Assembly: GCF_916618755.1 (NCBI RefSeq)
Contig: NZ_CAKAKB010000001.1
Coordinates: 124,001-188,000 of the forward strand
Source of the DNA: Actinotalea sp. Marseille-Q4924
GTDB lineage: Bacteria > Actinomycetota > Actinomycetes > Actinomycetales > Cellulomonadaceae
Reading direction: 5' to 3'
Length of the DNA stretch: 64,000 nt
In this document: one piece after another, positions 1-64,000 of the stretch
Position numbering within the stretch: the stretch's first letter is position 1
How the letters are laid out: the number at the start of each line of letters is the position of its first letter
Program-made: the position numbers and the translations under genes
Notes under the pieces: model-generated
What the model saw: the letters and a program-made list of their open reading frames with translations, nothing else
Databases searched by the model: none
What the model was told of the DNA's origin: nothing

Positions 1-1415
1 ACCTCGACACGGACATCCCCCGCCCCGCCGACGACGGCGCCCCGGTCACCCTGCGCGCAGTCGAGCCCCTCACCGCCGGACGGCCCGGCGACCCGGCCGC
101 CGAGCCGGCAGCCGACGGCACCGGGCCCTCCGCGGTCATCCCGGCCCCGCCGGCGGTCGGCGCGGCTCGACCCGCGCCGGAGGCGGAGTCGCTCGCCGAC
201 CGCGCCCACCGGGCCGCGATCGCCGACGCCGCCCGGGACGTCATGACCGTCGTCGCCCGCACGTCCGGGCTGGACCCCGACGCGGTGGCCGAGTCGCTCC
301 AGCTCGCCGTCGGCCCGGCGGTGAGCCGTCACCTCTTCGCGGTCGCCTCGGGTCTGGACTCCATGGTCGTCGGGGAACGCGAGGTGGCCGGGCAGGTGCG
401 CCGCGCGCTGCAGACCGCGCGCGCCCTCGGCACGACGTCCTCCACGCTCGAGCGCCTGTTCCAGTCCGCCTCGCGCACGTCGAGGGCCGTCGGCTCGCGT
501 ACCGGGCTGGGCGGGACGGGCCGGTCGGTGGTCGGCGTCGCGCTCGACCTCGTCGCGCAGGACGTGGACCTGCGTCGGTCGTCCGTGCTGCTCATCGGGA
601 CCGGCTCCTACGCGGGCGCGAGCCTCACGGCCCTGCGCACCCGCGGGGTCCACGACGTCGCCGTGTACTCCCCGTCGGGGCGCGCCCACGGCTTCGCGAC
701 CGACCGCGGCGCCCGGGCTGTCGAGGTCGGCGGCCTCCCCGCGGCCCTCGCGGAGGCGGACGTCGTCGTCTCCTGCTCGGGGGCGCTCGGCCCGGTCGTC
801 GACGTCCCCCTCGTCAAGGCGGCGCGCGAGGCGCACGTGCGTGAGGGGACGAGCGGTGCCCAGCCGCGCGAGGGCGGTGCCCACGCGGCCGAGGCACCGG
901 CCCGCCCGCGGGTCCTCGTCGACCTCGCGCTCGCCCACGACGTCGACCCCGCGGTCGCCACGGTGCCCGGCGTGCGGCTGGTCGACCTCGCCACGATCCA
1001 GGCGAACGCGCCCGCCGCCGTCTCCCGGGAGGTCGTGCGCGGGCGGCGGATCGTCGACGAGCACGCCGCCGAGTTCGAGGCGACGCTCGCCGAGCAGACG
1101 CTCGTGCCGGCGGTCGTCGCCCTGCGACGCCACGTCGAGCAGGCGATGGCGGCGGAGCTGCACCGCGTCCGTGCCGGGGACCCCGAGACGGCGGCCGCGG
1201 TCGAGCGCTCCCTGCGCCGGTTCGCGGCGTCGGTGCTGCACGTCCCGGCCGTGCGGGCGCGCGAGCACGCGCGACTCGGTCGCCACGAGGAGTACCGGGA
1301 CGGGCTCGAGGCGCTCTTCGGCCTCCAGGTGGCCGGGGGTGTCGGTCCGCGGGCGTCCGACGGCGCCGCGGACGTCGCCGAGTCCCCTGCCGGGGACGAG
1401 CCCGCCGCCTCCTAG
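1..1415 (+). CDS. hemA: Glutamyl-tRNA reductase HemA, 5' end missing
   Basis: NADPH-dependent reduction of glutamyl-tRNA(Glu) to glutamate-1-semialdehyde, the first committed step of C5 heme synthesis in the cytoplasm. The reading frame is open from base 3, so the start and the N-terminal catalytic-Cys motif lie upstream of the window. The visible part contains the family segment LFAVASGLDSMVVGE near 330-370 with the following E-GQVRRA helix, a Rossmann segment (VLLIGTGSYAGA near 590) and the C-terminal helical dimerisation domain. An insert rich in Ala/Gly/Glu around 835-900 looks like a linker. The stop lies in a CTAG tetramer shared with the stop of the convergent SRPBCC gene. The product is confident; the start cannot be set here. 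Confidence 0.93.
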   Translation, partial: LDTDIPRPADDGAPVTLRAVEPLTAGRPGDPAAEPAADGTGPSAVIPAPPAVGAARPAPEAESLADRAHRAAIADAARDVMTVVARTSGLDPDAVAESLQLAVGPAVSRHLFAVASGLDSMVVGEREVAGQVRRALQTARALGTTSSTLERLFQSASRTSRAVGSRTGLGGTGRSVVGVALDLVAQDVDLRRSSVLLIGTGSYAGASLTALRTRGVHDVAVYSPSGRAHGFATDRGARAVEVGGLPAALAEADVVVSCSGALGPVVDVPLVKAAREAHVREGTSGAQPREGGAHAAEAPARPRVLVDLALAHDVDPAVATVPGVRLVDLATIQANAPAAVSREVVRGRRIVDEHAAEFEATLAEQTLVPAVVALRRHVEQAMAAELHRVRAGDPETAAAVERSLRRFAASVLHVPAVRAREHARLGRHEEYRDGLEALFGLQVAGGVGPRASDGAADVAESPAGDEPAAS

Positions 1416-2341
1416 CCCGCGTCCGGGTCGCCCGGGCCGTCGCCGGCCGGTGACCCGTCCCACCAGGACCGCCACCGCTGCTCGGCTGCCGCGCGCCGCT
1501 CCTCGTCGGTGGCCGTCTCGCCGAACAGGCTGAGCAGGAAGGTCACCGTCCCGTGCGGCGGTGCGCTCGCCGGCGGCGTGCGGGAGACGACCAGCAGCGC
1601 GTCGTCCTCCTCCTCGACGGTGAGCCCGATCTGCAGGTCCGTCTGGAAGAACACCTCGCCGGTGATCGTGGAGCCGTCGGGCCGGGTGACGGAGTAGCGG
1701 GAGCCGACGGCGTCGTCGCCGAGCGACCGCAGGCCGAGCCGGTCCAGCAGGGCGTCGTCGTCGGCCCCGAGGTCGAGGCCGGCGGCCAGCACCGTCCGGC
1801 GCTCGTCGTCCCGGTGCCGCTCGAGGAGGAAGCGGAGCTGCTGGGTGAAGGTGATCCAGCCCTCGTCGATGACGTCGTGCACGCCGTCCCACGCCCCATG
1901 CCCCCGGCGGACCAGGCGCAGCCGGCTCTGCCCCGGCGCCTCCTCCTGCACGGTGATCCGGTCGCCGTCGGACCACGTGAGGGTGCGGGCGTCGTCGTCG
2001 GCGGTCGCCTGCTCGGCGAAGATCTCGTGGATCTCGGCGCCGAGCCCGTCGTCGTCCCAGCCGAACCAGCGCCGGATCGTGTCCGGGTCGCGCAGCGCGG
2101 CCCACGCGACGTCGGCGGGGGCGGCGAGGACCATCTCCACGAGCAGCCGCTCCGCCGCGCTGCCCTGGGCAGCGTCGTCGGCATGGCCCGTGTCGTCCGC
2201 GTCCGTGCCGGGGTCCGCGCCGCCGTCGGCGTCCGCACCGCCGGCCGTGCGACCCGCGTCGTCGGTGTGCTGGGCGCCCTCGCGGTCGCCCCTCTGGTCG
2301 GTGTCCTCGACGGTGACGTCGTCGTCCGGTCCCTGTGTCAT
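1412..2341 (-). CDS. SRPBCC (AHSA1/START-like) domain protein
   Basis: 309 aa. The first ~65 residues are a low-complexity Asp/Gly/Ala tail. An SRPBCC fold follows (LLVEMVLAAPADVAWAALRD, then IRRWFGWD), as in activator-of-Hsp90-ATPase-like proteins. A second, less clear helical/sheet region follows with a closing WRSWWDGSP. Such proteins bind hydrophobic ligands or act as cofactors, and the ligand cannot be told from sequence. It is convergent with hemA with a 4-base overlap and divergent from the GNAT gene. The start ATG is at 2341. Confidence 0.75.
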   Translation of the reverse strand: MTQGPDDDVTVEDTDQRGDREGAQHTDDAGRTAGGADADGGADPGTDADDTGHADDAAQGSAAERLLVEMVLAAPADVAWAALRDPDTIRRWFGWDDDGLGAEIHEIFAEQATADDDARTLTWSDGDRITVQEEAPGQSRLRLVRRGHGAWDGVHDVIDEGWITFTQQLRFLLERHRDDERRTVLAAGLDLGADDDALLDRLGLRSLGDDAVGSRYSVTRPDGSTITGEVFFQTDLQIGLTVEEEDDALLVVSRTPPASAPPHGTVTFLLSLFGETATDEERRAAAEQRWRSWWDGSPAGDGPGDPDAG

Positions 2342-2448
2342 GTCGACCCCTTCCTCGCTGGCCGATCATGGCACCGCGCGGTGCGTCGCGCCCCCGGAAC
2401 GGCGAATTCCGCTCGCCAGGCCGGCGGCGACGGGCGGACAGTGAGCCC

Positions 2449-3642
2449 ATGACGCAGACGTCCCCCGCCACGAGCGCCCCCGCCGCGCCGTCGACCTGGC
2501 AGGTGCTGCCCGCCCCGGTTCCCGACGCCCTGGACCACCCGGACGCGTGGGCGCTGCACGGCGCGGAGGTCGTCTCGCGGGAGGTCGACGTCGACACCTA
2601 CGGCCACGAGGACCTCGCCTTCACGGCGCAGTACCTGTGGGCGAGGCTGCAGGAGCAGGAGTACGCCCGCCGCCTCCGCCTCGTCGCCGTGCCCACCGGC
2701 ATCACCCACCCGACCGCCGCCGACGTCGTCGGGAGCGCCTCGGTCGTCCTCCCGCGGCACAGCAACCAGCACGTCGCTCACGTCTCGGTGACGGTCCGAC
2801 CGTCCGCCCGACGTCGGGGCGCCGGGACCGCCCTGCTCCTGGCGGCAGAGGAGCTCGCGCTCGCCGACCGCCGGACGACCGTCATCCTCGAGAGCGAGCA
2901 CGGCAGCGAGCCGGCTCCGGACCGGCCGGGCGTGCTGGAGCCGGCGAGCGGCGCGGGGCGGATCGCCGCCGACGACCCCGGCGCCGCCCTGTGCCTGCGG
3001 CACGGGTACGCGCTGGAGCAGGCGGCCCGGTACTCGGTGCTGGACCTCCCCGTCGCCCCGGACCGGCTGCCCGCCCTGCACGACGCCGCCGCGGCCCGGG
3101 CGGGCGAGGACTACCGCCTCGTCTCGTGGCAGGACCACGCACCGGACCGCTGGGTCGACGGCTGGGCGCACCTGGAGACGCGGATGTCGACGGACGAGCC
3201 GCAGGCGGGCCTGGACCTCGAGGAGGACCCGTGGGACGCCGCGCGGCTGCGTCGGTACGAGGCGGACATCGCCGCCTCCGGGCACGGGTACCTCCTGGTC
3301 GCCGCCGAGCACGTGCACAGCGGGGCACTGGCGGGTTTCACGATGGTGCAGTTCCAGCTGGACCGGCCGGGGCCGGTCTTCCAGGAGGACACGATCGTCG
3401 TGGCCGAGCACCGGGGGCACCGGCTAGGGATGCTCATGAAGACGGACCTGCTGCGGCGCCTGCCGGCCGTGCGGCCCGGGGCCGGTCGCGTGCACACGTG
3501 GAACGCCGAGGAGAACGCGTTCATGCTCGGGATCAACGTGGCGCTGGGCTTCCGGCCGGCAGGGGTGGCGGGGGAGTGGCAGAAGCGGCTCGGGTCGGCG
3601 CCGGGAGGCGCTCGCGCAGCCGCGCCGTCGTCCGCTCGGTGA
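2449..3642 (+). CDS. GNAT family N-acetyltransferase with two GNAT domains
   Basis: 397 aa. The N-terminal half carries an acetyl-CoA-binding motif (VTVRPSARRRGAGTALL) and the C-terminal half a second one (VVAEHRGHRLGMLMK), followed by the typical N-E-N-x-M-L-x-I-N-x-x-L-GF ending (NAEENAFMLGINVALGF). Tandem GNATs of this kind occur widely in actinobacteria and the acceptor is unknown. The ATG at 2449 is chosen because a -10-like GACAGT (2437-2442) ends six bases upstream, the leaderless pattern seen throughout this window. An upstream in-frame ATG at 2335 overlaps the divergent gene and has no support. Confidence 0.8.
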   Translation: MTQTSPATSAPAAPSTWQVLPAPVPDALDHPDAWALHGAEVVSREVDVDTYGHEDLAFTAQYLWARLQEQEYARRLRLVAVPTGITHPTAADVVGSASVVLPRHSNQHVAHVSVTVRPSARRRGAGTALLLAAEELALADRRTTVILESEHGSEPAPDRPGVLEPASGAGRIAADDPGAALCLRHGYALEQAARYSVLDLPVAPDRLPALHDAAAARAGEDYRLVSWQDHAPDRWVDGWAHLETRMSTDEPQAGLDLEEDPWDAARLRRYEADIAASGHGYLLVAAEHVHSGALAGFTMVQFQLDRPGPVFQEDTIVVAEHRGHRLGMLMKTDLLRRLPAVRPGAGRVHTWNAEENAFMLGINVALGFRPAGVAGEWQKRLGSAPGGARAAAPSSAR

Positions 3643-3796
3643 GGCCGGCGTCGGTGAGGCCGGCGCCGGTGAGGGCGGCGTCCGTGAGGACCGCGCCGAC
3701 GCCGCCGTGCTCGTCGTGCAGGACGCGGAGCATCTGCGCCATCGTGCCGGGGTGGGCGTCCGCGGCCACCGGGCGGGCATGCCTCCGGGCGGGCAT
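3533..3796 (-). pseudogene. Possible remnant of a protein-tyrosine phosphatase C-terminus
   Basis: A minus-strand frame encodes a segment (TMAQMLRVLHDEHGGVGAVL, then LTERTTARLRERL) that resembles the C-terminal helices of Y_phosphatase3-type tyrosine phosphatases. No catalytic HCxxxxxR part exists: the frame begins only 18 bases from the transporter gene and its last ~20 codons run antisense to the GNAT gene. A four-copy 15-bp repeat expands the loop between the helices. I read it as a truncated relic. It could instead be a chance frame or a very short peptide gene. Confidence 0.3.
3639..3698. repeat. 15-bp tandem repeat, four copies
   Basis: Units GTGAGGCCGGCGTCG, GTGAGGCCGGCGCCG, GTGAGGGCGGCGTCC and GTGAGGACCGCGCCG run head to tail. 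On the minus strand they give a pentapeptide pattern (A-x-L-T-D/G/E) in the phosphatase-like frame. The first copy overlaps the GNAT stop codon. Confidence 0.8.
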
Positions 3797-3814
3797 GCCC
3801 CCGGGCGGGAGCGG

Positions 3815-4945
3815 TCAGCCGTCGACGACGGCGATCGCCTCCGGGCGTGGGCGAAGCGCCACGGTCGTGCCCGGCCCGGGGGACCCGTGCTGGACGCCGC
3901 TGCTCGGGACGACGACGGTCACGCGCCCGACGTCGGGGACGTCCACGACCATCTCCACGACGCCGCGCCGGAAGCCCGACTGGACCACCGTGCCGGTGAG
4001 CGTGCCGGCGGGCGTGCCCGCGGACGTCCCACCCGCCTCCGCGGGGTCGTCGTCGGCGGGCACGAGCGAGCCCGGGCCGACCGCCAGCAGGGTCGCCGCG
4101 CCGTCCACCCGTCCCTCGCCGAGCAGCAGCCGGCCCGCGGGCGTCTCGGCGGCGACGAAGGCCTCGTAGCCCAGGAACTGCGCGACCCGGCGCGAGGCGG
4201 GCCGGTGCCACAGGCGCGCCGGAGGATCGACCTGCAGCAGCCTGCCGACGTCCATGACCGCGATGCGGTCCGCGACGGCGAAGGCCTCGTCGTGGTCGTG
4301 CGTGACGAAGAGCGCCGTCGTCCCGGTGGCGTGCAGCGCGGTGCGGACGTCGTCGGCCAGGCGCTCGCGCAGGGCGCGGTCCAGCGCCGAGAGGGGCTCG
4401 TCGAGGAGCACCAGCCGGGGGCGGGGCGCCAGCGACCGGGCCAGCGCGACGCGCTGCCGCTCCCCGCCGGAGAGGCTGCTCACGTCGCGCTCTCCGAAGC
4501 CGTCGAGACCGACGAGCTCGAGGAGCTCCGCGACCCGCCGCGCGCGGTCCGGGCGGGGCACCCGCTGCATCTGCAGGCCGAACGCGACGTTGGCGGCGAC
4601 GTCCCGGTGCGGGAACAGCTGACCGTCCTGGAACATCAGCCCGATGCCCCGCTGGTGCACGGGCACGCCGGCGAGATCGGTCCCGCCCCAGGTGATGGAT
4701 CCGCGTGCGACGGGCTCGAGCCCCGCCACGGCCCGCAGCAGGCTCGACTTGCCGCTGCCGGACGGGCCCAGCAGGGCGACGACCTCCCCGGGCGCGACGT
4801 CGAGGTCGAGCCCGTCGACGGCGGCCTTGGTCGTCCCGTCGTCGTCGCGGTAGAGGACGACGACGTCGCGCACCTCGAGCCCGCCCGAGCCGCCCCGAGC
4901 CGTCCGGGCGGGCGTCGCTGCGCGCGGGCCGCCGGCGTGCGCCAT
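3815..4945 (-). CDS. ABC transporter ATP-binding protein, thiamine-type importer (ThiQ-like)
   Basis: 376 aa cytoplasmic ATPase. It has Walker A GPSGSGKS at residues 60-67, a Q-loop FQD, signature LSGGERQ, Walker B LVLLDEP, and the H-loop FVTHDHDEA. A C-terminal region of ~130 residues resembles a TOBE-type regulatory extension, making it longer than classical ThiQ (about 230 aa). The substrate assignment comes from the TPP riboswitch heading the operon. The start ATG overlaps the permease stop (TGATG), so translation is coupled. Confidence 0.85.
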   Translation of the reverse strand: MAHAGGPRAATPARTARGGSGGLEVRDVVVLYRDDDGTTKAAVDGLDLDVAPGEVVALLGPSGSGKSSLLRAVAGLEPVARGSITWGGTDLAGVPVHQRGIGLMFQDGQLFPHRDVAANVAFGLQMQRVPRPDRARRVAELLELVGLDGFGERDVSSLSGGERQRVALARSLAPRPRLVLLDEPLSALDRALRERLADDVRTALHATGTTALFVTHDHDEAFAVADRIAVMDVGRLLQVDPPARLWHRPASRRVAQFLGYEAFVAAETPAGRLLLGEGRVDGAATLLAVGPGSLVPADDDPAEAGGTSAGTPAGTLTGTVVQSGFRRGVVEMVVDVPDVGRVTVVVPSSGVQHGSPGPGTTVALRPRPEAIAVVDG

Positions 4946-6729
4946 CAGAACTCCCCCGCCGCGGCCGTGCGGCCACCGGCGCGCAGTCGTTCGGTGAGCA
5001 GCATGACCGTCGCGGTGAGGACCGCGAGGACGACGGACGCGGCCAGCGCCATGCCGAGGTTGTCCGCACCCGGGCGGCCGATGAGCCGGAAGATGACCAC
5101 GGGCAGGGTCGGCTGGTCGGGCCGGGCGAGGAACGCGGTCGCGCCGAACTCCCCGAGGCTCACGGCGAAGGCCAGCCCGACGGCGAGCCCGAGGGAGCGG
5201 GCCGCGAGCGGCCAGTCGACGAGGCGCAGGACCTGCCCGGGCGCCGCACCGAGCACGGCCGCAGCCTCGTGCAGCCGGGTGTCGATGGCGCGGAGCACGG
5301 GCAGCACCGTACGCACCACGAGTGGCACCGCGACGACGGCCTGCGCGACGGGGATGAGGACGAGGGAGTCGCGGAGGTTGAGCTCGAGCCCGAACGGTCG
5401 CTGCAGCGCGACGAGGAACCCGAAGCCGACCGTGACGGCGGACACCCCGAGCGGCAGCATGAACACGGCGTCGAGGGCCCGGACCGCGCGCCGTCCGGTG
5501 CGCGACCGGGGACGCCGGGACACGACGAGCGCCACCAGCCCGCCCACCAGGACGGCGAGCAGGGTGGCGTCCACGGCCACGCGCAGCGAGGTCACCGTGG
5601 CGTCCCAGACGGTCACGCTGAGGGCGTTCGGGCCACCGGTGGTCGCGAGCGCGGCGTAGTTGCCCAGCCCCCAGCCCTCCCGCGTCCGGAAGGACCGGAC
5701 GAGGACCGTGCCGAGCGGCAGCGCGAGGAGGAGGACGCCGACGGCCGCCGTGGTCACCACCGCGACGACGTCCCCGGCGCGCCGCCCCGGCCCGTGCAGC
5801 GCGAGGCGCTGGGCGTGGACCGCTTCGCCGGCACGCAGCTGGAGGGCGCGCTCGCGACGGTCCCGCGCGCGTCCGGCGGCGGCGAGCGCGACCGCGACGA
5901 CCGCGAGCTGCACGACGGACAGGACGGCGGCCGCCGGCAGGTCGAGGAACTGGGTCGTCTGGACCCAGATCTCGGTCTCGACCGTCCCGTACCCCGTCCC
6001 GCCGAGGACGAGGACCACGCCGAACGCGGTCGCGCAGAAGAGGAAGACGATGGCCGCGGCGGAGGCGATCGCCGGGGTCAGTGCGGGCAGGGTGACCGCG
6101 GCGAACGCGCGCCACGGCGGCGCTCCCAGGGCGCGGGCCGCCTGCTCCGCGCGGGGGTCCAGCGAGGCCCAGAACCCGCCGACCGTGCGCACCACGACGG
6201 CGTAGTTGAAGAACACGAGCGCCGCGACGACGGCGGCGAAGGTGCCGTCCCAGCCGAGGAACCCGAGGGGGCCGTGGTCGGCCAGGACGGACCGGAAGGC
6301 GACGCCGACGACGACCGTCGGCAGCACGAAGGGGACGACGACGAAGGCGCGCAGCGCGGTCCGACCGGGGAAGTCGCACCGGTACAGCAGGTAGGCGCCG
6401 GGGATCCCGAGCACGACGGCGATCGCGGTGGCGACGGTCGCCTGGGCGACCGTCAGACCGATGATCCGCCAGGTGCGCGGGCGGCCGAGGACGTCACCGA
6501 ACGCCGTGAGGTCCAGGACGCCGTCGGGCGCGAACCCGCGCACGACGATCGAGGCGACCGGGTACGCGAAGAACACGGCGAGGAACACGAGCGGGACGGC
6601 GGTGACCACCGCCCACACCGCCCCACGGCGCACGGCCCCCCGCCGCGCGCCGCCGGGGCGGTACGCGAGGCGGGGGGCGACGACACCGGACGGCCGGGCC
6701 GGCCGGGGCGTCGTCGTCGTGGGGGGCAC
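4945..6729 (-). CDS. ABC transporter permease, fused double-permease (ThiP-like)
   Basis: 594 aa integral membrane protein with two homologous halves of about six membrane spans each. Both halves carry an EAA cytoplasmic loop for contacting the ATPase: EQAARALGAPPWRAF in the first and HEAAAVLGAAPGQVL in the second. This ThiP/FbpB-type duplication fits a thiamine or TPP importer. The GTG start at 6729 has a GAGAGGT ribosome-binding site. It lies 34 bases after the binding-protein gene and shares one base with the ATPase gene. Confidence 0.85.
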   Translation of the reverse strand: MPPTTTTPRPARPSGVVAPRLAYRPGGARRGAVRRGAVWAVVTAVPLVFLAVFFAYPVASIVVRGFAPDGVLDLTAFGDVLGRPRTWRIIGLTVAQATVATAIAVVLGIPGAYLLYRCDFPGRTALRAFVVVPFVLPTVVVGVAFRSVLADHGPLGFLGWDGTFAAVVAALVFFNYAVVVRTVGGFWASLDPRAEQAARALGAPPWRAFAAVTLPALTPAIASAAAIVFLFCATAFGVVLVLGGTGYGTVETEIWVQTTQFLDLPAAAVLSVVQLAVVAVALAAAGRARDRRERALQLRAGEAVHAQRLALHGPGRRAGDVVAVVTTAAVGVLLLALPLGTVLVRSFRTREGWGLGNYAALATTGGPNALSVTVWDATVTSLRVAVDATLLAVLVGGLVALVVSRRPRSRTGRRAVRALDAVFMLPLGVSAVTVGFGFLVALQRPFGLELNLRDSLVLIPVAQAVVAVPLVVRTVLPVLRAIDTRLHEAAAVLGAAPGQVLRLVDWPLAARSLGLAVGLAFAVSLGEFGATAFLARPDQPTLPVVIFRLIGRPGADNLGMALAASVVLAVLTATVMLLTERLRAGGRTAAAGEF

Positions 6730-6763
6730 GGGTGACCTCTCAGCGGGTCGGGGTGAGGAGATC

Positions 6764-7978
6764 TCAGCCGATCACGGTGTCGGTCCAGGTCCGGATCCAC
6801 GCGTCGCGGTTCTCCGTGATCGTCTCCGGGTCGACCTCGAACGGGTCCTCGGCGGGCGGCGCGAACGTGGACCAGCTCTCGGGCAGCTCCACCGACGAGT
6901 CCACCGGGTAGACGTACATCTGCTCGGGGATGTCGGCCTGGACCTCGGGGCTCAGCAGCCAGTCGATCACCTGGCGCGCGCCCTCCGGGTTCTCCGCGCC
7001 CGCGAGGACACCGGCGTACTCCACCTGCCGGAAGCACGTGTCGAGGAGGGCCCGGGTCGGCGCCTCGGCCGGGTCGGTCACGCCCTCGGGGACCTCGTAC
7101 GGCGGCGAGGAGGCGTAGGACAGCACGAGCGGGCGGTCGCCGCCCTCGCTCGAGGGGCCGGTGAAGTCGACGTAGTAGGCGTCGGACCAGCCGGCGGCGA
7201 CCTTCACCCCGTTGTCGCGCAGCGCGGCCCAGTAGTCGACCCAGCCGTCCTCGCCGAACGCGCCGACCGTCGCCAGGAGGAACGCGAGCCCGGGTGAGCT
7301 CGTCGCGGGGTTCGTGACGACGAGCAGGTCCCGGTACTGCGGGTCGGTGAGGTCCTCGAGCGTCTCGGGCTCGGGGATGCCCGCCTCGGCGAACCACTCC
7401 CGGTCGACGTTGACGCACACGTCGCCGACGTCGATCGCGGTGAGGTGCCCCTCGTCGTCGACGGCGTAGCGCGCGACGTCCTCGCCGGCGGCCGGGGAGC
7501 TGTAGGGCTCGAGGACGCCCTCGGCGATCGCCCGGGAGGCGAACGAGTTGTCGATCCCGAAGACGACGTCGCCCAGCGGGGCGTCCTTGGTGAGGATCAG
7601 CTGGTTGACGAGCGCGCCGCCGTCGCCGGGGGCGCGCTGCTCGAGGGTGAGACCCGTGTCCGCCTCGAACTGGGTGATGAGCTCCTCGCTCAGCGCGAAC
7701 GAGTCGTGGGTGACCAGGACGACGGTGCCCGCGTCCCCGGCGGCGCCGGACGCGTCGTCGGTGGCCGCGGGGTCGTCCGCGGGGGCGTCGCCCGAACCGC
7801 CGTCGCCGGATCCGCCGACGGCTGTGCACGCGGTGAGCGCCAGGGCCAGGGCGGTCGCGCCGACGGCGACGCGCGGTGGGGTGCGGTGTGCGATCGCGCT
7901 CGGGCCGGCGTTGCGGGTGGTGGTGCTGGTGGTGCCTGTGGTGCTGGTCCGGGTGCTGCGGGCGAGGCTCCTCGCCAT
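6764..7978 (-). CDS. Extracellular thiamine-type substrate-binding lipoprotein (ThiB-like)
   Basis: 404 aa. The N-terminus is a Thr/Ser-rich, basic stretch, then a hydrophobic segment ending in the lipobox LTAC with Cys51, followed by a Gly/Ser/Asp linker. The mature part is a type 2 periplasmic-binding fold (VVLVTHDSFALSEELITQFE, GVKVAAGWSDAYY, EVQADIPEQMYVYPV) characteristic of thiamine-binding TbpA/ThiB. The start at 7978 is supported by GAGGAGG directly upstream. It is the first gene of the TPP-riboswitch operon; thiamine or TPP as substrate is inference from that switch and the family. Confidence 0.87.
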   Translation of the reverse strand: MARSLARSTRTSTTGTTSTTTRNAGPSAIAHRTPPRVAVGATALALALTACTAVGGSGDGGSGDAPADDPAATDDASGAAGDAGTVVLVTHDSFALSEELITQFEADTGLTLEQRAPGDGGALVNQLILTKDAPLGDVVFGIDNSFASRAIAEGVLEPYSSPAAGEDVARYAVDDEGHLTAIDVGDVCVNVDREWFAEAGIPEPETLEDLTDPQYRDLLVVTNPATSSPGLAFLLATVGAFGEDGWVDYWAALRDNGVKVAAGWSDAYYVDFTGPSSEGGDRPLVLSYASSPPYEVPEGVTDPAEAPTRALLDTCFRQVEYAGVLAGAENPEGARQVIDWLLSPEVQADIPEQMYVYPVDSSVELPESWSTFAPPAEDPFEVDPETITENRDAWIRTWTDTVIG

Positions 7979-8063
7979 GTCTCCTCCTCGTCGTTCCAGG
8001 AGGGGTGGGCCCGCCCGTGTGCACGAGGGACCCGTGCACGACGGGTGTGCCCTGAGATTCCCG

Positions 8064-8160
8064 ACTCCCTACGCCGGTGTGAACCGGATCAGGTTCGAGG
8101 GTCTGCGGTGGTCCGCACTCTCAGCGTCCTGCGTCCGGCGGGCCGGACGACGCTCCCCTG
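8064..8160 (-). promoter_or_regulatory. TPP (THI-box) riboswitch
   Basis: Read on the minus strand this has the TPP aptamer landmarks in order: GGGGAGCG (about 8158-8151), CTGAGA (8124-8119), GACCCTCGAACCTGATC (about 8103-8087), CCGG...CCGGCGTAGGGA (to about 8066). The trailing GTCGGGAATCTCAGGG can pair back with the CTGAGA strand region as an expression platform. It sits about 90 bases upstream of the binding-protein start and should turn the importer operon down when TPP is plentiful. Confidence 0.93.
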
Positions 8161-8315
8161 TCGTTCAGGACGATCGTACCGGCGTCTCCGACACGACTCG
8201 CCGCGGCGGTGGCATGCCGGGCCGGAGCCGGGGTGGCGCCCGGGCGTGCAGTCCGGCGGTGGCGCCGGTGCGGACAGGGGGATCTCGGCGTTCGTGTCGG
8301 ACCCTTGGTCTATCG

Positions 8316-8331
8316 TCGAACACATGTTCGA
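8316..8331 (+). promoter_or_regulatory. LexA (SOS) box overlapping the start codon of the HNH gene
   Basis: TCGAACACATGTTCGA matches the actinobacterial LexA operator TCGAAC-N4-GTTCGA exactly. The gene's ATG (8324-8326) lies inside it. A -10-like TATCGT at 8311-8316 places the predicted transcription start at the A of the ATG, so LexA would cover the start of a leaderless message. Confidence 0.85.
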
Positions 8332-10009
8332 TACGGGGCTTGACGACGACGCGGCGGCGGGGAGCGGTGAGCTCCCGCCCGGGTCGGACCTGCGTCGGCC
8401 CTGGGTGTCGTCGTACCAGGAGCTCACGGACGCCGTCGGACCGGTCGGAAGCCTGCTCGCGGAGGTGCGGGGCGGGCCGGAGCTGGTCGACAGCCTGGGC
8501 GAGCTCGAGGCGTGGGCCTGGGATGCCGGGTCCCTCGTGGAGGTGGTGGCGGCGTACGAGCGTGTCGTGTCCTGGGCGCGAGCAGGTGCCGCCGCCGCGG
8601 CCGCACGCCTCGCCGACCGGCCCGAGATGAACCCCTCCTGGCCCCGCGAGGTGGGGCGTCCGGCAGAGGCCGACGGTGCCCCGAGCGAGCTCTCTCTCCG
8701 GCTGGGTGTCTCGCGGAGGGCCGCATCCACCCTGGTCGGCATGGGGCAGGCCTTGCGCAGCGTGCACCACAGCACCGGTGACGCGCTCGCGGCGGGACAC
8801 CTGGACTGGCCCAGGGCTCGGGTGGTCGTCGAGTCACTGGAGCACGTCGCGCCTGTCGTCGCACTCGAGGTGGAGGACCGGGTGCTTCCCACGGCCGCCG
8901 GCAGGACGCCGACCCAGCTGCGCCGCGACATCGCACGCATCCTCGAGGAGATCGACCCGGAGGACGCGGCGGACCGTCACGAGCACGCCCGCGCCCGCCG
9001 GTGCGTCACGCGACCCCGAGCCCTGCCGGACGGCATGGCGAGCATGACGGCGACCCTCACGGTCGAGGCGGCCGTGCGGCTGGACGCCTGCCTGCAGGCG
9101 GCGGCGGAGGCGGCACGCCGCGACGGCGACGGCCGGGGTGTCGACCAGCTCCGTGCCGACGCGCTCGATGCGATGGGCGAGGTCGCGTGGACCGCGGGAT
9201 ACATCGGCCTCCCCCCGTCGACACCGGCCGGGGAGTCCCCTCGCGGGGGCTCGCTGCCTGGTGGCCGAGCGACACCGCCTGGTGGCGGAGCGACACCGCC
9301 TGGTCCGGGACAGCCCGACCAGGCCGCGAGCTCCCCGTTCATGGTGCTGGGGCGCCGTGCGGGTCCGCCCGTCCGCGTGCACGTCACCGTCGGATACGGC
9401 ACGCTCCTCGGCCTCGATGATCGACCCGGGGAGCTCGCCGGATACGGTCCCGTCAGCGCCGACGTCGCACGCCGGCTCGCCGTCGACGGGACCTGGCGCC
9501 GACTGCTCGTCGACGAGCCGTCCGGCACGGTGCTCGACGTCGGGAAGACCAGGTACGCGCCACCGGCCGACATGGTGGAGCTCGTCCGCGAACGCAACCG
9601 CAGCTGCGTCTTCCCCACCTGCGGCGTGCCTGCGCGTCGCTGCCAGACGGATCACACCGAGCCCTTTCCGCGCGAGGGTGGACGGCCCGTCGCGTCCGAC
9701 GGCGAACCGCCGCCCGGTGTCGACGGCACCCCCTCGCCGGGTGGGACGGCGGCAGACAACCTCGGTCCGCTCTGCGCGACGCATCACCTCTTCAAGACCC
9801 ACGGCGGGTTCCGACTCGCGCAGCCGCGACCGGGTTCGTTCGTCGTGCACACGCCGTCCGGTCACGTGTACCTGCAGGGCCCGGACCGACCGCCCGGAGT
9901 GCCCGAACCTCCTCCCGGCGGCACCGCGGGGTCGTCCCTGCTCCCCTCACCGGGACGCTCCGGGGCACCTCGAGCGCCGGCGCCTCCCGACGACGTCCCA
10001 CCGTTCTGA
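8324..10009 (+). CDS. DUF222 domain HNH endonuclease, SOS-controlled
   Basis: 561 aa. The N-terminal ~300 residues are DUF222 (13E12-repeat-like), with RLGVSRRAASTLVGMGQALR and HLDWPRARVVVESL. A Pro/Gly-rich linker follows, then an HNH nuclease with paired cysteines (CVFPTC and later CQTDH), the HNH core DHT...NLGPLC, and HHLFKTHGGF. These proteins are common in multiple copies in actinobacteria, and in Mycobacterium tuberculosis several 13E12 genes are DNA-damage induced. The exact role is unknown. The start at 8324 is set by the LexA box/-10 arrangement. Confidence 0.88.
   Translation: MFDTGLDDDAAAGSGELPPGSDLRRPWVSSYQELTDAVGPVGSLLAEVRGGPELVDSLGELEAWAWDAGSLVEVVAAYERVVSWARAGAAAAAARLADRPEMNPSWPREVGRPAEADGAPSELSLRLGVSRRAASTLVGMGQALRSVHHSTGDALAAGHLDWPRARVVVESLEHVAPVVALEVEDRVLPTAAGRTPTQLRRDIARILEEIDPEDAADRHEHARARRCVTRPRALPDGMASMTATLTVEAAVRLDACLQAAAEAARRDGDGRGVDQLRADALDAMGEVAWTAGYIGLPPSTPAGESPRGGSLPGGRATPPGGGATPPGPGQPDQAASSPFMVLGRRAGPPVRVHVTVGYGTLLGLDDRPGELAGYGPVSADVARRLAVDGTWRRLLVDEPSGTVLDVGKTRYAPPADMVELVRERNRSCVFPTCGVPARRCQTDHTEPFPREGGRPVASDGEPPPGVDGTPSPGGTAADNLGPLCATHHLFKTHGGFRLAQPRPGSFVVHTPSGHVYLQGPDRPPGVPEPPPGGTAGSSLLPSPGRSGAPRAPAPPDDVPPF
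9256..9304 (+). repeat. In-frame 21-bp tandem repeat in the HNH gene linker
   Basis: Two copies of a 21-bp unit beginning GCCTGGTGGC and ending GCGACACC (9256-9276 and 9277-9297, one mismatch), plus a 7-base partial third. It encodes a heptad-spaced ATPPGG-type sequence between the DUF222 and HNH domains, so copy changes would only alter linker length. Confidence 0.85.
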
Positions 10010-10342
10010 CCGGACCGACCGCCCGGCACGGCGGTCATGACGGCTCGCGCGACACAGCCCGGATGACGGATCCCCCGGCGCTGCCGGGGTCACGACCCGC
10101 CCGCCCTGCAGGGAGCAGGGCTCCCCGGACACTCCCCGGATCACCGCCCGGCGGACACGGCGCGGATCGCACCAGCGCGTCACGCGGAGGCTGGTGACGC
10201 GCACACCTCGATCACCGAAGGCCGACGCCCGCCGCGACCGCTGCGCTGGACACGCGCGCGTGCACGGCCTGTGCGACGGTCCGGGGCGACAGACTGGGCA
10301 CGCACCGGTGACTCCGAGCGCCGGCCCGACGAAGGAGGAGAC
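10010..10342. other. Intergenic stretch, 333 bp
   Basis: No convincing coding frame on either strand. It holds a short hairpin-forming CCCTGCAGGG...AGCAGGG near 10111-10130 and several scattered CCGG-rich dyads, which may end transcription of the HNH gene. A good ribosome-binding site (GAAGGAGGAG, 10331-10340) for the next gene closes it. Confidence 0.5.
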
Positions 10343-10783
10343 ATGGGTGTCCTGGGCGAGCTGTTCGTAGCGACCCACGCCGCCGCGCTGGAGCGGGCCG
10401 ACGTGCTCGATGCCGGTGAGATCCCCTCGGGTGCCGTGCCGCACATCGAGCTCACCCAGATCGGGGCGCTCGACCTGGAGATCCTCGGCGAGGTGACGGC
10501 GCGCGAGGTCCGGTACGGCTCGGGGGACGTGGAGGTCGCCGAGATCGACCTGGCCCACGACAACCTCTACGGCCTGCCCGCCTTCCTCACCGAGGTCCTC
10601 GCGGCGGTGCGGGAGAGCGAGGACGAGGACGTCGTCGGCGACATCGCCCGCGGGTGGGCGGACGACGCGGAGATCGACGCCTCGACCAGCGACCTGCAGG
10701 AGGTGGTCTCGGCGATCGTCGACCTGGCTGTGCGAGCGACCGAGCGCGGCGAGCAGCTCTACCTCTGGACGCGGAGCGTCTGA
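10343..10783 (+). CDS. Acidic conserved hypothetical protein
   Basis: 146 aa, soluble and strongly acidic, with no signal peptide or membrane segment. It is not a family I recognise. Features seen are a helical N-terminus (MGVLGELFVATHAAALERAD), a sheet-like middle, and a C-terminal helix ending in YLWTRSV. The start is well supported by GAAGGAGGAG two bases before the ATG. It stands alone between the HNH gene and the DUF4235 gene. Confidence 0.7.
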   Translation: MGVLGELFVATHAAALERADVLDAGEIPSGAVPHIELTQIGALDLEILGEVTAREVRYGSGDVEVAEIDLAHDNLYGLPAFLTEVLAAVRESEDEDVVGDIARGWADDAEIDASTSDLQEVVSAIVDLAVRATERGEQLYLWTRSV

Positions 10784-10952
10784 GGCGCGGCACGGAAGCG
10801 GCAGGAAGACGTGCGGGGCCGCCGCCGCGGGTGTCGGAGAGCCGATGGACGGAGGCGCGCGGGACCCTGGACAGCGCGCCGGTGCCGACGCTGCGCCACC
10901 GGCCCGGCCCCGTTAGCGTGAGGCCTGCATCCGTCGATCAAGGAGGTGGCTC

Positions 10953-11210
10953 GTGCCCGAGCTGACGCAGTCCAAGGAAGACATGATGGCCAAGATCCTC
11001 GGCCTCGTCGTCGCGCTCGGAGCGGCATGGGCCGCTCAGCAGGTGATCAACCAGGTCTGGACGAAGGCTTTCGGGCACCGGCCCCCGAAGCCGGAGGACG
11101 AGGGGGACCAGCGGTTCGGCGAGATCGCCGCTGCCGCCACGGTGACGGGCGCGGTCGTGGCGCTCGCTCGCGTGCTCGCGACCCGCGGGGCGGCGCGCTT
11201 CATCAAGTGA
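10953..11210 (+). CDS. DUF4235 small membrane protein
   Basis: 85 aa. The pattern is typical of DUF4235: an N-terminal membrane helix (ILGLVVALGAAWAAQQVIN), the Trp-containing segment VWTKAFGHRPPKPED, and a second hydrophobic helix (AAAATVTGAVVALARVLATR) ending near the C-terminus. Function unknown. The GTG start has AGGAGG at 10941-10946. It is convergent with the mrp operon with a 21-base gap. Confidence 0.8.
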   Translation: MPELTQSKEDMMAKILGLVVALGAAWAAQQVINQVWTKAFGHRPPKPEDEGDQRFGEIAAAATVTGAVVALARVLATRGAARFIK

Positions 11211-11231
11211 CGGAGGCCGCGGCGCCGCGCG

Positions 11232-11627
11232 TCAGTCCGTCGGACGGCGTGGCTCGCCGCGGGCCTCGGCCTCCGCAGCCTCCATGTCCCGGGAGAGCTC
11301 GTCGACGACGAGCAGGTCGTGGCGCACCTTCCCCGTCCGGAACCCGGCACGGGACACCATGTGTGCGGCCACCGGTGACGTGAGCATCTGGAAGCTCGCC
11401 ACGAGCACGAGCACCCACAGCGCCTGTGCGGTGCGGAGGCGCAGGGACAGCCCGACGATCATGAGGATGAGGCCGAGCACCTGCGGCTTCGCGGCCACGT
11501 GCGTGCGGGCCAGCAGGTCCGGGAAGCGCACGAGCCCGACCGCCGCAGCGAACGTCAGCGCGGAACCCCCCAGCAGGCAGAGCGACGCCAGGACGTCGAG
11601 CACGGTGGTCATCGTGTCGCCGCTCAT
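11232..11627 (-). CDS. mrpG: Mrp Na+/H+ antiporter subunit G
   Basis: 131 aa with three membrane helices and the MnhG/PhaG signature (VGLVRFPDLLARTHVAAKPQ). A charged C-terminal tail follows. It is the last gene of the mrp operon, and its ATG overlaps the mrpF stop by four bases (ATGA). With the other subunits it forms the membrane-bound multi-subunit cation/proton antiporter for Na+ and alkali tolerance. Confidence 0.92.
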   Translation of the reverse strand: MSGDTMTTVLDVLASLCLLGGSALTFAAAVGLVRFPDLLARTHVAAKPQVLGLILMIVGLSLRLRTAQALWVLVLVASFQMLTSPVAAHMVSRAGFRTGKVRHDLLVVDELSRDMEAAEAEARGEPRRPTD

Positions 11628-12019
11628 TCCTTGACCTCCCCGGCCGCCGCCCCGCCGTGGTGCTCCTCGTCGACGCCCCGCAGGTCCTCGTCGGTCCGCC
11701 GGGTGCGCTCCGTCTCCAGCGCGGCCAGCTCCTCGCGCGTGAGCACGCGACCCTCGCCCTCGGGTTCGACCGACGCGAAGCGCGCGATCGTCACCGAGCC
11801 GACGAACCCGACGAGCGCCAGGGCGACGAGCATCGGCAACCCGTCGGTGCGCCGGGCCCAGGCCGCTTCCAGGGCGACGGCACCGACGAGCGTGCTGGTG
11901 AGGATGTCCAGCGCCACGCTGCGGTCGAGCATGCTCGGTCCGCGCTCCGCTCGGACGAGGGCCAGCACCCCCGCTGCTGCGAGGAGCACGACGCAGACGG
12001 CGACGACGGGCAGGATCAC
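11624..12019 (-). CDS. mrpF: Mrp Na+/H+ antiporter subunit F
   Basis: 131 aa. Three hydrophobic helices (VVAVCVVLLAAAGVLALVR, ILTSTLVGAVALEA, LVALALVGFVGSVTIARF) flank the MrpF hallmark RAERGPSMLDRSVALDIL. The charged C-terminal tail is longer than usual for the family (about 90 aa). The GTG start at 12019 overlaps the mrpE stop (GTGA), and the gene ends in a four-base overlap with mrpG. Confidence 0.9.
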   Translation of the reverse strand: MILPVVAVCVVLLAAAGVLALVRAERGPSMLDRSVALDILTSTLVGAVALEAAWARRTDGLPMLVALALVGFVGSVTIARFASVEPEGEGRVLTREELAALETERTRRTDEDLRGVDEEHHGGAAAGEVKE

Positions 12020-12603
12020 GGCGCCACCTCCCGCTCGCTGCGGCGGGCCTCGCGCCGGCTCCGGACCAGCCCCGCCTCGGCGAGCTCCTCGTCCGACCCC
12101 AGCGCGCGCAGGATGCGGGCCTCCAGGTCCAGCACGTGGCTCCGCGCCTCCTCCACCCCGCCGCTCGTCGCGACGTCGAGGACGTGCACGTACAGCGTGC
12201 CGGAGACCCGGTGCGCCTCGACGATCACCGAGCCGGGGACCAGCGACGTGAGCACCGCCGTGAGCGTCAGGTAGAGGTCCGAGTGGCTCCGCAGCGGGAC
12301 GGCGAGCACCGCGCTGCGCGGCGTCCGACGCGGGTTCAGGGCCTGCCAGGCGACCTGGATGCTCGCGACCGTCAGGTCGGCCACGAAGCGCGCGACCAGG
12401 TAGAGCAGGGGCCCCACGTGGACACGACCGTGGAAGTCGATGGCCGGCATCGGCAGGACGGCGACGACGGCGAGGCCGACGACGAGCCCGACGAGCAGGG
12501 TGCCGATCGCGAAGTTCCCCCACAGGAGGGCCCACGCGACGGCGAGCCAGACGGCCGTCCAGCCGCGGACGCGCAGCGCACGGCGGCGCGGGTGCAGGCT
12601 CAT
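12016..12603 (-). CDS. mrpE: Mrp Na+/H+ antiporter subunit E
   Basis: 195 aa. The N-terminal membrane helices (WTAVWLAVAWALLWGNFAIG, LLVGLVVGLAVVAVL) are followed by the MrpE core (VADLTVASIQVAWQALNP, VPLRSHSDLYLTLTAVLTS, LVPGSVIVEA). It has a hydrophilic C-terminal extension. It overlaps mrpD by four bases upstream and mrpF by four downstream, so the subunits are translationally coupled. Confidence 0.92.
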   Translation of the reverse strand: MSLHPRRRALRVRGWTAVWLAVAWALLWGNFAIGTLLVGLVVGLAVVAVLPMPAIDFHGRVHVGPLLYLVARFVADLTVASIQVAWQALNPRRTPRSAVLAVPLRSHSDLYLTLTAVLTSLVPGSVIVEAHRVSGTLYVHVLDVATSGGVEEARSHVLDLEARILRALGSDEELAEAGLVRSRREARRSEREVAP

Positions 12604-14288
12604 GGCTCCCCTCCTTCGTCTGTGCCGCTTCCCTCGCCGCCGGTCTCGTCCGGGGCGATCTGCCGCTCCCCGCCGCCGGGGCCGACGTCCTCGAGGTCCG
12701 CGCCCTCCTCGACGGGGTCGGTCCCGCCCTCGCGCCTCGCCTCGTCGGTGACGTCCGCCGAGCGGCCCTCGCCGCGGCCTCCCGGCAGGACGGCGGTCAC
12801 GTACTGGTCCCGGTCGCGCAGCGTCGCCGCCGCTCGCTCCGTGTAGTCGTACAGCGGACCTGCGACGACGGTCAGCGCCACACCGCCGACGACGAGCGCC
12901 GCCGCGGAGCCGACCATCCCCCGCGGCAGGGTCACCTCGGCGACATCCTCCGGCGCGGGCTGCCAGAAGGCCTTGTTCCACGCCTTCACGATCGCGTACA
13001 GGGTCAGCAGGGATGTGGTGATCCCGCCCGCGACGAGCGCGTACGCCAGCGGCGTGCCGACCTGGACACCGGCCTGGATCAGCCCGGCCTTGCCGAGGAA
13101 GCCGGACAGCGGCGGGATCCCGGCGAGGTTCATGGCCGGCAGGAAGAACATCACGGCCAGCAGCGGCGCGAGCCGCGCCAGACCGCCGAGGGCGTCGAGC
13201 GACGTGGAGCCGCCACGACGTTCCATGAGGCCGACGACGAGGAACAGCGTCGTCTGCACGGTGATGTGGTGCGCGACGTAGAACACCGCGGCGGACAGCC
13301 CGGCCTCGGTGGACAGGGCGATGCCGAAGACCATGTACCCGATGTGGCTGACGAGCGTGAAGGAGATCATCCGCTTGACGTCGTTCTGCGCCACGGCGCC
13401 GAGGATGCCCACGATCATCGTCGCGAGCGCCGCCCACAGCAGCAGGTCGTCGGCCCGACCGTCGGGGAACAGCAGCGTCTGCGTCCGGATGATCGCGTAG
13501 ACGCCGACCTTCGTCAGCAGGCCGGCGAACACCGCGGTCACCGGTGCGGGCGCCGTCGGGTAGGAGTCGGGCAGCCACGCGAACAGCGGGAAGATCGCCG
13601 CCTTGATCCCGAAGGCGAGCAGCAGCAGGAGCTGCAGGGCGAAGGCGACGTCGGGGTCGATCTCGTCCAGACGCATGGCCAGCTGCGCCATGTTCACCGT
13701 GCCGGTGGCCGCGTAGACCAGCGCGACGGCAAGGAGGAACAGCAACGACGAGAGCAGCGAGACGACGACGTAGATCGTGCCGGCGCGGATGCGCTCGCCG
13801 GTGCCACCGAGGGTGATGAGCACGTACGACGCGACGAGCAGCATCTCGAAGCCGACGAAGAGGTTGAACAGGTCGCCGGTGAGGAACGCGTTCGCGACGC
13901 CGGCGGTCAGCACGAGGTACGTGGGGTGGAAGATCGCGACGGGGGTCTCGGCGTTGTTGTCCGCCAGGCCCTGCGCGAGGGAGTAGAGCAGGACGCACAG
14001 CGTCACCGCCGACGAGACCGTCAGCATGAGCGTCGAGAGGCGGTCGGCGACGAGGTCGATGCCGACCGGTGCCGCCCAGCTCCCGATGTCCAGGACGAGC
14101 GGCCCGCTGTCCGCGGCCACGAGCAGCGCCACGGACGTGACGAGCACGAGGCTCAGCGCGACCACGCTGATGACGCCCTGTGCCCGGGCGTTGCGCCACA
14201 GCACCAGGGCCAGACCCGCGGCGGCGAGCGGCAGGACGACGGGCAGGGGCACGGCCCAGGTCAGGTCGGACAGGCTGAGGCCGTTCAC
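12600..14288 (-). CDS. mrpD: Mrp Na+/H+ antiporter subunit D
   Basis: 562 aa, about 14 membrane helices, homologous to the proton-pumping NuoM/NuoN subunits of complex I. Visible hallmarks are FGIKAAIFPLFAWLPDSYP, the Lys-containing TKVGVYAIIRTQTLLFPD, and AQNDVKRMISFTLVSHIGYM, which carry the ion-channel Lys and His residues of the family. A hydrophilic Asp/Glu/Gly-rich tail follows the last helix. It overlaps mrpC and mrpE by four bases each. Confidence 0.94.
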   Translation of the reverse strand: MNGLSLSDLTWAVPLPVVLPLAAAGLALVLWRNARAQGVISVVALSLVLVTSVALLVAADSGPLVLDIGSWAAPVGIDLVADRLSTLMLTVSSAVTLCVLLYSLAQGLADNNAETPVAIFHPTYLVLTAGVANAFLTGDLFNLFVGFEMLLVASYVLITLGGTGERIRAGTIYVVVSLLSSLLFLLAVALVYAATGTVNMAQLAMRLDEIDPDVAFALQLLLLLAFGIKAAIFPLFAWLPDSYPTAPAPVTAVFAGLLTKVGVYAIIRTQTLLFPDGRADDLLLWAALATMIVGILGAVAQNDVKRMISFTLVSHIGYMVFGIALSTEAGLSAAVFYVAHHITVQTTLFLVVGLMERRGGSTSLDALGGLARLAPLLAVMFFLPAMNLAGIPPLSGFLGKAGLIQAGVQVGTPLAYALVAGGITTSLLTLYAIVKAWNKAFWQPAPEDVAEVTLPRGMVGSAAALVVGGVALTVVAGPLYDYTERAAATLRDRDQYVTAVLPGGRGEGRSADVTDEARREGGTDPVEEGADLEDVGPGGGERQIAPDETGGEGSGTDEGGEP

Positions 14289-14833
14289 CGGGCGTCACCG
14301 CCCTCGGGGGTCGGGACGGGTTCGGAACCGGGCGCGGACGACGGTGTGCCTGTCGACGACCCGCTCCCCGACGGCCCTGCGCCCCCCGTCTCGTCGTACA
14401 CCTCGGCGGCGTCCTGCTCCAGGGTGGTCGAGGCGTCGTCGTCGCTGCGGTACGCCGCCTCGTCGCGGGCGGCGCGCTCGGCGACCCGGCGGTCCTCGAG
14501 GTCGTCCTGCACCTCGTCGTGCTTGTTGAGCTGCCACGAGCGGTACGCCATGGCGAGCAGGAACGCCGTCATGCCGAGCGTGATGACGATGGCCGTGAGG
14601 ATGAGCGCCTGCGGCAACGGGTCGCTCATCGAGTCCTCGTCGGTGTAGTCGACGATGGGCGCCCCGCCCGCGCGGCCACCCGCAATGAGCAGCACGACGT
14701 TGACGGCGTTGCTCACGAAGATCACGCCGAGCAGCACGCGCGTGAGCGAGCGTTCCAGGAGCAAATAGACGCCGACGGCGGTCAGGGCGGCCGCCACGAT
14801 CACGAGCGTGAGGTTGGGGGAGGTGTCGATCAT
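14285..14833 (-). CDS. mrpC: Mrp Na+/H+ antiporter subunit C
   Basis: 182 aa, homologous to NuoK. The three helices (LVIVAAALTAVGVYLLLERS, RVLLGVIFVSNAVNVVLLIA, LPQALILTAIVITLGMTAFL) are the family pattern. The ~70-residue acidic, Ser/Gly-rich C-terminal tail is extra compared with the usual ~110 aa. It is coupled by 4-base overlaps to mrpA and mrpD. Confidence 0.92.
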   Translation of the reverse strand: MIDTSPNLTLVIVAAALTAVGVYLLLERSLTRVLLGVIFVSNAVNVVLLIAGGRAGGAPIVDYTDEDSMSDPLPQALILTAIVITLGMTAFLLAMAYRSWQLNKHDEVQDDLEDRRVAERAARDEAAYRSDDDASTTLEQDAAEVYDETGGAGPSGSGSSTGTPSSAPGSEPVPTPEGGDAR

Positions 14834-17800
14834 CGTCCGGCGTCCTCACGCGAGATGCGGCCGGCGAGGCTGCCGTCGAGCGGCTCCGACATCGACGTCC
14901 CCGGCCTCGGCGCGCGTGCGTCGGCACGGGGACGGTTCCCGGCTCCCCCGTCCCGGTCGGTGACGTCGGGATCTGCCGTCTCCGGGTCGGCGGAGTCGGG
15001 CGCGCCCTCCTCCGTGTGCCGGTCGATCTCCGCCCCGAGGCTGCGGAGCACGTCGAGGACCACGCCGAGGACGAGCAGGAACACGCCGATGTCGAAGAAC
15101 ACGGACGTCACGAGCTTGATCGGGCCGAGGACCGGGAGCGTGAACTCGATGATCACGCTCTGGAGCAGCGAGCCGCCCGCGAGCACCGCCACGAGGCCCA
15201 CGCCCGCCGAGAGGAAGAGGCCCAGCCCCAGGAGCAGGCCGGGGTGCACCGGAGCGGCGTCGCCCAGCTCGTACCGTCCGCCCGCCAGGTACCGGACGAT
15301 GAGCGCGATGCCGACGACGAGCCCGCCGGCGAAGCCGCCGCCGGGCGTGTTGTGGCCGGCGAACAGCAGGTACAGGCCCACGAGCACCATGGAGTGGAAG
15401 AGCAGCCGGGTGATGATCTCGAACATCACCGAGCGCCGCTGCGGTGCCAGCGTGCTGCCGGCGCCGAGCCACTCGCGGTTGCGCCCCGGCGAGCCGGAGC
15501 GTTCCGCGTGCTGGGCCTGCGCCTGGGAGGCGAGGCGGCGGATCACCGCCGGCTGCGGCACGGAGTCCCACACGTAACCGGTGCCGCGCGCGGAGCTCGA
15601 CCGGAAGATCGACCCGCTGCGGGTGCTCAGGAAGATCAACGACGCCACGCCCGTGGCCGCCACGAGCAGCACGGCGATCTCACCGGTCGTGTCCCACGCC
15701 CGGATGTCCACGAGGGTGACGTTGACGATGTTCCGGCCACCGCCGAAGACGTACGCCTCCTCGGGGAAGTCCGCGGAGACCGGCGCGTGCACCCGCGCGG
15801 TCGGCACCACCAGTGCCAGCGCCCCGACCACCAGGCCCGACGCCACGCCAACGGCGATGCGCAGCCAGCGGCTGGCCGCCAGGGGCCGCACGGAGAAGTA
15901 GGCCGGCAGGCGCCGCAGGACCAGCACGAAGACGACCAGCGTCACCGTCTCGACGAGGACCTGCGTCAGCGCGAGGTCCGGCGCGCCGTGCAGCATGAAC
16001 AGCGCGGCGATGCCGTAGCCGCTCACGCCCGCGAGGACGACGGCCTTGAGCCGCCGTCGGGCGTTCGCGGCCAGCAGCGCCCCAGCCACCGCGAGGCCGC
16101 CGACGACGACCTGGGCGGGGCGGTCGTACAGGCGCAGCTCGTCGACGCCCGGCAGGCCCGTCTGCGTCAGCGCGACGGTCTGCATCGCGACCATGACCAG
16201 GAGGATCACGCCCAGGTACACGGGGAGCGAACCACGCTGCGTGAGGGCCGTGACGTCCGCGGCCACCTCGTCCAGGCGCCGCATGAGTCGTCGGTACGCG
16301 CGGTCCGCGTCGACCGGCACGTGCACCCGGGACTGCGCCCGTTCCACCCGGGTGCGCGCCAGGAAGAGCAGGGCCCCGGCCCCGAGGATGAGGACTGTCA
16401 GCCAGAACGCCGGCTTGAACCCGGCCCAGAGGACCAGGTGGCCGGCCTCGCCGTCGTACGCCGCCGCGTGACCGGAGAGCAGTCGCTCGCCGAGGCCCGG
16501 CAGCACGCCGAGCACCAGACCGAGTGCGGCGAGCACGGCGGCGGGGCCGACGAGGACGACGGACGGGCGGGACACGTGCGGCGCCTCGACGGGCGCGCCG
16601 TCGTCGTCGGTGCTGGGCAGTGGCTTGTCCGCGAAGGCCCCCCACCAGAAGCGCGCGCCGTAGGCGACGGTCAACGCCGACCCGACCACCATGCCGACGA
16701 CGACGAGCAGCCCGGTGGGTGTGCCCGCGTCCGCCAGCAGCGCCTCGAGTGCCGCCTCCTTCGCGACGAAGCCGGCGAAGGGGAACATGCCGATCATGGA
16801 CAGCGTGGCCAGGGCGGCGGCGGTCGCGGTGACGGGGAGGGCGCGGCCGACCCCGGTGAGGCGCCGCAGGTCCCGCGTCCCGGTCGCGGCGTCGACGATG
16901 CCGACGACGAGGAAGAGGGACGCCTTGAACATCGCGTGCGCCCCGAGCATGGCGAGGCCGGCGAGCGCCGTCGCCTTCCCCGGGAGGCCGACGAGGAGCA
17001 CGAGCAGGCCCAGCTGGCTCACGGTGCCGAACGCCAGGACCAGCTTGAGGTCGTACTGGCGCAGCGCGCGGTAGCCGCCGTGGACGAGGGTCCAGGTCCC
17101 GGCCGCTGCCACGACGCCTTTCCACACCGGCACGTCCGCGAACCCTGGGGCGAACCGGGCGACGAGGTACACGCCCGCCTTCACCATCGCGGCGGCGTGG
17201 AGGTAGGCGCTCACCGGGGTCGGTGCCGCCATCGCGGCCGGGAGCCAGAAGTGCAGGGGCACGAGCGCCGACTTGCTCAGCGCGCCGAGCAGGAGGAGGA
17301 CGACGGCGACCGAGGCGACGGTGCCGGCCGGCGGGTCGGCCAGGACGTCCGAGAGCCGGTAGGACCCGACCGACTCGCCCAGGAGGACCAGCCCGACGAG
17401 CATCGCCAGCCCGCCGAACGTGGTGAGGATGATCGCCTGCATGGCGGCCCGGCGGGAGGCCTTGCGGTCCGAGTAGTGGCCGATGAGCAGGTAGGAGAAG
17501 ACCGTCGTCAGCTCCCAGAAGACATACAGCAGCAGCAGGTCGTCGGTGGTGACCAGCCCGAGCATCGCGCCGGCGAAGGCCACGAGCACCCCGCCGAAGC
17601 GGCCGAGCCCCGCGGCGCTCGCGGAGAAGTAGGCGGCGCAGTAGACGAGGACCAGCGCGCCGACCCCGCCGACGAGCAGCGTCATGAGCCAGCCCAGCGT
17701 GTCGAGGCGGAAGGCGAGCTCGATGCTGAGCGCCGGCACCCACGCCACGACCTCCGCCGGGCCCTCACCGCTGAGGACGGCGGGCGTCTGGGCCAGGGCC

Positions 17801-17919
17801 CACACCGCCGCCGACGCCGGCGCCAGCGCCAGCACGAAGAAGGCCCGCCGCCCGAGCCAGGACGCGAGGAGGGGAGCCGCGAGCGCCATGGCGAGGTGCA
17901 CGACGAGCAGCAGCAGCAT
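14830..17919 (-). CDS. mrpA: Mrp Na+/H+ antiporter subunit A fused to subunit B
   Basis: 1029 aa, first gene of the mrp operon. Residues ~1-770 are a NuoL-like MrpA (HFWLPAAMAAPTPVSAYLHA, VKAGVYLVARFAPGF, LAFGTVSQLGLLVLLVGLPG). Next comes the MrpA C-terminal part (GAPDLALTQVLVETVTLVVF). The end carries the MnhB domain (GLYLLFAGHNTPGGGFAGGL), so no separate mrpB exists and the operon order is A/B-C-D-E-F-G. The ATG at 17919 has GGAGG close upstream. Confidence 0.93.
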   Translation of the reverse strand: MLLLLVVHLAMALAAPLLASWLGRRAFFVLALAPASAAVWALAQTPAVLSGEGPAEVVAWVPALSIELAFRLDTLGWLMTLLVGGVGALVLVYCAAYFSASAAGLGRFGGVLVAFAGAMLGLVTTDDLLLLYVFWELTTVFSYLLIGHYSDRKASRRAAMQAIILTTFGGLAMLVGLVLLGESVGSYRLSDVLADPPAGTVASVAVVLLLLGALSKSALVPLHFWLPAAMAAPTPVSAYLHAAAMVKAGVYLVARFAPGFADVPVWKGVVAAAGTWTLVHGGYRALRQYDLKLVLAFGTVSQLGLLVLLVGLPGKATALAGLAMLGAHAMFKASLFLVVGIVDAATGTRDLRRLTGVGRALPVTATAAALATLSMIGMFPFAGFVAKEAALEALLADAGTPTGLLVVVGMVVGSALTVAYGARFWWGAFADKPLPSTDDDGAPVEAPHVSRPSVVLVGPAAVLAALGLVLGVLPGLGERLLSGHAAAYDGEAGHLVLWAGFKPAFWLTVLILGAGALLFLARTRVERAQSRVHVPVDADRAYRRLMRRLDEVAADVTALTQRGSLPVYLGVILLVMVAMQTVALTQTGLPGVDELRLYDRPAQVVVGGLAVAGALLAANARRRLKAVVLAGVSGYGIAALFMLHGAPDLALTQVLVETVTLVVFVLVLRRLPAYFSVRPLAASRWLRIAVGVASGLVVGALALVVPTARVHAPVSADFPEEAYVFGGGRNIVNVTLVDIRAWDTTGEIAVLLVAATGVASLIFLSTRSGSIFRSSSARGTGYVWDSVPQPAVIRRLASQAQAQHAERSGSPGRNREWLGAGSTLAPQRRSVMFEIITRLLFHSMVLVGLYLLFAGHNTPGGGFAGGLVVGIALIVRYLAGGRYELGDAAPVHPGLLLGLGLFLSAGVGLVAVLAGGSLLQSVIIEFTLPVLGPIKLVTSVFFDIGVFLLVLGVVLDVLRSLGAEIDRHTEEGAPDSADPETADPDVTDRDGGAGNRPRADARAPRPGTSMSEPLDGSLAGRISREDAGR

Positions 17920-18064
17920 GTGGCCTCCGTCCGGTCGAGGGCGGTGGTCAGTGGTCGCAGGTGCCGCGCTGGGGGACTCGTCCTCACGGCATCTGTGGGC
18001 GCCGTCACGGAGGGGTCCGGCGCGTCGAGGAAGGACGCGCGCCGTCACGAGCGGGCCCATTCTA
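17920..18064 (-). promoter_or_regulatory. mrp operon promoter and ~130-nt untranslated leader
   Basis: A minus-strand -10 box TAGAAT (18064-18059) would start transcription near 18052, leaving about 130 untranslated bases before mrpA. The leader carries an 11-bp direct repeat (CGTGACGGCGC at 18049-18039 and 18009-17999) and a GGACGAGTCC dyad. I recognise no known riboswitch in it. Confidence 0.45.
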
Positions 18065-18172
18065 TCCGCAGGTCATGCGGTCGGCCCTTGTGCGGCGGTG
18101 CGGAGCAGGAGCATCGTCCACGGGAGGTGGTGGTCTCGACGTGGGCGGGCGGCGGCGGGAGGCGGTGGGCAC

Positions 18173-20275
18173 GTGGCTCCACAGCTCCAACGGGCGGTGA
18201 TCAACTCCCTCCCGGCTCAGCTCGCCGTGCTCGACGGCGACGGCACGATCGTGTCGGTCAACGACGCCTGGCGTCGGTTCGCCGACCGCGGCGGGTGCGG
18301 CTGCTGCTCCGAGGACGTGAACTTCTTCGAGGTGTGCGACCGCGCGATGAGCAGCGGGGACCCCCGCGCGGCCGCGGACGCCGCGCTGGCGGCCGAGGGC
18401 GTCCGGCAGGTCCTCGAGGGCGCCATCCCGGAGTTCACGATGGACGTCAGCTGCCGCGCACCGGCGGGGACCCTGTGGTTCACCGAGCAGGCCGTCCGGT
18501 ACACGGCCGGGGACCGCCCGGGGGTCGTCCTCAGCTACACGGACATCACCGCACGCAAGGAGATGGAGGACGCCGCGCGGCACATGGCCACGCACGACGT
18601 CCTCACCGGCCTGCCGAACCGCACCCTGGTGGCGGACCGGCTCACGCAGGCGTTGGCCGTCGCGCGGCGGACGGGCGCAGGCGTCGCGATCCTGTTCTGC
18701 GACGTGGACCACTTCAAGGAGATCAACGACCGCCTCGGTCACGCCGCGGGCGACGCCGTGCTCGTGGAGGTCGGCCGGCGGCTGCGGTCGTGCGTGCGGG
18801 AGGGCGACACCGTCGGCCGGTGGTCCGGCGACGAGTTCGTCGTCGTGTGCCCGAACGGGGAGCAGGAGCCCGCAGCCGAGCGCGAGCGCGCCGGGGAGGA
18901 GGTGGTCGGCCGCATCGAGGGCGCGATGGCCGCACCCGTGGAGGTCGCCGGCAGCCTGCTCACGGTGGAGCTGAGCGTCGGGCTCCACGTCGCCGGCCCG
19001 AAGGACCGCTCCGCCGACGAGGTGGTGGATCTCGCCGACGCCGCGATGCTGCACGTCAAGGGTCGCCGCCGTGCCGCGGCCCTCGCCGGCGCACCGACCG
19101 CGACGGCCGTCGAGCTCGGGGCCGCCGACGGCGAGGCGCGGGTCGTGCAGCGCCTCCTGCACCTGCTGCGCCGCACGGCGGGGATGGAGGTGGCCTGGAC
19201 CAGCGAGTTCCACGGTGCGACGCAGGTCCTGCGGTTCGTCGACGTCGCGCCGGGGGTCCACGGGCCGCTGCCGGGCACCGAGCTGCCCCTGTCCGGCGGG
19301 TACTGCGCGCGCGTGCTGGCCGGCGTGATGCCGTCGGTCATCCCGGACACGCATCTGGACCCGGAGGCCGTGCTGCTGCCCGTGACCCAGGAGCTGCGCA
19401 TCGGTGCCTACCTCGGGGTGCCGCTCGTCGGCGCCGACGGGACGGTCGAGGGCATGGTCTGCGCGACGAGCTCGTCCGCGCAGCCGGACCTCAGCGCGGA
19501 CGACGTCGCGACGGCGCGCCTCATCGCCGACGTCATCCAGGACGTGCACCGTCGCGCCCTGAGCACGACGGCCGCGCAGCGTCGTCGTCGGGCGCTGCAC
19601 GCGGAGGTGGCCGACCTGTGTCGCGGACGCGGACGGCACGTCGTGCTCCAGCCCGTCGTCGAGCTCGCCACCGGACGGACCGACGTGAGGGAGGCGCTGT
19701 CCCGCTTCGACGACACGAGCCGCAGCCCCGCCCAGTGGTTCGCCACCGCGTCCGCCGTCGGACTGGGGCACGAGCTCGAGGTCGCGGCGGCCGCCTCCGC
19801 GCTGGAGCTGACGGCGGACGGTGCCCCGCCCGTCGCCGTCAACCTCTCGCCCGACGTCATCGTCGCGGGCGCCCTCGACCGGCTCCTGGCGGGCGTCGAC
19901 CCGCACGACGTCGTCGTCGAGGTGACGGAGCACGCAGCCGTGGAGTCCTACGGGGAGCTGGACCGCGCGCTCGCCCCGCACCGCCGGCGCGGGCTGCGCG
20001 TCGCCGTCGACGACGTCGGCGCCGGGTACGCGAGCATGGCGCACGTCGTCCGCATGCACCCCGACATGATCAAGATCGACATGTCCCTCGTCCGGGGCAT
20101 CGACGAGGACCCCGTGCGGCAGGCGCTGGTCCAGGCGCTCGGCACCTTCGGGAGGCGTCTGGGGGCCGTCGTCGTCGCGGAGGGCGTCGAGACCGAGGAG
20201 GAGCGCGACGCCCTGCTGCACCTGGGCATCGGGCACGCGCAGGGCTTCCTCTTCGGTCGCCCCGCGACCCCCTGA
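18173..20275 (+). CDS. PAS-GGDEF-GAF-EAL cyclic-di-GMP signalling protein
   Basis: About 700 aa, no membrane segment. The order is a PAS-like sensor (INSLPAQLAVLDGDGTIVSV), then a GGDEF domain (THDVLTGLPNRT; active-site motif SGDEF near residue 217), then a GAF-like middle (ELPLSGGYCARV to RIGAYLGVPLV), then an EAL domain near 500-700. The EAL part keeps the metal and catalytic residues: REALSRFD, VAVNLSP, VVEVTEHA, VDDVGAGYASM, IKIDMSLVRGI, AEGVETEEE and AQGFLFGRP. Both synthesis and hydrolysis of c-di-GMP are possible. The GTG start at 18173 is favoured by GGGAGG ten bases upstream. Confidence 0.85.
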   Translation: MAPQLQRAVINSLPAQLAVLDGDGTIVSVNDAWRRFADRGGCGCCSEDVNFFEVCDRAMSSGDPRAAADAALAAEGVRQVLEGAIPEFTMDVSCRAPAGTLWFTEQAVRYTAGDRPGVVLSYTDITARKEMEDAARHMATHDVLTGLPNRTLVADRLTQALAVARRTGAGVAILFCDVDHFKEINDRLGHAAGDAVLVEVGRRLRSCVREGDTVGRWSGDEFVVVCPNGEQEPAAERERAGEEVVGRIEGAMAAPVEVAGSLLTVELSVGLHVAGPKDRSADEVVDLADAAMLHVKGRRRAAALAGAPTATAVELGAADGEARVVQRLLHLLRRTAGMEVAWTSEFHGATQVLRFVDVAPGVHGPLPGTELPLSGGYCARVLAGVMPSVIPDTHLDPEAVLLPVTQELRIGAYLGVPLVGADGTVEGMVCATSSSAQPDLSADDVATARLIADVIQDVHRRALSTTAAQRRRRALHAEVADLCRGRGRHVVLQPVVELATGRTDVREALSRFDDTSRSPAQWFATASAVGLGHELEVAAAASALELTADGAPPVAVNLSPDVIVAGALDRLLAGVDPHDVVVEVTEHAAVESYGELDRALAPHRRRGLRVAVDDVGAGYASMAHVVRMHPDMIKIDMSLVRGIDEDPVRQALVQALGTFGRRLGAVVVAEGVETEEERDALLHLGIGHAQGFLFGRPATP

Positions 20276-20344
20276 CGCGCCGCGGGCCGGCCGAGGTCAG
20301 GGGAGGCACCTGCCGCGTCCGGGCCCGGGTCTACGGTGTCCTGC

Positions 20345-22753
20345 GTGGACGGCCTGCAGATCATCGCCCTGATCGTCGCGGTCGCGGCGACCGTCGTCGG
20401 CGTCGTCGTGTTCTCGCTCGGGGTCCGGGCGATCGTCCGCACCGTGGGCCGTGGCGGGCCCGCGCCCGACCGCACCACCCACCCGGGACGGCGGACGTGG
20501 CTCGTGGTCAGGGAGGTGCTCGGGCACGGCCGGTTCCAGCACCGGCCGCTGGTCCGCGCGGCGCACTGGGTCGTCATGGTGAGCTTCCCCGTCCTCTTCC
20601 TCACGCTCGTCACGGGGTACGGGCAGATCGTCGAGCCCTCGTTCGCGCTCCCGCTCGTCGGGCACTGGCCGCCCTTCGAGTGGCTCGTCGAGGCGTTCGC
20701 GTGGCTGGGGCTGCTCGGGATCGTCGCGCTCGTCGTGGTGCGGCAGCGCGAGCACCCGCGCCGCGCGGAGGCGGCCGGGACGCGGGTCTCCGGCGCGCGC
20801 CGTGAGCAGGACCTCCCGCCCGCCGACGACGCCGCGGGGCCGGGTGGTCCTCAGGGTCGCCGCGCGTCGCGGTTCTTCGGGTCGAACTGGGGCCAGGCGT
20901 ACTTCGTCGAGGCGATCATCGCCGCCGTCGTCGTGTGCGTGCTGCTGCTGCGGGGGCTGGAGTACGCGCTCGCGGTGGCGCCGCCCGTCTCCGACGGCTC
21001 CGGTCCGCTCACGGTGGTCGACCCGGCGGCCGCGGGCTGGCACTTCCCGCTGACCGCGTGGTTCGGTCAGTGGTTCGTCGGCCTCGGTCCGGTCGGCATC
21101 GAGCGCGCGGTCGTCGTGGTGGCACTGCTGAAGATCGTCACGTCGATGCTGTGGATGGTCGTCGTCGGGATGCGGCCCGCGATGGGTGTCTCGTGGCACC
21201 GGTTCCTCGCCGTGGTCAACGTCTGGGCGCGGCGGGAGACGGACGGGTCGCCCGCGCTCGGACCGCTGCCGCCGGTGCGTGCGGGCGGCCGACCCGTCGA
21301 CTTCGCGGCTCTGGAGGACCTGCCGGACGACGCGACGCTCGGCGTGGGCCGCATCGAGGACTTCTCCTGGAAGGGGCTGCTGGACTTCTCCACGTGCACC
21401 GAGTGCGGGCGGTGCCAGGAGCAGTGCCCTGCGTGGAACACGGGCAAGCCGCTGTCGCCCAAGCTCGTCGTCCTCGCCCTGCGCGACCACGCGTACGCGA
21501 CGGCCCCGTACCTCACGGTGGCGGCGAACGCGTCGACGGAGCCGTCCGGGCGCTCGGCGACCACGGGGCATACCGCGGTGCCCGGCCTACCGGCGCGGGG
21601 CCGTCCGGAGGGCACCGGACAGGTCGCGCACGCGGACCTCGACGTGCTGTCCCTCGTCGGCGACGTCGTCGACCCGCAGGCCCTGTGGGACTGCACGACG
21701 TGCGGCGCGTGCGTGCAGCAGTGCCCGGTCGACATCGAGCACGTCGACCACATCGTCGACATGCGCCGCAACCAGGTGCTCATGGAGTCCGCGTTCCCCG
21801 ACGAGCTGGGGCCGATGTTCGCCAAGCTCGAGAAGCAGGCCAACCCGTGGGGCCTGCCCGCGCGGCAGCGCCTGGCGTGGGCCAAGGACCTGCCCTTCCC
21901 CGTGCCGGTCGTCGGCGTCGACGTCGAGGACGCGTCCGAGGTCGAGTACCTCTTCTGGGTGGGCTGTGCCGGCGCCTACGAGGACCGCGCCAAGCGCACC
22001 ACGCGGGCCGTCGCGGAGCTGCTCGACACCGCCGGCGTCTCCTTCGCCGTCCTCGGGGACGGCGAGCAGTGCACCGGCGACCCGGCCCGGCGGGCGGGCA
22101 ACGAGATGCTCTTCCAGATGCTCGCGCAGGCGAACGTCGAGGCGCTCACCGAGGCCAAGGCGCAGCAGATCGTCGTCACGTGCGCGCACTGCTTCAACAC
22201 CATCGCGAACGAGTACCCGCAGCTCGGCGGCCGGTTCGAGGTCGTGCACCACACCGAGCTCCTCGAGCGGCTGCTGGCCGACGGGCGCCTCACCGTGGTC
22301 GAGGACGTCCGCGAGCCCGGGAGGCAGCGGGACGCTGCGGGGACGGGCGACGGGCCGCACCCGGCGCGGACCGTGACCTACCACGACCCCTGCTACCTCG
22401 GCCGGCACAACCAGGTGTACACGCCACCACGCGAGCTCGTCGCCGCCGTGCCCGGGCTCGCGCTCGCCGAGATGCCGCGGTCGCACGACCGCTCGTTCTG
22501 CTGCGGCGGCGGCGGGGCGCGGGTGTGGATGGAGGAGACGACCGGCACCCGGATCAGCACGGACCGGGCCGCCGAGGCCCTCGGCACCGGCGCGCGGACG
22601 ATCGCGACCGGCTGCCCCTTCTGCACGATCATGCTGAGCGACGGCGTCGCCGCCAACGGCCGGGGCGCCGCGGCGGGCGAGGACGCGGTCGAGGTGGTCG
22701 ACGTCGCGCAGCTGCTGCTCCCGGCGGTCCGCCGGGCGCAGGCGGAGCGCTAG
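20345..22753 (+). CDS. Membrane-anchored 4Fe-4S oxidoreductase (CCG-domain, HdrD/GlpC-like)
   Basis: About 802 aa. Five or so N-terminal membrane helices form a NarI-like heme-binding region. A cytoplasmic part follows with two 4Fe-4S motifs (CTECGRCQEQCP and CTTCGACVQQCP) and two CCG domains (CTGDPARRAG...CAHCF and YHDPCYLGRH...CCGGGGARVWME). It probably passes electrons between a soluble dehydrogenase and the quinone pool; donor and acceptor are unknown. The GTG at 20345 lies seven bases after a TACGGT -10 box (leaderless). An in-frame GTG at 20336 is the alternative. Confidence 0.85.
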   Translation: MDGLQIIALIVAVAATVVGVVVFSLGVRAIVRTVGRGGPAPDRTTHPGRRTWLVVREVLGHGRFQHRPLVRAAHWVVMVSFPVLFLTLVTGYGQIVEPSFALPLVGHWPPFEWLVEAFAWLGLLGIVALVVVRQREHPRRAEAAGTRVSGARREQDLPPADDAAGPGGPQGRRASRFFGSNWGQAYFVEAIIAAVVVCVLLLRGLEYALAVAPPVSDGSGPLTVVDPAAAGWHFPLTAWFGQWFVGLGPVGIERAVVVVALLKIVTSMLWMVVVGMRPAMGVSWHRFLAVVNVWARRETDGSPALGPLPPVRAGGRPVDFAALEDLPDDATLGVGRIEDFSWKGLLDFSTCTECGRCQEQCPAWNTGKPLSPKLVVLALRDHAYATAPYLTVAANASTEPSGRSATTGHTAVPGLPARGRPEGTGQVAHADLDVLSLVGDVVDPQALWDCTTCGACVQQCPVDIEHVDHIVDMRRNQVLMESAFPDELGPMFAKLEKQANPWGLPARQRLAWAKDLPFPVPVVGVDVEDASEVEYLFWVGCAGAYEDRAKRTTRAVAELLDTAGVSFAVLGDGEQCTGDPARRAGNEMLFQMLAQANVEALTEAKAQQIVVTCAHCFNTIANEYPQLGGRFEVVHHTELLERLLADGRLTVVEDVREPGRQRDAAGTGDGPHPARTVTYHDPCYLGRHNQVYTPPRELVAAVPGLALAEMPRSHDRSFCCGGGGARVWMEETTGTRISTDRAAEALGTGARTIATGCPFCTIMLSDGVAANGRGAAAGEDAVEVVDVAQLLLPAVRRAQAER

Positions 22754-22775
22754 GACGGGCGGGGACGTCCTGCGG

Positions 22776-23693
22776 TCAGTGTCGCGAGCGAGCCGTCAGC
22801 GCCTCGCGCAGCGCCGTCACGCTCTCCGAGCCCTCCGGGAACGGCACCTCGACGGTCGCCCTGCCACTGGTCACGGTGACGACCTCGACGCCGTCGTAGC
22901 GCTCGGACGGGTGCACGGCGACCCGCGCCACGTGCGGCAGCACCCACAGCGTGTGCGCCACGGACGACACCGGTCGCCGTCCCGCGCCGAACCAGTCGCG
23001 GCGGTGCACGAGGTGGACCTCCGACGGCGCCGCGCAGACGACCGCGCCCTGCAGCGTCACCGGGCGCACGGTGTCCAGGACGCCGTGCAGCGCGCCGCCG
23101 CGGCGCGGGACGACGCGCCGGCCGTGCGCAGCGACCGGGACGATGTCCCGCTCGTGCTCGGCGATGTCGCGCTGCTCGGTCACCAGGGCGATCTCCTCGT
23201 CACCGAGGTCCCGCAGCCCGAGCTGCAGGGGGTGGCGCGGCACCTCGACGTCGTGGCTCCCGAGCCGGCGACGGACGTTCGTGCGCAGGACGTGCACGAG
23301 GCGCTCGACGAGCTCGTGCGACACGCTGTTGTAGCGGAACCCGAGCCGGTCCGCGGCCTCGTGGCCGGTGTCGAGGACGTGGAACCGCCCGTCCAGCAGG
23401 TCCACGCTGCTGTGCGCGACCGCGACGTCCTCGTAGGCCACGCGGCGCTGCCGGTACGTCGACCCCTCGCGGGTCCGCACCTCGAGGCCGCCCTGGTCCG
23501 CCACGACGAGGTGGTCGTACAGGTCCATGTCGGGGTTCGCGTCACGGCGCGAGATGGGACGTGGCACCTTGAGCACCAGGTCGGCGCGCTGCAGGTCGAC
23601 AGGCCGGTCGCGGAAGAGGCGCGGCACCTCCTCGGGCGTGTGGACCTCGTCGATCCACGGCCCGAAGGCGTCGAACTCCGCCGTGCGCCGCAT
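22776..23693 (-). CDS. Conserved hypothetical protein, unrecognised
   Basis: 305 aa, soluble, no signal peptide. It is rich in Arg, His and Asp, with an alternating strand pattern (VEVPRHPLQLGLRDLGDEEI, VVCAAPSEVHLVHRRDWFG, WVLPHVARVAVHPSERYDGV) that looks like a repeated beta domain. I cannot assign a family. The ATG at 23693 has a weak CATCAT -10-like box six bases upstream and no strong ribosome-binding site. It converges with the oxidoreductase with a 22-base gap. Confidence 0.65.
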   Translation of the reverse strand: MRRTAEFDAFGPWIDEVHTPEEVPRLFRDRPVDLQRADLVLKVPRPISRRDANPDMDLYDHLVVADQGGLEVRTREGSTYRQRRVAYEDVAVAHSSVDLLDGRFHVLDTGHEAADRLGFRYNSVSHELVERLVHVLRTNVRRRLGSHDVEVPRHPLQLGLRDLGDEEIALVTEQRDIAEHERDIVPVAAHGRRVVPRRGGALHGVLDTVRPVTLQGAVVCAAPSEVHLVHRRDWFGAGRRPVSSVAHTLWVLPHVARVAVHPSERYDGVEVVTVTSGRATVEVPFPEGSESVTALREALTARSRH

Positions 23694-23761
23694 GCTCCGA
23701 TGATGCGCCTAGACGGCCATGATCGACAGCGCTACGGGCGCAGGGTGCCCCAGGACTCCCT

Positions 23762-23815
23762 CCGTCGCGGGACGGAGCCGGGGCCGGACCCGGGACCCGT
23801 CGCGGGACGGAGCCG
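23762..23815. repeat. 19-bp direct repeat, two copies with internal dyad, upstream of the two-component operon
   Basis: CCGTCGCGGGACGGAGCCG occurs at 23762-23780 and 23797-23815, 35 bp apart. Each copy contains the inverted repeat CCGTC-N4-GACGG. Relative to the predicted start at 23847 the copies lie near -85 and -50, a plausible place for response-regulator binding. Confidence 0.6.
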
Positions 23816-23846
23816 CGGCGTCGGTGCGACCGGCTAGCGTGGCCGC

Positions 23847-25241
23847 GTGCGTGCGGGGCGGCAGGAGACCCAGGGCCGGACCGAGGCCGCCGTCGTGACG
23901 CCCGTCGACCCGGACGCCGCCGACTGGAGCCGGGGGGCCCCGGACGCCGAGGGGCTCCGCAACGACGGCCTGCTGGCGGTGGCGCTCTTCGTCTCCTCGA
24001 TGCTGTCGTTCGCGCTGTGGCAGGTCGCCGGCCTGTACGAGGACCCGGCGCCGGCCTGGCTCTCCGTCCTCTGCCTCGCGGGCGTGACGCTCCCGCTGGC
24101 GGTGCGTCGCCGTCGGCCCGGGCTCGTCCTCCTCGTCGTCGCCGCGGCGTTCATCCTGCTGCAGAGCACGAGGGTCCCCGAGACCCTCGTCGCCAACATC
24201 GCGCTCTTCCTCGCGCTGTACACGGTGGGTGCCTGGGCTGCGGACCGCCGTCGTGCGAACCAGGTCCGGGCCCTGGTCATCGTCGCGATGTTCGTCTGGC
24301 TCGTCGTCGCGCTGTTCCTGTCCACCACGGACCCCGACGCGCTGCCCGACCTGTCCCGCGTCGGCGTGCTGTCCCCGCTCGTCGCGTTCCTCCTCATCCA
24401 GCTGCTCACCAACGTCGCGTACTTCGCCGCCGCGTACTGGTTCGGGCAGAACGCGTGGAACGCGGCCCGGGAGCGGGCGCGGGTGGAGGCGCGGACGCGC
24501 GAGCTGGAGGCGGAGCGCAGGACGGTCGCCACGCAGGCCGTCGCCCTCGAGCGGCTGCGGCTCGCCCGCGAGCTCCACGACGCCGTCGCGCACCACGTCT
24601 CCCTCATGGGCGTCCAGGCGTCCGCCGCCCGGACCCTCCTCCCGGCCGACGCGTCCCGCGCGTCGCAGGCGCTGGAGCACGTCGAGGAGGCGGCGCGGCA
24701 GGCGGTCGGCGAGCTGCAGGGGATCCTCGGCACCCTGCGCGACGCCGGCGCCGCGGAGGGCCACGACGCCGTCGGGTCGCTCGACGTCGAGCGGCTGCCC
24801 CAGCTCGTCGAGGAGGCCGTGGCGGCCGGCCTGCCGACGACGTTCCAGGTCGTCGGCGACGCGCGGCCGCTGCCCCCGCTGGTGTCGCTCAACCTGTACC
24901 GGATCGCGCAGGAGGCCCTGACGAACACCCGCAAGCACGCGGGGCCGACGGCGCAGGCCGACGTCCGTCTGCGGTACCTCCCGGACGGCGTCGAGATCGA
25001 GGTCGCGGACGACGGCGTGGGCGCCCGCTCCGGTGCGGCCACCGGCTCCGGCCTGGGCCTGGTCGGGATGCGGGAGCGCGTCACCGCCGACGGCGGCACG
25101 CTGCACGCCGGTCCGCGTCCCCGCGGGGGCTTCCTCGTCCGCGCCCACGTGCCGCTCGCGCCGGCCCTGGGCGCGCATTCGCCCGCGCCGGACGGGACCG
25201 TGACCCGGACGGCGGACGCCGCGGTGGAGCAGCACGCATGA
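23847..25241 (+). CDS. Sensor histidine kinase, NarL/DesK type
   Basis: 464 aa membrane sensor. Four to five membrane helices sit at residues ~40-200, then a coiled linker, the HisKA_3 phospho-acceptor (RLARELHDAVAHHVS, His near 244), and an HATPase domain (NLYRIAQEALTNTRKHA, then ADDGVGA and GLGLVGMRERV). The GTG start at 23847 follows a TAGCGT -10 box by six bases (leaderless); a GTG at 23895 is possible. Its stop overlaps the response-regulator start (ATGA). Confidence 0.9.
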   Translation: MRAGRQETQGRTEAAVVTPVDPDAADWSRGAPDAEGLRNDGLLAVALFVSSMLSFALWQVAGLYEDPAPAWLSVLCLAGVTLPLAVRRRRPGLVLLVVAAAFILLQSTRVPETLVANIALFLALYTVGAWAADRRRANQVRALVIVAMFVWLVVALFLSTTDPDALPDLSRVGVLSPLVAFLLIQLLTNVAYFAAAYWFGQNAWNAARERARVEARTRELEAERRTVATQAVALERLRLARELHDAVAHHVSLMGVQASAARTLLPADASRASQALEHVEEAARQAVGELQGILGTLRDAGAAEGHDAVGSLDVERLPQLVEEAVAAGLPTTFQVVGDARPLPPLVSLNLYRIAQEALTNTRKHAGPTAQADVRLRYLPDGVEIEVADDGVGARSGAATGSGLGLVGMRERVTADGGTLHAGPRPRGGFLVRAHVPLAPALGAHSPAPDGTVTRTADAAVEQHA

Positions 25242-25969
25242 CGGCGGGCACGACGGGCGCCGTCGTCGGCCGTGACGGGGCGGTGAGCCGCCCGGTGACG
25301 GTGCTGCTCGTCGACGACCAGGCGCTCCTGCGGGCCGGCATCCGCACGATCCTCGATGCGCAGCCCGACCTGGAGGTCGTCGGCGAGGCGCGGGACGGCC
25401 GCGAGGCGATCGCGCAGGCGGCCCGCCTGGACCCGGACGTCATCTGCATGGACGTGCAGATGCCGGGCATGGACGGTCTCGAGGCGACGCGGCTGCTCAC
25501 CTCCGACCCGCAGATCCGCTCGGCCGTGCTCATGCTCACGACCTTCAACCGCGACGACTACCTGCTGGAGGCGCTGCGCGCGGGTGCGAGCGGGTTCCTG
25601 CTGAAGAACAGCCGGCCGGAGCAGCTCGTGGAGGCGGTGCGGTCGGTGGGTGCCGGCGACGGGCTGCTCGCGCCCGAGGTCACGCGCGCCGTCATCGCCC
25701 GTGCCCTCGACGGTGCGGACCGGCCGCCCCCTCCTGCCGACGGAGCGCTGCCGGCGGCCGTCGCCGCGCTGACCGACCGCGAGGTCGAGGTGCTGCGCCT
25801 CGTCGCGAGGGGGCTGGCGAACGACGAGATCGCCGCCGAGCTGGTCCTGGGTCGCGCGACGGTCAAGACGCACGTGTCGAACGTCCTCATGAAGCTCCAC
25901 CTGCGCGACCGCGTGCAGGCGGTCGTCTTCGCCTACGAGCACGGTGTGGTGCGCACGCAGGAGCAGTGA
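25238..25969 (+). CDS. NarL/LuxR-family response regulator
   Basis: 243 aa. The receiver has the acidic pair DD near residue 26-27, the phospho-acceptor Asp72 (MDVQMPGMDG) and the switch Thr/Lys (MLTTF, FLLKNS). A Pro-rich linker leads to a LuxR helix-turn-helix (LTDREVEVLRLVARGLANDE, TVKTHVSNVLMKL). It pairs with the upstream kinase and probably controls the following ABC exporter genes and its own promoter; targets are inference from position. Confidence 0.92.
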   Translation: MTAGTTGAVVGRDGAVSRPVTVLLVDDQALLRAGIRTILDAQPDLEVVGEARDGREAIAQAARLDPDVICMDVQMPGMDGLEATRLLTSDPQIRSAVLMLTTFNRDDYLLEALRAGASGFLLKNSRPEQLVEAVRSVGAGDGLLAPEVTRAVIARALDGADRPPPPADGALPAAVAALTDREVEVLRLVARGLANDEIAAELVLGRATVKTHVSNVLMKLHLRDRVQAVVFAYEHGVVRTQEQ

Positions 25970-26121
25970 GGCCGACGGGACGCCCCTGCGTCCGTCCCGG
26001 GGCTGAGCCACGGTTCCGACCTCCGCCGGATCCGCTCCCCGCGGCGCGTCCCTAGGTTGGGAGACGTCAGGGGGAGGCGTCCGCGGCGCACGCCGTCGTC
26101 GGACCGACAGGAAGGACGGCC

Positions 26122-27033
26122 ATGCTCCAGGTGCACCACGTCAACCGGTCGTTCGGCGACCGGCTGGTGCTCGACGACGTCACCTTCGACGTGGGTCGTG
26201 GCCGGCTCACCGGCTTCGTCGGTGGCAACGGCGCGGGCAAGACGACGACGATGCGCATCATCCTCGGCGTCCTCGCGGCGGACTCCGGCCGGGTGACCCT
26301 CGACGGCGCCGACCTCGACGCCGCCGAGCGCCGCTTCTTCGGCTACATGCCGGAGGAGCGCGGCCTCTACCCGAAGATGCGGGTGCTGGACCAGATCACC
26401 TACCTCGCCCGGCTGCACGGCGTCGACCGGGGGGCGGCCACGCGCCGGGCCACGGAGCTCCTCGAGCGCCTCGGCCTCGGCGAGCGGATGACGGACCAGC
26501 TCGACGACCTGTCGCTCGGCAACCAGCAGCGCGCGCAGATCGCCGCCGCGCTCGTGCACGAGCCGGAGGTCCTCGTCCTGGACGAGCCGTTCTCCGGGCT
26601 GGACCCGATGGCCGTCGACGTCGTCGTCGGGGTGCTGGCCGAGCACGCCGCCCAGGGCGCGCCGGTGCTCTTCAGCTCCCACCAGCTGGACCTGGTCGAG
26701 CGGCTGTGCGACGACCTCGTCGTCATCGCGCAGGGCCGGATCCGCGCCGCGGGCGGCCGCGAGGAGCTGCGCGCGGCCCACGGCCACGCGCGCTGGGAGA
26801 TCGACTCGACGGGTGACGTCGGCTGGCTGCGCGCGATGCCCGGTGTGCGCGTGCAGCACTTCGACGGCGGCTGGGCCGTCTTCGAGGCCGACGACGACGC
26901 CGCGGCCCAGCAGGTGCTGCGGCGCGCCCTCGAGCAGGCGCCCGTGGCGTCGTTCGGGCCGGTGCGCTCCACGCTGGCGGAGATCTTCCGCGAGGTCGTC
27001 AAGGACGAGGAACCGACGGAGGCGACGCGATGA
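26122..27033 (+). CDS. ABC transporter ATP-binding protein (NatA-like exporter)
   Basis: 303 aa. Walker A GGNGAGKTT near residue 36, an LSLGNQQR signature in place of LSGGQ, Walker B VLVLDEP, H-loop FSSHQL, and a C-terminal DUF4162-type domain. This arrangement is typical of NatA-like Na+/drug exporters. It is coupled by a four-base overlap to the permease. An AGGAAGG site lies upstream of the ATG. It sits 150 bp after the two-component genes. Confidence 0.88.
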   Translation: MLQVHHVNRSFGDRLVLDDVTFDVGRGRLTGFVGGNGAGKTTTMRIILGVLAADSGRVTLDGADLDAAERRFFGYMPEERGLYPKMRVLDQITYLARLHGVDRGAATRRATELLERLGLGERMTDQLDDLSLGNQQRAQIAAALVHEPEVLVLDEPFSGLDPMAVDVVVGVLAEHAAQGAPVLFSSHQLDLVERLCDDLVVIAQGRIRAAGGREELRAAHGHARWEIDSTGDVGWLRAMPGVRVQHFDGGWAVFEADDDAAAQQVLRRALEQAPVASFGPVRSTLAEIFREVVKDEEPTEATR

Positions 27034-28211
27034 GCACCCAGGTCGACACGCGGGGGACCCGCCCGGGCGGCGCCGTCGTGGGCCGCGGGACCAGCCGGGG
27101 CGCGCCGGCCGGCCGCGGGGCTCGGCCCACGGCGCCCGCGACGGCGCGGGCCGCCCTGCTGGTGGCCGAGCGCGAGATCACGACGGTCGTGCGGACGAAG
27201 TCGTTCCTCGTCTCGACCGCCATCCTGCTGGTCGGCGTCCTGGCGTCGATCATCATCGGCTCGGTCCTCGCCGGCCGGGACGGCGACACCCGGGTCGCCG
27301 TCGTCGGCGCCACGGCGGACGCGTTCGAGGAGCAGGAGGGCTTCGAGGCGGTCGACGTCGCGGACGAGGCGGAGGCGCGTCGGCTGGTCGAGGACGGCGA
27401 CGTCCGGGCCGCCGTGCTGCCGGCCGAGGACAGCCCGGTCGGCGTGCGCGTGCTCGCGCTCGACTCAGCGCCTCTCGAGGTGGTCAGCGCCCTGTCGGTC
27501 GCGCCGGACGTCGAGCTGCTCGAGGAGCCCGACATGGACGAGGGCGTGCGCTACCTCGTCAGCTTCGGGTTCGGGCTGGTGTTCCTCCTGTCCGCGGCCG
27601 GCTTCGGGTCGATGATCGCGCAGAACACCGTGACCGAGAAGCAGAGCCGGATCGTGGAGATCCTCCTCGCCACGGTCTCCGCCCGGTCGCTGCTCGCGGG
27701 GAAGATCCTCGGGAACAGCGTGCTGGCGTTCGGGCAGACGGCGGCCATCGCCGCGGTCGCCGTCATCGCGCTCGTCGTCACGGGGCAGGACGACCTCCTC
27801 GCCCTCATCGGGGCGCCCGTCGTCTGGTTCGTTCTGTTCTTCCTCGTGGGGTTTGTCCTGCTCGCGGCGATGTTCGCCGCGGCCGCGTCGCTCGTGTCGC
27901 GCATGGAGGACATCGGCTCCGTCATGACGCCGGTCATCTACCTGACGATGACCCCGTACTTCCTCGTGGTCTTCTTCAACGACAACCCGGTCGTCCTCCG
28001 CGTCATGTCCTACGTGCCGTTCAGCGCACCGGTGGGGATGCCGGTCCGGCTGTTCCTCGGCGAGGCGGCCTGGTGGGAGCCCCTCGTGGCCCTGGCGCTG
28101 CTCGCGGCGGCGGCGGTCGCGGTCGTCGCGCTCGGGGCGAAGGTCTACGAGCGGTCGCTGCTGCGGACCGGGGGGCGCGTGAAGCTCCGCGAGGCGCTCA
28201 GGGGCTCCTGA
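27030..28211 (+). CDS. ABC transporter permease (NatB/ABC-2 type)
   Basis: 393 aa. A basic Gly/Arg-rich N-terminus, one membrane helix (SFLVSTAILLVGVLASIIIG), an extracytoplasmic domain of about 130 residues, then five helices including FGFGLVFLLSAAGFGSMIAQ and the ABC-2 motif VTEKQSRIVEILLATVS. It forms the exporter with the ATPase encoded just upstream. The substrate is unknown. Confidence 0.87.
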   Translation: MSTQVDTRGTRPGGAVVGRGTSRGAPAGRGARPTAPATARAALLVAEREITTVVRTKSFLVSTAILLVGVLASIIIGSVLAGRDGDTRVAVVGATADAFEEQEGFEAVDVADEAEARRLVEDGDVRAAVLPAEDSPVGVRVLALDSAPLEVVSALSVAPDVELLEEPDMDEGVRYLVSFGFGLVFLLSAAGFGSMIAQNTVTEKQSRIVEILLATVSARSLLAGKILGNSVLAFGQTAAIAAVAVIALVVTGQDDLLALIGAPVVWFVLFFLVGFVLLAAMFAAAASLVSRMEDIGSVMTPVIYLTMTPYFLVVFFNDNPVVLRVMSYVPFSAPVGMPVRLFLGEAAWWEPLVALALLAAAAVAVVALGAKVYERSLLRTGGRVKLREALRGS

Positions 28212-28278
28212 GCGCGCCGGCGGTCGGCGGCCCGCCGAGCCCGTCCAGGGCCGGCGGGCCGCGCCCGGCACCCCGCCG

Positions 28279-29337
28279 TCAGAGGTCGGCCGGGTCGACC
28301 ACGAAGTCCATCTCGTCCGTGATCTCCCCGCCGACGGCGGCATGCACGGCCCGGGTCAGCGCGACGACGAGCGGCAGCGCACGGCCGCGGGCCACCCGGT
28401 GCTGGATCGACGGACGCTCCGCGTGCAGCTCCTCGATCTCCGGCGGCTCCCACCGCACCCGGTAGGCGACGGCGCCCCGCGCCGCCCAGGGGACCGCGGC
28501 GATGGCCGGGGGCAGCTGCGTCTCGCCGGCGACCTCCAGGGCGAGCATCCCGTCGAGCTCGAGGTCGGCGAGGCACCCGTAGGAGGTCATGGGCGGGGGT
28601 GCGGTGAGCGTGGCCATGTCCCGCTCGTCGGCCGCGGCGTGCAGGGCCCGGCGCTGCGCGTCGTCCAGCGCGTCGGCGCCGCGCACCGGACGCTCCCCGG
28701 TGCCCGGCGGTGGACCGCCCCACCGTGTCGTCGGCAGGTTGACGTAGGCCCGCGGAGCGGCGCGGCGCATGACGGTCACCGCCGCGTCCGGCTCGAGCCA
28801 GATGTCCGTCCACACCGTGAGGTCGACGGCAGCGGCCGGGTCCGGGACCAGGATCGTGGCGGTGGCCGTCCGCACCGCACCACCGAGGCGGCGGGCGGCG
28901 GCGAGGAGCCACCCGAGCGTCCGCTCCTCGTCCCGGATCGGCAGACCGTCGGGGAACGCCCGTCGCAGCCCGTCACGGTCACCACCCTCCTGCAGCGGCG
29001 GGGTGCCCCGCTCGACCGGTGCGTGCAGGCGGTAGGCGAGCCCTGCCGACGTCGGGACGCCGAGCGCGGACGCGGTCGGTGGGTCGAGCGTGAACGGCCC
29101 CACCAGCGTGCTGTGCCGGGACAGCCGCAGGACGCCCGGCGGGGGCTGGGACGTGCGAAGACCGCGGGCCCCGACGGGGCGCGGCGGCGTGAGGGTGGGT
29201 GGCGTCTCCTGGTGCGCGTGCGGGAAACGGCTCGCGGCCAGCACCTCGACCTCGTCATGGCCGACGTCGCCGGGCAGGACGAGCAGGTGGTGGCTGAGGA
29301 CCTCGGGGTCGTCCGCGGTCAGCGACGGGAGTGCCAT
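28279..29337 (-). CDS. Hypothetical protein, unrecognised
   Basis: 352 aa, soluble, no signal peptide or membrane helix, Arg/Pro/Ala rich. Notable segments are TSAGLAYRLHAPVERG, LGWLLAAARRLGGAVRTA, DIWLEPDAAVTVMRRAAPRA and the acidic C-terminus DEMDFVVDPADL. No family assigned. The ATG at 29337 follows a minus-strand TACCCT -10 by seven bases, which supports a leaderless start. Confidence 0.65.
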   Translation of the reverse strand: MALPSLTADDPEVLSHHLLVLPGDVGHDEVEVLAASRFPHAHQETPPTLTPPRPVGARGLRTSQPPPGVLRLSRHSTLVGPFTLDPPTASALGVPTSAGLAYRLHAPVERGTPPLQEGGDRDGLRRAFPDGLPIRDEERTLGWLLAAARRLGGAVRTATATILVPDPAAAVDLTVWTDIWLEPDAAVTVMRRAAPRAYVNLPTTRWGGPPPGTGERPVRGADALDDAQRRALHAAADERDMATLTAPPPMTSYGCLADLELDGMLALEVAGETQLPPAIAAVPWAARGAVAYRVRWEPPEIEELHAERPSIQHRVARGRALPLVVALTRAVHAAVGGEITDEMDFVVDPADL

Positions 29338-29435
29338 GCCAGCGAGGGTAGGACGCCTGTGCTGCCGACGTCAGTCGCGCCCGGGTCCGCGGCGCCGGGG
29401 ACGGGGCCGCGAGGCCCGCCCGACGGACCGTGCCC

Positions 29436-30011
29436 TTAGACCTGGGTGCGGTGGAAGTTCTGGAAGGACCGCGATGCCGTCGGGCCGCGCTGGCCCTGGT
29501 AGCGGGATCCGTAGACGGTCGACCCGTAGGGGTTCTCGGCCGGGGAGGAGAGGCGGAAGAAGCAGAGCTGGCCGATCTTCATGCCCGGCCAGAGCTGGAT
29601 CGGCAGGGTCGCGACGTTGGAGAGCTCGAGCGTCACGTGACCGGTGAAGCCGGGGTCGATGAACCCGGCGGTGGAGTGCGTGAGCAGGCCCAGGCGGCCC
29701 AGGGAGGACTTGCCCTCCAGGCGCGCGGCGACGTCGTCCGGGAGCGCCACCGACTCGTAGGTGGAGCCCAGGACGAACTCGCCCGGGTGCAGCACGAACG
29801 GCTCGTCGGGCTCGGTCTCCACGAGGCGGGTGAGGTCCGGCTGGTCCTGCGAGGGGTCGATGACCGGGTACTTGTGGTTGTCGAAGAGCCGGAAGAAGCG
29901 GTCGAGGCGCACGTCGATGCTGGACGGCTGGATCATGCCCGGCTCGTACGGGTCCAGGCTGATGCGACCGGAGTCGAGCTCGGCGCGGATGTCGCGGTCG
30001 GAGAGCAGCAC
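29436..30011 (-). CDS. dcd: dCTP deaminase
   Basis: 191 aa, the usual length. It deaminates dCTP (to dUTP, or onward to dUMP in bifunctional forms) for thymidylate supply. Family hallmarks: [16 protein letters not shown]-type start, [41 protein letters not shown] with the catalytic Glu, and QLCFFRLSS. The GTG at 30011 is six bases after a TACCGT -10 box (30018-30023), so the message is probably leaderless. Adjacency to a tRNA-Gly(CCC) gene is conserved in other actinobacteria. Confidence 0.95.
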
Positions 30012-30073
30012 GGGGTCACGGTAGCGGAGGCGGGGTGCCCCACACCGCGCGGACCACAAGGACCTTCGGCGGC

Positions 30074-30140
30074 TTGTCCACACGTTCCTGAGTGGTACCT
30101 GTGCAGTGTTCACACAGGTGTGGAGGGCGGCTGTGGATAA
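30074..30140. promoter_or_regulatory. Two DnaA-box-like sites and a dyad between dcd and tRNA-Gly
   Basis: TTGTCCACA at 30074-30082 (the actinobacterial DnaA consensus) and TGTGGATAA at 30132-30140 (TTATCCACA on the other strand) face each other about 50 bp apart. Between them is ACCTGTG-N9-CACAGGT (30097-30119). No replication gene is nearby, so a transcription or titration role is more likely than an origin. Confidence 0.5.
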
Positions 30141-30189
30141 CTCCGGCACCGTGCCGCGGCTGGGGCACGGGCGAGGCCACCGCGGCGGG

Positions 30190-30195
30190 TATAGT
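30190..30195 (+). promoter_or_regulatory. -10 box of the tRNA-Gly promoter
   Basis: TATAGT lies 30 bases upstream of the mature tRNA 5' end, giving a short leader for RNase P removal. No clear -35 match is visible. Confidence 0.6.
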
Positions 30196-30225
30196 CGTCG
30201 CCGTCGCACCCCTCTCGGGTGCTGC

Positions 30226-30296
30226 GCGGGTGTAGTTCAGTGGCAGAACTTCAGCTTCCCAAGCTGATAGCGCGGGTTCGATTCCCGTCACCCGCT
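30226..30296 (+). tRNA. tRNA-Gly (anticodon CCC)
   Basis: Full cloverleaf. Acceptor GCGGGTG/CACCCGC with discriminator T, D-arm TAGTTCAGTGG, anticodon stem TCAGC/GCTGA around the loop TTCCCAA (anticodon CCC at 30258-30260), and T-arm with GGTTCGATTCC. CCA is not encoded. It reads GGG glycine codons. Confidence 0.96.
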
Positions 30297-30434
30297 CCCT
30301 CCCTCCCTCCATCACTAGGCCACGCCCTCGTCACGGCGCGGCGGCCGACGAGTCCTCGGCGTGGCTCCTCCGGCGGGCCGACGCGCGCACCGGACGCCCC
30401 CGGACCGATGAGCCCGCCTGCCACGATGGGCGAC

Positions 30435-31442
30435 ATGGACAGTCCCCTGCGTGTCGCCCTCGCGCTCGGCAGCGGGGGCGCCCGCGGCTACGCCCACATC
30501 GGCGCGATCGAGGTGATTCGCGAGCGTGGGTACGAGGTCGTGGACATCGCCGGGGCGTCCATGGGCGCGCTCGTGGGCGGGGTCCACGCGGCCGGCGCCC
30601 TCGAGCCGTACACCGAGTGGGCGCGCAGCCTCACGCAGCGGGAGGTGCTGCGGCTGCTCGACCCGTCCCTGGGTGCGCCGGGGATGATCCGTGCGGAGAA
30701 GATCCTCGCGAAGGTGAGCGAGCTGCTGGACGGTGCGTCGATCGAGGACCTGCCGATCTCCTTCACCGCGGTCGCCACCGACCTCCTCGCGCGCAAGGAG
30801 GTCTGGTTCCAGCGCGGACCCGTCGACGCGGCGATCCGGGCGTCTATCGCCCTGCCGACGGTCATCACCCCCGTGATGATCAACGGACGGCTGCTCGCCG
30901 ACGGCGCCCTCATGAACCCGATCCCGCTGTCGGCGACGGCGGCCTCGCAGGCGGACGTCACGATCGCAGTGTCGGTGTCCGGCGAGCTGCCCGTCCACAA
31001 CGGCAAGGTCCCGACTCAGGAGTCGGCCGCCGAGCAGCCCGTGGCGGAGTGGAGCGACCGGCTCCGCCGCACCGCGTCGCGCCTCGTCGACACCGACCTG
31101 CGCCGCGCCGTCGTCCGCTTCCTCGGCACGGCCCGGGCCCGCGCGGTCAGCGCACGAGCTGGCAGCGCTGCCGACGCGGCGGCCGAGCTGGCCGACCGCA
31201 TGTTCGAGCAGCTGCCGCCGGGGCTGCGGACCCTCGACGTGGTCGAGCTGTCCCTCGACGCCATGCAGAGCGTCGTGGCGAGCTACCGGCTCGCCGGCTA
31301 CCCGCCGGACGTCCTCGTGACCATCCCGAAGAACAGCTGCAGCACCCTGGAGTTCCACCGGGCGGCCGAGATGATCGAGCTCGGACGCGCGGCGACCGGC
31401 GACGCGCTGGACCGCGCGGTCGCCCAGGGCGTGCTCCCCTGA
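30435..31442 (+). CDS. Patatin-like phospholipase (RssA family)
   Basis: 335 aa serine esterase. The oxyanion loop GSGGARG is at residues 12-18, the nucleophile Ser42 in GASMG, and the catalytic Asp near 155 in DGALMNP, making the patatin Ser-Asp dyad complete. No signal peptide, so it is cytoplasmic or membrane-peripheral. The ATG at 30435 is chosen because CACGAT ends seven bases upstream and the conserved core begins immediately. In-frame ATGs at 30408 and 30426 are alternatives. Confidence 0.87.
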   Translation: MDSPLRVALALGSGGARGYAHIGAIEVIRERGYEVVDIAGASMGALVGGVHAAGALEPYTEWARSLTQREVLRLLDPSLGAPGMIRAEKILAKVSELLDGASIEDLPISFTAVATDLLARKEVWFQRGPVDAAIRASIALPTVITPVMINGRLLADGALMNPIPLSATAASQADVTIAVSVSGELPVHNGKVPTQESAAEQPVAEWSDRLRRTASRLVDTDLRRAVVRFLGTARARAVSARAGSAADAAAELADRMFEQLPPGLRTLDVVELSLDAMQSVVASYRLAGYPPDVLVTIPKNSCSTLEFHRAAEMIELGRAATGDALDRAVAQGVLP

Positions 31443-31539
31443 CGGGTGAACCCTGCGGTTCGCCGTGCGCACGGACCGTGATCACGGGACCATCGGGGCA
31501 GGAGTCGGTCCACCGGCTCCCCGGACAGGGAGGTCCTCC

Positions 31540-31695
31540 GTGGTCATCCTCGGCATCATCCTTCTGGTGCTCGGCTACGTGCTCGACATCGCGATCCTCG
31601 TGACGATCGGATGGATCGTGCTCGTCATCGGGCTCATCTTCTGGATCCTCGGAGCCATGGGTCGCTCCGTCGGCGGCCGAAGGCACTGGTTCTGA
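31540..31695 (+). CDS. DUF6131 small membrane protein
   Basis: 51 aa. Two hydrophobic helices (VVILGIILLVLGYVLDIAIL and IVLVIGLIFWILG) followed by the family end MGRSVGGRRHWF. The GTG start has GGGAGG at 31528-31533. Function unknown; such proteins are widespread and short in actinobacteria. Confidence 0.8.
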   Translation: MVILGIILLVLGYVLDIAILVTIGWIVLVIGLIFWILGAMGRSVGGRRHWF

Positions 31696-31746
31696 GCACG
31701 CCCCTCACGGCAGAACGGCCCACAGCACCGGTCGGGGTGCCGGATA

Positions 31747-31780
31747 GCGTCGGAGGATGCGCACAGGCATCCTCCGACGC
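31747..31780 (+). promoter_or_regulatory. Perfect 14-bp inverted repeat enclosing a start codon
   Basis: GCGTCGGAGGATGC, loop GCACAG, GCATCCTCCGACGC. The left arm holds the GGAGG and ATG (31757) of the next gene and overlaps the end of its TAGCGT -10 box (31745-31750). As DNA it could be an operator; as RNA it would bury the start codon. Confidence 0.7.
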
Positions 31781-32023
31781 CACCCCTGGGCGGTCCTGTG
31801 GTGCGCTGCAGTAGTGACGGCGGTCGCCTCCGTCGGGCGTGACCTGTCCGACGGAGGCGGCGCCGGGATCGCGGGCGGCGGGGAGCTGGCGTGGCTCGTC
31901 CTGACCGTCGTCTCCGGCCTGGTCTGCGTGGCCGCGATCCTGCAGCTGGCCCGGGACGAGCGCGCGCCGCACGTCCCTCGTCGACGCCGTGCCCGGCCGC
32001 CCGAGTCCGACGTCCTGCGCTGA
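31757..32023 (+). CDS. Small two-helix membrane protein, unrecognised
   Basis: 88 aa. Helix 1 is AVLWCAAVVTAVASV, a Gly-rich loop follows, helix 2 is LAWLVLTVVSGLVCVAAIL, then a basic tail (VPRRRRARPPESDVLR). The start is fixed by TAGCGT six bases upstream (leaderless) and lies within a perfect stem-loop. No family assigned. Confidence 0.65.
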   Translation: MRTGILRRHPWAVLWCAAVVTAVASVGRDLSDGGGAGIAGGGELAWLVLTVVSGLVCVAAILQLARDERAPHVPRRRRARPPESDVLR

Positions 32024-32049
32024 CGGGCGCGCATCCTTCCGCCCTCACA

Positions 32050-32133
32050 CCCCTCCAGGCATTGACCCGCCCCCTCCAGGCATTGACCGATGTGCCCCCT
32101 CGTGCCTACAGTTTGGTTGTCGCTTCAACCAAA
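32050..32133 (+). promoter_or_regulatory. Promoter with duplicated -35 region and operator dyad for the VOC dioxygenase gene
   Basis: A TTGACC (32083-32088), 18-bp spacer and TACAGT (32107-32112) form a good promoter. The 18-bp block ending in TTGACC is duplicated 21 bp upstream (32050-32067 and 32071-32088). From 32112 the dyad TTTGGTTG-N6-CAACCAAA covers the transcription start, as expected for a repressor site of MarR type. Confidence 0.7.
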
Positions 32134-32148
32134 CCCGAGGAGCCTGCC

Positions 32149-33144
32149 GTGCTGGAGACCACCGCCGACCGCCCGTCCGAGGACGCCCGTCCCGCCGGGG
32201 ACGTCGCGGCGGACCCCCGACCCGTCGAGGACCGGCTGACCCAGGCCGCCGACGTCGACGCGGTGACGCTCCACGTCGGGGACCTGGGCGCGATGACGGA
32301 CTACTACCGCGACGCGCTCGGTCTCGTGACGCTCGCGGAGGGCCGTGCGGCCCGCCGGGAGGGCCACGCGGAGGAGCAGGGTGGCGAGACGTCCGGCCGG
32401 GGTGAGGTCGTGCTCGGCCGCCGCGGGCGGCCCGTCCTCGTCCTGCGCCACACACCCGGGCTGCCGCAGCCGTCGCGCCGCCAGGCGGGCCTGTTCCACA
32501 CCGCGGTGCTGTTCGACGACCAGCGGGACCTCGCCGCGACGGTCCTCACCGCCGCGAGGCACCCGCGCTCGACCTACGTCGGCAGCGCCGACCACCTCGT
32601 GTCCGAGGCGTTCTACTTCACGGACCCCGAGGGCAACGGCATCGAGCTCTACCGCGACCGCCCGCGCGAGACGTGGACCCGCGGCCCCGGCAGCCGGGTC
32701 CTCATGGACTCGCTGTGGCTCGACCCGCAGGAGTACCTCCGCGCGCACGTCGACGAGGCCGCCGTCACGGGGCTCACGGACGCCGCCGCGAAGGTCGGTC
32801 ACGTCCACCTCCAGGTGGGCGACCTCGCCACCGCCCGCGACTTCTACGTCGAGACCCTCGGGTTCGACGTGGCCGCCGAGATGCCCGGCGCGCTCTTCGT
32901 CGCCGTCGGCGGCTACCACCACCACCTCGCGATGAACACGTGGAACTCGGCGGGCGCTGGACCGCGCGCGTCGACCCTCGGTCTGGGCGACGTCACCATC
33001 ACCGTCCCGACGCGGGCAGACCTCGACGCCGCCGTCACCCGGCTGCGCCGCCGCGGGGTCCAGGTGGCCGACGACGGCGCCGTCGTGCGCACCACCGACC
33101 CGTGGCGGAACAGCGTGACGCTGCAGGAGCGCGCCGCGGCCTGA
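32149..33144 (+). CDS. VOC family ring-cleavage dioxygenase-like protein (CatE-like)
   Basis: 331 aa with two vicinal-oxygen-chelate modules. The first runs from VTLHVGDLGAMTDYYRDALG to FYFTDPEGNGIELYRDRP, the second from VGHVHLQVGDLATARDFYVE. Metal ligands of the family are visible: His in LHVGD, H-T-A-V, E-L-Y, and H-L-Q-V-G-D. The layout matches CatE/catechol 2,3-dioxygenase-like enzymes that remove catechols or quinones. The GTG start has GAGGAG at 32136-32141. Confidence 0.83.
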   Translation: MLETTADRPSEDARPAGDVAADPRPVEDRLTQAADVDAVTLHVGDLGAMTDYYRDALGLVTLAEGRAARREGHAEEQGGETSGRGEVVLGRRGRPVLVLRHTPGLPQPSRRQAGLFHTAVLFDDQRDLAATVLTAARHPRSTYVGSADHLVSEAFYFTDPEGNGIELYRDRPRETWTRGPGSRVLMDSLWLDPQEYLRAHVDEAAVTGLTDAAAKVGHVHLQVGDLATARDFYVETLGFDVAAEMPGALFVAVGGYHHHLAMNTWNSAGAGPRASTLGLGDVTITVPTRADLDAAVTRLRRRGVQVADDGAVVRTTDPWRNSVTLQERAAA

Positions 33145-33207
33145 CGCGCGGGCACCGACGGCCGGCCGCGCCGACGAGCCGGGCGGGCCGCCGTCGGCAG
33201 GAGGCCG

Positions 33208-33221
33208 CGGGAGCGCTCCCG
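33208..33221. promoter_or_regulatory. CelR/CebR-type LacI operator
   Basis: CGGGAGCGCTCCCG is a perfect 14-bp palindrome whose core GGGAGCGCTCCC is the binding site of cello-oligosaccharide repressors CebR/CelR. It lies just upstream of a TAGCAT -10 box (33229-33234) of the LacI gene, so autoregulation is likely. Confidence 0.7.
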
Positions 33222-33307
33222 GCGCCGCTAGCATCGGCCCACGGCGCCTCGCGCGCCGGTGGGCCGGTGGTGCACCGGCGCGCTCCTGACGACCGGCAAG
33301 GGGAGAC

Positions 33308-34360
33308 GTGACGACGAGGTCCCGGTCCGGTCGAGCGAACCTCGAGAGCGTGGCGGCTGCCGCGGGAGTGTCCCGCGCCACCGTGTCGCGCGTCGTCAAC
33401 GGCTGGTCGTCGGTCGCCCCGGACCTGCGGGAGCGCGTCGAGAGGGCGATCGCCGAGCTCGGGTACGTCCCCAACCAGGCCGCGCGCTCGCTCGTCACCC
33501 AGCGCGCCGACGCGGTGGCGCTGGTCGCCGCCGAGCCCGACCCGCGGGTGTTCGGGGACCCCTTCTTCAGCGGGATCGTCCGTGGCGTGAGCACCGAGCT
33601 CATGAGCGCGGGCGTCCAGGTCGTGCTGCTCATGGCCCAGACGGTCGAGGACCTGGGACGCATCGAGCGCTACCTGCGGACCGCCCCGCTGGACGGCGTC
33701 CTCCTCGTCTCGGAGCACAGCTCCTACGACCCCATCCCGGCGGCGATGGTCGAGGCCGGTGTGCCTCTGGTCATCGGTGGCCGGCCGATGCAGCCGGACC
33801 TCGCCGTGCCGTCCGTCGACAACGACAACGTGGGCGGCGCGCGGGTCGCGACGGAGCACCTCCTGGCGCGCGGCTGCCGGCGCATCGGCACGGTCGCCGG
33901 CCCGGCGGACATGGCAGCGGGTGTCGATCGTCTCGTCGGCGTGCGCTCGGCCCTCGGGGGCGACCTCCCCGCGGAGCGGGTCGAGCACGGCGACTTCACG
34001 CAGGCCGGCGGCGAGGCGGCCACGCAGCGGCTCCTCGCTCGGGTGCCGGACCTGGACGGCCTGTTCGTCGCGTCGGACCTCATGGCCCTGGGTGCGCTGC
34101 GAGCGCTGCGCCTCGCCGGGCGACGAGTGCCCGACGACGTCGCCGTCGTCGGCTTCGACGACATCCCCCTCGCCGCCGCCACCGAGCCACCGCTGACGAC
34201 GGCGCGCCAGCAGACCGTCCTCCAGGGCAGGACGATGGCGCGGATGCTGCTGAGCCGGGCCCGGCCGGACCTGGAGCTGCGGGACGCGCCCGAGGTGCCG
34301 GACGTCACCGAGGACCGGGTGGTCCTCCCCGTCGAGCTCGTGGTGCGCGAGTCGGCCTGA
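33308..34360 (+). CDS. LacI family transcriptional regulator, probably CelR/CebR-like
   Basis: 350 aa. The N-terminal helix-turn-helix and hinge (LESVAAAAGVSRATVSRVVN, LGYVPNQAARSL) are followed by a periplasmic-binding-protein-like effector domain (GLFVASDLMALGALRAL, VVGFDDIPLAAATEPPLTT). The GTG start has GGGGAG upstream. A CelR-type palindrome in its own promoter suggests control by cellobiose-like sugars, but no sugar genes are adjacent in this window. Confidence 0.88.
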   Translation: MTTRSRSGRANLESVAAAAGVSRATVSRVVNGWSSVAPDLRERVERAIAELGYVPNQAARSLVTQRADAVALVAAEPDPRVFGDPFFSGIVRGVSTELMSAGVQVVLLMAQTVEDLGRIERYLRTAPLDGVLLVSEHSSYDPIPAAMVEAGVPLVIGGRPMQPDLAVPSVDNDNVGGARVATEHLLARGCRRIGTVAGPADMAAGVDRLVGVRSALGGDLPAERVEHGDFTQAGGEAATQRLLARVPDLDGLFVASDLMALGALRALRLAGRRVPDDVAVVGFDDIPLAAATEPPLTTARQQTVLQGRTMARMLLSRARPDLELRDAPEVPDVTEDRVVLPVELVVRESA

Positions 34361-34444
34361 CCGTTCTGCGCGGGCGTGCGGACGGTCGGGACCGTCCCGA
34401 CCAGGGTCTTGCGTGTCCGCCCGAAGGCCGTTTACAGTTCAACC

Positions 34445-34484
34445 AGACGCCCCGCTGCCGCCCCCCCTGAGCAGCGGGGCGTCT
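34445..34484 (+). ncRNA. Candidate small RNA 1, C7-loop hairpin
   Basis: A perfect 14-bp stem (34445-34458 with 34471-34484) closes a 12-nt loop containing seven consecutive C. A promoter TTGCGT (34409-34414), 18-bp spacer and TACAGT (34433-34438) puts the predicted start at 34445, the first base of the stem. No gene reads into it closely (the LacI gene stops at 34360). C-rich loops recall the actinobacterial 6C RNA, although that family has two such hairpins. Confidence 0.5.
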
Positions 34485-34667
34485 TCATGCCCAGGGTGGG
34501 CGCCTGCGCCCCGACGGCACCGTGCCGCCTCGCGAGAGCGACCGCCGCGCCGCGACAGCCACGCGAGCGACCACCACGCGAGCGCCCGGCGCGTGCGACC
34601 GTAGGGCTCTCCGCTCCTGGTGCCGTCCGGTCCACCCAGGCCGGACCCTTCAGCGAGGAGGACCGCC

Positions 34668-35153
34668 GTGCACGTCTCCCTGACCGTCCGCGAGGCGGTG
34701 GCGCTCGCCACCGCCACCGAGCCGCTGCCGCCCTTCGTCCGATCCCTCGACGCCGTCGGGTCGGACGTCCACGTCACCGTCGACCTCGGCCGGATGCCCG
34801 AGCTGCCGGGCGCGCTGCGGCTGGCCGCGTCGCTCCTCGGAGCGGTCGACGTGGTGGCCCGCTTCACCGGCTACGACGACGGCGTCGCCACCTTCGCCGT
34901 GACGTCACGGGCGCGCGCCCTGCCGCTCCACACGCTGCTCAACGTCCTCACCGACACGGTCACCGCGCAGCTGCGCCGGCGCGGCGTCGGCGAGCTCGTC
35001 GAGGTCCGGCGCGGCGACCCGCCGTCGGTCGCGCTGCGTCTCCAGGACGCGGTGCGCCAACGGGCCGACGGCATCGAGGTCCGCGCGTTCTCGGTGCGGG
35101 ACGGGTCGGTCAGCCTGGACGTCGGTGTCGGGGAGGTCCGGCTGCGCCCCTGA
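34668..35153 (+). CDS. Hypothetical protein, unrecognised
   Basis: 161 aa, soluble, no signal peptide. It has an alpha/beta pattern: [20 protein letters not shown], an [16 protein letters not shown] sheet, [20 protein letters not shown] helix, then [20 protein letters not shown] and [20 protein letters not shown]. No family assigned. The GTG start has GAGGAGG at 34654-34660. Confidence 0.65.
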
Positions 35154-35184
35154 GCGGTCCACCGCCCTCCGGTCCGGCGCTGTG

Positions 35185-35529
35185 ATGATGGCGCGCATGA
35201 TGCTCGCGCGCTCCGTCGCCCTCTTCGTCCTGGCCGCGCTGGCGGAGATCGGGGGCGCGTGGCTCGTGTGGCAGGGCGTCCGCGAGGAGCGCGGTCTGCT
35301 GTGGGTGGGCGCCGGCGTGCTCGCCCTCGGCACCTACGGCCTGCTGGTCACGTTCCAGCCCGAGGCGAGCTTCGGCCGCGTCCTGGCGGCGTACGGGGGC
35401 GTCTTCGTGGCGGGCTCGCTCGCCTGGGGCGTCGTCGTCGACGGGTTCCGGCCGGACCGGTGGGATCTCGCCGGCGCCGCCGTCTGCCTCCTCGGCGTCG
35501 CGGTCATCATGTACGCGCCGCGCCCGTGA
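35185..35529 (+). CDS. YnfA/UPF0060 family membrane protein
   Basis: About 110-114 aa with four membrane helices. The family signature is clear: [53 protein letters not shown] and [20 protein letters not shown]. It is related to small multidrug-resistance-type transporters; substrate unknown. The start is uncertain among ATGs at 35185, 35188, 35197 and 35200; none has a good ribosome-binding site. Confidence 0.85.
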
Positions 35530-35675
35530 CCGGCGCCCGCAGCGGCCCGACGACGCCCTGCGTGGCATGCAACCTTGCAGGTCAGGCAGGGTAAACGTTA
35601 TACGCCTGGGGGTATGGGGCCGAATTCACCCGAAAGGGCGCACGCGCGCCCGGCGCCCGGTGTTACCGTTAACAC

Positions 35676-35708
35676 GGACCCGCTGCTCCCCCCCTGCGCA
35701 GCGGGTCC
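35676..35708 (+). ncRNA. Candidate small RNA 2, C7-loop hairpin
   Basis: A perfect 11-bp stem (35676-35686 with 35698-35708) closes an 11-nt loop with seven C. The 28-nt core matches candidate RNA 1 at nearly every position. A -10 box TACCGT (35664-35669) sets the predicted start at 35676, again the first stem base. ACCTTTGTGT follows, a weak terminator-like tail. The palindrome GTGTTACC-GTTAACAC (35660-35675, one mismatch) overlaps the -10, suggesting a dedicated repressor. Confidence 0.5.
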
Positions 35709-35811
35709 ACCTTTGTGTCCGGGCACCACCCGAGCCGACACCCCCGGGCCCCGGCGGCGCCGATCCCCCGGGGGTCGCGACCGCCACGGACCCGTCCCGC
35801 CGCGGTGGCCC

Positions 35812-36939
35812 TCAGCCTCGCGGCTTGAGCCGCTGGTGCGGCATCGGTGGCGCGGGCAGCGGCGCGTGCGGGTGGCCCTGGACGACGCCGAAGCGCGCGC
35901 GCGGTCCGGCAGCGCGGGTCGACACGCCGTCGGGCACGCCCTCCGCCGACGCCAGGTCGGCCCGGCGGGTCTCACCCGCGGCCGGGTCCCCGCCCGCGTC
36001 CACCGCGGCGTCGTCGGCGCCGATCTGGGCCTGCCACTGGGCGCGCGCCCGCGCGACCTCGTCGTGGTCGCGCCCGATGAAGTTCCACCACATGACGACC
36101 TGCTCCCCGAGCGGCAGGCCGCCGAGGACGAGCACCCGCAGGTCGCCGTCGTCGGAGGCATGCACGGTCACGGAACGTGCGCCGGGTGCGACGTAGAGCA
36201 GCTCCCCCGACGACGCCCCCACGGCGGGCGCGCCGTGCGTGTCCGCGCGGTCCGTGCGGACCGCAGCGGCGCCCGTGTCGACGAGGACGCCGTGCTCGAA
36301 GGCCGGGTCGACGTCGACGGTCTGCGTCGCGCCGGCGCGCAGCACGAGCTCGGCACCGAGGAGCGGGGAGAAGGTCCGGACCGGCGAGGAGGCGCCCCCG
36401 AGCGAGCCGAGGAAGACGCGCAGCTCCCCATCGGGGAGCGCGACGGGGTCGGGCACGTGGTGCTCGAACGCCGGGTCCGTGTCGCGTGACTCCTCCGGCA
36501 GGACCGTCCACAGCTGCACGCCGTGCAGGACGGTCGTCGCGGCGGTCGAGTCCTCGGAGTGGCTGATGCCGTGGCCGGCGGTCATGAGGTTGAGCTGCCC
36601 CGGCCGGACGAACGCGTGGGTGCCGAGGCTGTCCCGGTGCTCCACCTCGCCGGAGAACAGCCAGCTCACCGTCTGCAGCCCGGTGTGCGGGTGCGGCGGG
36701 ACGCGCATGCCGCCGGTGACGGACACGTCGTCCGGGCCGTAGTGGTCGATGAAGCACCACGCCCCGATGAACGAGCGCCGGCGCTGGGGCAGCGTCCGGC
36801 ACACGGTCATCGCACGGGGGCCCCCGAGCGGCACGTCGCGCGCCTCGAGCACCTCGATGCTCCCGGGCTCGACCGCCGTGCCGGCCGCCGGCCGGTCGTC
36901 GCAGAGCACCTCGACGGGTCGGGCCTCGAGGTTCGTCAT
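35812..36939 (-). CDS. Pirin family protein
   Basis: 375 aa cupin protein. The N-terminal cupin keeps the metal-site residues of pirins (PPHPHTGLQTVSWLFSGEVE, then LNLMTAGHGISHSED), followed by LHGVQLWTVLP and a C-terminal cupin (VLVLGGLPLGEQVVMWWNFI). Pirins act as quercetinase-like oxygenases or transcription cofactors. The C-terminal ~60 residues are an Ala/Gly/Asp-rich extension. It is divergent from the small GNAT gene with 41 bases between the starts. Confidence 0.9.
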   Translation of the reverse strand: MTNLEARPVEVLCDDRPAAGTAVEPGSIEVLEARDVPLGGPRAMTVCRTLPQRRRSFIGAWCFIDHYGPDDVSVTGGMRVPPHPHTGLQTVSWLFSGEVEHRDSLGTHAFVRPGQLNLMTAGHGISHSEDSTAATTVLHGVQLWTVLPEESRDTDPAFEHHVPDPVALPDGELRVFLGSLGGASSPVRTFSPLLGAELVLRAGATQTVDVDPAFEHGVLVDTGAAAVRTDRADTHGAPAVGASSGELLYVAPGARSVTVHASDDGDLRVLVLGGLPLGEQVVMWWNFIGRDHDEVARARAQWQAQIGADDAAVDAGGDPAAGETRRADLASAEGVPDGVSTRAAGPRARFGVVQGHPHAPLPAPPMPHQRLKPRG

Positions 36940-36980
36940 ACGAGGGGCAACACCGGGACCCGCGCGCCTATTCTCGGGCG

Positions 36981-37280
36981 ATGAGCGACGTGACCGTGAC
37001 CCACGACGAGACCGCCTCCCGCTACGAGCTGCGTGACGGGGAGGAGGTCGTCGGCTTCGCCTCCTACCGCTGGGAGGGCGGCAGGGTGGTCATGGACCAC
37101 ACGGTCGTCGACCGTGACCAGCGCGACCAGGGGCACGGGTCGACGCTGGCCCGCGGCGCCCTCGAGGACGTCCGCCGGCGCGGGCTGCGCATCGTGCCGG
37201 AGTGCCCGTTCATCCGGTCCTTCGTCGAGGACAACCCCGAGTTCGCCGACCTCGTGGACGAGACGCCCGACGACGTCTGA
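36981..37280 (+). CDS. Small GNAT acetyltransferase (Acetyltransf_CG, YidJ-like)
   Basis: 99 aa. The family pattern DETASRYELRDGEEVVGFAS, HTVVDRDQRDQGHGSTLARG (acetyl-CoA loop) and IVPECPFIRSFVEDNPEFAD (conserved C-P-F) is complete. The ATG at 36981 follows TATTCT (36969-36974) by six bases, a leaderless start. Substrate unknown. Confidence 0.88.
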   Translation: MSDVTVTHDETASRYELRDGEEVVGFASYRWEGGRVVMDHTVVDRDQRDQGHGSTLARGALEDVRRRGLRIVPECPFIRSFVEDNPEFADLVDETPDDV

Positions 37281-37375
37281 GCGGCCGGGCGCCTGAGCGC
37301 CCGAGCTGTCGAGCGCCCGTCCCGCACCGCGTGTCGGGACGTCGGCGCGCGCTGGGCGTTGCCTACCCTGGTCCC

Positions 37376-37435
37376 GAGCAGCAGCGAAGGCCCCTCGGAA
37401 TAGGCGTCCGAGGGGCCTCGCTGGGACTGCTGCTC
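37376..37435 (+). ncRNA. Candidate small RNA 3, long hairpin
   Basis: Outer arms GAGCAGCAG (37376-37384) and CTGCTGCTC (37427-37435), inner perfect 12-bp arms AGGCCCCTCGGA (37388-37399) and TCCGAGGGGCCT (37407-37418) around ATAGGCG. A -10 box TACCCT (37364-37369) lies six bases before the first stem base, the same geometry as candidates 1 and 2. It may equally be a terminator for the convergent genes, although there is no T-run. Confidence 0.4.
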
Positions 37436-38024
37436 CCGGCCCGTTAGTCGCCTGACGAGCCGCCCGCCGCGGCGGGGCGATCCGGCCGAGGTCGGCCACA
37501 GGTCCGTCTCCAGGACGTCCGGTTCCCCGGACGCCCCGGTCCGACGCCCCGGTCTCCCGAGGTCCCCGGAACGGATCTGCGACCTCTGCGGCCGGCAGCG
37601 GTCCACCGTCCGGATCGCGTCACACCCTCCGCGTCGCCGTCCGCGGTGCTGGTCTGTCTTGCGAGGTCCCAGCTCCCGCCCGGTCGCCCGGGTGGGAAGG
37701 TCTGCCGTTCTCCGATCGGTACCGGCAGGTCGATCGACCCCGTCGCCGACGGTCCAGGTCGCCCTGGTCCATCGTTCCCCGGGTCGCCCCGGAGGCTCGA
37801 TCGGAGCGGGTCTCCCCGTCCGATCCGGCGTCGTCGTCCTGCCGATGGCTCAGTTCTAGACCTGTCCGGGACACCCGGCAAGAGGTCGTACGGGGCACTT
37901 TTCATCCACCGTCCGTCCACAGGTCTGTCCACAGAAATCTGTGCTTGGACCAGCGCGTCGTGCACAGGTCTGTGGACACAGGATGTGCACGGACGGTCGT
38001 CGTCGTCGGCCGTTCGGGTGACGC
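37436..38024. other. Unexplained part of a 744-bp convergent intergenic region
   Basis: It lies between the 3' ends of two genes, so no promoter space is needed. It contains no coding frame with the third-position G/C bias of the neighbours; a minus-strand frame starting at 37905 has many A/T third positions and no ribosome-binding site. It does contain several local hairpins (for example CTGCCG...CGGCAG near 37704-37734 and GGACGGGG...CCCGCTCC near 37802-37823). It also contains DnaA-box-like sites, listed separately. Confidence 0.5.
37913..37979. promoter_or_regulatory. Cluster of three DnaA-box-like sites
   Basis: CCGTCCACA (37913-37921), CTGTCCACA (37925-37933) and TGTGGACAC (37971-37979, reverse) share the GTCCACA core of actinobacterial DnaA boxes, with further TGCACAGG-like half sites between. 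The 5' positions deviate from the TTGTCCACA consensus. Confidence 0.35.
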
Positions 38025-38543
38025 CTACGCGCCGACGTCGTGCAGGTGGTGGACGACGTCGTGCAGGAAGTAGCGGCCCAGGGTCAGGACGGTGAACGCG
38101 GAGCCGTTGCTGCGCATCCCGCGACGGTCCCAGGCGCCGTCGGGCACGGCCTCGTAGCGGGCGGCGATCGCCTCGGCCGCCGACTGCAGACCCTGCCCGA
38201 CCACGGCGGGCTGCTGCTCCTCGTAGCGCTCGCGCAGCGCGGTCTCGTCCTGGTCCCAGTCGGGGAAGGTCGGGACGTCCTCGGACAGCATGAGCCGGGC
38301 CCGCCGGTCCATGACCCGGCACACGTCACGCACGTGGCACGCGTACTCGAGCGGCGACCACACCTGCGGGGCGGGCCGGTCCCGCACGTCCTCCCGGTGC
38401 AGGACGCCGTCCCACGCCGCCGCGCACTCCCGGGTGATCCGCGGGATCTGCGGTCCCGTCACCGCCGACGCCACGAAGGCGCACTCGGGGCAGGGCCGTT
38501 CCAGCACCCAGGTCCAGTCCTTCGTGTCCGGATCGATCGTCAT
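38025..38543 (-). CDS. DinB superfamily protein
   Basis: 172 aa four-helix-bundle protein. DinB-type metal-site histidines are visible: WDGVLHREDVRDRP, EYACHVRDVCRVMDRR and FLHDVVHHLHDV. Many actinobacterial members are mycothiol-dependent transferases. An extra CPECAF motif near the N-terminus is unusual but common in this subgroup. The ATG at 38543 follows a minus-strand TATCGT -10 by six bases (leaderless). It is divergent from the TetR gene. Confidence 0.85.
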   Translation of the reverse strand: MTIDPDTKDWTWVLERPCPECAFVASAVTGPQIPRITRECAAAWDGVLHREDVRDRPAPQVWSPLEYACHVRDVCRVMDRRARLMLSEDVPTFPDWDQDETALRERYEEQQPAVVGQGLQSAAEAIAARYEAVPDGAWDRRGMRSNGSAFTVLTLGRYFLHDVVHHLHDVGA

Positions 38544-38615
38544 GTCGAGACGATAGGCCCCGGTCCCGGCCCCCACCGCGCCGGCCGGCAGGCAGGCAGG
38601 TGGGAGAATGGTCCG

Positions 38616-39272
38616 GTGCCGAAGATCATCGGCGGTTCGCTCAGCGAGCACCGCGAGCAGACCCGCAACAAGCTGTTCGCGGCGCTCGCGACGCTGATGT
38701 CCGAGCGCGGCTTCGACTCGGTGACCCTCGCGGAGGTCGCGGCGGCGGCAGGCGTGGGACGGACGGCCGTGTACAACCACGTGCCGGACAAGGAGTCGCT
38801 CCTCCTGGAGTTCATCACGCACGAGACCGACCAGTGGGTCGCGGCGCTGGAGCGCGCTCTCGACGGCCTGGACGACCCCGTCCTGCAGCTGCGCACGTAC
38901 ATCCGTCAGCAGGCCGAGCTCAAGCGCGTCTTCCACCTCGCTCCGGGGGGCTCCGAGCTGCGCACGCTCCTGTCCCCGGACATGCAGAGGCGCCTGCGGG
39001 AGCACGCCGTCCCGGTCGAGGCGATCCTGCGCGGCATCCTCACCGCCGGCATGGAGTCCGGCGTGTTCGCGCAGCAGCCGCTCGAGACCACCGTGCCCCT
39101 GGTGCACGCGTGCCTGTCGAGCCGGTCGGTCCCCGAGGAGGACGGGCCGGGCCGGTCCGCCGCCATCGGCGCCACCGAGACCTTCGTGCTGCGCGCCGTC
39201 GGTGCCGACGTGACCACGACGACGGCGACGCTGCCGGTGGCCGCGCCCGTGCCGGAGGGCGCGACCGGCTGA
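38616..39272 (+). CDS. TetR family transcriptional regulator
   Basis: 218 aa. The N-terminal helix-turn-helix (LFAALATLMSERGFDSVTLA, EVAAAAGVGRTAVYNHVPDK) is typical of TetR. The C-terminal ligand domain is helical and ends in an Ala/Thr/Pro-rich tail. The GTG at 38616 is six bases after GAGAAT (38604-38609). It is divergent from the DinB gene, which it may control. Confidence 0.88.
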   Translation: MPKIIGGSLSEHREQTRNKLFAALATLMSERGFDSVTLAEVAAAAGVGRTAVYNHVPDKESLLLEFITHETDQWVAALERALDGLDDPVLQLRTYIRQQAELKRVFHLAPGGSELRTLLSPDMQRRLREHAVPVEAILRGILTAGMESGVFAQQPLETTVPLVHACLSSRSVPEEDGPGRSAAIGATETFVLRAVGADVTTTTATLPVAAPVPEGATG

Positions 39273-39347
39273 CGCGGCGCCCGCCCGCGGGCACCGCCCT
39301 CGCCCGCCCGGGTGCCGGGATCCGGGTGCGCGTGCACCCTGGGACGC

Positions 39348-39848
39348 ATGTCCGACCTCCGCACCGCGGTGACGACCACCGCCGACGCCGCCCAGCGGCT
39401 CGCCGCCGACCTGCCCGACCTTTTGGAGCGCCGCGGCTGGACCGTCGGCACGGCCGAGTCGCTCACCGGAGGCACGATCGCGAGCGTCCTGGCGGCGGCC
39501 CCGTCCGCGCAGGAGTGGCTGCGCGGCGCCGTCGTCGCGTACACGCCGCAGGTGAAGTTCGACCTCCTCGGGGTCCCGGAGGGTCCCGTCGTGACCGAGG
39601 AGTGCGCCCGGACCATGGCCACGTCGACTGCCCGGCTGCTCGGCGCCGACCTCGTCGTCGCGGTCACCGGCGTGGGCGGGCCCGAGCCGGACGAGGGGCA
39701 GCCGGCCGGCACCGTGTGGTTCGCCGTCGCGACGCCGGACGGGGTGCGGGCGGAGAAGAAGGTCTTCGGGGGAGACGCGCCGGACGTGCTGACCGCGACG
39801 ACGGAGCACGCCATGGCGATGCTGCGGGACACTGCGCGGTGTGACTGA
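39348..39848 (+). CDS. CinA C-terminal domain protein (NMN amidohydrolase PncC-like)
   Basis: 166 aa, the stand-alone C-terminal CinA domain. Family motifs: TAESLTGGTIASVLAAAPSA, GAVVAYTPQVKFDLLGVP, and AVTGVGGPEPDEGQPAGTVW. It deamidates nicotinamide mononucleotide in the NAD pyridine cycle in characterised relatives. The ATG at 39348 is preceded by CACCCT seven bases upstream. It overlaps the following permease gene by eight bases. Confidence 0.9.
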   Translation: MSDLRTAVTTTADAAQRLAADLPDLLERRGWTVGTAESLTGGTIASVLAAAPSAQEWLRGAVVAYTPQVKFDLLGVPEGPVVTEECARTMATSTARLLGADLVVAVTGVGGPEPDEGQPAGTVWFAVATPDGVRAEKKVFGGDAPDVLTATTEHAMAMLRDTARCD

Positions 39849-41283
39849 GCACCGCCCCTCCCACCTCGGACCCGCCGGCGCGGGGGGACCTGCGCCCGGC
39901 GTGACGCTCGACGTGCCGGTCGGGGAGCCCCACCTCGCGCACGGGCTGCGCGTCCGGCACCTGACGATGATGGGCCTGGGCTCGGCCATCGGCGCCGGCC
40001 TCTTCATCGGCACCGGCGCGGGCATCAGCATCGCGGGACCGGCCATCCTGCTGTCGTACATGGTGGCCGGGCTCATCGTCGTGCTCGTCATGCGCATGCT
40101 CGCCGAGATGGCGTCGGCGCTGCCGTCCAGCGGCTCGTTCTCCACGTACGCCGAGGCGGGCATCGGGCGCTGGGCGGGGTTCACGGTCGGCTGGGTCTAC
40201 TGGTTCACACTGATCATGGTGCTCGGCGTCGAGATCACCGCGTCGTCGGCGATCGTGCACAGCTGGCTCCCGGCGGTGCCGGAGTGGCTCGTGGCGGTGG
40301 TCCTGATCGCCGCGTTCGCCGCGGTGAACCTGCGCGGGGTGCGGAGCTTCGGCGAGTTCGAGTACTGGTTCGCAGCGCTCAAGGTGGCGGTGATCGTCGT
40401 CTTCCTCGTCGTCGGCACCCTGCTCGTCGCCGGGCTGCTCCCCGACCGCGAGCCGGCGGGCCTGACGCACCTGCTCGGCGACGGCGGCTTCGCGCCCGAG
40501 GGCCTCGCGGGCATCGCGGCGGGGCTGCTCGTGGTGGTCTTCGCGTTCGGCGGGATCGAGATCATCACCATCGCGGCGGCGGAGTCCGACGACCCCCAGC
40601 GCAGCATCGCCCGCGCGGCTCGGACGATCGTCTGGCGCATCCTGCTCTTCTACATCGGGTCCGTCGCCATCATGGTGACCGTCCTGCCGTGGACGTCCGA
40701 GGAGCTCGTGGCCGGTCCGTTCGTCGCCGTGCTCGGGCTGGCCGGCATCCCGGCCCTGCCGACGATCATGGAGGTGGTGGTGGTCGTCGCGCTCATGTCG
40801 GCGTTCAACGCGAACCTCTACGGCACGTCCCGCATGGCGTACTCGCTCGCCGAGCGCGGCGACGGGCCGCCCGCCCTCCTGCGTGTGTCGCGGGCGGGTG
40901 TGCCCGTGACGTCGGTCCTCGTGTCCACCGGGTTCGCCCTCGTCAGCGTGCTGCTCAACTGGTGGCTGCCGCAGGGGCTCCTCGGCATCCTCCTCAGCGC
41001 CGTGGGCGCGTCGCTCATCGCGGTCTGGCTCGTGATCGCCGTGGCTCAGATCCGGCTGCGCCCGCGGCTCGAGGCGGAGGGGCGTGAGATGACCGTCCGG
41101 ATGTGGGGTCACCCGTGGCTGTCGTGGGTGACCGTCGCGCTGCTCGTGGGGTTCGTCCTCCTCATGCTCTCCGACGCGGCCGCACGCACGCAGGCGTTCG
41201 CGACGACGGCGTTCGTCGCCCTGGTCGCGGCGGTCTACGCGGTCCGCGAGGCGGTCCGGAGACGGGCGACGATCGCCGACTGA
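39841..41283 (+). CDS. Amino acid permease (APC superfamily, AAT family)
   Basis: 480 aa, 12 predicted membrane helices. The signature of the family is present: LTMMGLGSAIGAGLFIGTGA in helix 1, MLAEMASALPSSGSFSTYAE, AFNANLYGTSRMAYSLAERG. Closest in pattern to the GabP/AnsP/aromatic-amino-acid permeases; the substrate is not predictable. The GTG at 39841 overlaps the cinA stop by eight bases, which couples the two genes. Confidence 0.88.
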   Translation: MTEHRPSHLGPAGAGGPAPGVTLDVPVGEPHLAHGLRVRHLTMMGLGSAIGAGLFIGTGAGISIAGPAILLSYMVAGLIVVLVMRMLAEMASALPSSGSFSTYAEAGIGRWAGFTVGWVYWFTLIMVLGVEITASSAIVHSWLPAVPEWLVAVVLIAAFAAVNLRGVRSFGEFEYWFAALKVAVIVVFLVVGTLLVAGLLPDREPAGLTHLLGDGGFAPEGLAGIAAGLLVVVFAFGGIEIITIAAAESDDPQRSIARAARTIVWRILLFYIGSVAIMVTVLPWTSEELVAGPFVAVLGLAGIPALPTIMEVVVVVALMSAFNANLYGTSRMAYSLAERGDGPPALLRVSRAGVPVTSVLVSTGFALVSVLLNWWLPQGLLGILLSAVGASLIAVWLVIAVAQIRLRPRLEAEGREMTVRMWGHPWLSWVTVALLVGFVLLMLSDAAARTQAFATTAFVALVAAVYAVREAVRRRATIAD

Positions 41284-41293
41284 GCCGCCCGGA

Positions 41294-43324
41294 TCAGCCG
41301 TGCAGGGGGAGGGTGAGCACGCCCGGGCCGCCGTCGACGACCCGGACCGGCACGCCCCAGTCCTGCTGGTTGAGGTGGCAGGCGGGGAACTCGATCGCGG
41401 GGTCCGCGTCGCACGACGCGGCCTGCGCGGTCACGTGGAGGACCCCCTCGGCGACCGCGGGGTTGATCCGCAGCACCCGTTCCAGCGGGACGTCGTCGCC
41501 GGCGCCGTCCAGCAGCAGCTCCGGCGGGCTGGCCGAGACCTGCAGGCGGGTCGACGGTCCGAACCGGTCGTCGTACTTCTGGCCCGTCGCGGGCGTGAAG
41601 ACCACGTCCAGCCGCACCTCGCCCGCGGCGATCTCGCTCACGGGACGCTGCGTGCGGTGGGCGCCGGCGTCGAGGATCTCGCCCGCCAGCCGCGCCGGCA
41701 GGCGCAGCCGCGTGAGGCGGTGGGCGGCGGACTCGACGACGAGCAGGTCGATGCCGCCGTCGTCGTGGACGTCGACGAGGAGGCCGGAGGGCTCCGCGAG
41801 GTCGCGCGCGAGGGTGGTGACCTCTCCCGGCCCGTCGCCGTCTGCCGCGGGGGCCCAGCGGCGGACCGCGCCGTTGTAGGTGTCCGCGATCGCGACCGAG
41901 CCGTCGGGGAGGACGGCGACGCCGAGCGGGTGCTGCAGGAGCGCCTGGTCCGCGGGACCGTCGCGGTGGCCGAAGTCGAACAGCCCCGCGCCGACGGCGG
42001 TGTGCGCCGTCACCGCACCTCCGTCGCCCGCCCTCGGCGCGAGCCAGCGCAGCGCCGACACCTCCGAGTCCGCGAGCCAGATCCGCCCGTCGGGGCCGAC
42101 CGCAAGGCCGGACGTCTGCGCGAACCACGCCTCGTCCGCGGGGCCGTCGACGAGGCCCTCGTTCATCGTCCCGGCCAGGCGCTCGATCGAGCCCTGCTCG
42201 TCGTCGAACCCCCAGATCGTGTGGTTGCCGGCCATGGCGACGACGAACGCGCCGAGGTCCGGCGACCACGCGACGTCCCACGGTGAGGAGAGCTTCTGGC
42301 GCAGCACGAGCGGCGCGCCGACGGGCGCCTCGGCCGCGGTGCCGAGGGTCACGGCGAGCGCCGACGCGAAGGCGGTGCCGGCAGCGAGGGCGTCCGCGGG
42401 TGCGGCGGCGAGCGCGTCCCCGGCCACGTCCGGCAGGACGTTGTCCGACGCCCCGACCATGTACTGCCGGCCGTTGCCGGCGACGGTGCGCACGGCGCCG
42501 TCGTCGAGGCGGACGCCGCGCAGGGCGTGGTTGACCGTGTCCGCGACCAGGACGTCGTAGCCGAGGCGTCCCCGCAGCTCGTCCGGGACCAGGCAGAGGC
42601 CGTTCGGCTCGCTGAACCGCGCCTCGTCGGGTCCACCGTCGACGAGCCCGCGCTCGCCGGACCCGATGCGGCGCACGAGCGTCTCCCCGTCGGCCGCCAG
42701 CTCGGCGAGGCTGTGGTGTCCGGCGTCGGCGACGAGGAGGGTGCCCCCGGGCAGGCGGACGGCCTTGGCGGGGAAGCGGAGCGTGCGCGACTCGACGGCG
42801 GGCGGCACGTACGGACCGTCGCCGCGGTGCAGCGTGCCCTTGGCCGCGTGCTCCGCGACGAGCTCCCGCACGAGCACCTCGACGTTGTGGCGGTGCCCCT
42901 CGCCGGCCATGTGGCTGACGATGTAGCCCTCGGGGTCGACGACGACGAGCGTCGGCCAGGCCCGTGCGCTGTAGGCGGACCAGGTGGTCAGCTCGGGGTC
43001 GTCGAGGACCGGGTGGTGCACCTCGTACCGGTCGACGGCCGCGGCGAGGGCGACCGGGTCCGCCTCGTGGACGAACTTGGGGGAGTGCACCCCGATGACG
43101 ACGAGGACGTCCCGGTACTGCTCCTCCAGCTCCCGCAGCTCGTCCAGGACGTGCAGGCAGTTGATGCAGCAGAAGGTCCAGAAGTCCAGCAGGACGATCT
43201 TGCCGCGGAGGTCCGCGAGCGTGACGTCCTGGCCCCCGGTGTTCAGCCAGCCCCGGCCGACGAGCTCTGAGGCGCGGACCTTGGGCAGGCGCGGTGCAGT
43301 CGTGGTCACGGAGGTAGTGAACAC
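41294..43324 (-). CDS. Thioredoxin-NHL repeat protein (NHLRC2-like)
   Basis: 676 aa. Residues ~20-175 are a thioredoxin-like domain with the motif FWTFCCINC, i.e. a CxxC of CINC type. About 500 residues of NHL beta-propeller repeats follow (LVADAGHHSLAEL, LCLVPDELRGRLGYDVLVAD, IWLADSEVSALRWL, SVAIADTYNGAVRRW), and a C-terminal beta domain. The order matches NHLRC2. The GTG start at 43324 has CCGGAGG seven bases upstream; an in-frame GTG at 43309 is possible. No signal peptide. Confidence 0.87.
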   Translation of the reverse strand: MFTTSVTTTAPRLPKVRASELVGRGWLNTGGQDVTLADLRGKIVLLDFWTFCCINCLHVLDELRELEEQYRDVLVVIGVHSPKFVHEADPVALAAAVDRYEVHHPVLDDPELTTWSAYSARAWPTLVVVDPEGYIVSHMAGEGHRHNVEVLVRELVAEHAAKGTLHRGDGPYVPPAVESRTLRFPAKAVRLPGGTLLVADAGHHSLAELAADGETLVRRIGSGERGLVDGGPDEARFSEPNGLCLVPDELRGRLGYDVLVADTVNHALRGVRLDDGAVRTVAGNGRQYMVGASDNVLPDVAGDALAAAPADALAAGTAFASALAVTLGTAAEAPVGAPLVLRQKLSSPWDVAWSPDLGAFVVAMAGNHTIWGFDDEQGSIERLAGTMNEGLVDGPADEAWFAQTSGLAVGPDGRIWLADSEVSALRWLAPRAGDGGAVTAHTAVGAGLFDFGHRDGPADQALLQHPLGVAVLPDGSVAIADTYNGAVRRWAPAADGDGPGEVTTLARDLAEPSGLLVDVHDDGGIDLLVVESAAHRLTRLRLPARLAGEILDAGAHRTQRPVSEIAAGEVRLDVVFTPATGQKYDDRFGPSTRLQVSASPPELLLDGAGDDVPLERVLRINPAVAEGVLHVTAQAASCDADPAIEFPACHLNQQDWGVPVRVVDGGPGVLTLPLHG

Positions 43325-43432
43325 GACCGACCTCCGGGTCCTTCCGTGCGTCCGGACGTCGGTCGTGGCCGGTCGGTCGTGGCCGGCCCGGCGCCGCGCC
43401 CTGCGGGTCACCGGCCGGTCAGGGGTCGCGCG

Positions 43433-43648
43433 TCAGTGCTGCGGAGTGATCGCCCCGACGACGGCGACCCGCACCGGCACGCCGTCGACGTCCGGCGGGA
43501 GGTCGTCGTCGTCCGCGGAGTCGAGGCTGACGCGCACCGCGTACCCGTGTCGCACGCGGACCAGACCGATGCCCCGGACGCCGTGGTGGCCGAGGAGCTC
43601 CGTGCGGAGGCGCGCCTTGGCGGCTCGGGCCTGCTCCAGGTCGGCCAT
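43433..43648 (-). CDS. Stand-alone prodomain-like protein paired with the protease
   Basis: 71 aa. An N-terminal helix (DLEQARAAKARLRTELLG) and a ferredoxin-like strand pattern (GVRGIGLVRVRHGYAVRVSL, then VDGVPVRVAVVGAI). It aligns with the first ~90 residues of the protease encoded just upstream in the same operon (DIEEARRAKAEL, VSLGLAPRPDGGHAVALRY). This N-terminal module is usual in front of bacterial trypsin-like peptidases, so a free copy could act as an inhibitor or chaperone; that role is inference. Confidence 0.65.
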   Translation of the reverse strand: MADLEQARAAKARLRTELLGHHGVRGIGLVRVRHGYAVRVSLDSADDDDLPPDVDGVPVRVAVVGAITPQH

Positions 43649-43681
43649 CGCTCACCCCCGGGCGCCGCGCGGGGTCGCTGG

Positions 43682-44683
43682 TCAGGTGCGGAGCTCGGCG
43701 CCCAGCGCCTCCAGCACCGTGTCGATCGGGTTGAGGTAGGTCAGCCCGGCCCCATTCTCGCCGCCCGTCTCGCTCCCGGCAAAGAGGAGCCCGACGGCCT
43801 GCCCCGTCGCGGGGACGTACACCAGGGATCCGCTGTCCCCGCCGCGCGAGAAGGGTCCCCGCGCCAGCCCCTCGACCTCTATCTGGTCGTCGAAGGACAC
43901 GTCGCCGACCTCGGGCCCGTACCCGACGACCACGTCGTCCAGCTCGAAGGCGGTCACCCGGCCCCGGGTCGTCCCGGTCGTCCGACCGATCTTCTCGACC
44001 TCCTCCGCCCCGACGACGCGCGCCGTCCCCGTCACCGGACCGGACGGATAGGTGACCTCGACCTCATCGTCCTCGAGCGCCGCCACCGCCGCGTCGACGA
44101 ACGCCGTCGTGGCGCCGTCCAGGGGGACGAAGCGCGCCAGGGAACCGATGCGGTCCTCGGGGTCGCGGCCGCCGTCGGCCGGACCGGGCTGCAGCACGGC
44201 GTCGCCTTCGCGGGCCGCTGGCGAGCCGACCAGCACGTGGTGGTTGGACAGCGCGTGGAGGCGCCCGTCCACGGTGACGAAGGCGCCGAGGGTGCCCGCC
44301 GTGACGTCGACGTGCGCCACCGAGACTCCCGGACGCAGCGGCCGGACGCGGCCGGTCTCGCCGACCGCCCGCGCGGTCACCACGGGCGGCCGCGGGCCCG
44401 TCGTGGGCACCGCCCGGATCCTGCCCGTGCGACGCACGTCGACCGACGGGCCCGCGTGCTCGACCGCGCGCCGCGCGAGCATGCGCGCCGTCGGCACCCC
44501 CAGCCGGTAGCGCAGGGCGACGGCGTGCCCGCCGTCGGGCCGCGGGGCCAGACCCAGCGACACCAGGGGCGCGTCCAGCGCCTGTGCGCTGGGGCGGCGC
44601 GCCTGCGTGTCCCGCAGGAACCCGGCCAGCTCGGCCTTGGCCCTGCGCGCCTCCTCGATGTCCATCCCTGACGTGTGTGCCAC
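43682..44683 (-). CDS. Intracellular trypsin-like serine protease
   Basis: 333 aa. A complete chymotrypsin-type triad is visible: His149 (LSNHHV), Asp197 (TAFVDAAVA) and Ser284 in GGDSG, with GTLGAFVTVDGRLHALSN as the N-terminal barrel start. There is no signal peptide or membrane helix, so it should be cytosolic, as in Nal1-like peptidases. The N-terminal ~110 residues form a prodomain-like module. The GTG start at 44683 has GGGAGGGGG upstream; an ATG at 44665 is possible. The prodomain-like gene follows after 33 bases. Confidence 0.8.
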   Translation of the reverse strand: MAHTSGMDIEEARRAKAELAGFLRDTQARRPSAQALDAPLVSLGLAPRPDGGHAVALRYRLGVPTARMLARRAVEHAGPSVDVRRTGRIRAVPTTGPRPPVVTARAVGETGRVRPLRPGVSVAHVDVTAGTLGAFVTVDGRLHALSNHHVLVGSPAAREGDAVLQPGPADGGRDPEDRIGSLARFVPLDGATTAFVDAAVAALEDDEVEVTYPSGPVTGTARVVGAEEVEKIGRTTGTTRGRVTAFELDDVVVGYGPEVGDVSFDDQIEVEGLARGPFSRGGDSGSLVYVPATGQAVGLLFAGSETGGENGAGLTYLNPIDTVLEALGAELRT

Positions 44684-44874
44684 GACGGCCCCCTCCCGCC
44701 GTGGCCCCCGCCGCGGCTGTCCCGAGTCTGCACCGGGCCACCGACACGGGCACGAGCCCGTGGACCGCCCGCGCCGGGGAGGTGCGGCGTCCTCCGGCCT
44801 CGAGAACCAGGTGGCCAGGCCGCCGCCGGACCTCCCGGACCGCGTGCGGCCGCGAGCGGGGGTACGGTGCCCCG

Positions 44875-45732
44875 GTGAACACGGGGGAGCAGGGGCCGAC
44901 GCAGCCGGCGTTCGAGACCGCCGTCCGGTCCGTCACGGGCAACCACCGCCGGTCGAACCAGGACTCCGCCGGCTGCACCGACGCGGTCGCCGTGGTCGCG
45001 GACGGCGTGGGCGGGCACGTCGGCGGCGACGTCGCGTCGTGGACGGTCGTCCGGCGCTTCCTCTCGGACCTCGAGGCCGTGGACGACGTCCGCAGCGCCT
45101 CCATCTCCGACCTCGCCGAGCACGTGGCCACCGCGAACGAGGCCCTGCTCCGCCGCGCCGACCGCGACCCGTCCCTGGCCGGCATGGGCACCACCTTCAC
45201 GGCCGTGGTGTGCGGCGAGGGCACGGTCCGGCTGCTCCACATCGGCGACTCGCGCGCCTACCTGCTCCGCGACGGCACCGCGCGCCGGGTCTCGCGCGAC
45301 CACTCGCTCGTGCAGCTCCTCGTCGACTCCGGGGAGATCGACGAGTCGCAGGCGGTGGACCACCCCAACCGGAACGTCATCCTGCGGTCGCTGACGGGGT
45401 CGCCGGAGGACCCTCCTGGGCTGCAGCTGCGCGAGATCGAGGCGCGTCCGGGCGATCGGTGGCTGCTGGCCAGCGACGGCCTCACCGACCACGTCGCCGA
45501 GGAGCGGTGCCTCGAGCTGCTGGCCGCCGCGGCGACCCCGCAGGAGGCCGTCGACGCGCTCGTCCGCGCGGCCGAGGAGGCGGACGCCCGCGACAACGTC
45601 ACCGCCGCGGTCGCCGACGTCGTCGTGCACGGCACACCGTCGAAGCCGGCGCGCGACGCCGCGCCGACCCACCGCCTCGACGGCGCGGCGGCCCTCGACG
45701 AGCTGGGCGACGTGGGGGACCTGGCCGGCTGA
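44875..45732 (+). CDS. PP2C-type serine/threonine phosphatase
   Basis: 285 aa soluble metal-dependent phosphatase. Motifs in order: GNHRRSNQDSAG, VADGVGGHVGGDVAS, GMGTTFTAVVCG, LLHIGDSRAYLLRDG, WLLASDGLTDHV and ARDNVTAAVADVVV, which carry the metal-binding Asp residues. An acidic Ala-rich tail follows. The GTG at 44875 is six bases after TACGGT (44863-44868), a leaderless start. No partner kinase is in the window. Confidence 0.92.
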   Translation: MNTGEQGPTQPAFETAVRSVTGNHRRSNQDSAGCTDAVAVVADGVGGHVGGDVASWTVVRRFLSDLEAVDDVRSASISDLAEHVATANEALLRRADRDPSLAGMGTTFTAVVCGEGTVRLLHIGDSRAYLLRDGTARRVSRDHSLVQLLVDSGEIDESQAVDHPNRNVILRSLTGSPEDPPGLQLREIEARPGDRWLLASDGLTDHVAEERCLELLAAAATPQEAVDALVRAAEEADARDNVTAAVADVVVHGTPSKPARDAAPTHRLDGAAALDELGDVGDLAG

Positions 45733-45950
45733 CCCGCGACCGGACGCCCTCGCCGTCATCGCGGGACATCTCCCGCGCGCGACGCGGCGCACTCACCGCA
45801 GTGACCCCGGCAGCCCCCGGTGACCGGCCGTCCTGACCGGGCGTGCGAAGAAAGTTGAAACTTCCTGCATCCGGGCGCGAACCCTCGGCGGTAGTAGGGG
45901 TGTCAGCACGTCCCCAGACCCCCACCAGGGCCTGACCCAGGAGGAACCCC

Positions 45951-46766
45951 ATGCGGAAGCGCCTCATCGCCGGCACGGCAGCCGGCTTCGCACTCGCCCT
46001 CACGGGCGCCGTCCCCGCGGCCGCCGACGGCCACGAGGCCCAGCTGTCCGTCCTGCACGGTGTCCCCGGCCTGACCGTGGACGTGTACGTCAACGGTGAC
46101 CTCACGCTCGACGACTTCGAGCCCGGTGACCTCGCCGGCCCGCTCGCGCTGCCCGCCGGCACCTACACGGTGGCGATCACCGCGGCCGACGCCGCGGACG
46201 ACAGCGCCCCGGCGATCGGCCCCGTGGACCTGCCCCTCGCAGCCGGCATGAACTACACCGCCGTCGCGCACCTCGACGAGGCCGGCGCCCCGAAGGCGAC
46301 CCTCTTCACCAACGACATCTCGAACACCGCCGCGGGCGAGGGTCGCCTGACGGTCCGCCACACCGCCGCGGCCCCGGCCGTGGACATCCTCGCGGGCGGC
46401 TCCCCGGTGCTCGAGGACGTCACCAACCCGAACGAGGGCATCCTCAACCTCCCGGCGGGCACCGTCTCCGCGGCCGTCGCGCTGGCCGGTACGACCGCGC
46501 CGGCCATCGGCCCGGCCGACGTCAACGTCCAGGAGGGCGTCAACACCATCGTCTACGCGTGGGGCAGCGCCGCTGACGGCAACCTCGACCTCGCGGTCCA
46601 GACGATCGACGGTCTGCACTCGGCCCCGTCGGGCGTCCCCTCCGGGGAGCTGGGTCTCGCCGCTCAGCAGTCGTCGACCCCCTGGGTGGTCGGCGCGGCG
46701 CTGCTGGCGGCCGCGGGTGTCGCCTTCGCCGTCCGTCGTCAGACGGTGTCGGTGAAGAACGACTGA
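45951..46766 (+). CDS. DUF4397 cell-surface protein
   Basis: 271 aa. A signal peptide (residues 1-26, ending AVPAAADG) leads to two DUF4397 beta domains (LSVLHGVPGLTVDVYVNGDL, LTVRHTAAAPAVDILAGGSP). A Ser/Gly linker, a C-terminal membrane helix (VVGAALLAAAGVAFAV) and a basic tail RRQTVSVKND complete it. That end is sortase-substrate-like, though no clean LPXTG/LAXTG is seen (GLAAQQSSTPW). GAGGAA precedes the ATG. The class F sortase gene follows, so covalent wall attachment is plausible. Confidence 0.85.
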   Translation: MRKRLIAGTAAGFALALTGAVPAAADGHEAQLSVLHGVPGLTVDVYVNGDLTLDDFEPGDLAGPLALPAGTYTVAITAADAADDSAPAIGPVDLPLAAGMNYTAVAHLDEAGAPKATLFTNDISNTAAGEGRLTVRHTAAAPAVDILAGGSPVLEDVTNPNEGILNLPAGTVSAAVALAGTTAPAIGPADVNVQEGVNTIVYAWGSAADGNLDLAVQTIDGLHSAPSGVPSGELGLAAQQSSTPWVVGAALLAAAGVAFAVRRQTVSVKND

Positions 46767-46774
46767 CCCGCACG

Positions 46775-46819
46775 GCCGGGGGTGCGGTCCCGTCCCCTTC
46801 CTGGGACCGCGCCCCCGGC
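46775..46819 (+). terminator. Strong hairpin after the DUF4397 gene
   Basis: 17-nt arms GCCGGGGGTGCGGTCCC (46775-46791) and GGGACCGCGCCCCCGGC (46803-46819), one mismatch, 11-nt loop, starting 8 bases after the stop codon. No T-run follows. Confidence 0.6.
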
Positions 46820-47016
46820 TCGGACCGGACACCCCTGGGTCCCCTGGTCCACCGTCCGCGTCGCGGGCCCGTCTCACGGCGGGCCCGTCGGCGCGTGCGG
46901 GGAGCCCTTCGTCTAGGCGCGCACCTCGGCCCGTGCATCGATACTCCGACGACGGGTCACCACAGCTCCGCCCGACCACCCGCTCCACCCGTCCGTCCAC
47001 GAGGAGGAAGACCCCG

Positions 47017-47700
47017 ATGCCGGTCCACAGCCCCCGCCACCACCGGGTCATCCGCGTGATCGCCGGGGCCGCTGCCGTGGTGCTCCTGCTCGCAGGCTGC
47101 GCGACGGGCGGCGAGGAGGACCCGGTGGTGGCGTCCGCACCGCCCGCGGTCAGCCCCGCGCCGACGCCCACGCCCGACGCCGCCGCGCGTCCGCTCCCCG
47201 AGGTCCCGGTGCGCAGCGCCGACCTGGCCTCGGTCGAGGTGGAGACCGTGGTGGAGCCGGTCGGGGTGGCGATCCCGAGCATCGACGTGACGCTGCCCGT
47301 GGAGCCGGTCGGGGTGGAGGACGACGGCCAGATGGAGATCCCGCCGCGGGCGGAGATCGGCGGCTGGTACCGCTACGGCGCCTCGCCCGCCGACGACGAG
47401 GGCACCGCGGTCATCGCGGCCCACGTCGACTCGATCGTCTCCGCCGACGTCGGGCCGTTCGCCCGGCTCCAGGAGGTGGCGGTCGGCGACCCGGTCGACG
47501 TCACCCTCGCCGACGGCAGCACCCGCGGGTTCACGGTGACGGAGGTCCGCCGGACGCCCAAGCCGAGCGTGCAGTGGGATGACGTCTTCGTGCGGGGCGG
47601 CGGCCAGCGCCTGGTCCTGATCACCTGCGGTGGTAGTTTCGACCGAGGCGCTCGCAGCTACTCGGACAACGTCATCGTCACGGCCGAGCCGAGGGTGTGA
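47017..47700 (+). CDS. Class F sortase, lipoprotein form
   Basis: 227 aa. A lipobox (LLLAGC, Cys28) anchors it outside the membrane, then a Pro/Ala/Thr linker and a sortase barrel. The catalytic set is His136 (IAAHVDS), Cys204 (LITCGG) and Arg213 (RGARSYSDN). Sortases join surface proteins to the cell wall; the neighbouring DUF4397 protein is the obvious candidate substrate. GAGGAGGAAG precedes the ATG. Its stop overlaps the sigma-factor start by one base. Confidence 0.85.
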
Positions 47701-48341
47701 TGAGCGCGGGGACCGTCGCGGCACTGCGGGTGCCGCGCATCGCGAGGGGAAAGCCGCTGACCGCGACGCAGGTGCACCTCGTCCGTGCGCCGTCCACGTG
47801 GGACGACGTCGAGGTCGCCCGCGCGTTCGCAGCGGGGGACGAGGTCGGGCTCGCGGAGGCGTACCGGCGGTGGTCGGCCTTCGTCCACACCCTCGCGCTG
47901 CGCTCGCTGCGGGACGAGACGGACGCCCAGGACGTCACCCAGCAGGTCTTCGTCAACGCCTGGCGCGGCCGTTCCGGCTACGACCCGACCCGGGCGCTGC
48001 CGGGCTGGCTGACCGGGATCGCCCGGAACGCCATCGCCGACGTGCACGGACGGCGCGCCCGGGAGCGTCGCGACCAGCTCGCCGCGGTCGCCACCGTCGA
48101 GACCGTCGCGGAAGCCGAGACGGCGCAGGTCGCCGACCGGCTGACCGTCGCGGACGAGCTCAGCCGGCTCGGCGAGCCGCAGCGCACGATCATGGCCCTC
48201 GCGTTCTACGAGGACCTCACCCACGACCAGATCTCCCGCCGGCTGGAGATCCCGCTCGGAACCGTCAAGAGCCACATCCGACGCAGCCTGCTGCGTCTGA
48301 GAGACCGACTGGAGGTGGATGGTGCAGCACGTCGACCCTGA
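47700..48341 (+). CDS. ECF-type RNA polymerase sigma factor
   Basis: 213 aa. Region 2 ([38 protein letters not shown]) and region 4 ([40 protein letters not shown]) are complete. The pairing with an RskA-like anti-sigma factor suggests a SigK-like group. The ATG at 47700 shares a base with the sortase stop, and the gene overlaps the anti-sigma gene by 23 bases. Confidence 0.9.
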
Positions 48342-49095
48342 GGTCATCGCGCTGGTCGCCCTCGGCGAGCCGGCGGCCGACGACGACGCCCGGTCCCACC
48401 TCGCCTCCTGCCCCCAGTGCGCGCAGGACGTGGCGTCCCTGGCCGCCACGGTGAGCACGGCCCGGAGCGTCACACCGGTCGACGCCCTCGTCATGCCCCC
48501 GCCGCAGGTCTGGGAGGGCATCCGCGGCGCGCTGTCGCTGAGCCCCGGTCTGGACCCCGACGTCTCCGCGAACCGTCCTGCCGCGCTCCCGGACGCCGAC
48601 GACGAGCTGGCTGCCCGCCGTTCGCGGCGCGCCCGTCGAGCCGGGGCGCTCTCCGGTCGGGGTGGTCCCTGGCTCGGGGTCGCTGCGGCCACCGGTCTCG
48701 CCGTCGGCGGTGTCGGCGGGGCGCTCGTGGCCGGCGCGGGCTCGCAGGACGGGCCCGAGGGCGTCGTCGTCGCGCAGGGACAGCTCGAGCCGCTGCCCGG
48801 CTGGGACGCCGGGGGAGCCGCCGTCGTCGAGAAGACGCCGGACGGGACCCGGGAGCTCGTCGTCACGCTGGAGGGCGGGGAGGATCTCGAGGGCTACCGC
48901 GAGGTCTGGCTCATCGACCGCGAGGTCAGCCGGCTGGTCAGCCTCGGCATCCTCGAGGGCGGCGAGGGACGGTTCGTCGTGCCGGCCAGCCTGGACCTGT
49001 CCGAGTTCCCGGTGGTCGACGTCTCCGACGAGCCCTACGACGGCGACCCGTCGCACTCCGGCGACAGCATCATCCGCGGCCTGCTCGACACCTGA
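48319..49095 (+). CDS. RskA-like transmembrane anti-sigma factor
   Basis: 258 aa. The N-terminal cytoplasmic domain has an HxxxCxxC zinc motif (His27, Cys31, Cys34), one membrane helix lies near residues 115-135, and the C-terminal extracytoplasmic part resembles the anti-sigma-K RskA domain ([37 protein letters not shown]). It should hold the upstream ECF factor until released by regulated proteolysis. GGAGGTGG precedes the ATG at 48319. Confidence 0.88.
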
Positions 49096-49130
49096 GGCTG
49101 AGCGCGCGCCGTCACGGCAGCGCGCAGACG

Positions 49131-49167
49131 CGAACCGCGCGGGACCGGAGGGGTCCCGCGCGGTTCG
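49131..49167. terminator. Bidirectional hairpin terminator
   Basis: Perfect 16-bp arms CGAACCGCGCGGGACC (49131-49146) and GGTCCCGCGCGGTTCG (49152-49167) with a 5-nt loop, between the convergent anti-sigma and DUF6458 genes. Confidence 0.8.
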
Positions 49168-49215
49168 TGCGCACGCAGGCCGTGCGAGGGGCTGGCGCGC
49201 TGGTCGGTGCCCGGC

Positions 49216-49440
49216 TCAGTAGGCCGGCGGCGGGGTGCGCTCGTCGTACCGCTCGACGCGGTGCGCCGTGTGGGTGCGCTGCTGGTTGTGGACGAGGCCC
49301 AGGATGAGGGCCAGGATGCCACCGGCGATCATGATGTAGCCGACGATGTTGAGGTTCACCACGTCCCACGTGTCGGGAGCGATCGCGAACGCCAGGATCG
49401 CGCCGACGACGATGAGGAAGATCCCCGATCCGATTCCCAT
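49216..49440 (-). CDS. DUF6458-like small membrane protein
   Basis: 74 aa with two membrane helices (MGIGSGIFLIVVGAILAFAI and IVGYIMIAGGILALILGLV) around APDTWDVVNLN, then a hydrophilic tail ending PPPAY. Function unknown. GGAGG lies 6-10 bases before the ATG at 49440. Confidence 0.82.
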   Translation of the reverse strand: MGIGSGIFLIVVGAILAFAIAPDTWDVVNLNIVGYIMIAGGILALILGLVHNQQRTHTAHRVERYDERTPPPAY

Positions 49441-49604
49441 CTTCGTGCCTCCTTGTCCGGACGCGGTCGTCCGATAGGCACGATCATGTCGCCGGTCGAC
49501 GGATCCCGCCTGTCGAGAGCGGGTGATTGCCACGGGGGCCCGGAGCGGGACCGACCCAGGTCAGCGCCGGGTCGGTCGCCGCCGGCTGGTGCGCCGGGCC
49601 ACGG

Positions 49605-51659
49605 TCACCGGGCGCCGTCGCGTTCCGCCATCCGCGCCAGCATGGCGTTGTAGTCCGTGAGCTCCTTGTCTCCGTCCCGCTCCGCGGCGCGGTCCTGACG
49701 GCGCGCGGTGCGCTCGTCGTCGCGGGTCCACTGGACGGCGATCGCGAAGGCCAGGGTCAGCATCGGGACCTCGCTGATGCCCCACGCGATCGCCCCGCCG
49801 TCGCGCTGGTCCTCCAGCGCGGACGGGCCCCACGGACGACCGAGAAGCCCGAACCACTCGGGCACCAGCAACGTCTCCTGCGTCACGAGGGCGACGCCGA
49901 AGAAGGCGTGGAACACCATCGTGCCGAACAGGAGCACGAGCCGGATCGGGTACGCCGGCCGGGAGGGACCCGGGTCGACGCCCACGAGCGCGTTGACGAA
50001 GAGGTACCCGGCGAGCGTGAAGTGCACGACCATGAGCAGGTGGCCGATGGTGGTGGTCAGCGCGTACTCGAAGGCGGGCGTGTAGTAGAAGACGACCATC
50101 GAGCCGGCGAAGTTCACCGCAGCCACCAGCGGGTTGGCGAAGAACGACGCCCACCGCGAGTGCACGGTGCCGAGCAGCCACTCCCGCGGACCGCGTGAGC
50201 CGTCCTTGCGGACCGGCAGCGCCCGCGAGGCGAGGGTCACGGGCGCGGCGAGCGCGAGGAAGATCGGCACCACCATCACCATGATCATGTGCTGGATCAT
50301 GTGGGCGCTGAACAGCACGTGGCCGTAGACGGCCGGCCCTCCCGACGTCACCCAGGCGAGCAGCGTCAGGCCGGCGACGGCGCTGAGCGTCCGGGTCACC
50401 GGCCACCGGTCGCCCCGTCCGCGCAGCCGCACCACCCAGCGCACGTAGACGACGAGCGCGGCCGCGCAGCCGAACGCGACGAGGAGGTCCCACCGGAACG
50501 TCGTCAGCCACAGCTCGGTGGTGGGCCGCGGCGGCAGCGGGTGGCCCGTGACGATCTCCGCGGGCGTCAGCTCGCCGGTGGGGGCCTGCGGGACGGGCGG
50601 CGGGGTGTCACCGAGGACGGCGGCCAGCCCGGACACGGCGCCCATGACGGCCAGCTCCACGGCCACCAGCCGCCAGAACAGCGCCGGCGCGCGCCCGGAC
50701 GCCGTCGGGGTCAGGCGGGGCAGCACGGCACGGCGGTGGGCGAGCCCGGCGAGCCCGAGGAGCGCGAAGAGCAGCACCTTGGCGAGGAGGAGCCGGCCGT
50801 ACCCGGTGCCGAGGAGGGCGTCGGGGCCGTCGAGGCGCAGCGCCCCGTTGACGGTGCCCGACACGGCGACCGCCAGGTACGCCCAGCCGGCGACCGGCGA
50901 GAAGCGCGCGACGGCCGGGCCCAGGTCGTCGCCCAGGCGGTGCGCCACGAGGGCGAGGGCCGCGAGCCCGCCGATCCACACCGCCGCGCCCGTCAGGTGC
51001 AGGAACATCGAGGTGACGGCGAGGTCGTGGTTGGTGTCGCCCGCCGCGTGGCCCGTCTGCGACTGCAGCGCCAGCGCGGCCAGGGCGGCGAGGCCCGTGA
51101 GCAGCGCGCCGCGGGGCGTCGTCACCAGGAGCGCGAGCACGCAGACGAGCGCGGCCACGACGACGAGCGCGACGAGCGTCCGGCCGAGCGGTACCTGCGT
51201 CACGAAGAGGCCGAGCTCCGAGCCGAAGCCGGCGGACGACGGCGGGGTGCCGCTCACCGTCGCGTAGCCGAGCACGAGCGTGCCGACCGCCGCGATCGTC
51301 CACACCCCCGCGGCGACGGCGGCGACGAGCGTCACCGCCGACCACGCCCGCCCCTCCGACGCGACCCGGCCCGTCCCGCGCGGCAGCACGGCGGCCGCCA
51401 GCAGCAGACCGCCGACGACGACGGCGCCGGCCAGCTCGCCCACCGCCGTGACCGCCGGCGTCGCCCAGCGCACGACGGCACCGGGGTCGGCGAGGCCGCT
51501 CGGCGCCGTGATGCCGACGACCAGCGCCGCGAGCAGGGCCGTGGCGACAGCGAGCACCGCACCGACGACGAGGCCGGCGCGGGCGGTCGGCGTCGAGGCG
51601 GCCGACGCCGGCGCCGGACCGCTCGCCGGTGACCGGGTCGACGAGGCTGCTGCGGGCAC
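49605..51659 (-). CDS. CopD-CtaG fusion: copper resistance / cytochrome c oxidase assembly protein
   Basis: 684 aa with about 15 membrane helices. The N-terminal ~340 residues are CopD-like (FLHLTGAAVWIGGLAALALV with conserved His and Trp, then GYGRLLLAKVLLFALLGLAG). The C-terminal ~300 residues are a caa3_CtaG domain (HVLFSAHMIQHMIMVMVVPI with the His pair, and YTPAFEYALTTTIGHLLMV). It probably moves copper for heme-copper oxidase assembly. The GTG start is at 51659. A charged cytoplasmic tail ends the protein. Confidence 0.87.
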   Translation of the reverse strand: MPAAASSTRSPASGPAPASAASTPTARAGLVVGAVLAVATALLAALVVGITAPSGLADPGAVVRWATPAVTAVGELAGAVVVGGLLLAAAVLPRGTGRVASEGRAWSAVTLVAAVAAGVWTIAAVGTLVLGYATVSGTPPSSAGFGSELGLFVTQVPLGRTLVALVVVAALVCVLALLVTTPRGALLTGLAALAALALQSQTGHAAGDTNHDLAVTSMFLHLTGAAVWIGGLAALALVAHRLGDDLGPAVARFSPVAGWAYLAVAVSGTVNGALRLDGPDALLGTGYGRLLLAKVLLFALLGLAGLAHRRAVLPRLTPTASGRAPALFWRLVAVELAVMGAVSGLAAVLGDTPPPVPQAPTGELTPAEIVTGHPLPPRPTTELWLTTFRWDLLVAFGCAAALVVYVRWVVRLRGRGDRWPVTRTLSAVAGLTLLAWVTSGGPAVYGHVLFSAHMIQHMIMVMVVPIFLALAAPVTLASRALPVRKDGSRGPREWLLGTVHSRWASFFANPLVAAVNFAGSMVVFYYTPAFEYALTTTIGHLLMVVHFTLAGYLFVNALVGVDPGPSRPAYPIRLVLLFGTMVFHAFFGVALVTQETLLVPEWFGLLGRPWGPSALEDQRDGGAIAWGISEVPMLTLAFAIAVQWTRDDERTARRQDRAAERDGDKELTDYNAMLARMAERDGAR

Positions 51660-51724
51660 CGTCCCAGGGTACGGGCGCGGGCTGACGGCCCGGACGGCCG
51701 CGGACCAGGCCTCTCAGCCGCGGC

Positions 51725-52195
51725 TCACGGCACCGCGTCGCAGTACTGGACGAGGATCTCGGGCTGCATGTCGGTGCCCGCGGCGTCGTTGCCCAGCACC
51801 GCGACGAGGGCGACGCGCGCGGACTCGGCGTCGTCCGGCGTGAAGCGGACGTCGATGGCGACGTCGTCCTCCTGCGCGACCTCGTGCTCCCAGCCCTCGG
51901 CGGCCTCGACGTCCTCGAGCACGAGCGCCTCGCCGTCGTCGGCCACCGTCACCGTGACGGTGCCGGCCTCGCCCACCGGGTACCGCCCGTCGGGCGCGGG
52001 GGACAGGTCGGAGCAGCGGGTGGGCGCCTCCTCCGCACCCGCGTCGAAGGGCTCCGGCGAGGCCGCCGGCGTGAGGTCCTCGACCTCGAGGTCCCGGTCG
52101 GTCGCCTGCTCCGGCTGCTCGTCGCCGGTCGCGCAGCCGGTGACGGCGAAGGCGGACAGCACGAAGGCGGCGGCGAGCGTGGCGGGACGGCGCAT
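51725..52195 (-). CDS. Small secreted lipoprotein, possible copper-related
   Basis: 156 aa. Signal peptide with lipobox VTGC (Cys21), an acidic linker, and a beta-rich domain (GEAGTVTVTVADDGEALVLE, DVAIDVRFTPDDAESARVAL) with two cysteines (RCSDLSP and QYCDAVP) that could form a disulfide. Its position directly upstream of the CopD-CtaG gene on the same strand suggests a copper or oxidase-assembly role, but that is only context. No family assigned. Confidence 0.7.
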   Translation of the reverse strand: MRRPATLAAAFVLSAFAVTGCATGDEQPEQATDRDLEVEDLTPAASPEPFDAGAEEAPTRCSDLSPAPDGRYPVGEAGTVTVTVADDGEALVLEDVEAAEGWEHEVAQEDDVAIDVRFTPDDAESARVALVAVLGNDAAGTDMQPEILVQYCDAVP

Positions 52196-52285
52196 GGTGG
52201 CTCCAGACGGTGGAGAGCAGGTCCACCACGAGTCGAGCACGGCGGGACGGCGTCGGCATCCGGGGGCACCCGCGGCGCCGAGCGG

Positions 52286-52678
52286 TCAGCCGCCGGAGGC
52301 CGTCTCCCAGAGCCCGACGACGTTGCCCTCGCTGTCCTCGAAGTACGCGCTGTACCCCATCTCGCCCACGGGGAGCTTCTCGCGCAGCGGTCGTCCTCCC
52401 TGCGCCTCGACCCGGGCCAGCGTCGCGTCGATGTCCTCGACGTCGATGACCACGACCGGCACCCGGCCGACGGACTCCTCGCGCTCGACGAGGCCGCCGT
52501 TGATGAACCCCGCCTCGGTGGGTGGGCCGTCCTGCGGCGTCGGCCCGGTGGACACCATGAGGTAGCCGGGGTCGCCCTCCCACGGGGCGAAGTCCCAGCC
52601 GAAGACCTGCGTGTAGAACGCCCGTGCGCGCTGCGACTCGTCGAACGGGAGCTCGAAGTGGACGACGCGGCCGGTCAT
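52286..52678 (-). CDS. VOC family protein
   Basis: 130 aa single VOC (glyoxalase/bleomycin-resistance) domain. VVHFELPFDESQRARAFYTQ, FGWDFAPWEGDPGYLMVSTG, GGRPLREKLPVGEMGYSAYF and EDSEGNVVGLWE carry the expected metal-ligand positions (His in VVHFE, Glu in VGLWE). Enzyme activity is not predictable. The ATG at 52678 follows GGGTGGGG. Confidence 0.87.
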   Translation of the reverse strand: MTGRVVHFELPFDESQRARAFYTQVFGWDFAPWEGDPGYLMVSTGPTPQDGPPTEAGFINGGLVEREESVGRVPVVVIDVEDIDATLARVEAQGGRPLREKLPVGEMGYSAYFEDSEGNVVGLWETASGG

Positions 52679-52875
52679 GTCCCCACCCTTCTGCAGCCGC
52701 GGACCGGCGCCCCTCCGCGGGGTGCCGCGGCGCCAGGTCGGCGTCCTCTCCGGTCTACTCCGGTCCCGGGCACCGGACAAGAGGCCGCGAGGGGATCCCC
52801 GGGACGGCGGTGCGGGGCGGCCCCGCGGCCGTTGTCGTGACGGCCCTGCGGCCGTCGTGGAGACGGCCCCGGCGG

Positions 52876-54348
52876 TCAGCCCCAGACCAGGCCCTTCGCG
52901 GGGTCCTGGAGGACCGCGGCGACGTCCGCGAGCAGGCGGGACCCGAGCCCGCCGTCGACCAGCCGGTGGTCGAAGGACAGCGCCAGCTGCGTGACGTGCC
53001 GCTTCTTGATCTTCCCCTTGTGGACCCATGGCTGCTCGCGGATGGCGCCCACCGCGAGGATCGCGGACTCGCCGGGGTTGAGGATCGGGGTCCCGGTGTC
53101 GATGCCGAAGACGCCGACGTTCGTGATGGTGATGGTTCCGTCGGACATGTCGGTCGGCGTGGTCCGCCCGGCCCGGGCGGTGGCGGTGAGCTCGGCGAGC
53201 GCGACGGCCAGGTCGTGCAGGCTGAGGCGGTGCGCGTCCTTGATGTTGGGGACGACCAGCCCGCGCGGGGTCTGCGCCGCGATGCCGAGGTTGACGTAGT
53301 GCTTGTAGACGATCTCCTGCGTCTCGTCGACCCAGCTGGCGTTGACCTCCGGGTGGCGTCGCACCGCGATGAGCAGCGCCTTGGCGGCGACGAGCAGCGG
53401 CGTCACCCGCACGTCCGCGAACTCGCGGTCCTCGCGCAGCTGGGCGACGAGCCGCATCGTGCGCGTCACGTCGACCGTGTGGAACACGGACACGTGGGGG
53501 GCGGTGAACGCGCTCGACACCATCGCCTCGGCGGTCCGCCGGCGCACGGACCGGACGGGGACGCGGGTGCTGCGCCCGTCGGGGGAGACGGTGCCGGACG
53601 CGAGCCACGGCTCGTCCGTCGGGTAGTCCGTGAGCTCCCGGCCCTTGTTCGCCTCCGCCCGCGAGAGGACGTCCTCGCGCGTCACGATCCCGCCCGGACC
53701 CGACGCCGGGACCGTCGAGAGGTCCACGCCGAGGTCCTTCGCCAGGCGCCGCACGGGGGGCTTGGCGAGCACCCGCGCCGACGACGACGCCGCAGCGGCT
53801 CGGCCCGCACCGGCGGCGGGGGCCGAGCCGGCAGGGCTGGGCGTGCCGGTCGGGCCGGTCGTACCGGTCGAGTCCGCGGCGGCGGGGTCCGTCCCGCGCC
53901 GGCGGCGCAGGGTCCCGTGGCTCGCGACGCCGTACCCGACGAGGACCGCTCCGCTGCCCTCGGTCTCCGCCCCGCCGTCCGCGGTCGTGGACCCGCCGAC
54001 CGGGCCGCCGTCGACCTGTGCCGTCGCGGTGGTCGTCGCAGCGTCCGGGGCCGTCGTGCCCACCGCCGCGGCCGGCGCGGCGTCGTCGGCCGGGGCGCCG
54101 TCGGCGTCGGTGTCCACGGTGATGATGGGCGTGCCGACGTCGACGGTCGTGCCGGGCTGCACGAGGATCTCGGTGACCAGGCCCTCGAAAGGGCTGGGCA
54201 GCTCGACGAGCGACTTGGCCGTCTCGATCTCGACGAGGGGCTGGTTCACCTCGACGCGGTCACCGACGGCGACGTGCCACAGGACGACCTCCGCCTCGGT
54301 GAGGCCCTCCCCGGCGTCGGGGAGGCGGAACTGCTCGAACCTCGGCAC
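52876..54348 (-). CDS. Branched-chain 2-oxo acid dehydrogenase E2 (dihydrolipoyl acyltransferase)
   Basis: 490 aa. The lipoyl domain has the modified Lys in IETAKSLVELP (residue ~45). An Ala/Thr/Gly-rich hinge of ~100 residues follows, then the E3-binding domain (AKPPVRRLAKDLGVDLSTVP) and the catalytic domain with TAPHVSVFHTVDVT and the active-site SFDHRLVDGG. It transfers acyl groups from E1 to CoA. The GTG at 54348 has GGAG upstream. It is the last gene of the E1alpha-E1beta-E2 operon; no E3 is here. Confidence 0.93.
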   Translation of the reverse strand: MPRFEQFRLPDAGEGLTEAEVVLWHVAVGDRVEVNQPLVEIETAKSLVELPSPFEGLVTEILVQPGTTVDVGTPIITVDTDADGAPADDAAPAAAVGTTAPDAATTTATAQVDGGPVGGSTTADGGAETEGSGAVLVGYGVASHGTLRRRRGTDPAAADSTGTTGPTGTPSPAGSAPAAGAGRAAAASSSARVLAKPPVRRLAKDLGVDLSTVPASGPGGIVTREDVLSRAEANKGRELTDYPTDEPWLASGTVSPDGRSTRVPVRSVRRRTAEAMVSSAFTAPHVSVFHTVDVTRTMRLVAQLREDREFADVRVTPLLVAAKALLIAVRRHPEVNASWVDETQEIVYKHYVNLGIAAQTPRGLVVPNIKDAHRLSLHDLAVALAELTATARAGRTTPTDMSDGTITITNVGVFGIDTGTPILNPGESAILAVGAIREQPWVHKGKIKKRHVTQLALSFDHRLVDGGLGSRLLADVAAVLQDPAKGLVWG

Positions 54349-54439
54349 GCGGCTGGCTCCTCGGTCGGGCCCGGATGGCCGGGCGCTGGTGCGGGTAGGT
54401 CGGGGGCCGGGCGTCGCGCGAGCCCGGCGCCGGCAGGGC

Positions 54440-55423
54440 TCAGTGGGCGAGCGACCGCTCGACGGCCTCGAGCACGCGCTCGACGCTCGGCAGGTAGTCG
54501 TGCTCGAGCCGGGAGACCGGGTACGGGGTGTGGAAGCCGCCGACGCGCAGCACGGGCGCCTCGAGGTGGTAGAAGCACTCCTCGCTGATCCGCGCGGCGA
54601 CCTCGCCGCCCGTGCCGTAGAGGGTCGGCGCCTCGTGCACGACGACGCAGCGGCCGGTGCGCCGCACGGACTCGGCCACGGTGGCCGTGTCCAGGGGCGA
54701 GATGGTGCGCAGGTCGACGACCTCGACACTTCGGCCGTCCTGCGCGGCGGCGTCCGCGGCACGCAGCGCCGTCGTCACGGACGGGCCGTGCGCGACGAGG
54801 GTGACGTCGGTGCCCTGCCGCACCACGCGGGCGCGGTCCAGGCCCGAGCCCGTGGTGCGGCCGAGGTCGACGTCGGCCTTGTCCCAGTAGCGCGCCTTCG
54901 GCTCGAGGAAGATCACAGGGTCCGGCGAGGCGATGGCCTCCTGGATCATCGTGAACGCGTCCCCGGGCGTCGCCGGGGACACGACCCGCAGCCCGGCGGT
55001 GTGGGCGAAGAGGACCTCGGGGGACTCGGAGTGGTGCTCGACCGCGCCGATGCCGCCGCCGTAGGGGATCCGGATGACGACGGGCAGGGACAGCTGCCCG
55101 CGCGACCGGTAGTGCATCTTCGCCAGCATCGTCGTGATCTGGTCGAACGCGGGGAAGACGAACCCGTCGAACTGGATCTCGCACACGGGGCGGTAGCCGC
55201 GCAGCGCCAGCCCGATCGCCGTGCCGACGATCCCGGACTCCGCGAGCGGGGTGTCGACGACGCGGTCGGGGCCGAAGTCCTTCTGCAGCCCGTCCGTCAC
55301 GCGGAAGACGCCGCCCAGCGTGCCGATGTCCTCGCCCATGAGCAGCACGCTCGGGTCGTCCTCGAGGGCCCGGCGCATGCCGAGGTTGAGGGCCTTGCCC
55401 AGGGTCACGCGCTCCGTGCTCAT
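54440..55423 (-). CDS. Branched-chain 2-oxo acid dehydrogenase E1 beta
   Basis: 327 aa transketolase-like subunit. LGKALNLGMRRALEDDPSVL, GEDIGTLGGVFRVTDGLQ, FGPDRVVDTPLAESGIVG and EGxxVVSPATPGDA-type segments are typical of BkdB/PdhB. It forms the TPP-dependent E1 tetramer with the alpha subunit. The ATG overlaps the alpha stop by four bases. Confidence 0.93.
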   Translation of the reverse strand: MSTERVTLGKALNLGMRRALEDDPSVLLMGEDIGTLGGVFRVTDGLQKDFGPDRVVDTPLAESGIVGTAIGLALRGYRPVCEIQFDGFVFPAFDQITTMLAKMHYRSRGQLSLPVVIRIPYGGGIGAVEHHSESPEVLFAHTAGLRVVSPATPGDAFTMIQEAIASPDPVIFLEPKARYWDKADVDLGRTTGSGLDRARVVRQGTDVTLVAHGPSVTTALRAADAAAQDGRSVEVVDLRTISPLDTATVAESVRRTGRCVVVHEAPTLYGTGGEVAARISEECFYHLEAPVLRVGGFHTPYPVSRLEHDYLPSVERVLEAVERSLAH

Positions 55424-56553
55424 CGGGCACCTCCCGTGGTCGCGTCGTCGAACGCGGACTCGTACTCGGTGAACCAGGCGCGCTCGGTGTCGACGACGGT
55501 GTTCCGGCTCCCGTAGACGTGGTCGAACATCGTGTCCTTCGCCGGCGGTCGCATGGCGTGGACCGTGGCCCGGACGTGGCGGCCGAGCGCGTCGGCGTCG
55601 GCGTTGACCGACTCGAGGAACGCCTCCGGCAGCTCGCCGCGGGACGCGAGGTGCGTGCGCAGGCGGTCGATCGGGTCCTTCGCGCGCCACTCCTCCTCCT
55701 CGGCGGACGAGCGGTAGCGCGTCGGGTCGTCGGAGGTCGTGTGGGCGCCCATCCGGTACGTGTACGCCTCGACGAAGGTGGGTCCCCCGCCGGAGCGCGC
55801 GCGCTCCAGGGCCTCGAGGGTCACCGCGTGGACGGCCAGCACGTCGTTGCCGTCGACGCGCACGCTCGGCACGCCGAACCCTCGGCCGCGCTCGACGAGC
55901 GGCACGCGCGTCTGGCGGTCGGTCGGCTCGGAGATCGCCCACTGGTTGTTCTGGCAGAAGAGCACCACAGGCGCGTTGTTGACGGCCGCGAACACGAGCG
56001 CCTCGTTGGTGTCGCCCTGGGAGGTCGCGCCGTCCCCGAAGTAGGCGACGACGGCGGTGTCGCGCGCGGGGTCGCCGGTGCCGACGAGGCCGTCGCGCTG
56101 CACCCCCATCGCGTACCCGGTCGCGTGCAGCGTGTGCGAGCCGATGACCAGCGTGTAGAGGTGGAAGTTGTGGACGCGGGGGTCCCAGCCGCCGTGGTCG
56201 ATGCCGCGGAACTGCTTGAGGACGTCGGTGAGGTCCAGCCCTCGCGTGTGGGCGACGCCGTGCTCGCGGTAGGAGGGGAAGACGTAGTCCTGCGGCGCGA
56301 GGGCACGGCCGGAGCCGACCTGCGCCGCCTCCTGGCCGAGCAGCGGCGCGTACAGCCCGAGCTCGCCCTGGCGCTGGAGCGCGGTGGCCTCGGTGTCGAA
56401 GCGCCGGACGAGCACCATGTCGCGGTACAGACCGCGCAGCGCGTCGGCGTCGAGGTGGGCGACGCGCGGGGAGTAGGCGGGGTGCTCCACGCGCTCCCCG
56501 GCGGGCGTCAGCAGCTGGACGAGCTCGGGCTGGGGGAGGTCGGTCGGCGTCAC
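55420..56553 (-). CDS. Branched-chain 2-oxo acid dehydrogenase E1 alpha
   Basis: 377 aa. The TPP-binding motif is GDGATSQGDTNEALVFAAVN...NN, with the phosphorylation-loop-like TYRMGAHTTSDDPTRYRS. YVFPSYREHGVAHTRGLDL matches BkdA-type alpha subunits rather than AceE. It decarboxylates 2-oxo acids derived from Val, Leu and Ile (precursors of branched fatty acids). The GTG at 56553 is preceded by GAGAGGA. First gene of the operon. Confidence 0.93.
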   Translation of the reverse strand: MTPTDLPQPELVQLLTPAGERVEHPAYSPRVAHLDADALRGLYRDMVLVRRFDTEATALQRQGELGLYAPLLGQEAAQVGSGRALAPQDYVFPSYREHGVAHTRGLDLTDVLKQFRGIDHGGWDPRVHNFHLYTLVIGSHTLHATGYAMGVQRDGLVGTGDPARDTAVVAYFGDGATSQGDTNEALVFAAVNNAPVVLFCQNNQWAISEPTDRQTRVPLVERGRGFGVPSVRVDGNDVLAVHAVTLEALERARSGGGPTFVEAYTYRMGAHTTSDDPTRYRSSAEEEEWRAKDPIDRLRTHLASRGELPEAFLESVNADADALGRHVRATVHAMRPPAKDTMFDHVYGSRNTVVDTERAWFTEYESAFDDATTGGAR

Positions 56554-56603
56554 GCAGGGGGTCCTCTCGGGCGGCGGCCAGGCCTGGTTACGCCAGCGTA
56601 GGC

Positions 56604-56617
56604 TACGGCTCCGTAGG
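56604..56617. promoter_or_regulatory. Palindromic operator candidate upstream of the E1-E2 operon
   Basis: CTACGG-CT-CCGTAG, arms of six, about 50 bases before the E1 alpha start in the only gap upstream of the operon. The shape suits a TetR-family repressor. Confidence 0.45.
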
Positions 56618-56708
56618 TTCGCGTGGCGAGGACGAACAAGACTCTCCCCGCAGCACTTGTGGGCACCCTCCAACGGGCGCCCCGCACGCGCGCCGGCCGA
56701 GGAGCGCC

Positions 56709-57794
56709 TCAGCGCCAGCCGGCAGCGACCGCGAGCAGCCTGTCGTTCGCCGCCGGTGTCCCGATGCTCACGCGCAGGCCCTCCCCGGCGAAGGGCCGCA
56801 GCAGCAGTCCCTGCGCGGCGGCGTCCACGGCCAGGTCGGCGGTGCGGTCCGCGGTCGCGAGCCAGACGAAGTTCCCCTGCGCGTCGGGGACCGCCCAGCC
56901 CTGGTCCAATAGGGCCGCGCGGACACGGTCGCGCTCGACGACGATCGCGTCGACCCGCTCGAGGAGCTCCGCCTCGGCCGCCGGCTCCAGGCTGGCCAGC
57001 GCCGCGACCTGGGCGAGGTGGTTGACGCCGAACGGCGTCGCGGCGGTCCGGATCCCCCGCGCCACGTCCGGCCGCGCGACCGCGTACCCCACGCGCAGCG
57101 CCGCCAGGCCGTAGGCCTTGGAGAACGTGCGGAGGACGACGACGTTCGGGTGCGCCTCGAGCGCCGCGCGGCTGTCGAGCGGGTCGGCGAGGCGGACGAA
57201 CTCGACGTACGCCTCGTCCAGGACGACGACGACGTGCGCCGGCACCGAGGCGAGGAGCTCCATGACCTCCGTGTGGCCGAGGGCCGGCCCGGTCGGGTTG
57301 TTGGGTGAGCACAGCAGCACCACGCGGGTCCGGTCCGTGATGGCGGCCGCGATGGCGGTCAGGTCGTGGCGGCCCTCGGCATCGACCGGGACCGGCACGC
57401 TGACCGCTCCCTGCAGCTGGACGAGGATCGGGTAGGCCTCGAACGACCGCCAGGCGTGGACCACCTCGTCCCCTGCGTCGCAGAACGCCTGGAGGACGTG
57501 GCCGAGCACGGCGACGGACCCGGTGCCGGCCACGACCGCCGACGGCTCGACGCCGTGCCGTGCCGCCAGGGCCTCCCCGAGCGCGGTCGCGAACATGTCG
57601 GGGTAGCGGTGCATCTCCCCGGCCGCGCGCTCGACCGCCGCCCGCACGGACGGCAGCGGCGGGTACGGGTTCTCGTTCGACGACAGCTTGTGCGCGTCCG
57701 GGTCCACCGTCCTGGCGCCGGGGACGTAGGCGGGGATCCGGTCGACGACGGCGCGGAAGCGGACGGTCGCGGGGGAGGGAGCAGCGCTGGTCAC
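56709..57794 (-). CDS. HisC-type aminotransferase (histidinol-phosphate / aromatic)
   Basis: 361 aa, fold type I PLP enzyme. Motifs: KLSSNENPYPPLPSV, LLCSPNNPTGPALG, VVLDEAYVEFV, and the PLP Lys in TFSKAYGLAALRVGY. Length and pattern fit HisC or the actinobacterial aromatic aminotransferase Pat; the absence of other his genes nearby favours the latter. The GTG at 57794 follows a minus-strand CATCCT by six bases (leaderless). Confidence 0.88.
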   Translation of the reverse strand: MTSAAPSPATVRFRAVVDRIPAYVPGARTVDPDAHKLSSNENPYPPLPSVRAAVERAAGEMHRYPDMFATALGEALAARHGVEPSAVVAGTGSVAVLGHVLQAFCDAGDEVVHAWRSFEAYPILVQLQGAVSVPVPVDAEGRHDLTAIAAAITDRTRVVLLCSPNNPTGPALGHTEVMELLASVPAHVVVVLDEAYVEFVRLADPLDSRAALEAHPNVVVLRTFSKAYGLAALRVGYAVARPDVARGIRTAATPFGVNHLAQVAALASLEPAAEAELLERVDAIVVERDRVRAALLDQGWAVPDAQGNFVWLATADRTADLAVDAAAQGLLLRPFAGEGLRVSIGTPAANDRLLAVAAGWR

Positions 57795-57847
57795 CGGCTC
57801 AGGATGCCACTGCGCATCCGGTGCCCGCCCGACGGTGATCGTGGAAG

Positions 57848-57859
57848 CATGACGTCATG
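57848..57859. promoter_or_regulatory. 12-bp palindrome containing a start codon
   Basis: CATGACGTCATG, perfect, spans the ATG (57857) of the PF04020 gene in the divergent gap with the aminotransferase gene. It may be an operator. Confidence 0.35.
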
Positions 57860-58246
57860 AGCTTCCTCGTGCGGGTCGTCATCAACGCGGCGGCCATCTG
57901 GCTCGCGACCGTCCTGCTGGACGGCCTGGACGTCGTCGGCGGGGACGACACGACGACCCGGGTGCTCGTGTTCCTCGCCGTCGCGCTGGTCTTCGGCCTC
58001 GTCAACGCGGTCGTCCGCCCCGTCGTGTCCTTCCTGTCCCTCCCGCTCTACATCCTCACGCTCGGGCTGTTCACGTTGGTGGTCAACGCCCTGATGATCC
58101 TGCTCACCGGGTGGCTGTCGGGGCTCACGGACTACGGCCTGCGGGTCGACGGGTTCTGGACGGCCCTGCTCGCCGGACTCATCGTCGCCGTCGTGAGCTT
58201 CCTGCTCAGCCTCGTGGTGCCGGGGGCGCGCAAGCGCAAGGGCTGA
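57857..58246 (+). CDS. PF04020 (phage_holin_4_2-type) four-helix membrane protein
   Basis: 129 aa with four membrane helices. The conserved LVNAVVRPVVSFLSLPLYIL and LGLFTLVVNALMILLTGWL identify the family. Despite the 'holin' name it is a chromosomal housekeeping family of unknown function; no phage genes are near. Its 3' end overlaps the convergent lipase-like gene by 41 bases. Confidence 0.9.
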   Translation: MSFLVRVVINAAAIWLATVLLDGLDVVGGDDTTTRVLVFLAVALVFGLVNAVVRPVVSFLSLPLYILTLGLFTLVVNALMILLTGWLSGLTDYGLRVDGFWTALLAGLIVAVVSFLLSLVVPGARKRKG

Positions 58247-59960
58247 GAGCCGCGGCCGGTGCGATGCCGGCCGGAGCCGCGCCCGACGGGACCGCCGGCG
58301 CGACGCCTGCACCCGGGGCGGGGACGCGCGCAGCGGCGTACCAGGTCGTCGTGACCGTCGTCGTGCCGGCGAGGAGCTCCTCGATCGGCGCGCTGCCGGC
58401 TCTCCACCGCGGGTCGTCGACAACCTCGAGCCCCGCTGCGACGGCCGCGTACGTGCCGACGTCGTGCGAGCCGAGGGGTGTGAGCGCCGCGGCGCGCACC
58501 GCCGCGTCCGGTGCGCGTCCGGCGTCCACGCGGACCGTCGTGCGGTGGGGGCCGTCGGGGTTCGGTGTCGCGTCGAGAGCGGGGACGAGGTCGGTCGCGA
58601 TCTCGACGTGAGCGCCGACGACGTCCGGCGGCAGCGCGATGTGCCCCACGGGTGACCCGACCGTGACGACCGCCTTGACGTCGAAGCGCTCCTGCAGGGC
58701 GGGATCTGCGGCCATGGACGCAGCGGCGATGCCGCCCTGCGAGTGCCCGGCGAGGACGACCGGCTCACCCGGGGGGATCCCGGCGAGCTCCATGGCCCGC
58801 ACGGCCGCGGCCGTCACGTCGTCGGCGGCCCGCTCCATCAGGGCGAGGTTGGAGGTGAGGTCGAAGGGGTTCGGCCGCTGGAGCGGTCCCCACTCCTGGG
58901 TGCCGGGCAGCGTGACCACCCAGGTCCGCGTGCCGTCCGGGCGCCGGAGCTCCTTGACCTCGACCGTTCCGGCGTCCGCCGCGCCCGGTCCGCCCGGTCG
59001 CCGGGGGTAGGTGCGCCCGATCCCGCCCACGAGGTCCGCGACGCCCCGGGGAGCGGCCTGCGACGCGGCCGGCGGGCGATCGAGGCTGCGCGCCACCACG
59101 AGCCGGCTGGGCGTGACTCCTGCGAGGTGGCGGATCCTCCGGAGCCAGAGACCGAGCTCCGCTGCCGTGGAGACCGCGATCGACGCCCGCCCGGCTCCGC
59201 CCGGGGCCCGGACGGCAGGGCCCCGGCCCGGCAGCGCACCCCGCACGAACCCGCCGACGAAGGGCAGGAGGGACTCCAGGACGCGGGCGTCGCGGGGGTC
59301 CACGTCCGGTGCCGGGCCGTCGCCGACCACCAGCCAACCCAGGAGCCCGGCCGGCCCCTCCACCTCACCGGTCCACGAGCTGAGGGCGTTGAGCAGGAGG
59401 CCGGACGGGCCGGGGGTGCGACGCAGCAGCCGGAGCATGACCACCCGCTGCGCGACTGCCACGGTGCCGACGGCGGCGGCGCCGGTCGCGAGGAGCCACC
59501 CTGCCGGGCCGGCGCTGCCCACCGCGAAGCCGCCTGCGACCTGGGCCGCACGGACGAGCCGCTCGGCGGCGCCGTCCGCGGTCACGTAGCCGCGCACGGC
59601 GGTCCGCACGTCGGCGGCGGTCCGGCCGACGTCGTGGGCGCACCCCGGCAGGCCCGACGCCGGTGTGATCAGCCGCCCGCAGGCCGAGGCCGCGCGGGGT
59701 GCCGTCCCCGGCGACCGCTCCCACGTCGCCTCGATCATGGCCGCGAGGCGGGATGCCGCCGCCGTCGCACGGCGCAGGGCCTCGGCGGCGTCGTCGAGGG
59801 CGACGGCCGCTGCGACGAGCTCGGCCAGCTCGGCCATCTCCCCGCGCGGTCCGCCCTGGACGGACACGGCGTGGTCCCAGGTCCGTGGCGCCGCGTCCGG
59901 GAGCTGCGGCGGGCCCGGTGCGGCGAGGGCGGGCGCTGCGAAGGCAGGTGCGGCAGTCAT
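58206..59960 (-). CDS. Alpha/beta-hydrolase (lipase-like) with helical WXG-like N-terminus
   Basis: 584 aa. Residues ~35-120 are Ala-rich helices ending in MIEATWERSPG, reminiscent of ESX/WXG effectors. A hydrophobic stretch follows near 135-165. The C-terminal half is an alpha/beta hydrolase with the nucleophile elbow LAGHSQGGIAAASMA, a strand VKAVVTVGSPVGHIALPPD, and a possible catalytic His in LTPLGSHDVGTYA. No signal peptide. It starts in a four-base overlap (ATGA) with the small helical gene upstream. Substrate unknown. Confidence 0.72.
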   Translation of the reverse strand: MTAAPAFAAPALAAPGPPQLPDAAPRTWDHAVSVQGGPRGEMAELAELVAAAVALDDAAEALRRATAAASRLAAMIEATWERSPGTAPRAASACGRLITPASGLPGCAHDVGRTAADVRTAVRGYVTADGAAERLVRAAQVAGGFAVGSAGPAGWLLATGAAAVGTVAVAQRVVMLRLLRRTPGPSGLLLNALSSWTGEVEGPAGLLGWLVVGDGPAPDVDPRDARVLESLLPFVGGFVRGALPGRGPAVRAPGGAGRASIAVSTAAELGLWLRRIRHLAGVTPSRLVVARSLDRPPAASQAAPRGVADLVGGIGRTYPRRPGGPGAADAGTVEVKELRRPDGTRTWVVTLPGTQEWGPLQRPNPFDLTSNLALMERAADDVTAAAVRAMELAGIPPGEPVVLAGHSQGGIAAASMAADPALQERFDVKAVVTVGSPVGHIALPPDVVGAHVEIATDLVPALDATPNPDGPHRTTVRVDAGRAPDAAVRAAALTPLGSHDVGTYAAVAAGLEVVDDPRWRAGSAPIEELLAGTTTVTTTWYAAARVPAPGAGVAPAVPSGAAPAGIAPAAALSPCACAPPAPRG

Positions 59961-60212
59961 GGTGCGCACCGGGGCGTGCCGTCGGCGGCGTCGGCGGCGC
60001 CGGTGTGCTGCAGCACCGCGCGCCGGACGTGGTCCAGCTCCGCGAGCATCCGGTCGAGGCGCATCAGATGCCCGTCGATCTCCTGCCGGTACGCGTCCCC
60101 GGCTCGGGCGACCCACGTCGCGCCGGCCGCCCGTCGCACCGCGTCGCGCCACGACGATCCTCTCCTCCAGCAGCCGCAGCTCGCGTGCGGCTGCGGGCGT
60201 CAGTCCCCCCAT
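59957..60212 (-). pseudogene. ESX-like small helical protein, apparently frameshifted
   Basis: From the ATG at 60212 the protein starts MGGLTPAAARELRLLEERIV and then would run on in the wrong frame. A second frame picks up at about 60150 with WRDAVRRAAGATWVARAGDAYRQEI-type sequence containing a Trp/Tyr helix pair, and ends at 59957 in ATGA overlap with the lipase gene. Joining the two gives a ~85-residue two-helix protein of WXG100-like design. A shift of -2/+1 near the GCGCGACGCGG run (about 60140-60155) would explain it. An internal GTG at 60139 could give a 60-aa product. Confidence 0.45.
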
Positions 60213-60378
60213 GCGACCTCCCCGTCGTGGCGGACGCTAGGAGGCCGGGGGCCGTCAGCACGGGGGGCGACCGCGCGGACTGTGGACGGCTGCGGCCGCC
60301 GACCGTACCGGCCCGCCGTCGGTCGGGCACCCGGCGCGCCCGGGTCGCCGCGCCGGGTGTGCCTGGTCGTCGCCCGAG

Positions 60379-60984
60379 TCAGGGGCGCAGGCGCCGGAAC
60401 CACTCCGACGGCGCCACAGCCAGGGCGGCGACGACGACGGCGACCACCGCGACCAGGCGCAGCGCGCCCGAGGGCGCCGTGCCCGCCACGAGGCGGGCCG
60501 CCAGCACGACGCCGACCAGGCCGAGGACAGCCGCCTGCACCGGTACGACGGGTGCCAGCCACCGGACCACGACGGCCGTCTCGACCCGCGCGGACCATCC
60601 CGTGTGCGCGGCCAAGCCCGTGAGGCGGGCGAGCACGTGCGTGCCGACGAGCAGGACCACGAGGCGGACGAGACCGAGCGCAGCGGAGTCGAGCAGGTCC
60701 GGACCGGACAGGACGAGCAGTCCGAGCAGCGCGAGCACGAGGGGCGCGGTGGGCAGCGTGGGCCGCCAGACCGCCACGACGGCGGCGGCGAGAAGGAGGA
60801 GCTCCACGAGACCCGACCCGGCGAGGCCACCGGCTGCCGCCGTCCCGCCGAGCGCCGCGAGCGCGCGGTCGAGCAGGAGGAGGCCGAGGACGGTGACACC
60901 CGCCGCGACGCGGACCACCCAGCCCGGCACGCTCGGCCGCAGCTCCAGCCGGAGCCGCAGGTCGTCCTCGTCCGCCCGGCTCAC
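60379..60984 (-). CDS. Hypothetical membrane protein of the MoxR/DUF58 operon
   Basis: 201 aa with about five hydrophobic helices (VAAGVTVLGLLLLDRALAAL, VELLLLAAAVVAVWRPTLP, APLVLALLGLLVLSGPDLLD, GLVRLVVLLVGTHVLARLTG, LRLVAVVAVVVAALAVAPSE). No family assigned. The GTG at 60984 overlaps the DUF58 stop by four bases; last gene of the operon. Confidence 0.75.
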   Translation of the reverse strand: MSRADEDDLRLRLELRPSVPGWVVRVAAGVTVLGLLLLDRALAALGGTAAAGGLAGSGLVELLLLAAAVVAVWRPTLPTAPLVLALLGLLVLSGPDLLDSAALGLVRLVVLLVGTHVLARLTGLAAHTGWSARVETAVVVRWLAPVVPVQAAVLGLVGVVLAARLVAGTAPSGALRLVAVVAVVVAALAVAPSEWFRRLRP

Positions 60985-62276
60985 CGTCCGACCCCCACGC
61001 CGGGACGCCGGTGCGACCGGCGAGCCAGGAGCTGCAGGCGGGCGGAGGCGTCGTCGTCGGTCCACGCCATGACCTCCACACCCGCTGCCACCAGGTCCGC
61101 GAGCCGGTCCGCCCGCTCGAGCAGGACGAGCCGGAGCGCGAGCCGGGTGCGGGTGTCGAGGTGCCGCCGCCGGACGGCGGGCAGGACGTCCATGGCGACC
61201 ACCCGGTGCCCGGACCGGCGCCAGTGCGCGGCCGCGCGCGCCCCCTCCTCGTCCAGGAACGTGGAGAACACCCACACGAGCGTGCCCGACGGGAGCTGCG
61301 GCGCCCGCACCCGCGGCGCCGGGTCCCCCTGGGGGCGTAGCACCGCCAGGCCGTGGAGCACACGGTCGAGCTGGCGGCGTCCGCCGCCGGCCCGCAGCGT
61401 GCGGCGGCGGACGCCCAGGTCCTCCAGCCCCACACGGTCCCCGGCTCCGAGGTAGGCCTGGGCGACGGTCGCCGCGGCGGACCTCGCCACGTCCAGCGAG
61501 GTCGCGTCGTCCGGCCGGACGGGGCGTGCTCCGCTCCACGTCGCGGGATCCGGACCGACGTCGTCGCGCGAGTCGACCACGAGGGTCACGTGCGCCTCGG
61601 CCAGCGCGAAGGTGCGGCGGGTGTAGAGCTCCTCGCCCCGCGGCGACCGTCGCGCCGTCGCCCGCCAGTCCACGCGGCGCAGGGAGTCGCCGGGCTGCCA
61701 CGGGTGCACGTCGCGCAGGTCACCGCCGTCACCCGGTCGCCGCGAGCCGTGCTGGCCGGTGAGGCCACGCAGGCGCAACGGCAGGGGGAGGGCGGCGAGG
61801 GTCCCCGCGCGGGGCAGGACGGTGACGGTGGCCCTTCCGGTGCTGGAGACCGGCGCGGTGAGGTCGCCGCCGAGGCCGAGCCCCTGCACGTCGACCCGGG
61901 CGAGCTCCTGCGGCCCGGTGCGCACGGAGGTGGCACGCACCGGCACGCTCCGCGTCAGCGGGACGGCGACCAGCGCCTCGACGTCGCGGTGCCCGACCCG
62001 GCGGGCCCGCAGCCGCACCGCCTCGGTACCGGGCGGTGCCACGAGACGGACGGCGGCGCGCAGCGTGCCGGCGCCCGACGGCAGCGGGGCCACGTCCGCC
62101 CACACCTCCCCGCGGGGCCGGGACAGCGCGGCCCACAGCCCGGCGAGGAGCGGGGGGACGCCGAGGAGCGCGACGTCCGGACGCCCGCCGAGCGCGCCGG
62201 CGACGAGCAGCAGGACACCGACGGCGACGCCCCACACCAGCCGCACGCCCACGGCCCACGCCGTCCCCGTCGTCAC
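60981..62276 (-). CDS. DUF58 domain protein
   Basis: 431 aa. Two N-terminal membrane helices, a beta domain, then the DUF58 signature HPWQPGDSLRRVDWRATARR and a von-Willebrand-like end (HVTLVVDSRDDVG, PSGTLVWVFSTFLDEEG). DUF58 proteins work with MoxR ATPases, probably as folding or assembly adaptors. The GTG start is at 62276, 13 bases after the MoxR gene. Confidence 0.88.
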   Translation of the reverse strand: MTTGTAWAVGVRLVWGVAVGVLLLVAGALGGRPDVALLGVPPLLAGLWAALSRPRGEVWADVAPLPSGAGTLRAAVRLVAPPGTEAVRLRARRVGHRDVEALVAVPLTRSVPVRATSVRTGPQELARVDVQGLGLGGDLTAPVSSTGRATVTVLPRAGTLAALPLPLRLRGLTGQHGSRRPGDGGDLRDVHPWQPGDSLRRVDWRATARRSPRGEELYTRRTFALAEAHVTLVVDSRDDVGPDPATWSGARPVRPDDATSLDVARSAAATVAQAYLGAGDRVGLEDLGVRRRTLRAGGGRRQLDRVLHGLAVLRPQGDPAPRVRAPQLPSGTLVWVFSTFLDEEGARAAAHWRRSGHRVVAMDVLPAVRRRHLDTRTRLALRLVLLERADRLADLVAAGVEVMAWTDDDASARLQLLARRSHRRPGVGVGR

Positions 62277-62289
62277 GTCGCGGGCCCCC

Positions 62290-63303
62290 TCAGCCGCCCG
62301 TGGGCACGGTCGTCGGTCCCGGTACGCCGGCGAGGACGTCGCGCACGACCGTCTCCGCCCCGACGCCGGACGCCCACGCCGCCGGCGTGAGCGTCAGCCG
62401 GTGTGCCAGCGCCGGCACGGCGACCGCCTTGACGTCCTCCGGGGCGACGAAGCGCCGCGCCTCGATGATCGCGAGCGAGCGGGCGGCGAGCAGCAGCGCC
62501 TGCGACCCCCGGGGCGAGGCGCCGACCTCCACCGCGTCGTGACGGCGCGTCGCGGCGGCCAGGTCGACGCAGTAGCGGACGACGTCGCGGTCGACCCGCA
62601 CCCCCTCCACGCCGGCCTGCATCGCCAGCAGGGTGCGCGCGTCGACGACCTGCCGCACGGTCGCCTCCTCGCGGCGCCGGTCGAGGCGTCGCTGCAGCAC
62701 GTCGACCTCGGCGTCGGCGTCCGGGTAGCCGACGCCGATCCGCACCATGAAGCGGTCCAGCTGCGCCTCGGGCAGGGGGTACGTGCCCTCGTACTCGACC
62801 GGGTTCGACGTCGCCATGACGTGGAACGGGCGCTGCATCGGGTAGGTCCGGCCGTCGACCGTCACCTGCCGCTCGGCCATGGCCTCGAGCAGCGCGGACT
62901 GGGTCTTCGGTGACGTCCGGTTGATCTCGTCCGCGAGGAGCAGCCCGGTGAACACGGGCCCGGGCCGGAACACGAACGACGACGTCGCGGGGTCCCACGC
63001 CGAGGAGCCGGTGATGTCGGCGGGCAGGAGGTCCGGCGTGCACTGGATGCGGCGGAACTCCAGGCCGAGCGCGGTGGCGAGGCTGCGCGCGGCGAGGGTC
63101 TTGCCGAGCCCGGGCACGTCCTCGAACAGGACGTGCCCGCTGGCGAGCACCGCGGCCAGCGCCACCCGCAGGGCGTCGTGCATGCCGACGACGACGGTGC
63201 CCACCTCCGCGAGCACCGCCTTGCACGCGCGCGCGACGTCGCCGGGGGTCATCCCGGCCGGTGGCGGCGTGCCGGTCCGCGACTCGGGGGTCGGTTCGGT
63301 CAC
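62290..63303 (-). CDS. MoxR family AAA+ ATPase
   Basis: 337 aa. Walker A EDVPGLGKTLAARSLA, Walker B GLLLADEINRTSPKTQSALL, sensor 1 FHVMATSNPVEYEGTYPLPE, arginine-finger region AQLDRFMVRIGVGYP, and the C-terminal lid (GASPRGSQALLLAARSLAII). A chaperone-like ATPase acting with the DUF58 protein. The ATG at 63303 overlaps the preceding stop by four bases. Confidence 0.93.
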   Translation of the reverse strand: MTEPTPESRTGTPPPAGMTPGDVARACKAVLAEVGTVVVGMHDALRVALAAVLASGHVLFEDVPGLGKTLAARSLATALGLEFRRIQCTPDLLPADITGSSAWDPATSSFVFRPGPVFTGLLLADEINRTSPKTQSALLEAMAERQVTVDGRTYPMQRPFHVMATSNPVEYEGTYPLPEAQLDRFMVRIGVGYPDADAEVDVLQRRLDRRREEATVRQVVDARTLLAMQAGVEGVRVDRDVVRYCVDLAAATRRHDAVEVGASPRGSQALLLAARSLAIIEARRFVAPEDVKAVAVPALAHRLTLTPAAWASGVGAETVVRDVLAGVPGPTTVPTGG

Positions 63304-63890
63304 GTCGTCGTCCTTCCGTCAGGGGATGTCGTCCCGGGCGGGACGCGTCCTGCAGGGGCGAGGCGCTCGATCGCCTCGACGCACTGCTCCACCTCGGCCA
63401 GCGTCGGCAGCCACCCTCCCGTGTCGGTGAGCACCGTCCACGCGGGCTCGCCGAGGAGCGCGCGGGCGTCGGCCACGGCCTGAGTGGCCGTGGCGTCGGC
63501 GTGGGCCGCCTCGTCCGGTGGGGAGCCGAGGACTCCCGGCGGCACGGTCACGCCCGCGCGGGCGAGGCGTCGTCGGGCGTCCGCGCGCAGCCGCCGGACC
63601 GCCGCCTCGGAGACCCGCCCGTCCCGTCCGACGAAGGACCACGTCAGGTGCGCCACGTCGCGTCGGCTCCCCTCGGTGTCCCGCGTCGAGCCGGGCGGGA
63701 AGGCGTGCTCGTCGCCCTTGTCGAGCATCCGGAGCGCGAGCGTGATCCCGACGGTGCCGACGGCGGCCGCGGCGGCGTCTCCCGGAGCCATCCGCATGAC
63801 CAGGCAGACGACCAGGACGGCCGTGCCCGTCGTCAGGGGCAGCGCGAGGCGCTCGGCGACGCGCAACCGTGCGCGCCCGGCGCTGCTCAT
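63300..63890 (-). CDS. Hypothetical protein of the MoxR operon
   Basis: 196 aa. Two membrane helices near the N-terminus (LALPLTTGTAVLVVCLVMRM, AAAVGTVGITLALRMLDKG) are followed by a soluble helical domain (VSEAAVRRLRADARRRLARA, LLGEPAWTVLTDTGGWLPTL, VEQCVEAIERL). No family assigned. It is linked by ATGA overlaps to MoxR downstream and to the micro-frame upstream. Confidence 0.75.
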   Translation of the reverse strand: MSSAGRARLRVAERLALPLTTGTAVLVVCLVMRMAPGDAAAAAVGTVGITLALRMLDKGDEHAFPPGSTRDTEGSRRDVAHLTWSFVGRDGRVSEAAVRRLRADARRRLARAGVTVPPGVLGSPPDEAAHADATATQAVADARALLGEPAWTVLTDTGGWLPTLAEVEQCVEAIERLAPAGRVPPGTTSPDGRTTT

Positions 63891-63952
63891 CGCTCGCCCC
63901 TCCGCCCCCGGCGCAGCGGCAGCCGGACCCGGTGCGCCTGCTCCCCGGTCAT
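63887..63952 (-). CDS. 21-codon micro-ORF, translationally coupled on both sides
   Basis: MTGEQAHRVRLPLRRGRRGE plus a final Arg. Its ATG overlaps the stop of the upstream gene (ATGA at 63952-63949) and its own stop overlaps the next ATG (ATGA at 63890-63887). It is strongly basic. It may be a real coupling peptide or only the spacer between two genes. Confidence 0.3.
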   Translation of the reverse strand: MTGEQAHRVRLPLRRGRRGER

Positions 63953-64000
63953 CCCGGTGGCTCCGCGTCGGGCGTGAACGCGGCGGCCAGGAGGTCGACC
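63949..64000 (-). CDS. C-terminal end of a further MoxR-operon protein
   Basis: Only the last 16 codons are inside the window (VDLLAAAFTPDAEPPG, stop at 63951-63949). The frame is open to the right edge. In other actinobacteria DUF4350/DUF4129 genes occupy this place, but the fragment is too short to identify. Confidence 0.5.
   Translation of the reverse strand, partial: VDLLAAAFTPDAEPPG

Follow-up and report, generated by a model that had tools for sequence, protein, structure and literature searches.

Two C-loop hairpins at predicted promoter starts in an Actinotalea genome belong to a conserved, apparently undescribed family of candidate small RNAs

RepG, a small RNA of Helicobacter pylori that is larger than the C-loop hairpins described here, pairs by its C/U-rich terminator loop. 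Its likeness to these hairpins lies in its target, a G-repeat in an mRNA leader, but it comes from a different phylum. B11, the mycobacterial 6C RNA, is reported to act as a repressor whose C-rich loops base-pair, and sX13 of Xanthomonas (Rfam RF02232) represses G-rich mRNAs with its C-loops; for both RNAs, repression of G-tracts by C-loops is established. Ms1 is another RNA, and the open library searched listed no title on such an RNA in Cellulomonas or its relatives. C-loop sRNAs are already known as a kind; the hairpin family described here is without an Rfam match and is apparently undescribed.

The window (the whole stretch of 64,000 nucleotides of Actinotalea sp. Marseille-Q4924 that was analysed) holds two such hairpins, W1 and W2, which lie 1231 bases apart from start to start and have the following features:

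34409..34414, + strand: -35-like box of W1, TTGCGT, 18 nt before the -10 box (TTGCGC at equal spacing in the syntenic copy L003 of genome G013)
34433..34438, + strand: -10 box of W1, TACAGT, six bases ahead of the first stem base
34445..34484, + strand: predicted W1 hairpin RNA, 14-bp stem and 12-nt loop with seven C, start predicted at 34445
34445-34458, + strand: 5' stem arm of W1, AGACGCCCCGCTGC
34459-34470, + strand: loop of W1, CGCCCCCCCTGA
34485..34495, + strand: tail of W1, TCATGCCCAGG
35664..35669, + strand: -10 box of W2, TACCGT, six bases ahead of the first stem base (identical TACCGT in the syntenic copies of G013 and G011)
35676..35708, + strand: predicted W2 hairpin RNA, 11-bp stem and 11-nt loop with seven C, start predicted at 35676
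35676-35686, + strand: 5' stem arm of W2, GGACCCGCTGC
35687-35697, + strand: loop of W2, TCCCCCCCTGC
35709..35724, + strand: tail of W2, ACCTTTGTGTCCGGGC

The initial annotation had reported two near-identical C7-loop hairpins at 34445-34484 and 35676-35708, which is borne out by sequence, by folding and by recurrence in relatives; the stems that it quoted, CCCGCTGC, do form these hairpins but were drawn too short, the true stems reaching 14 and 11 bp. Folding energies are -30.5 kcal/mol for W1 and -24.4 kcal/mol for W2 (z of -7.6 and -6.4), and 0 of 200 shuffles were equally stable. When the shape of W2 was used as a pattern with at most two mismatches, W2 itself was the sole match genome-wide, W1 being unmatchable with its loop one base longer. 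W1 sits 3' of a LacI gene and is followed by a same-strand ORF; W2 sits between convergent YnfA and pirin genes. An 8-bp inverted repeat (GGTCGGGA/TCCCGACC, 34384-34402) directly after the LacI gene is perhaps the LacI terminator, and an AT-rich patch at 35575-35606 (TTGCAGG...GGTAAACGTTATACGCC), in the interval between YnfA and W2, may serve as operator or as another promoter. At the Rfam gathering thresholds, the window gave a TPP riboswitch at 8049-8169 (- strand), a tRNA gene at 30226-30296 (+ strand) and no other match. In a permissive search of 34300-35800, the best sub-threshold Rfam match was sX13 on W1, at a chance-level 17.7 bits (E of 1.4, gathering score 50). Both have a CCCCCUG-type apical loop in a GC stem, but sX13 has three stem-loops and an unstructured 5' region and belongs to Xanthomonas, and no homology is implied.

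Each hairpin was also said to start exactly at its predicted promoter start, and this holds for both, a TANNNT box ending six bases before the stem of W1 and of W2. No -35 box was recognisable for W2, and a strict consensus scan of 33000-37000 returned zero sigma-70 sites and zero terminator-like sites. The spacing recurs outside the window: among 17 matches chosen by score alone with R1, a covariance model of the hairpin alone (12 sequences, no promoter in the model), TANNNT stands 5-7 nt before the stem in 15 and [TC]ANNNT in all 17, against per-position backgrounds in the window of 0.0003 and 0.006, a test that is not fully blind since the R1 training set, which contributed 11 of the 17, came from BLAST with queries including the -10 box. 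TANNNT was likewise found 5-7 nt ahead of the stem in 21/24 A/B/D copies picked by eye.

The W1 and W2 stems are not followed by the strong U-tract of an intrinsic terminator, their tails being mixed, and tail variants such as TTCATGYCCGG are found after a number of family hairpins. Actinobacterial terminators, however, often lack U-tracts, and the strong GC-rich stems, one behind LacI and the other in the gap where YnfA and pirin converge, could be ordinary (bidirectional) intrinsic terminators of these neighbours, next to which the -10 boxes would be incidental; terminator-like C-loop hairpins do occur among the weaker hits (e.g. L093, L105, L119). A -10 box at 5-7 nt is present in family members and missing from those hits, LacI has its own inverted repeat ahead of the W1 -35 box, and one would not expect ordinary terminators to retain an almost identical loop and promoter from one genus to the next. 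We consider the terminator explanation quite unlikely.

DNA searches with W1 and W2 in 59 genomes, the own genome included, gave matches at E<=0.01 in 14 and 12 genomes, several of them not covering the hairpin, and W1-like and W2-like hairpins of other genus members are among these matches. Both hairpins are present side by side in G013, at a distance of 1162 bases, and in G011, at about 720 bases; genes for pirin, glyoxalase and a hypothetical protein are common to the window and these two genomes, and G013 additionally shares LacI and YnfA. Judged from the sequences, the W1/W2 pair is not a product of chance, since it recurs in two related genomes and similar copies are found across the genus. 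A common neighbour gene for the dispersed A/B copies was considered and rejected, as the ten flanking proteins scanned, from eight A/B loci, have no Pfam family in common. In the own genome, R1 scored W2 at 56.2 and W1 at 53.1 bits (both are in its alignment) and gave eight further matches of at most 35.5 bits; in the 19 genomes of the genus it gave 17 matches of at least 47 bits, all W1/W2-like. A pooled model of 30 sequences, R2, placed W1/W2-like copies, as assigned by reading, in at least 11 of these 19 genomes. Here and below, genome-search counts are lower bounds, the number of candidates scored per genome having been capped at 150, 34 or 20.

The stems covary. In the pooled alignment A2, 99.0% of the cells are paired and two-sided changes are seen in 9 of 12 pairs, compared with at most 54.5% pairing when the partner was slid, and in A4 (27 type C sequences, described below, from four families) 97.7% are paired and 8 of 15 pairs changed on both sides, compared with at most 60.3% for the slid structure; such counts are favoured by the training of R1 and R2 on structured hits in hand-chosen sets. 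Rfam at E<=1 gave two tRNAs and weak matches in 11 related loci, none on the hairpins. The searches of relatives found stem, loop and -10 box conserved outside the strain, and they support W1 and W2 as paralogous members of a conserved hairpin family with a -10 box at nearly fixed distance, as minimal sRNAs would have. Their paralogy stands, but to call them a pair was too narrow, because they belong to a family with a third and far more widespread member in the same genome, type C:

G000:C4:403322-403360 (L040), outside the window: type C copy of the own genome, 29.7 bits with R1 (among its eight further matches) and 50.8 bits with R2, upstream of a DUF4011-like gene

With R2, the family was found in at least 17 of the 19 genus genomes, and type C in at least 15 by reading. 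At E<=1e-6, at least 31 of 347 genomes of the order were positive (families f1, f8, f9 and f13), as were at least 2 of 345 in a class sample, both of the window's own family. A pattern scan of named genomes matched 105 stretches, and the 80 of these that were listed come from Cellulomonas, Cellulosimicrobium, Oerskovia, Actinotalea, Sanguibacter, Sediminihabitans, Flavimobilis, Paraoerskovia and Timonella, the rest of the 80 being metagenome bins or uncultured. Type C is the most widespread and presumably the ancestral member, and the W1/W2-type copies, which within the family occur in the window's genus and in two further genera, look like younger paralogs.

Type C orthologs read TTGAC-N17/18-CAnnnT followed by GACAGTGCGCATCGC-CTGCCCCCTGC-GCGGTGCGCACTGTC, with variants, and their stem is a covarying one of 15 bp. 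Model hits carry the loops CTGCCCCCTGC (18), CCGCCCCCTGC (6), TGGCCCCCCCTGC (3) and TCGCCCCCTGC (2). In a profile of 69 non-redundant loci (12 of 81 copies were dropped, three too near an end and nine near-duplicates), conservation peaks at -40..-35, at -16..-11, over the stem-loop and over the pyrimidine tail, with a weaker signal between the -10 box and the stem, and it fades by about +47. Loop GCCCCCUGCGC and the upper stem are strongly conserved, partly by construction as far as the profile goes, since the scan pattern fixed much of both. With the -10 box ending at -11, the expected transcription start is close to -3, where the 15-bp stem begins, so that the start geometry of type C should be the same as that of W1 and W2. 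A second stem of at least 10 bp follows immediately downstream in 25/62 type C loci; at this frequency a second hairpin was rejected as a constant part, and the family RNA may nonetheless extend past the first hairpin in such loci. In L115, the type C hairpin is followed by a second C-loop hairpin with loop ACCCCCTG, a 6C-like two-hairpin layout. Contig L202 is mirrored around a palindrome at 4101-4400, with two type C copies face to face, probably a misassembly; it was kept in the profile and left out of the second-stem, leaderless-motif, start-region and reading-frame counts.

In 73/81 copies, type C is followed by a DUF4011 gene on the same strand, and the best hit was never on the opposite one; of the remaining eight, six have contigs that run out in less than 800 bases and two belong to L202. 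The linkage also holds in one locus of f9 and in 30/32 loci of a second set that includes families f8 and f13 (a few loci were fetched twice), where L157 misses because its contig ends 200-odd bases on and L151 is a real exception within 1.5 kb. Such a same-strand position, together with the same-strand ORF after W1, is what one would expect if the hairpin acted in cis, as leader or attenuator of the gene that follows it. A leaderless motif, TTA[GC]NGT...[AG]TG, is however present downstream of type C in 62/75 loci (0.05 expected per locus), starting 135-369 nt on, and absent in 13/75. In 58/62, the start codon of the motif shares the frame of the DUF4011 match and reads into it without a stop; of the other four, three are out of frame and one has no DUF4011 match. 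Since DUF4011 would usually have its own leaderless promoter, the type C hairpin is unlikely to be the leader of this gene; moreover, the gene after W2 is convergent, and the A/B loci compared share the window's neighbours only in G013 and G011, with no common Pfam family in the flanking proteins scanned. A leader or attenuator is thus very unlikely, and type C looks like a transcription unit separate from the DUF4011 gene, for which the comparative evidence is strong.

Pfam detected the DUF4011 domain in L114 and L121 and did not find it in the L098 and L040 fragments, whose ORFs were assigned to DUF4011 through tblastn matches to L121 or L098. The downstream fragments of L098, L121 and L040 show distant similarity, far below the cut-off, to anti-phage Hhe/ProA, and those of L098 and L121 also to PADLOC PDC-S37. 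An identification of DUF4011 with an already named defence gene was rejected, the similarity of the fragments compared being partial and far sub-cut-off.

The hairpins share with 6C/B11 their actinobacterial origin, C-rich loops and strong GC stems. They differ in having one conserved C-loop hairpin (L115 with its second) where 6C has two, in lacking a match to the covariance model, in gene neighbourhood and in not co-occurring with 6C in 347 genomes at the thresholds used. The suggested check with RF01066 gave no match in the window at the gathering score (47 bits) and none in the own genome at E<=1. Some other members of the family do have sub-threshold matches at E<=1, the best of which (35.3 bits, G006:C152, L066) is a terminator-like hairpin without a -10 box. 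In L075, 6C sits ahead of a HAD hydrolase gene; at this place the own genome has no C-run hairpin of at least 8 bp, a CCCCGG-loop hairpin being found on the gene's other side, about 310 nt past the HAD match. This slot is taken from L075 only, 6C being near a penicillin-binding protein gene in L072. Membership in 6C was rejected by score and architecture and, as far as the L075 slot shows, by place.

Across the order, 6C gave at least 48 matches at E<=3e-4 and at least 35 over the cut-off among 347 genomes, in families f5, f6, f10, f14, f15, f17, f18 and f19. None of the 347 genomes was positive for both 6C and the R2 family, and no family was common to both, overlap being compared by genome handle with the two 347-genome samples taken as identical. 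This complementary distribution is as expected for substitution, and the hairpin family may stand in for 6C, a pattern that is only suggestive with few clades involved. The same principle, the similar stem-C7-stem look and the absence of overlap would also suit a reduced and relocated descendant of 6C, but such descent is highly improbable given one hairpin instead of two, an own genome without a 6C match at E<=1 and no C-run hairpin in the HAD slot.

Computed duplexes of the loops with AGGGGG or GGGGGG reach -11.6 to -13.9 kcal/mol, those with AAAGGAGG -5.1 to -5.2 and those with GGAGG -3.6 to -3.7 kcal/mol. The initial annotation had the RNAs aimed at GGAGG-type sites, which is not supported by this weak pairing; the exact loop complement GCAGGGG is present in 0/360 start regions. 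The duplex energies favour G-tracts, so that G-tract sites near starts would be the targets, as others have demonstrated for sX13 and B11, and the family RNAs probably pair with G-rich stretches in other RNAs. Upstream of 360 roughly predicted starts (the first ATG/GTG of long high-GC3 ORFs), GGGGG occurs in 7 regions vs 4 of 360 controls, AGGGG in 11 vs 3, GGGGA in 17 vs 3 and GGAGG in 24 vs 9, with no G-tract enrichment strong enough to name targets.

We put at about 60% the reading that W1 and W2 are paralogous genes for very short non-coding RNAs whose hairpin runs from +1 and whose C-loop pairs with G-tracts, which builds on the observed conservation, covariation, promoter geometry and synteny. 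Its predicted parts are transcription, the 3' end, trans-acting pairing and targets. RNA polymerase would start on the first stem base, giving an RNA made up almost wholly of a single GC-rich hairpin that lacks a 5' overhang, carries a C5-C7 loop and ends in a short run of pyrimidines. Its length would be about 40-50 nt or somewhat longer, and about 80-100 nt in copies with a second hairpin. For the RNA, the stem probably gives stability and, weakly, termination; a blunt GC stem from +1 should resist 5' decay and leave the C-run exposed, which would pair with AGGGGG or GGGGGG near mRNA starts and block translation, as 6C/B11, sX13 and RepG do.

Strong conservation of loop GCCCCCUGCGC and the upper stem, and linkage to a protein distantly related to anti-phage Hhe and ProA, could instead point to an RNA that acts by binding a protein, as a decoy or structural part and perhaps with the DUF4011 helicase-nuclease, rather than by antisense pairing. 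W1 and W2, however, are unlinked to DUF4011 and retain mainly the C-run, and a C-run on a variable stem is explained more simply by G-tract pairing, which makes protein binding rather improbable. A bolder version of the G-tract reading, unlikely as it stands, is that the single-hairpin RNA replaced 6C as global G-tract regulator in the Cellulomonas clade, the ancestral copy being functionally tied to the Hhe/ProA-like DUF4011 helicase-nuclease (e.g. as RNA cofactor or off-switch) and W1 and W2 being freed paralogs.

If these RNAs are made as proposed, they would form a conserved and very small bacterial sRNA family that begins on its own stem and has no Rfam match. In the genomes sampled, it and 6C occur in different bacterial families, a complementarity that makes it testable whether one C-loop RNA has functionally replaced another. 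The sRNA family would also be a conserved companion of a DUF4011 helicase-like gene with kinship to anti-phage proteins. More C-loop hairpin copies, most with -10-like boxes, were seen in L110 (G033) and in L111 and L112 (G125), and in G033 two identical hairpins, oriented in opposite directions, are separated by 3.9 kb.
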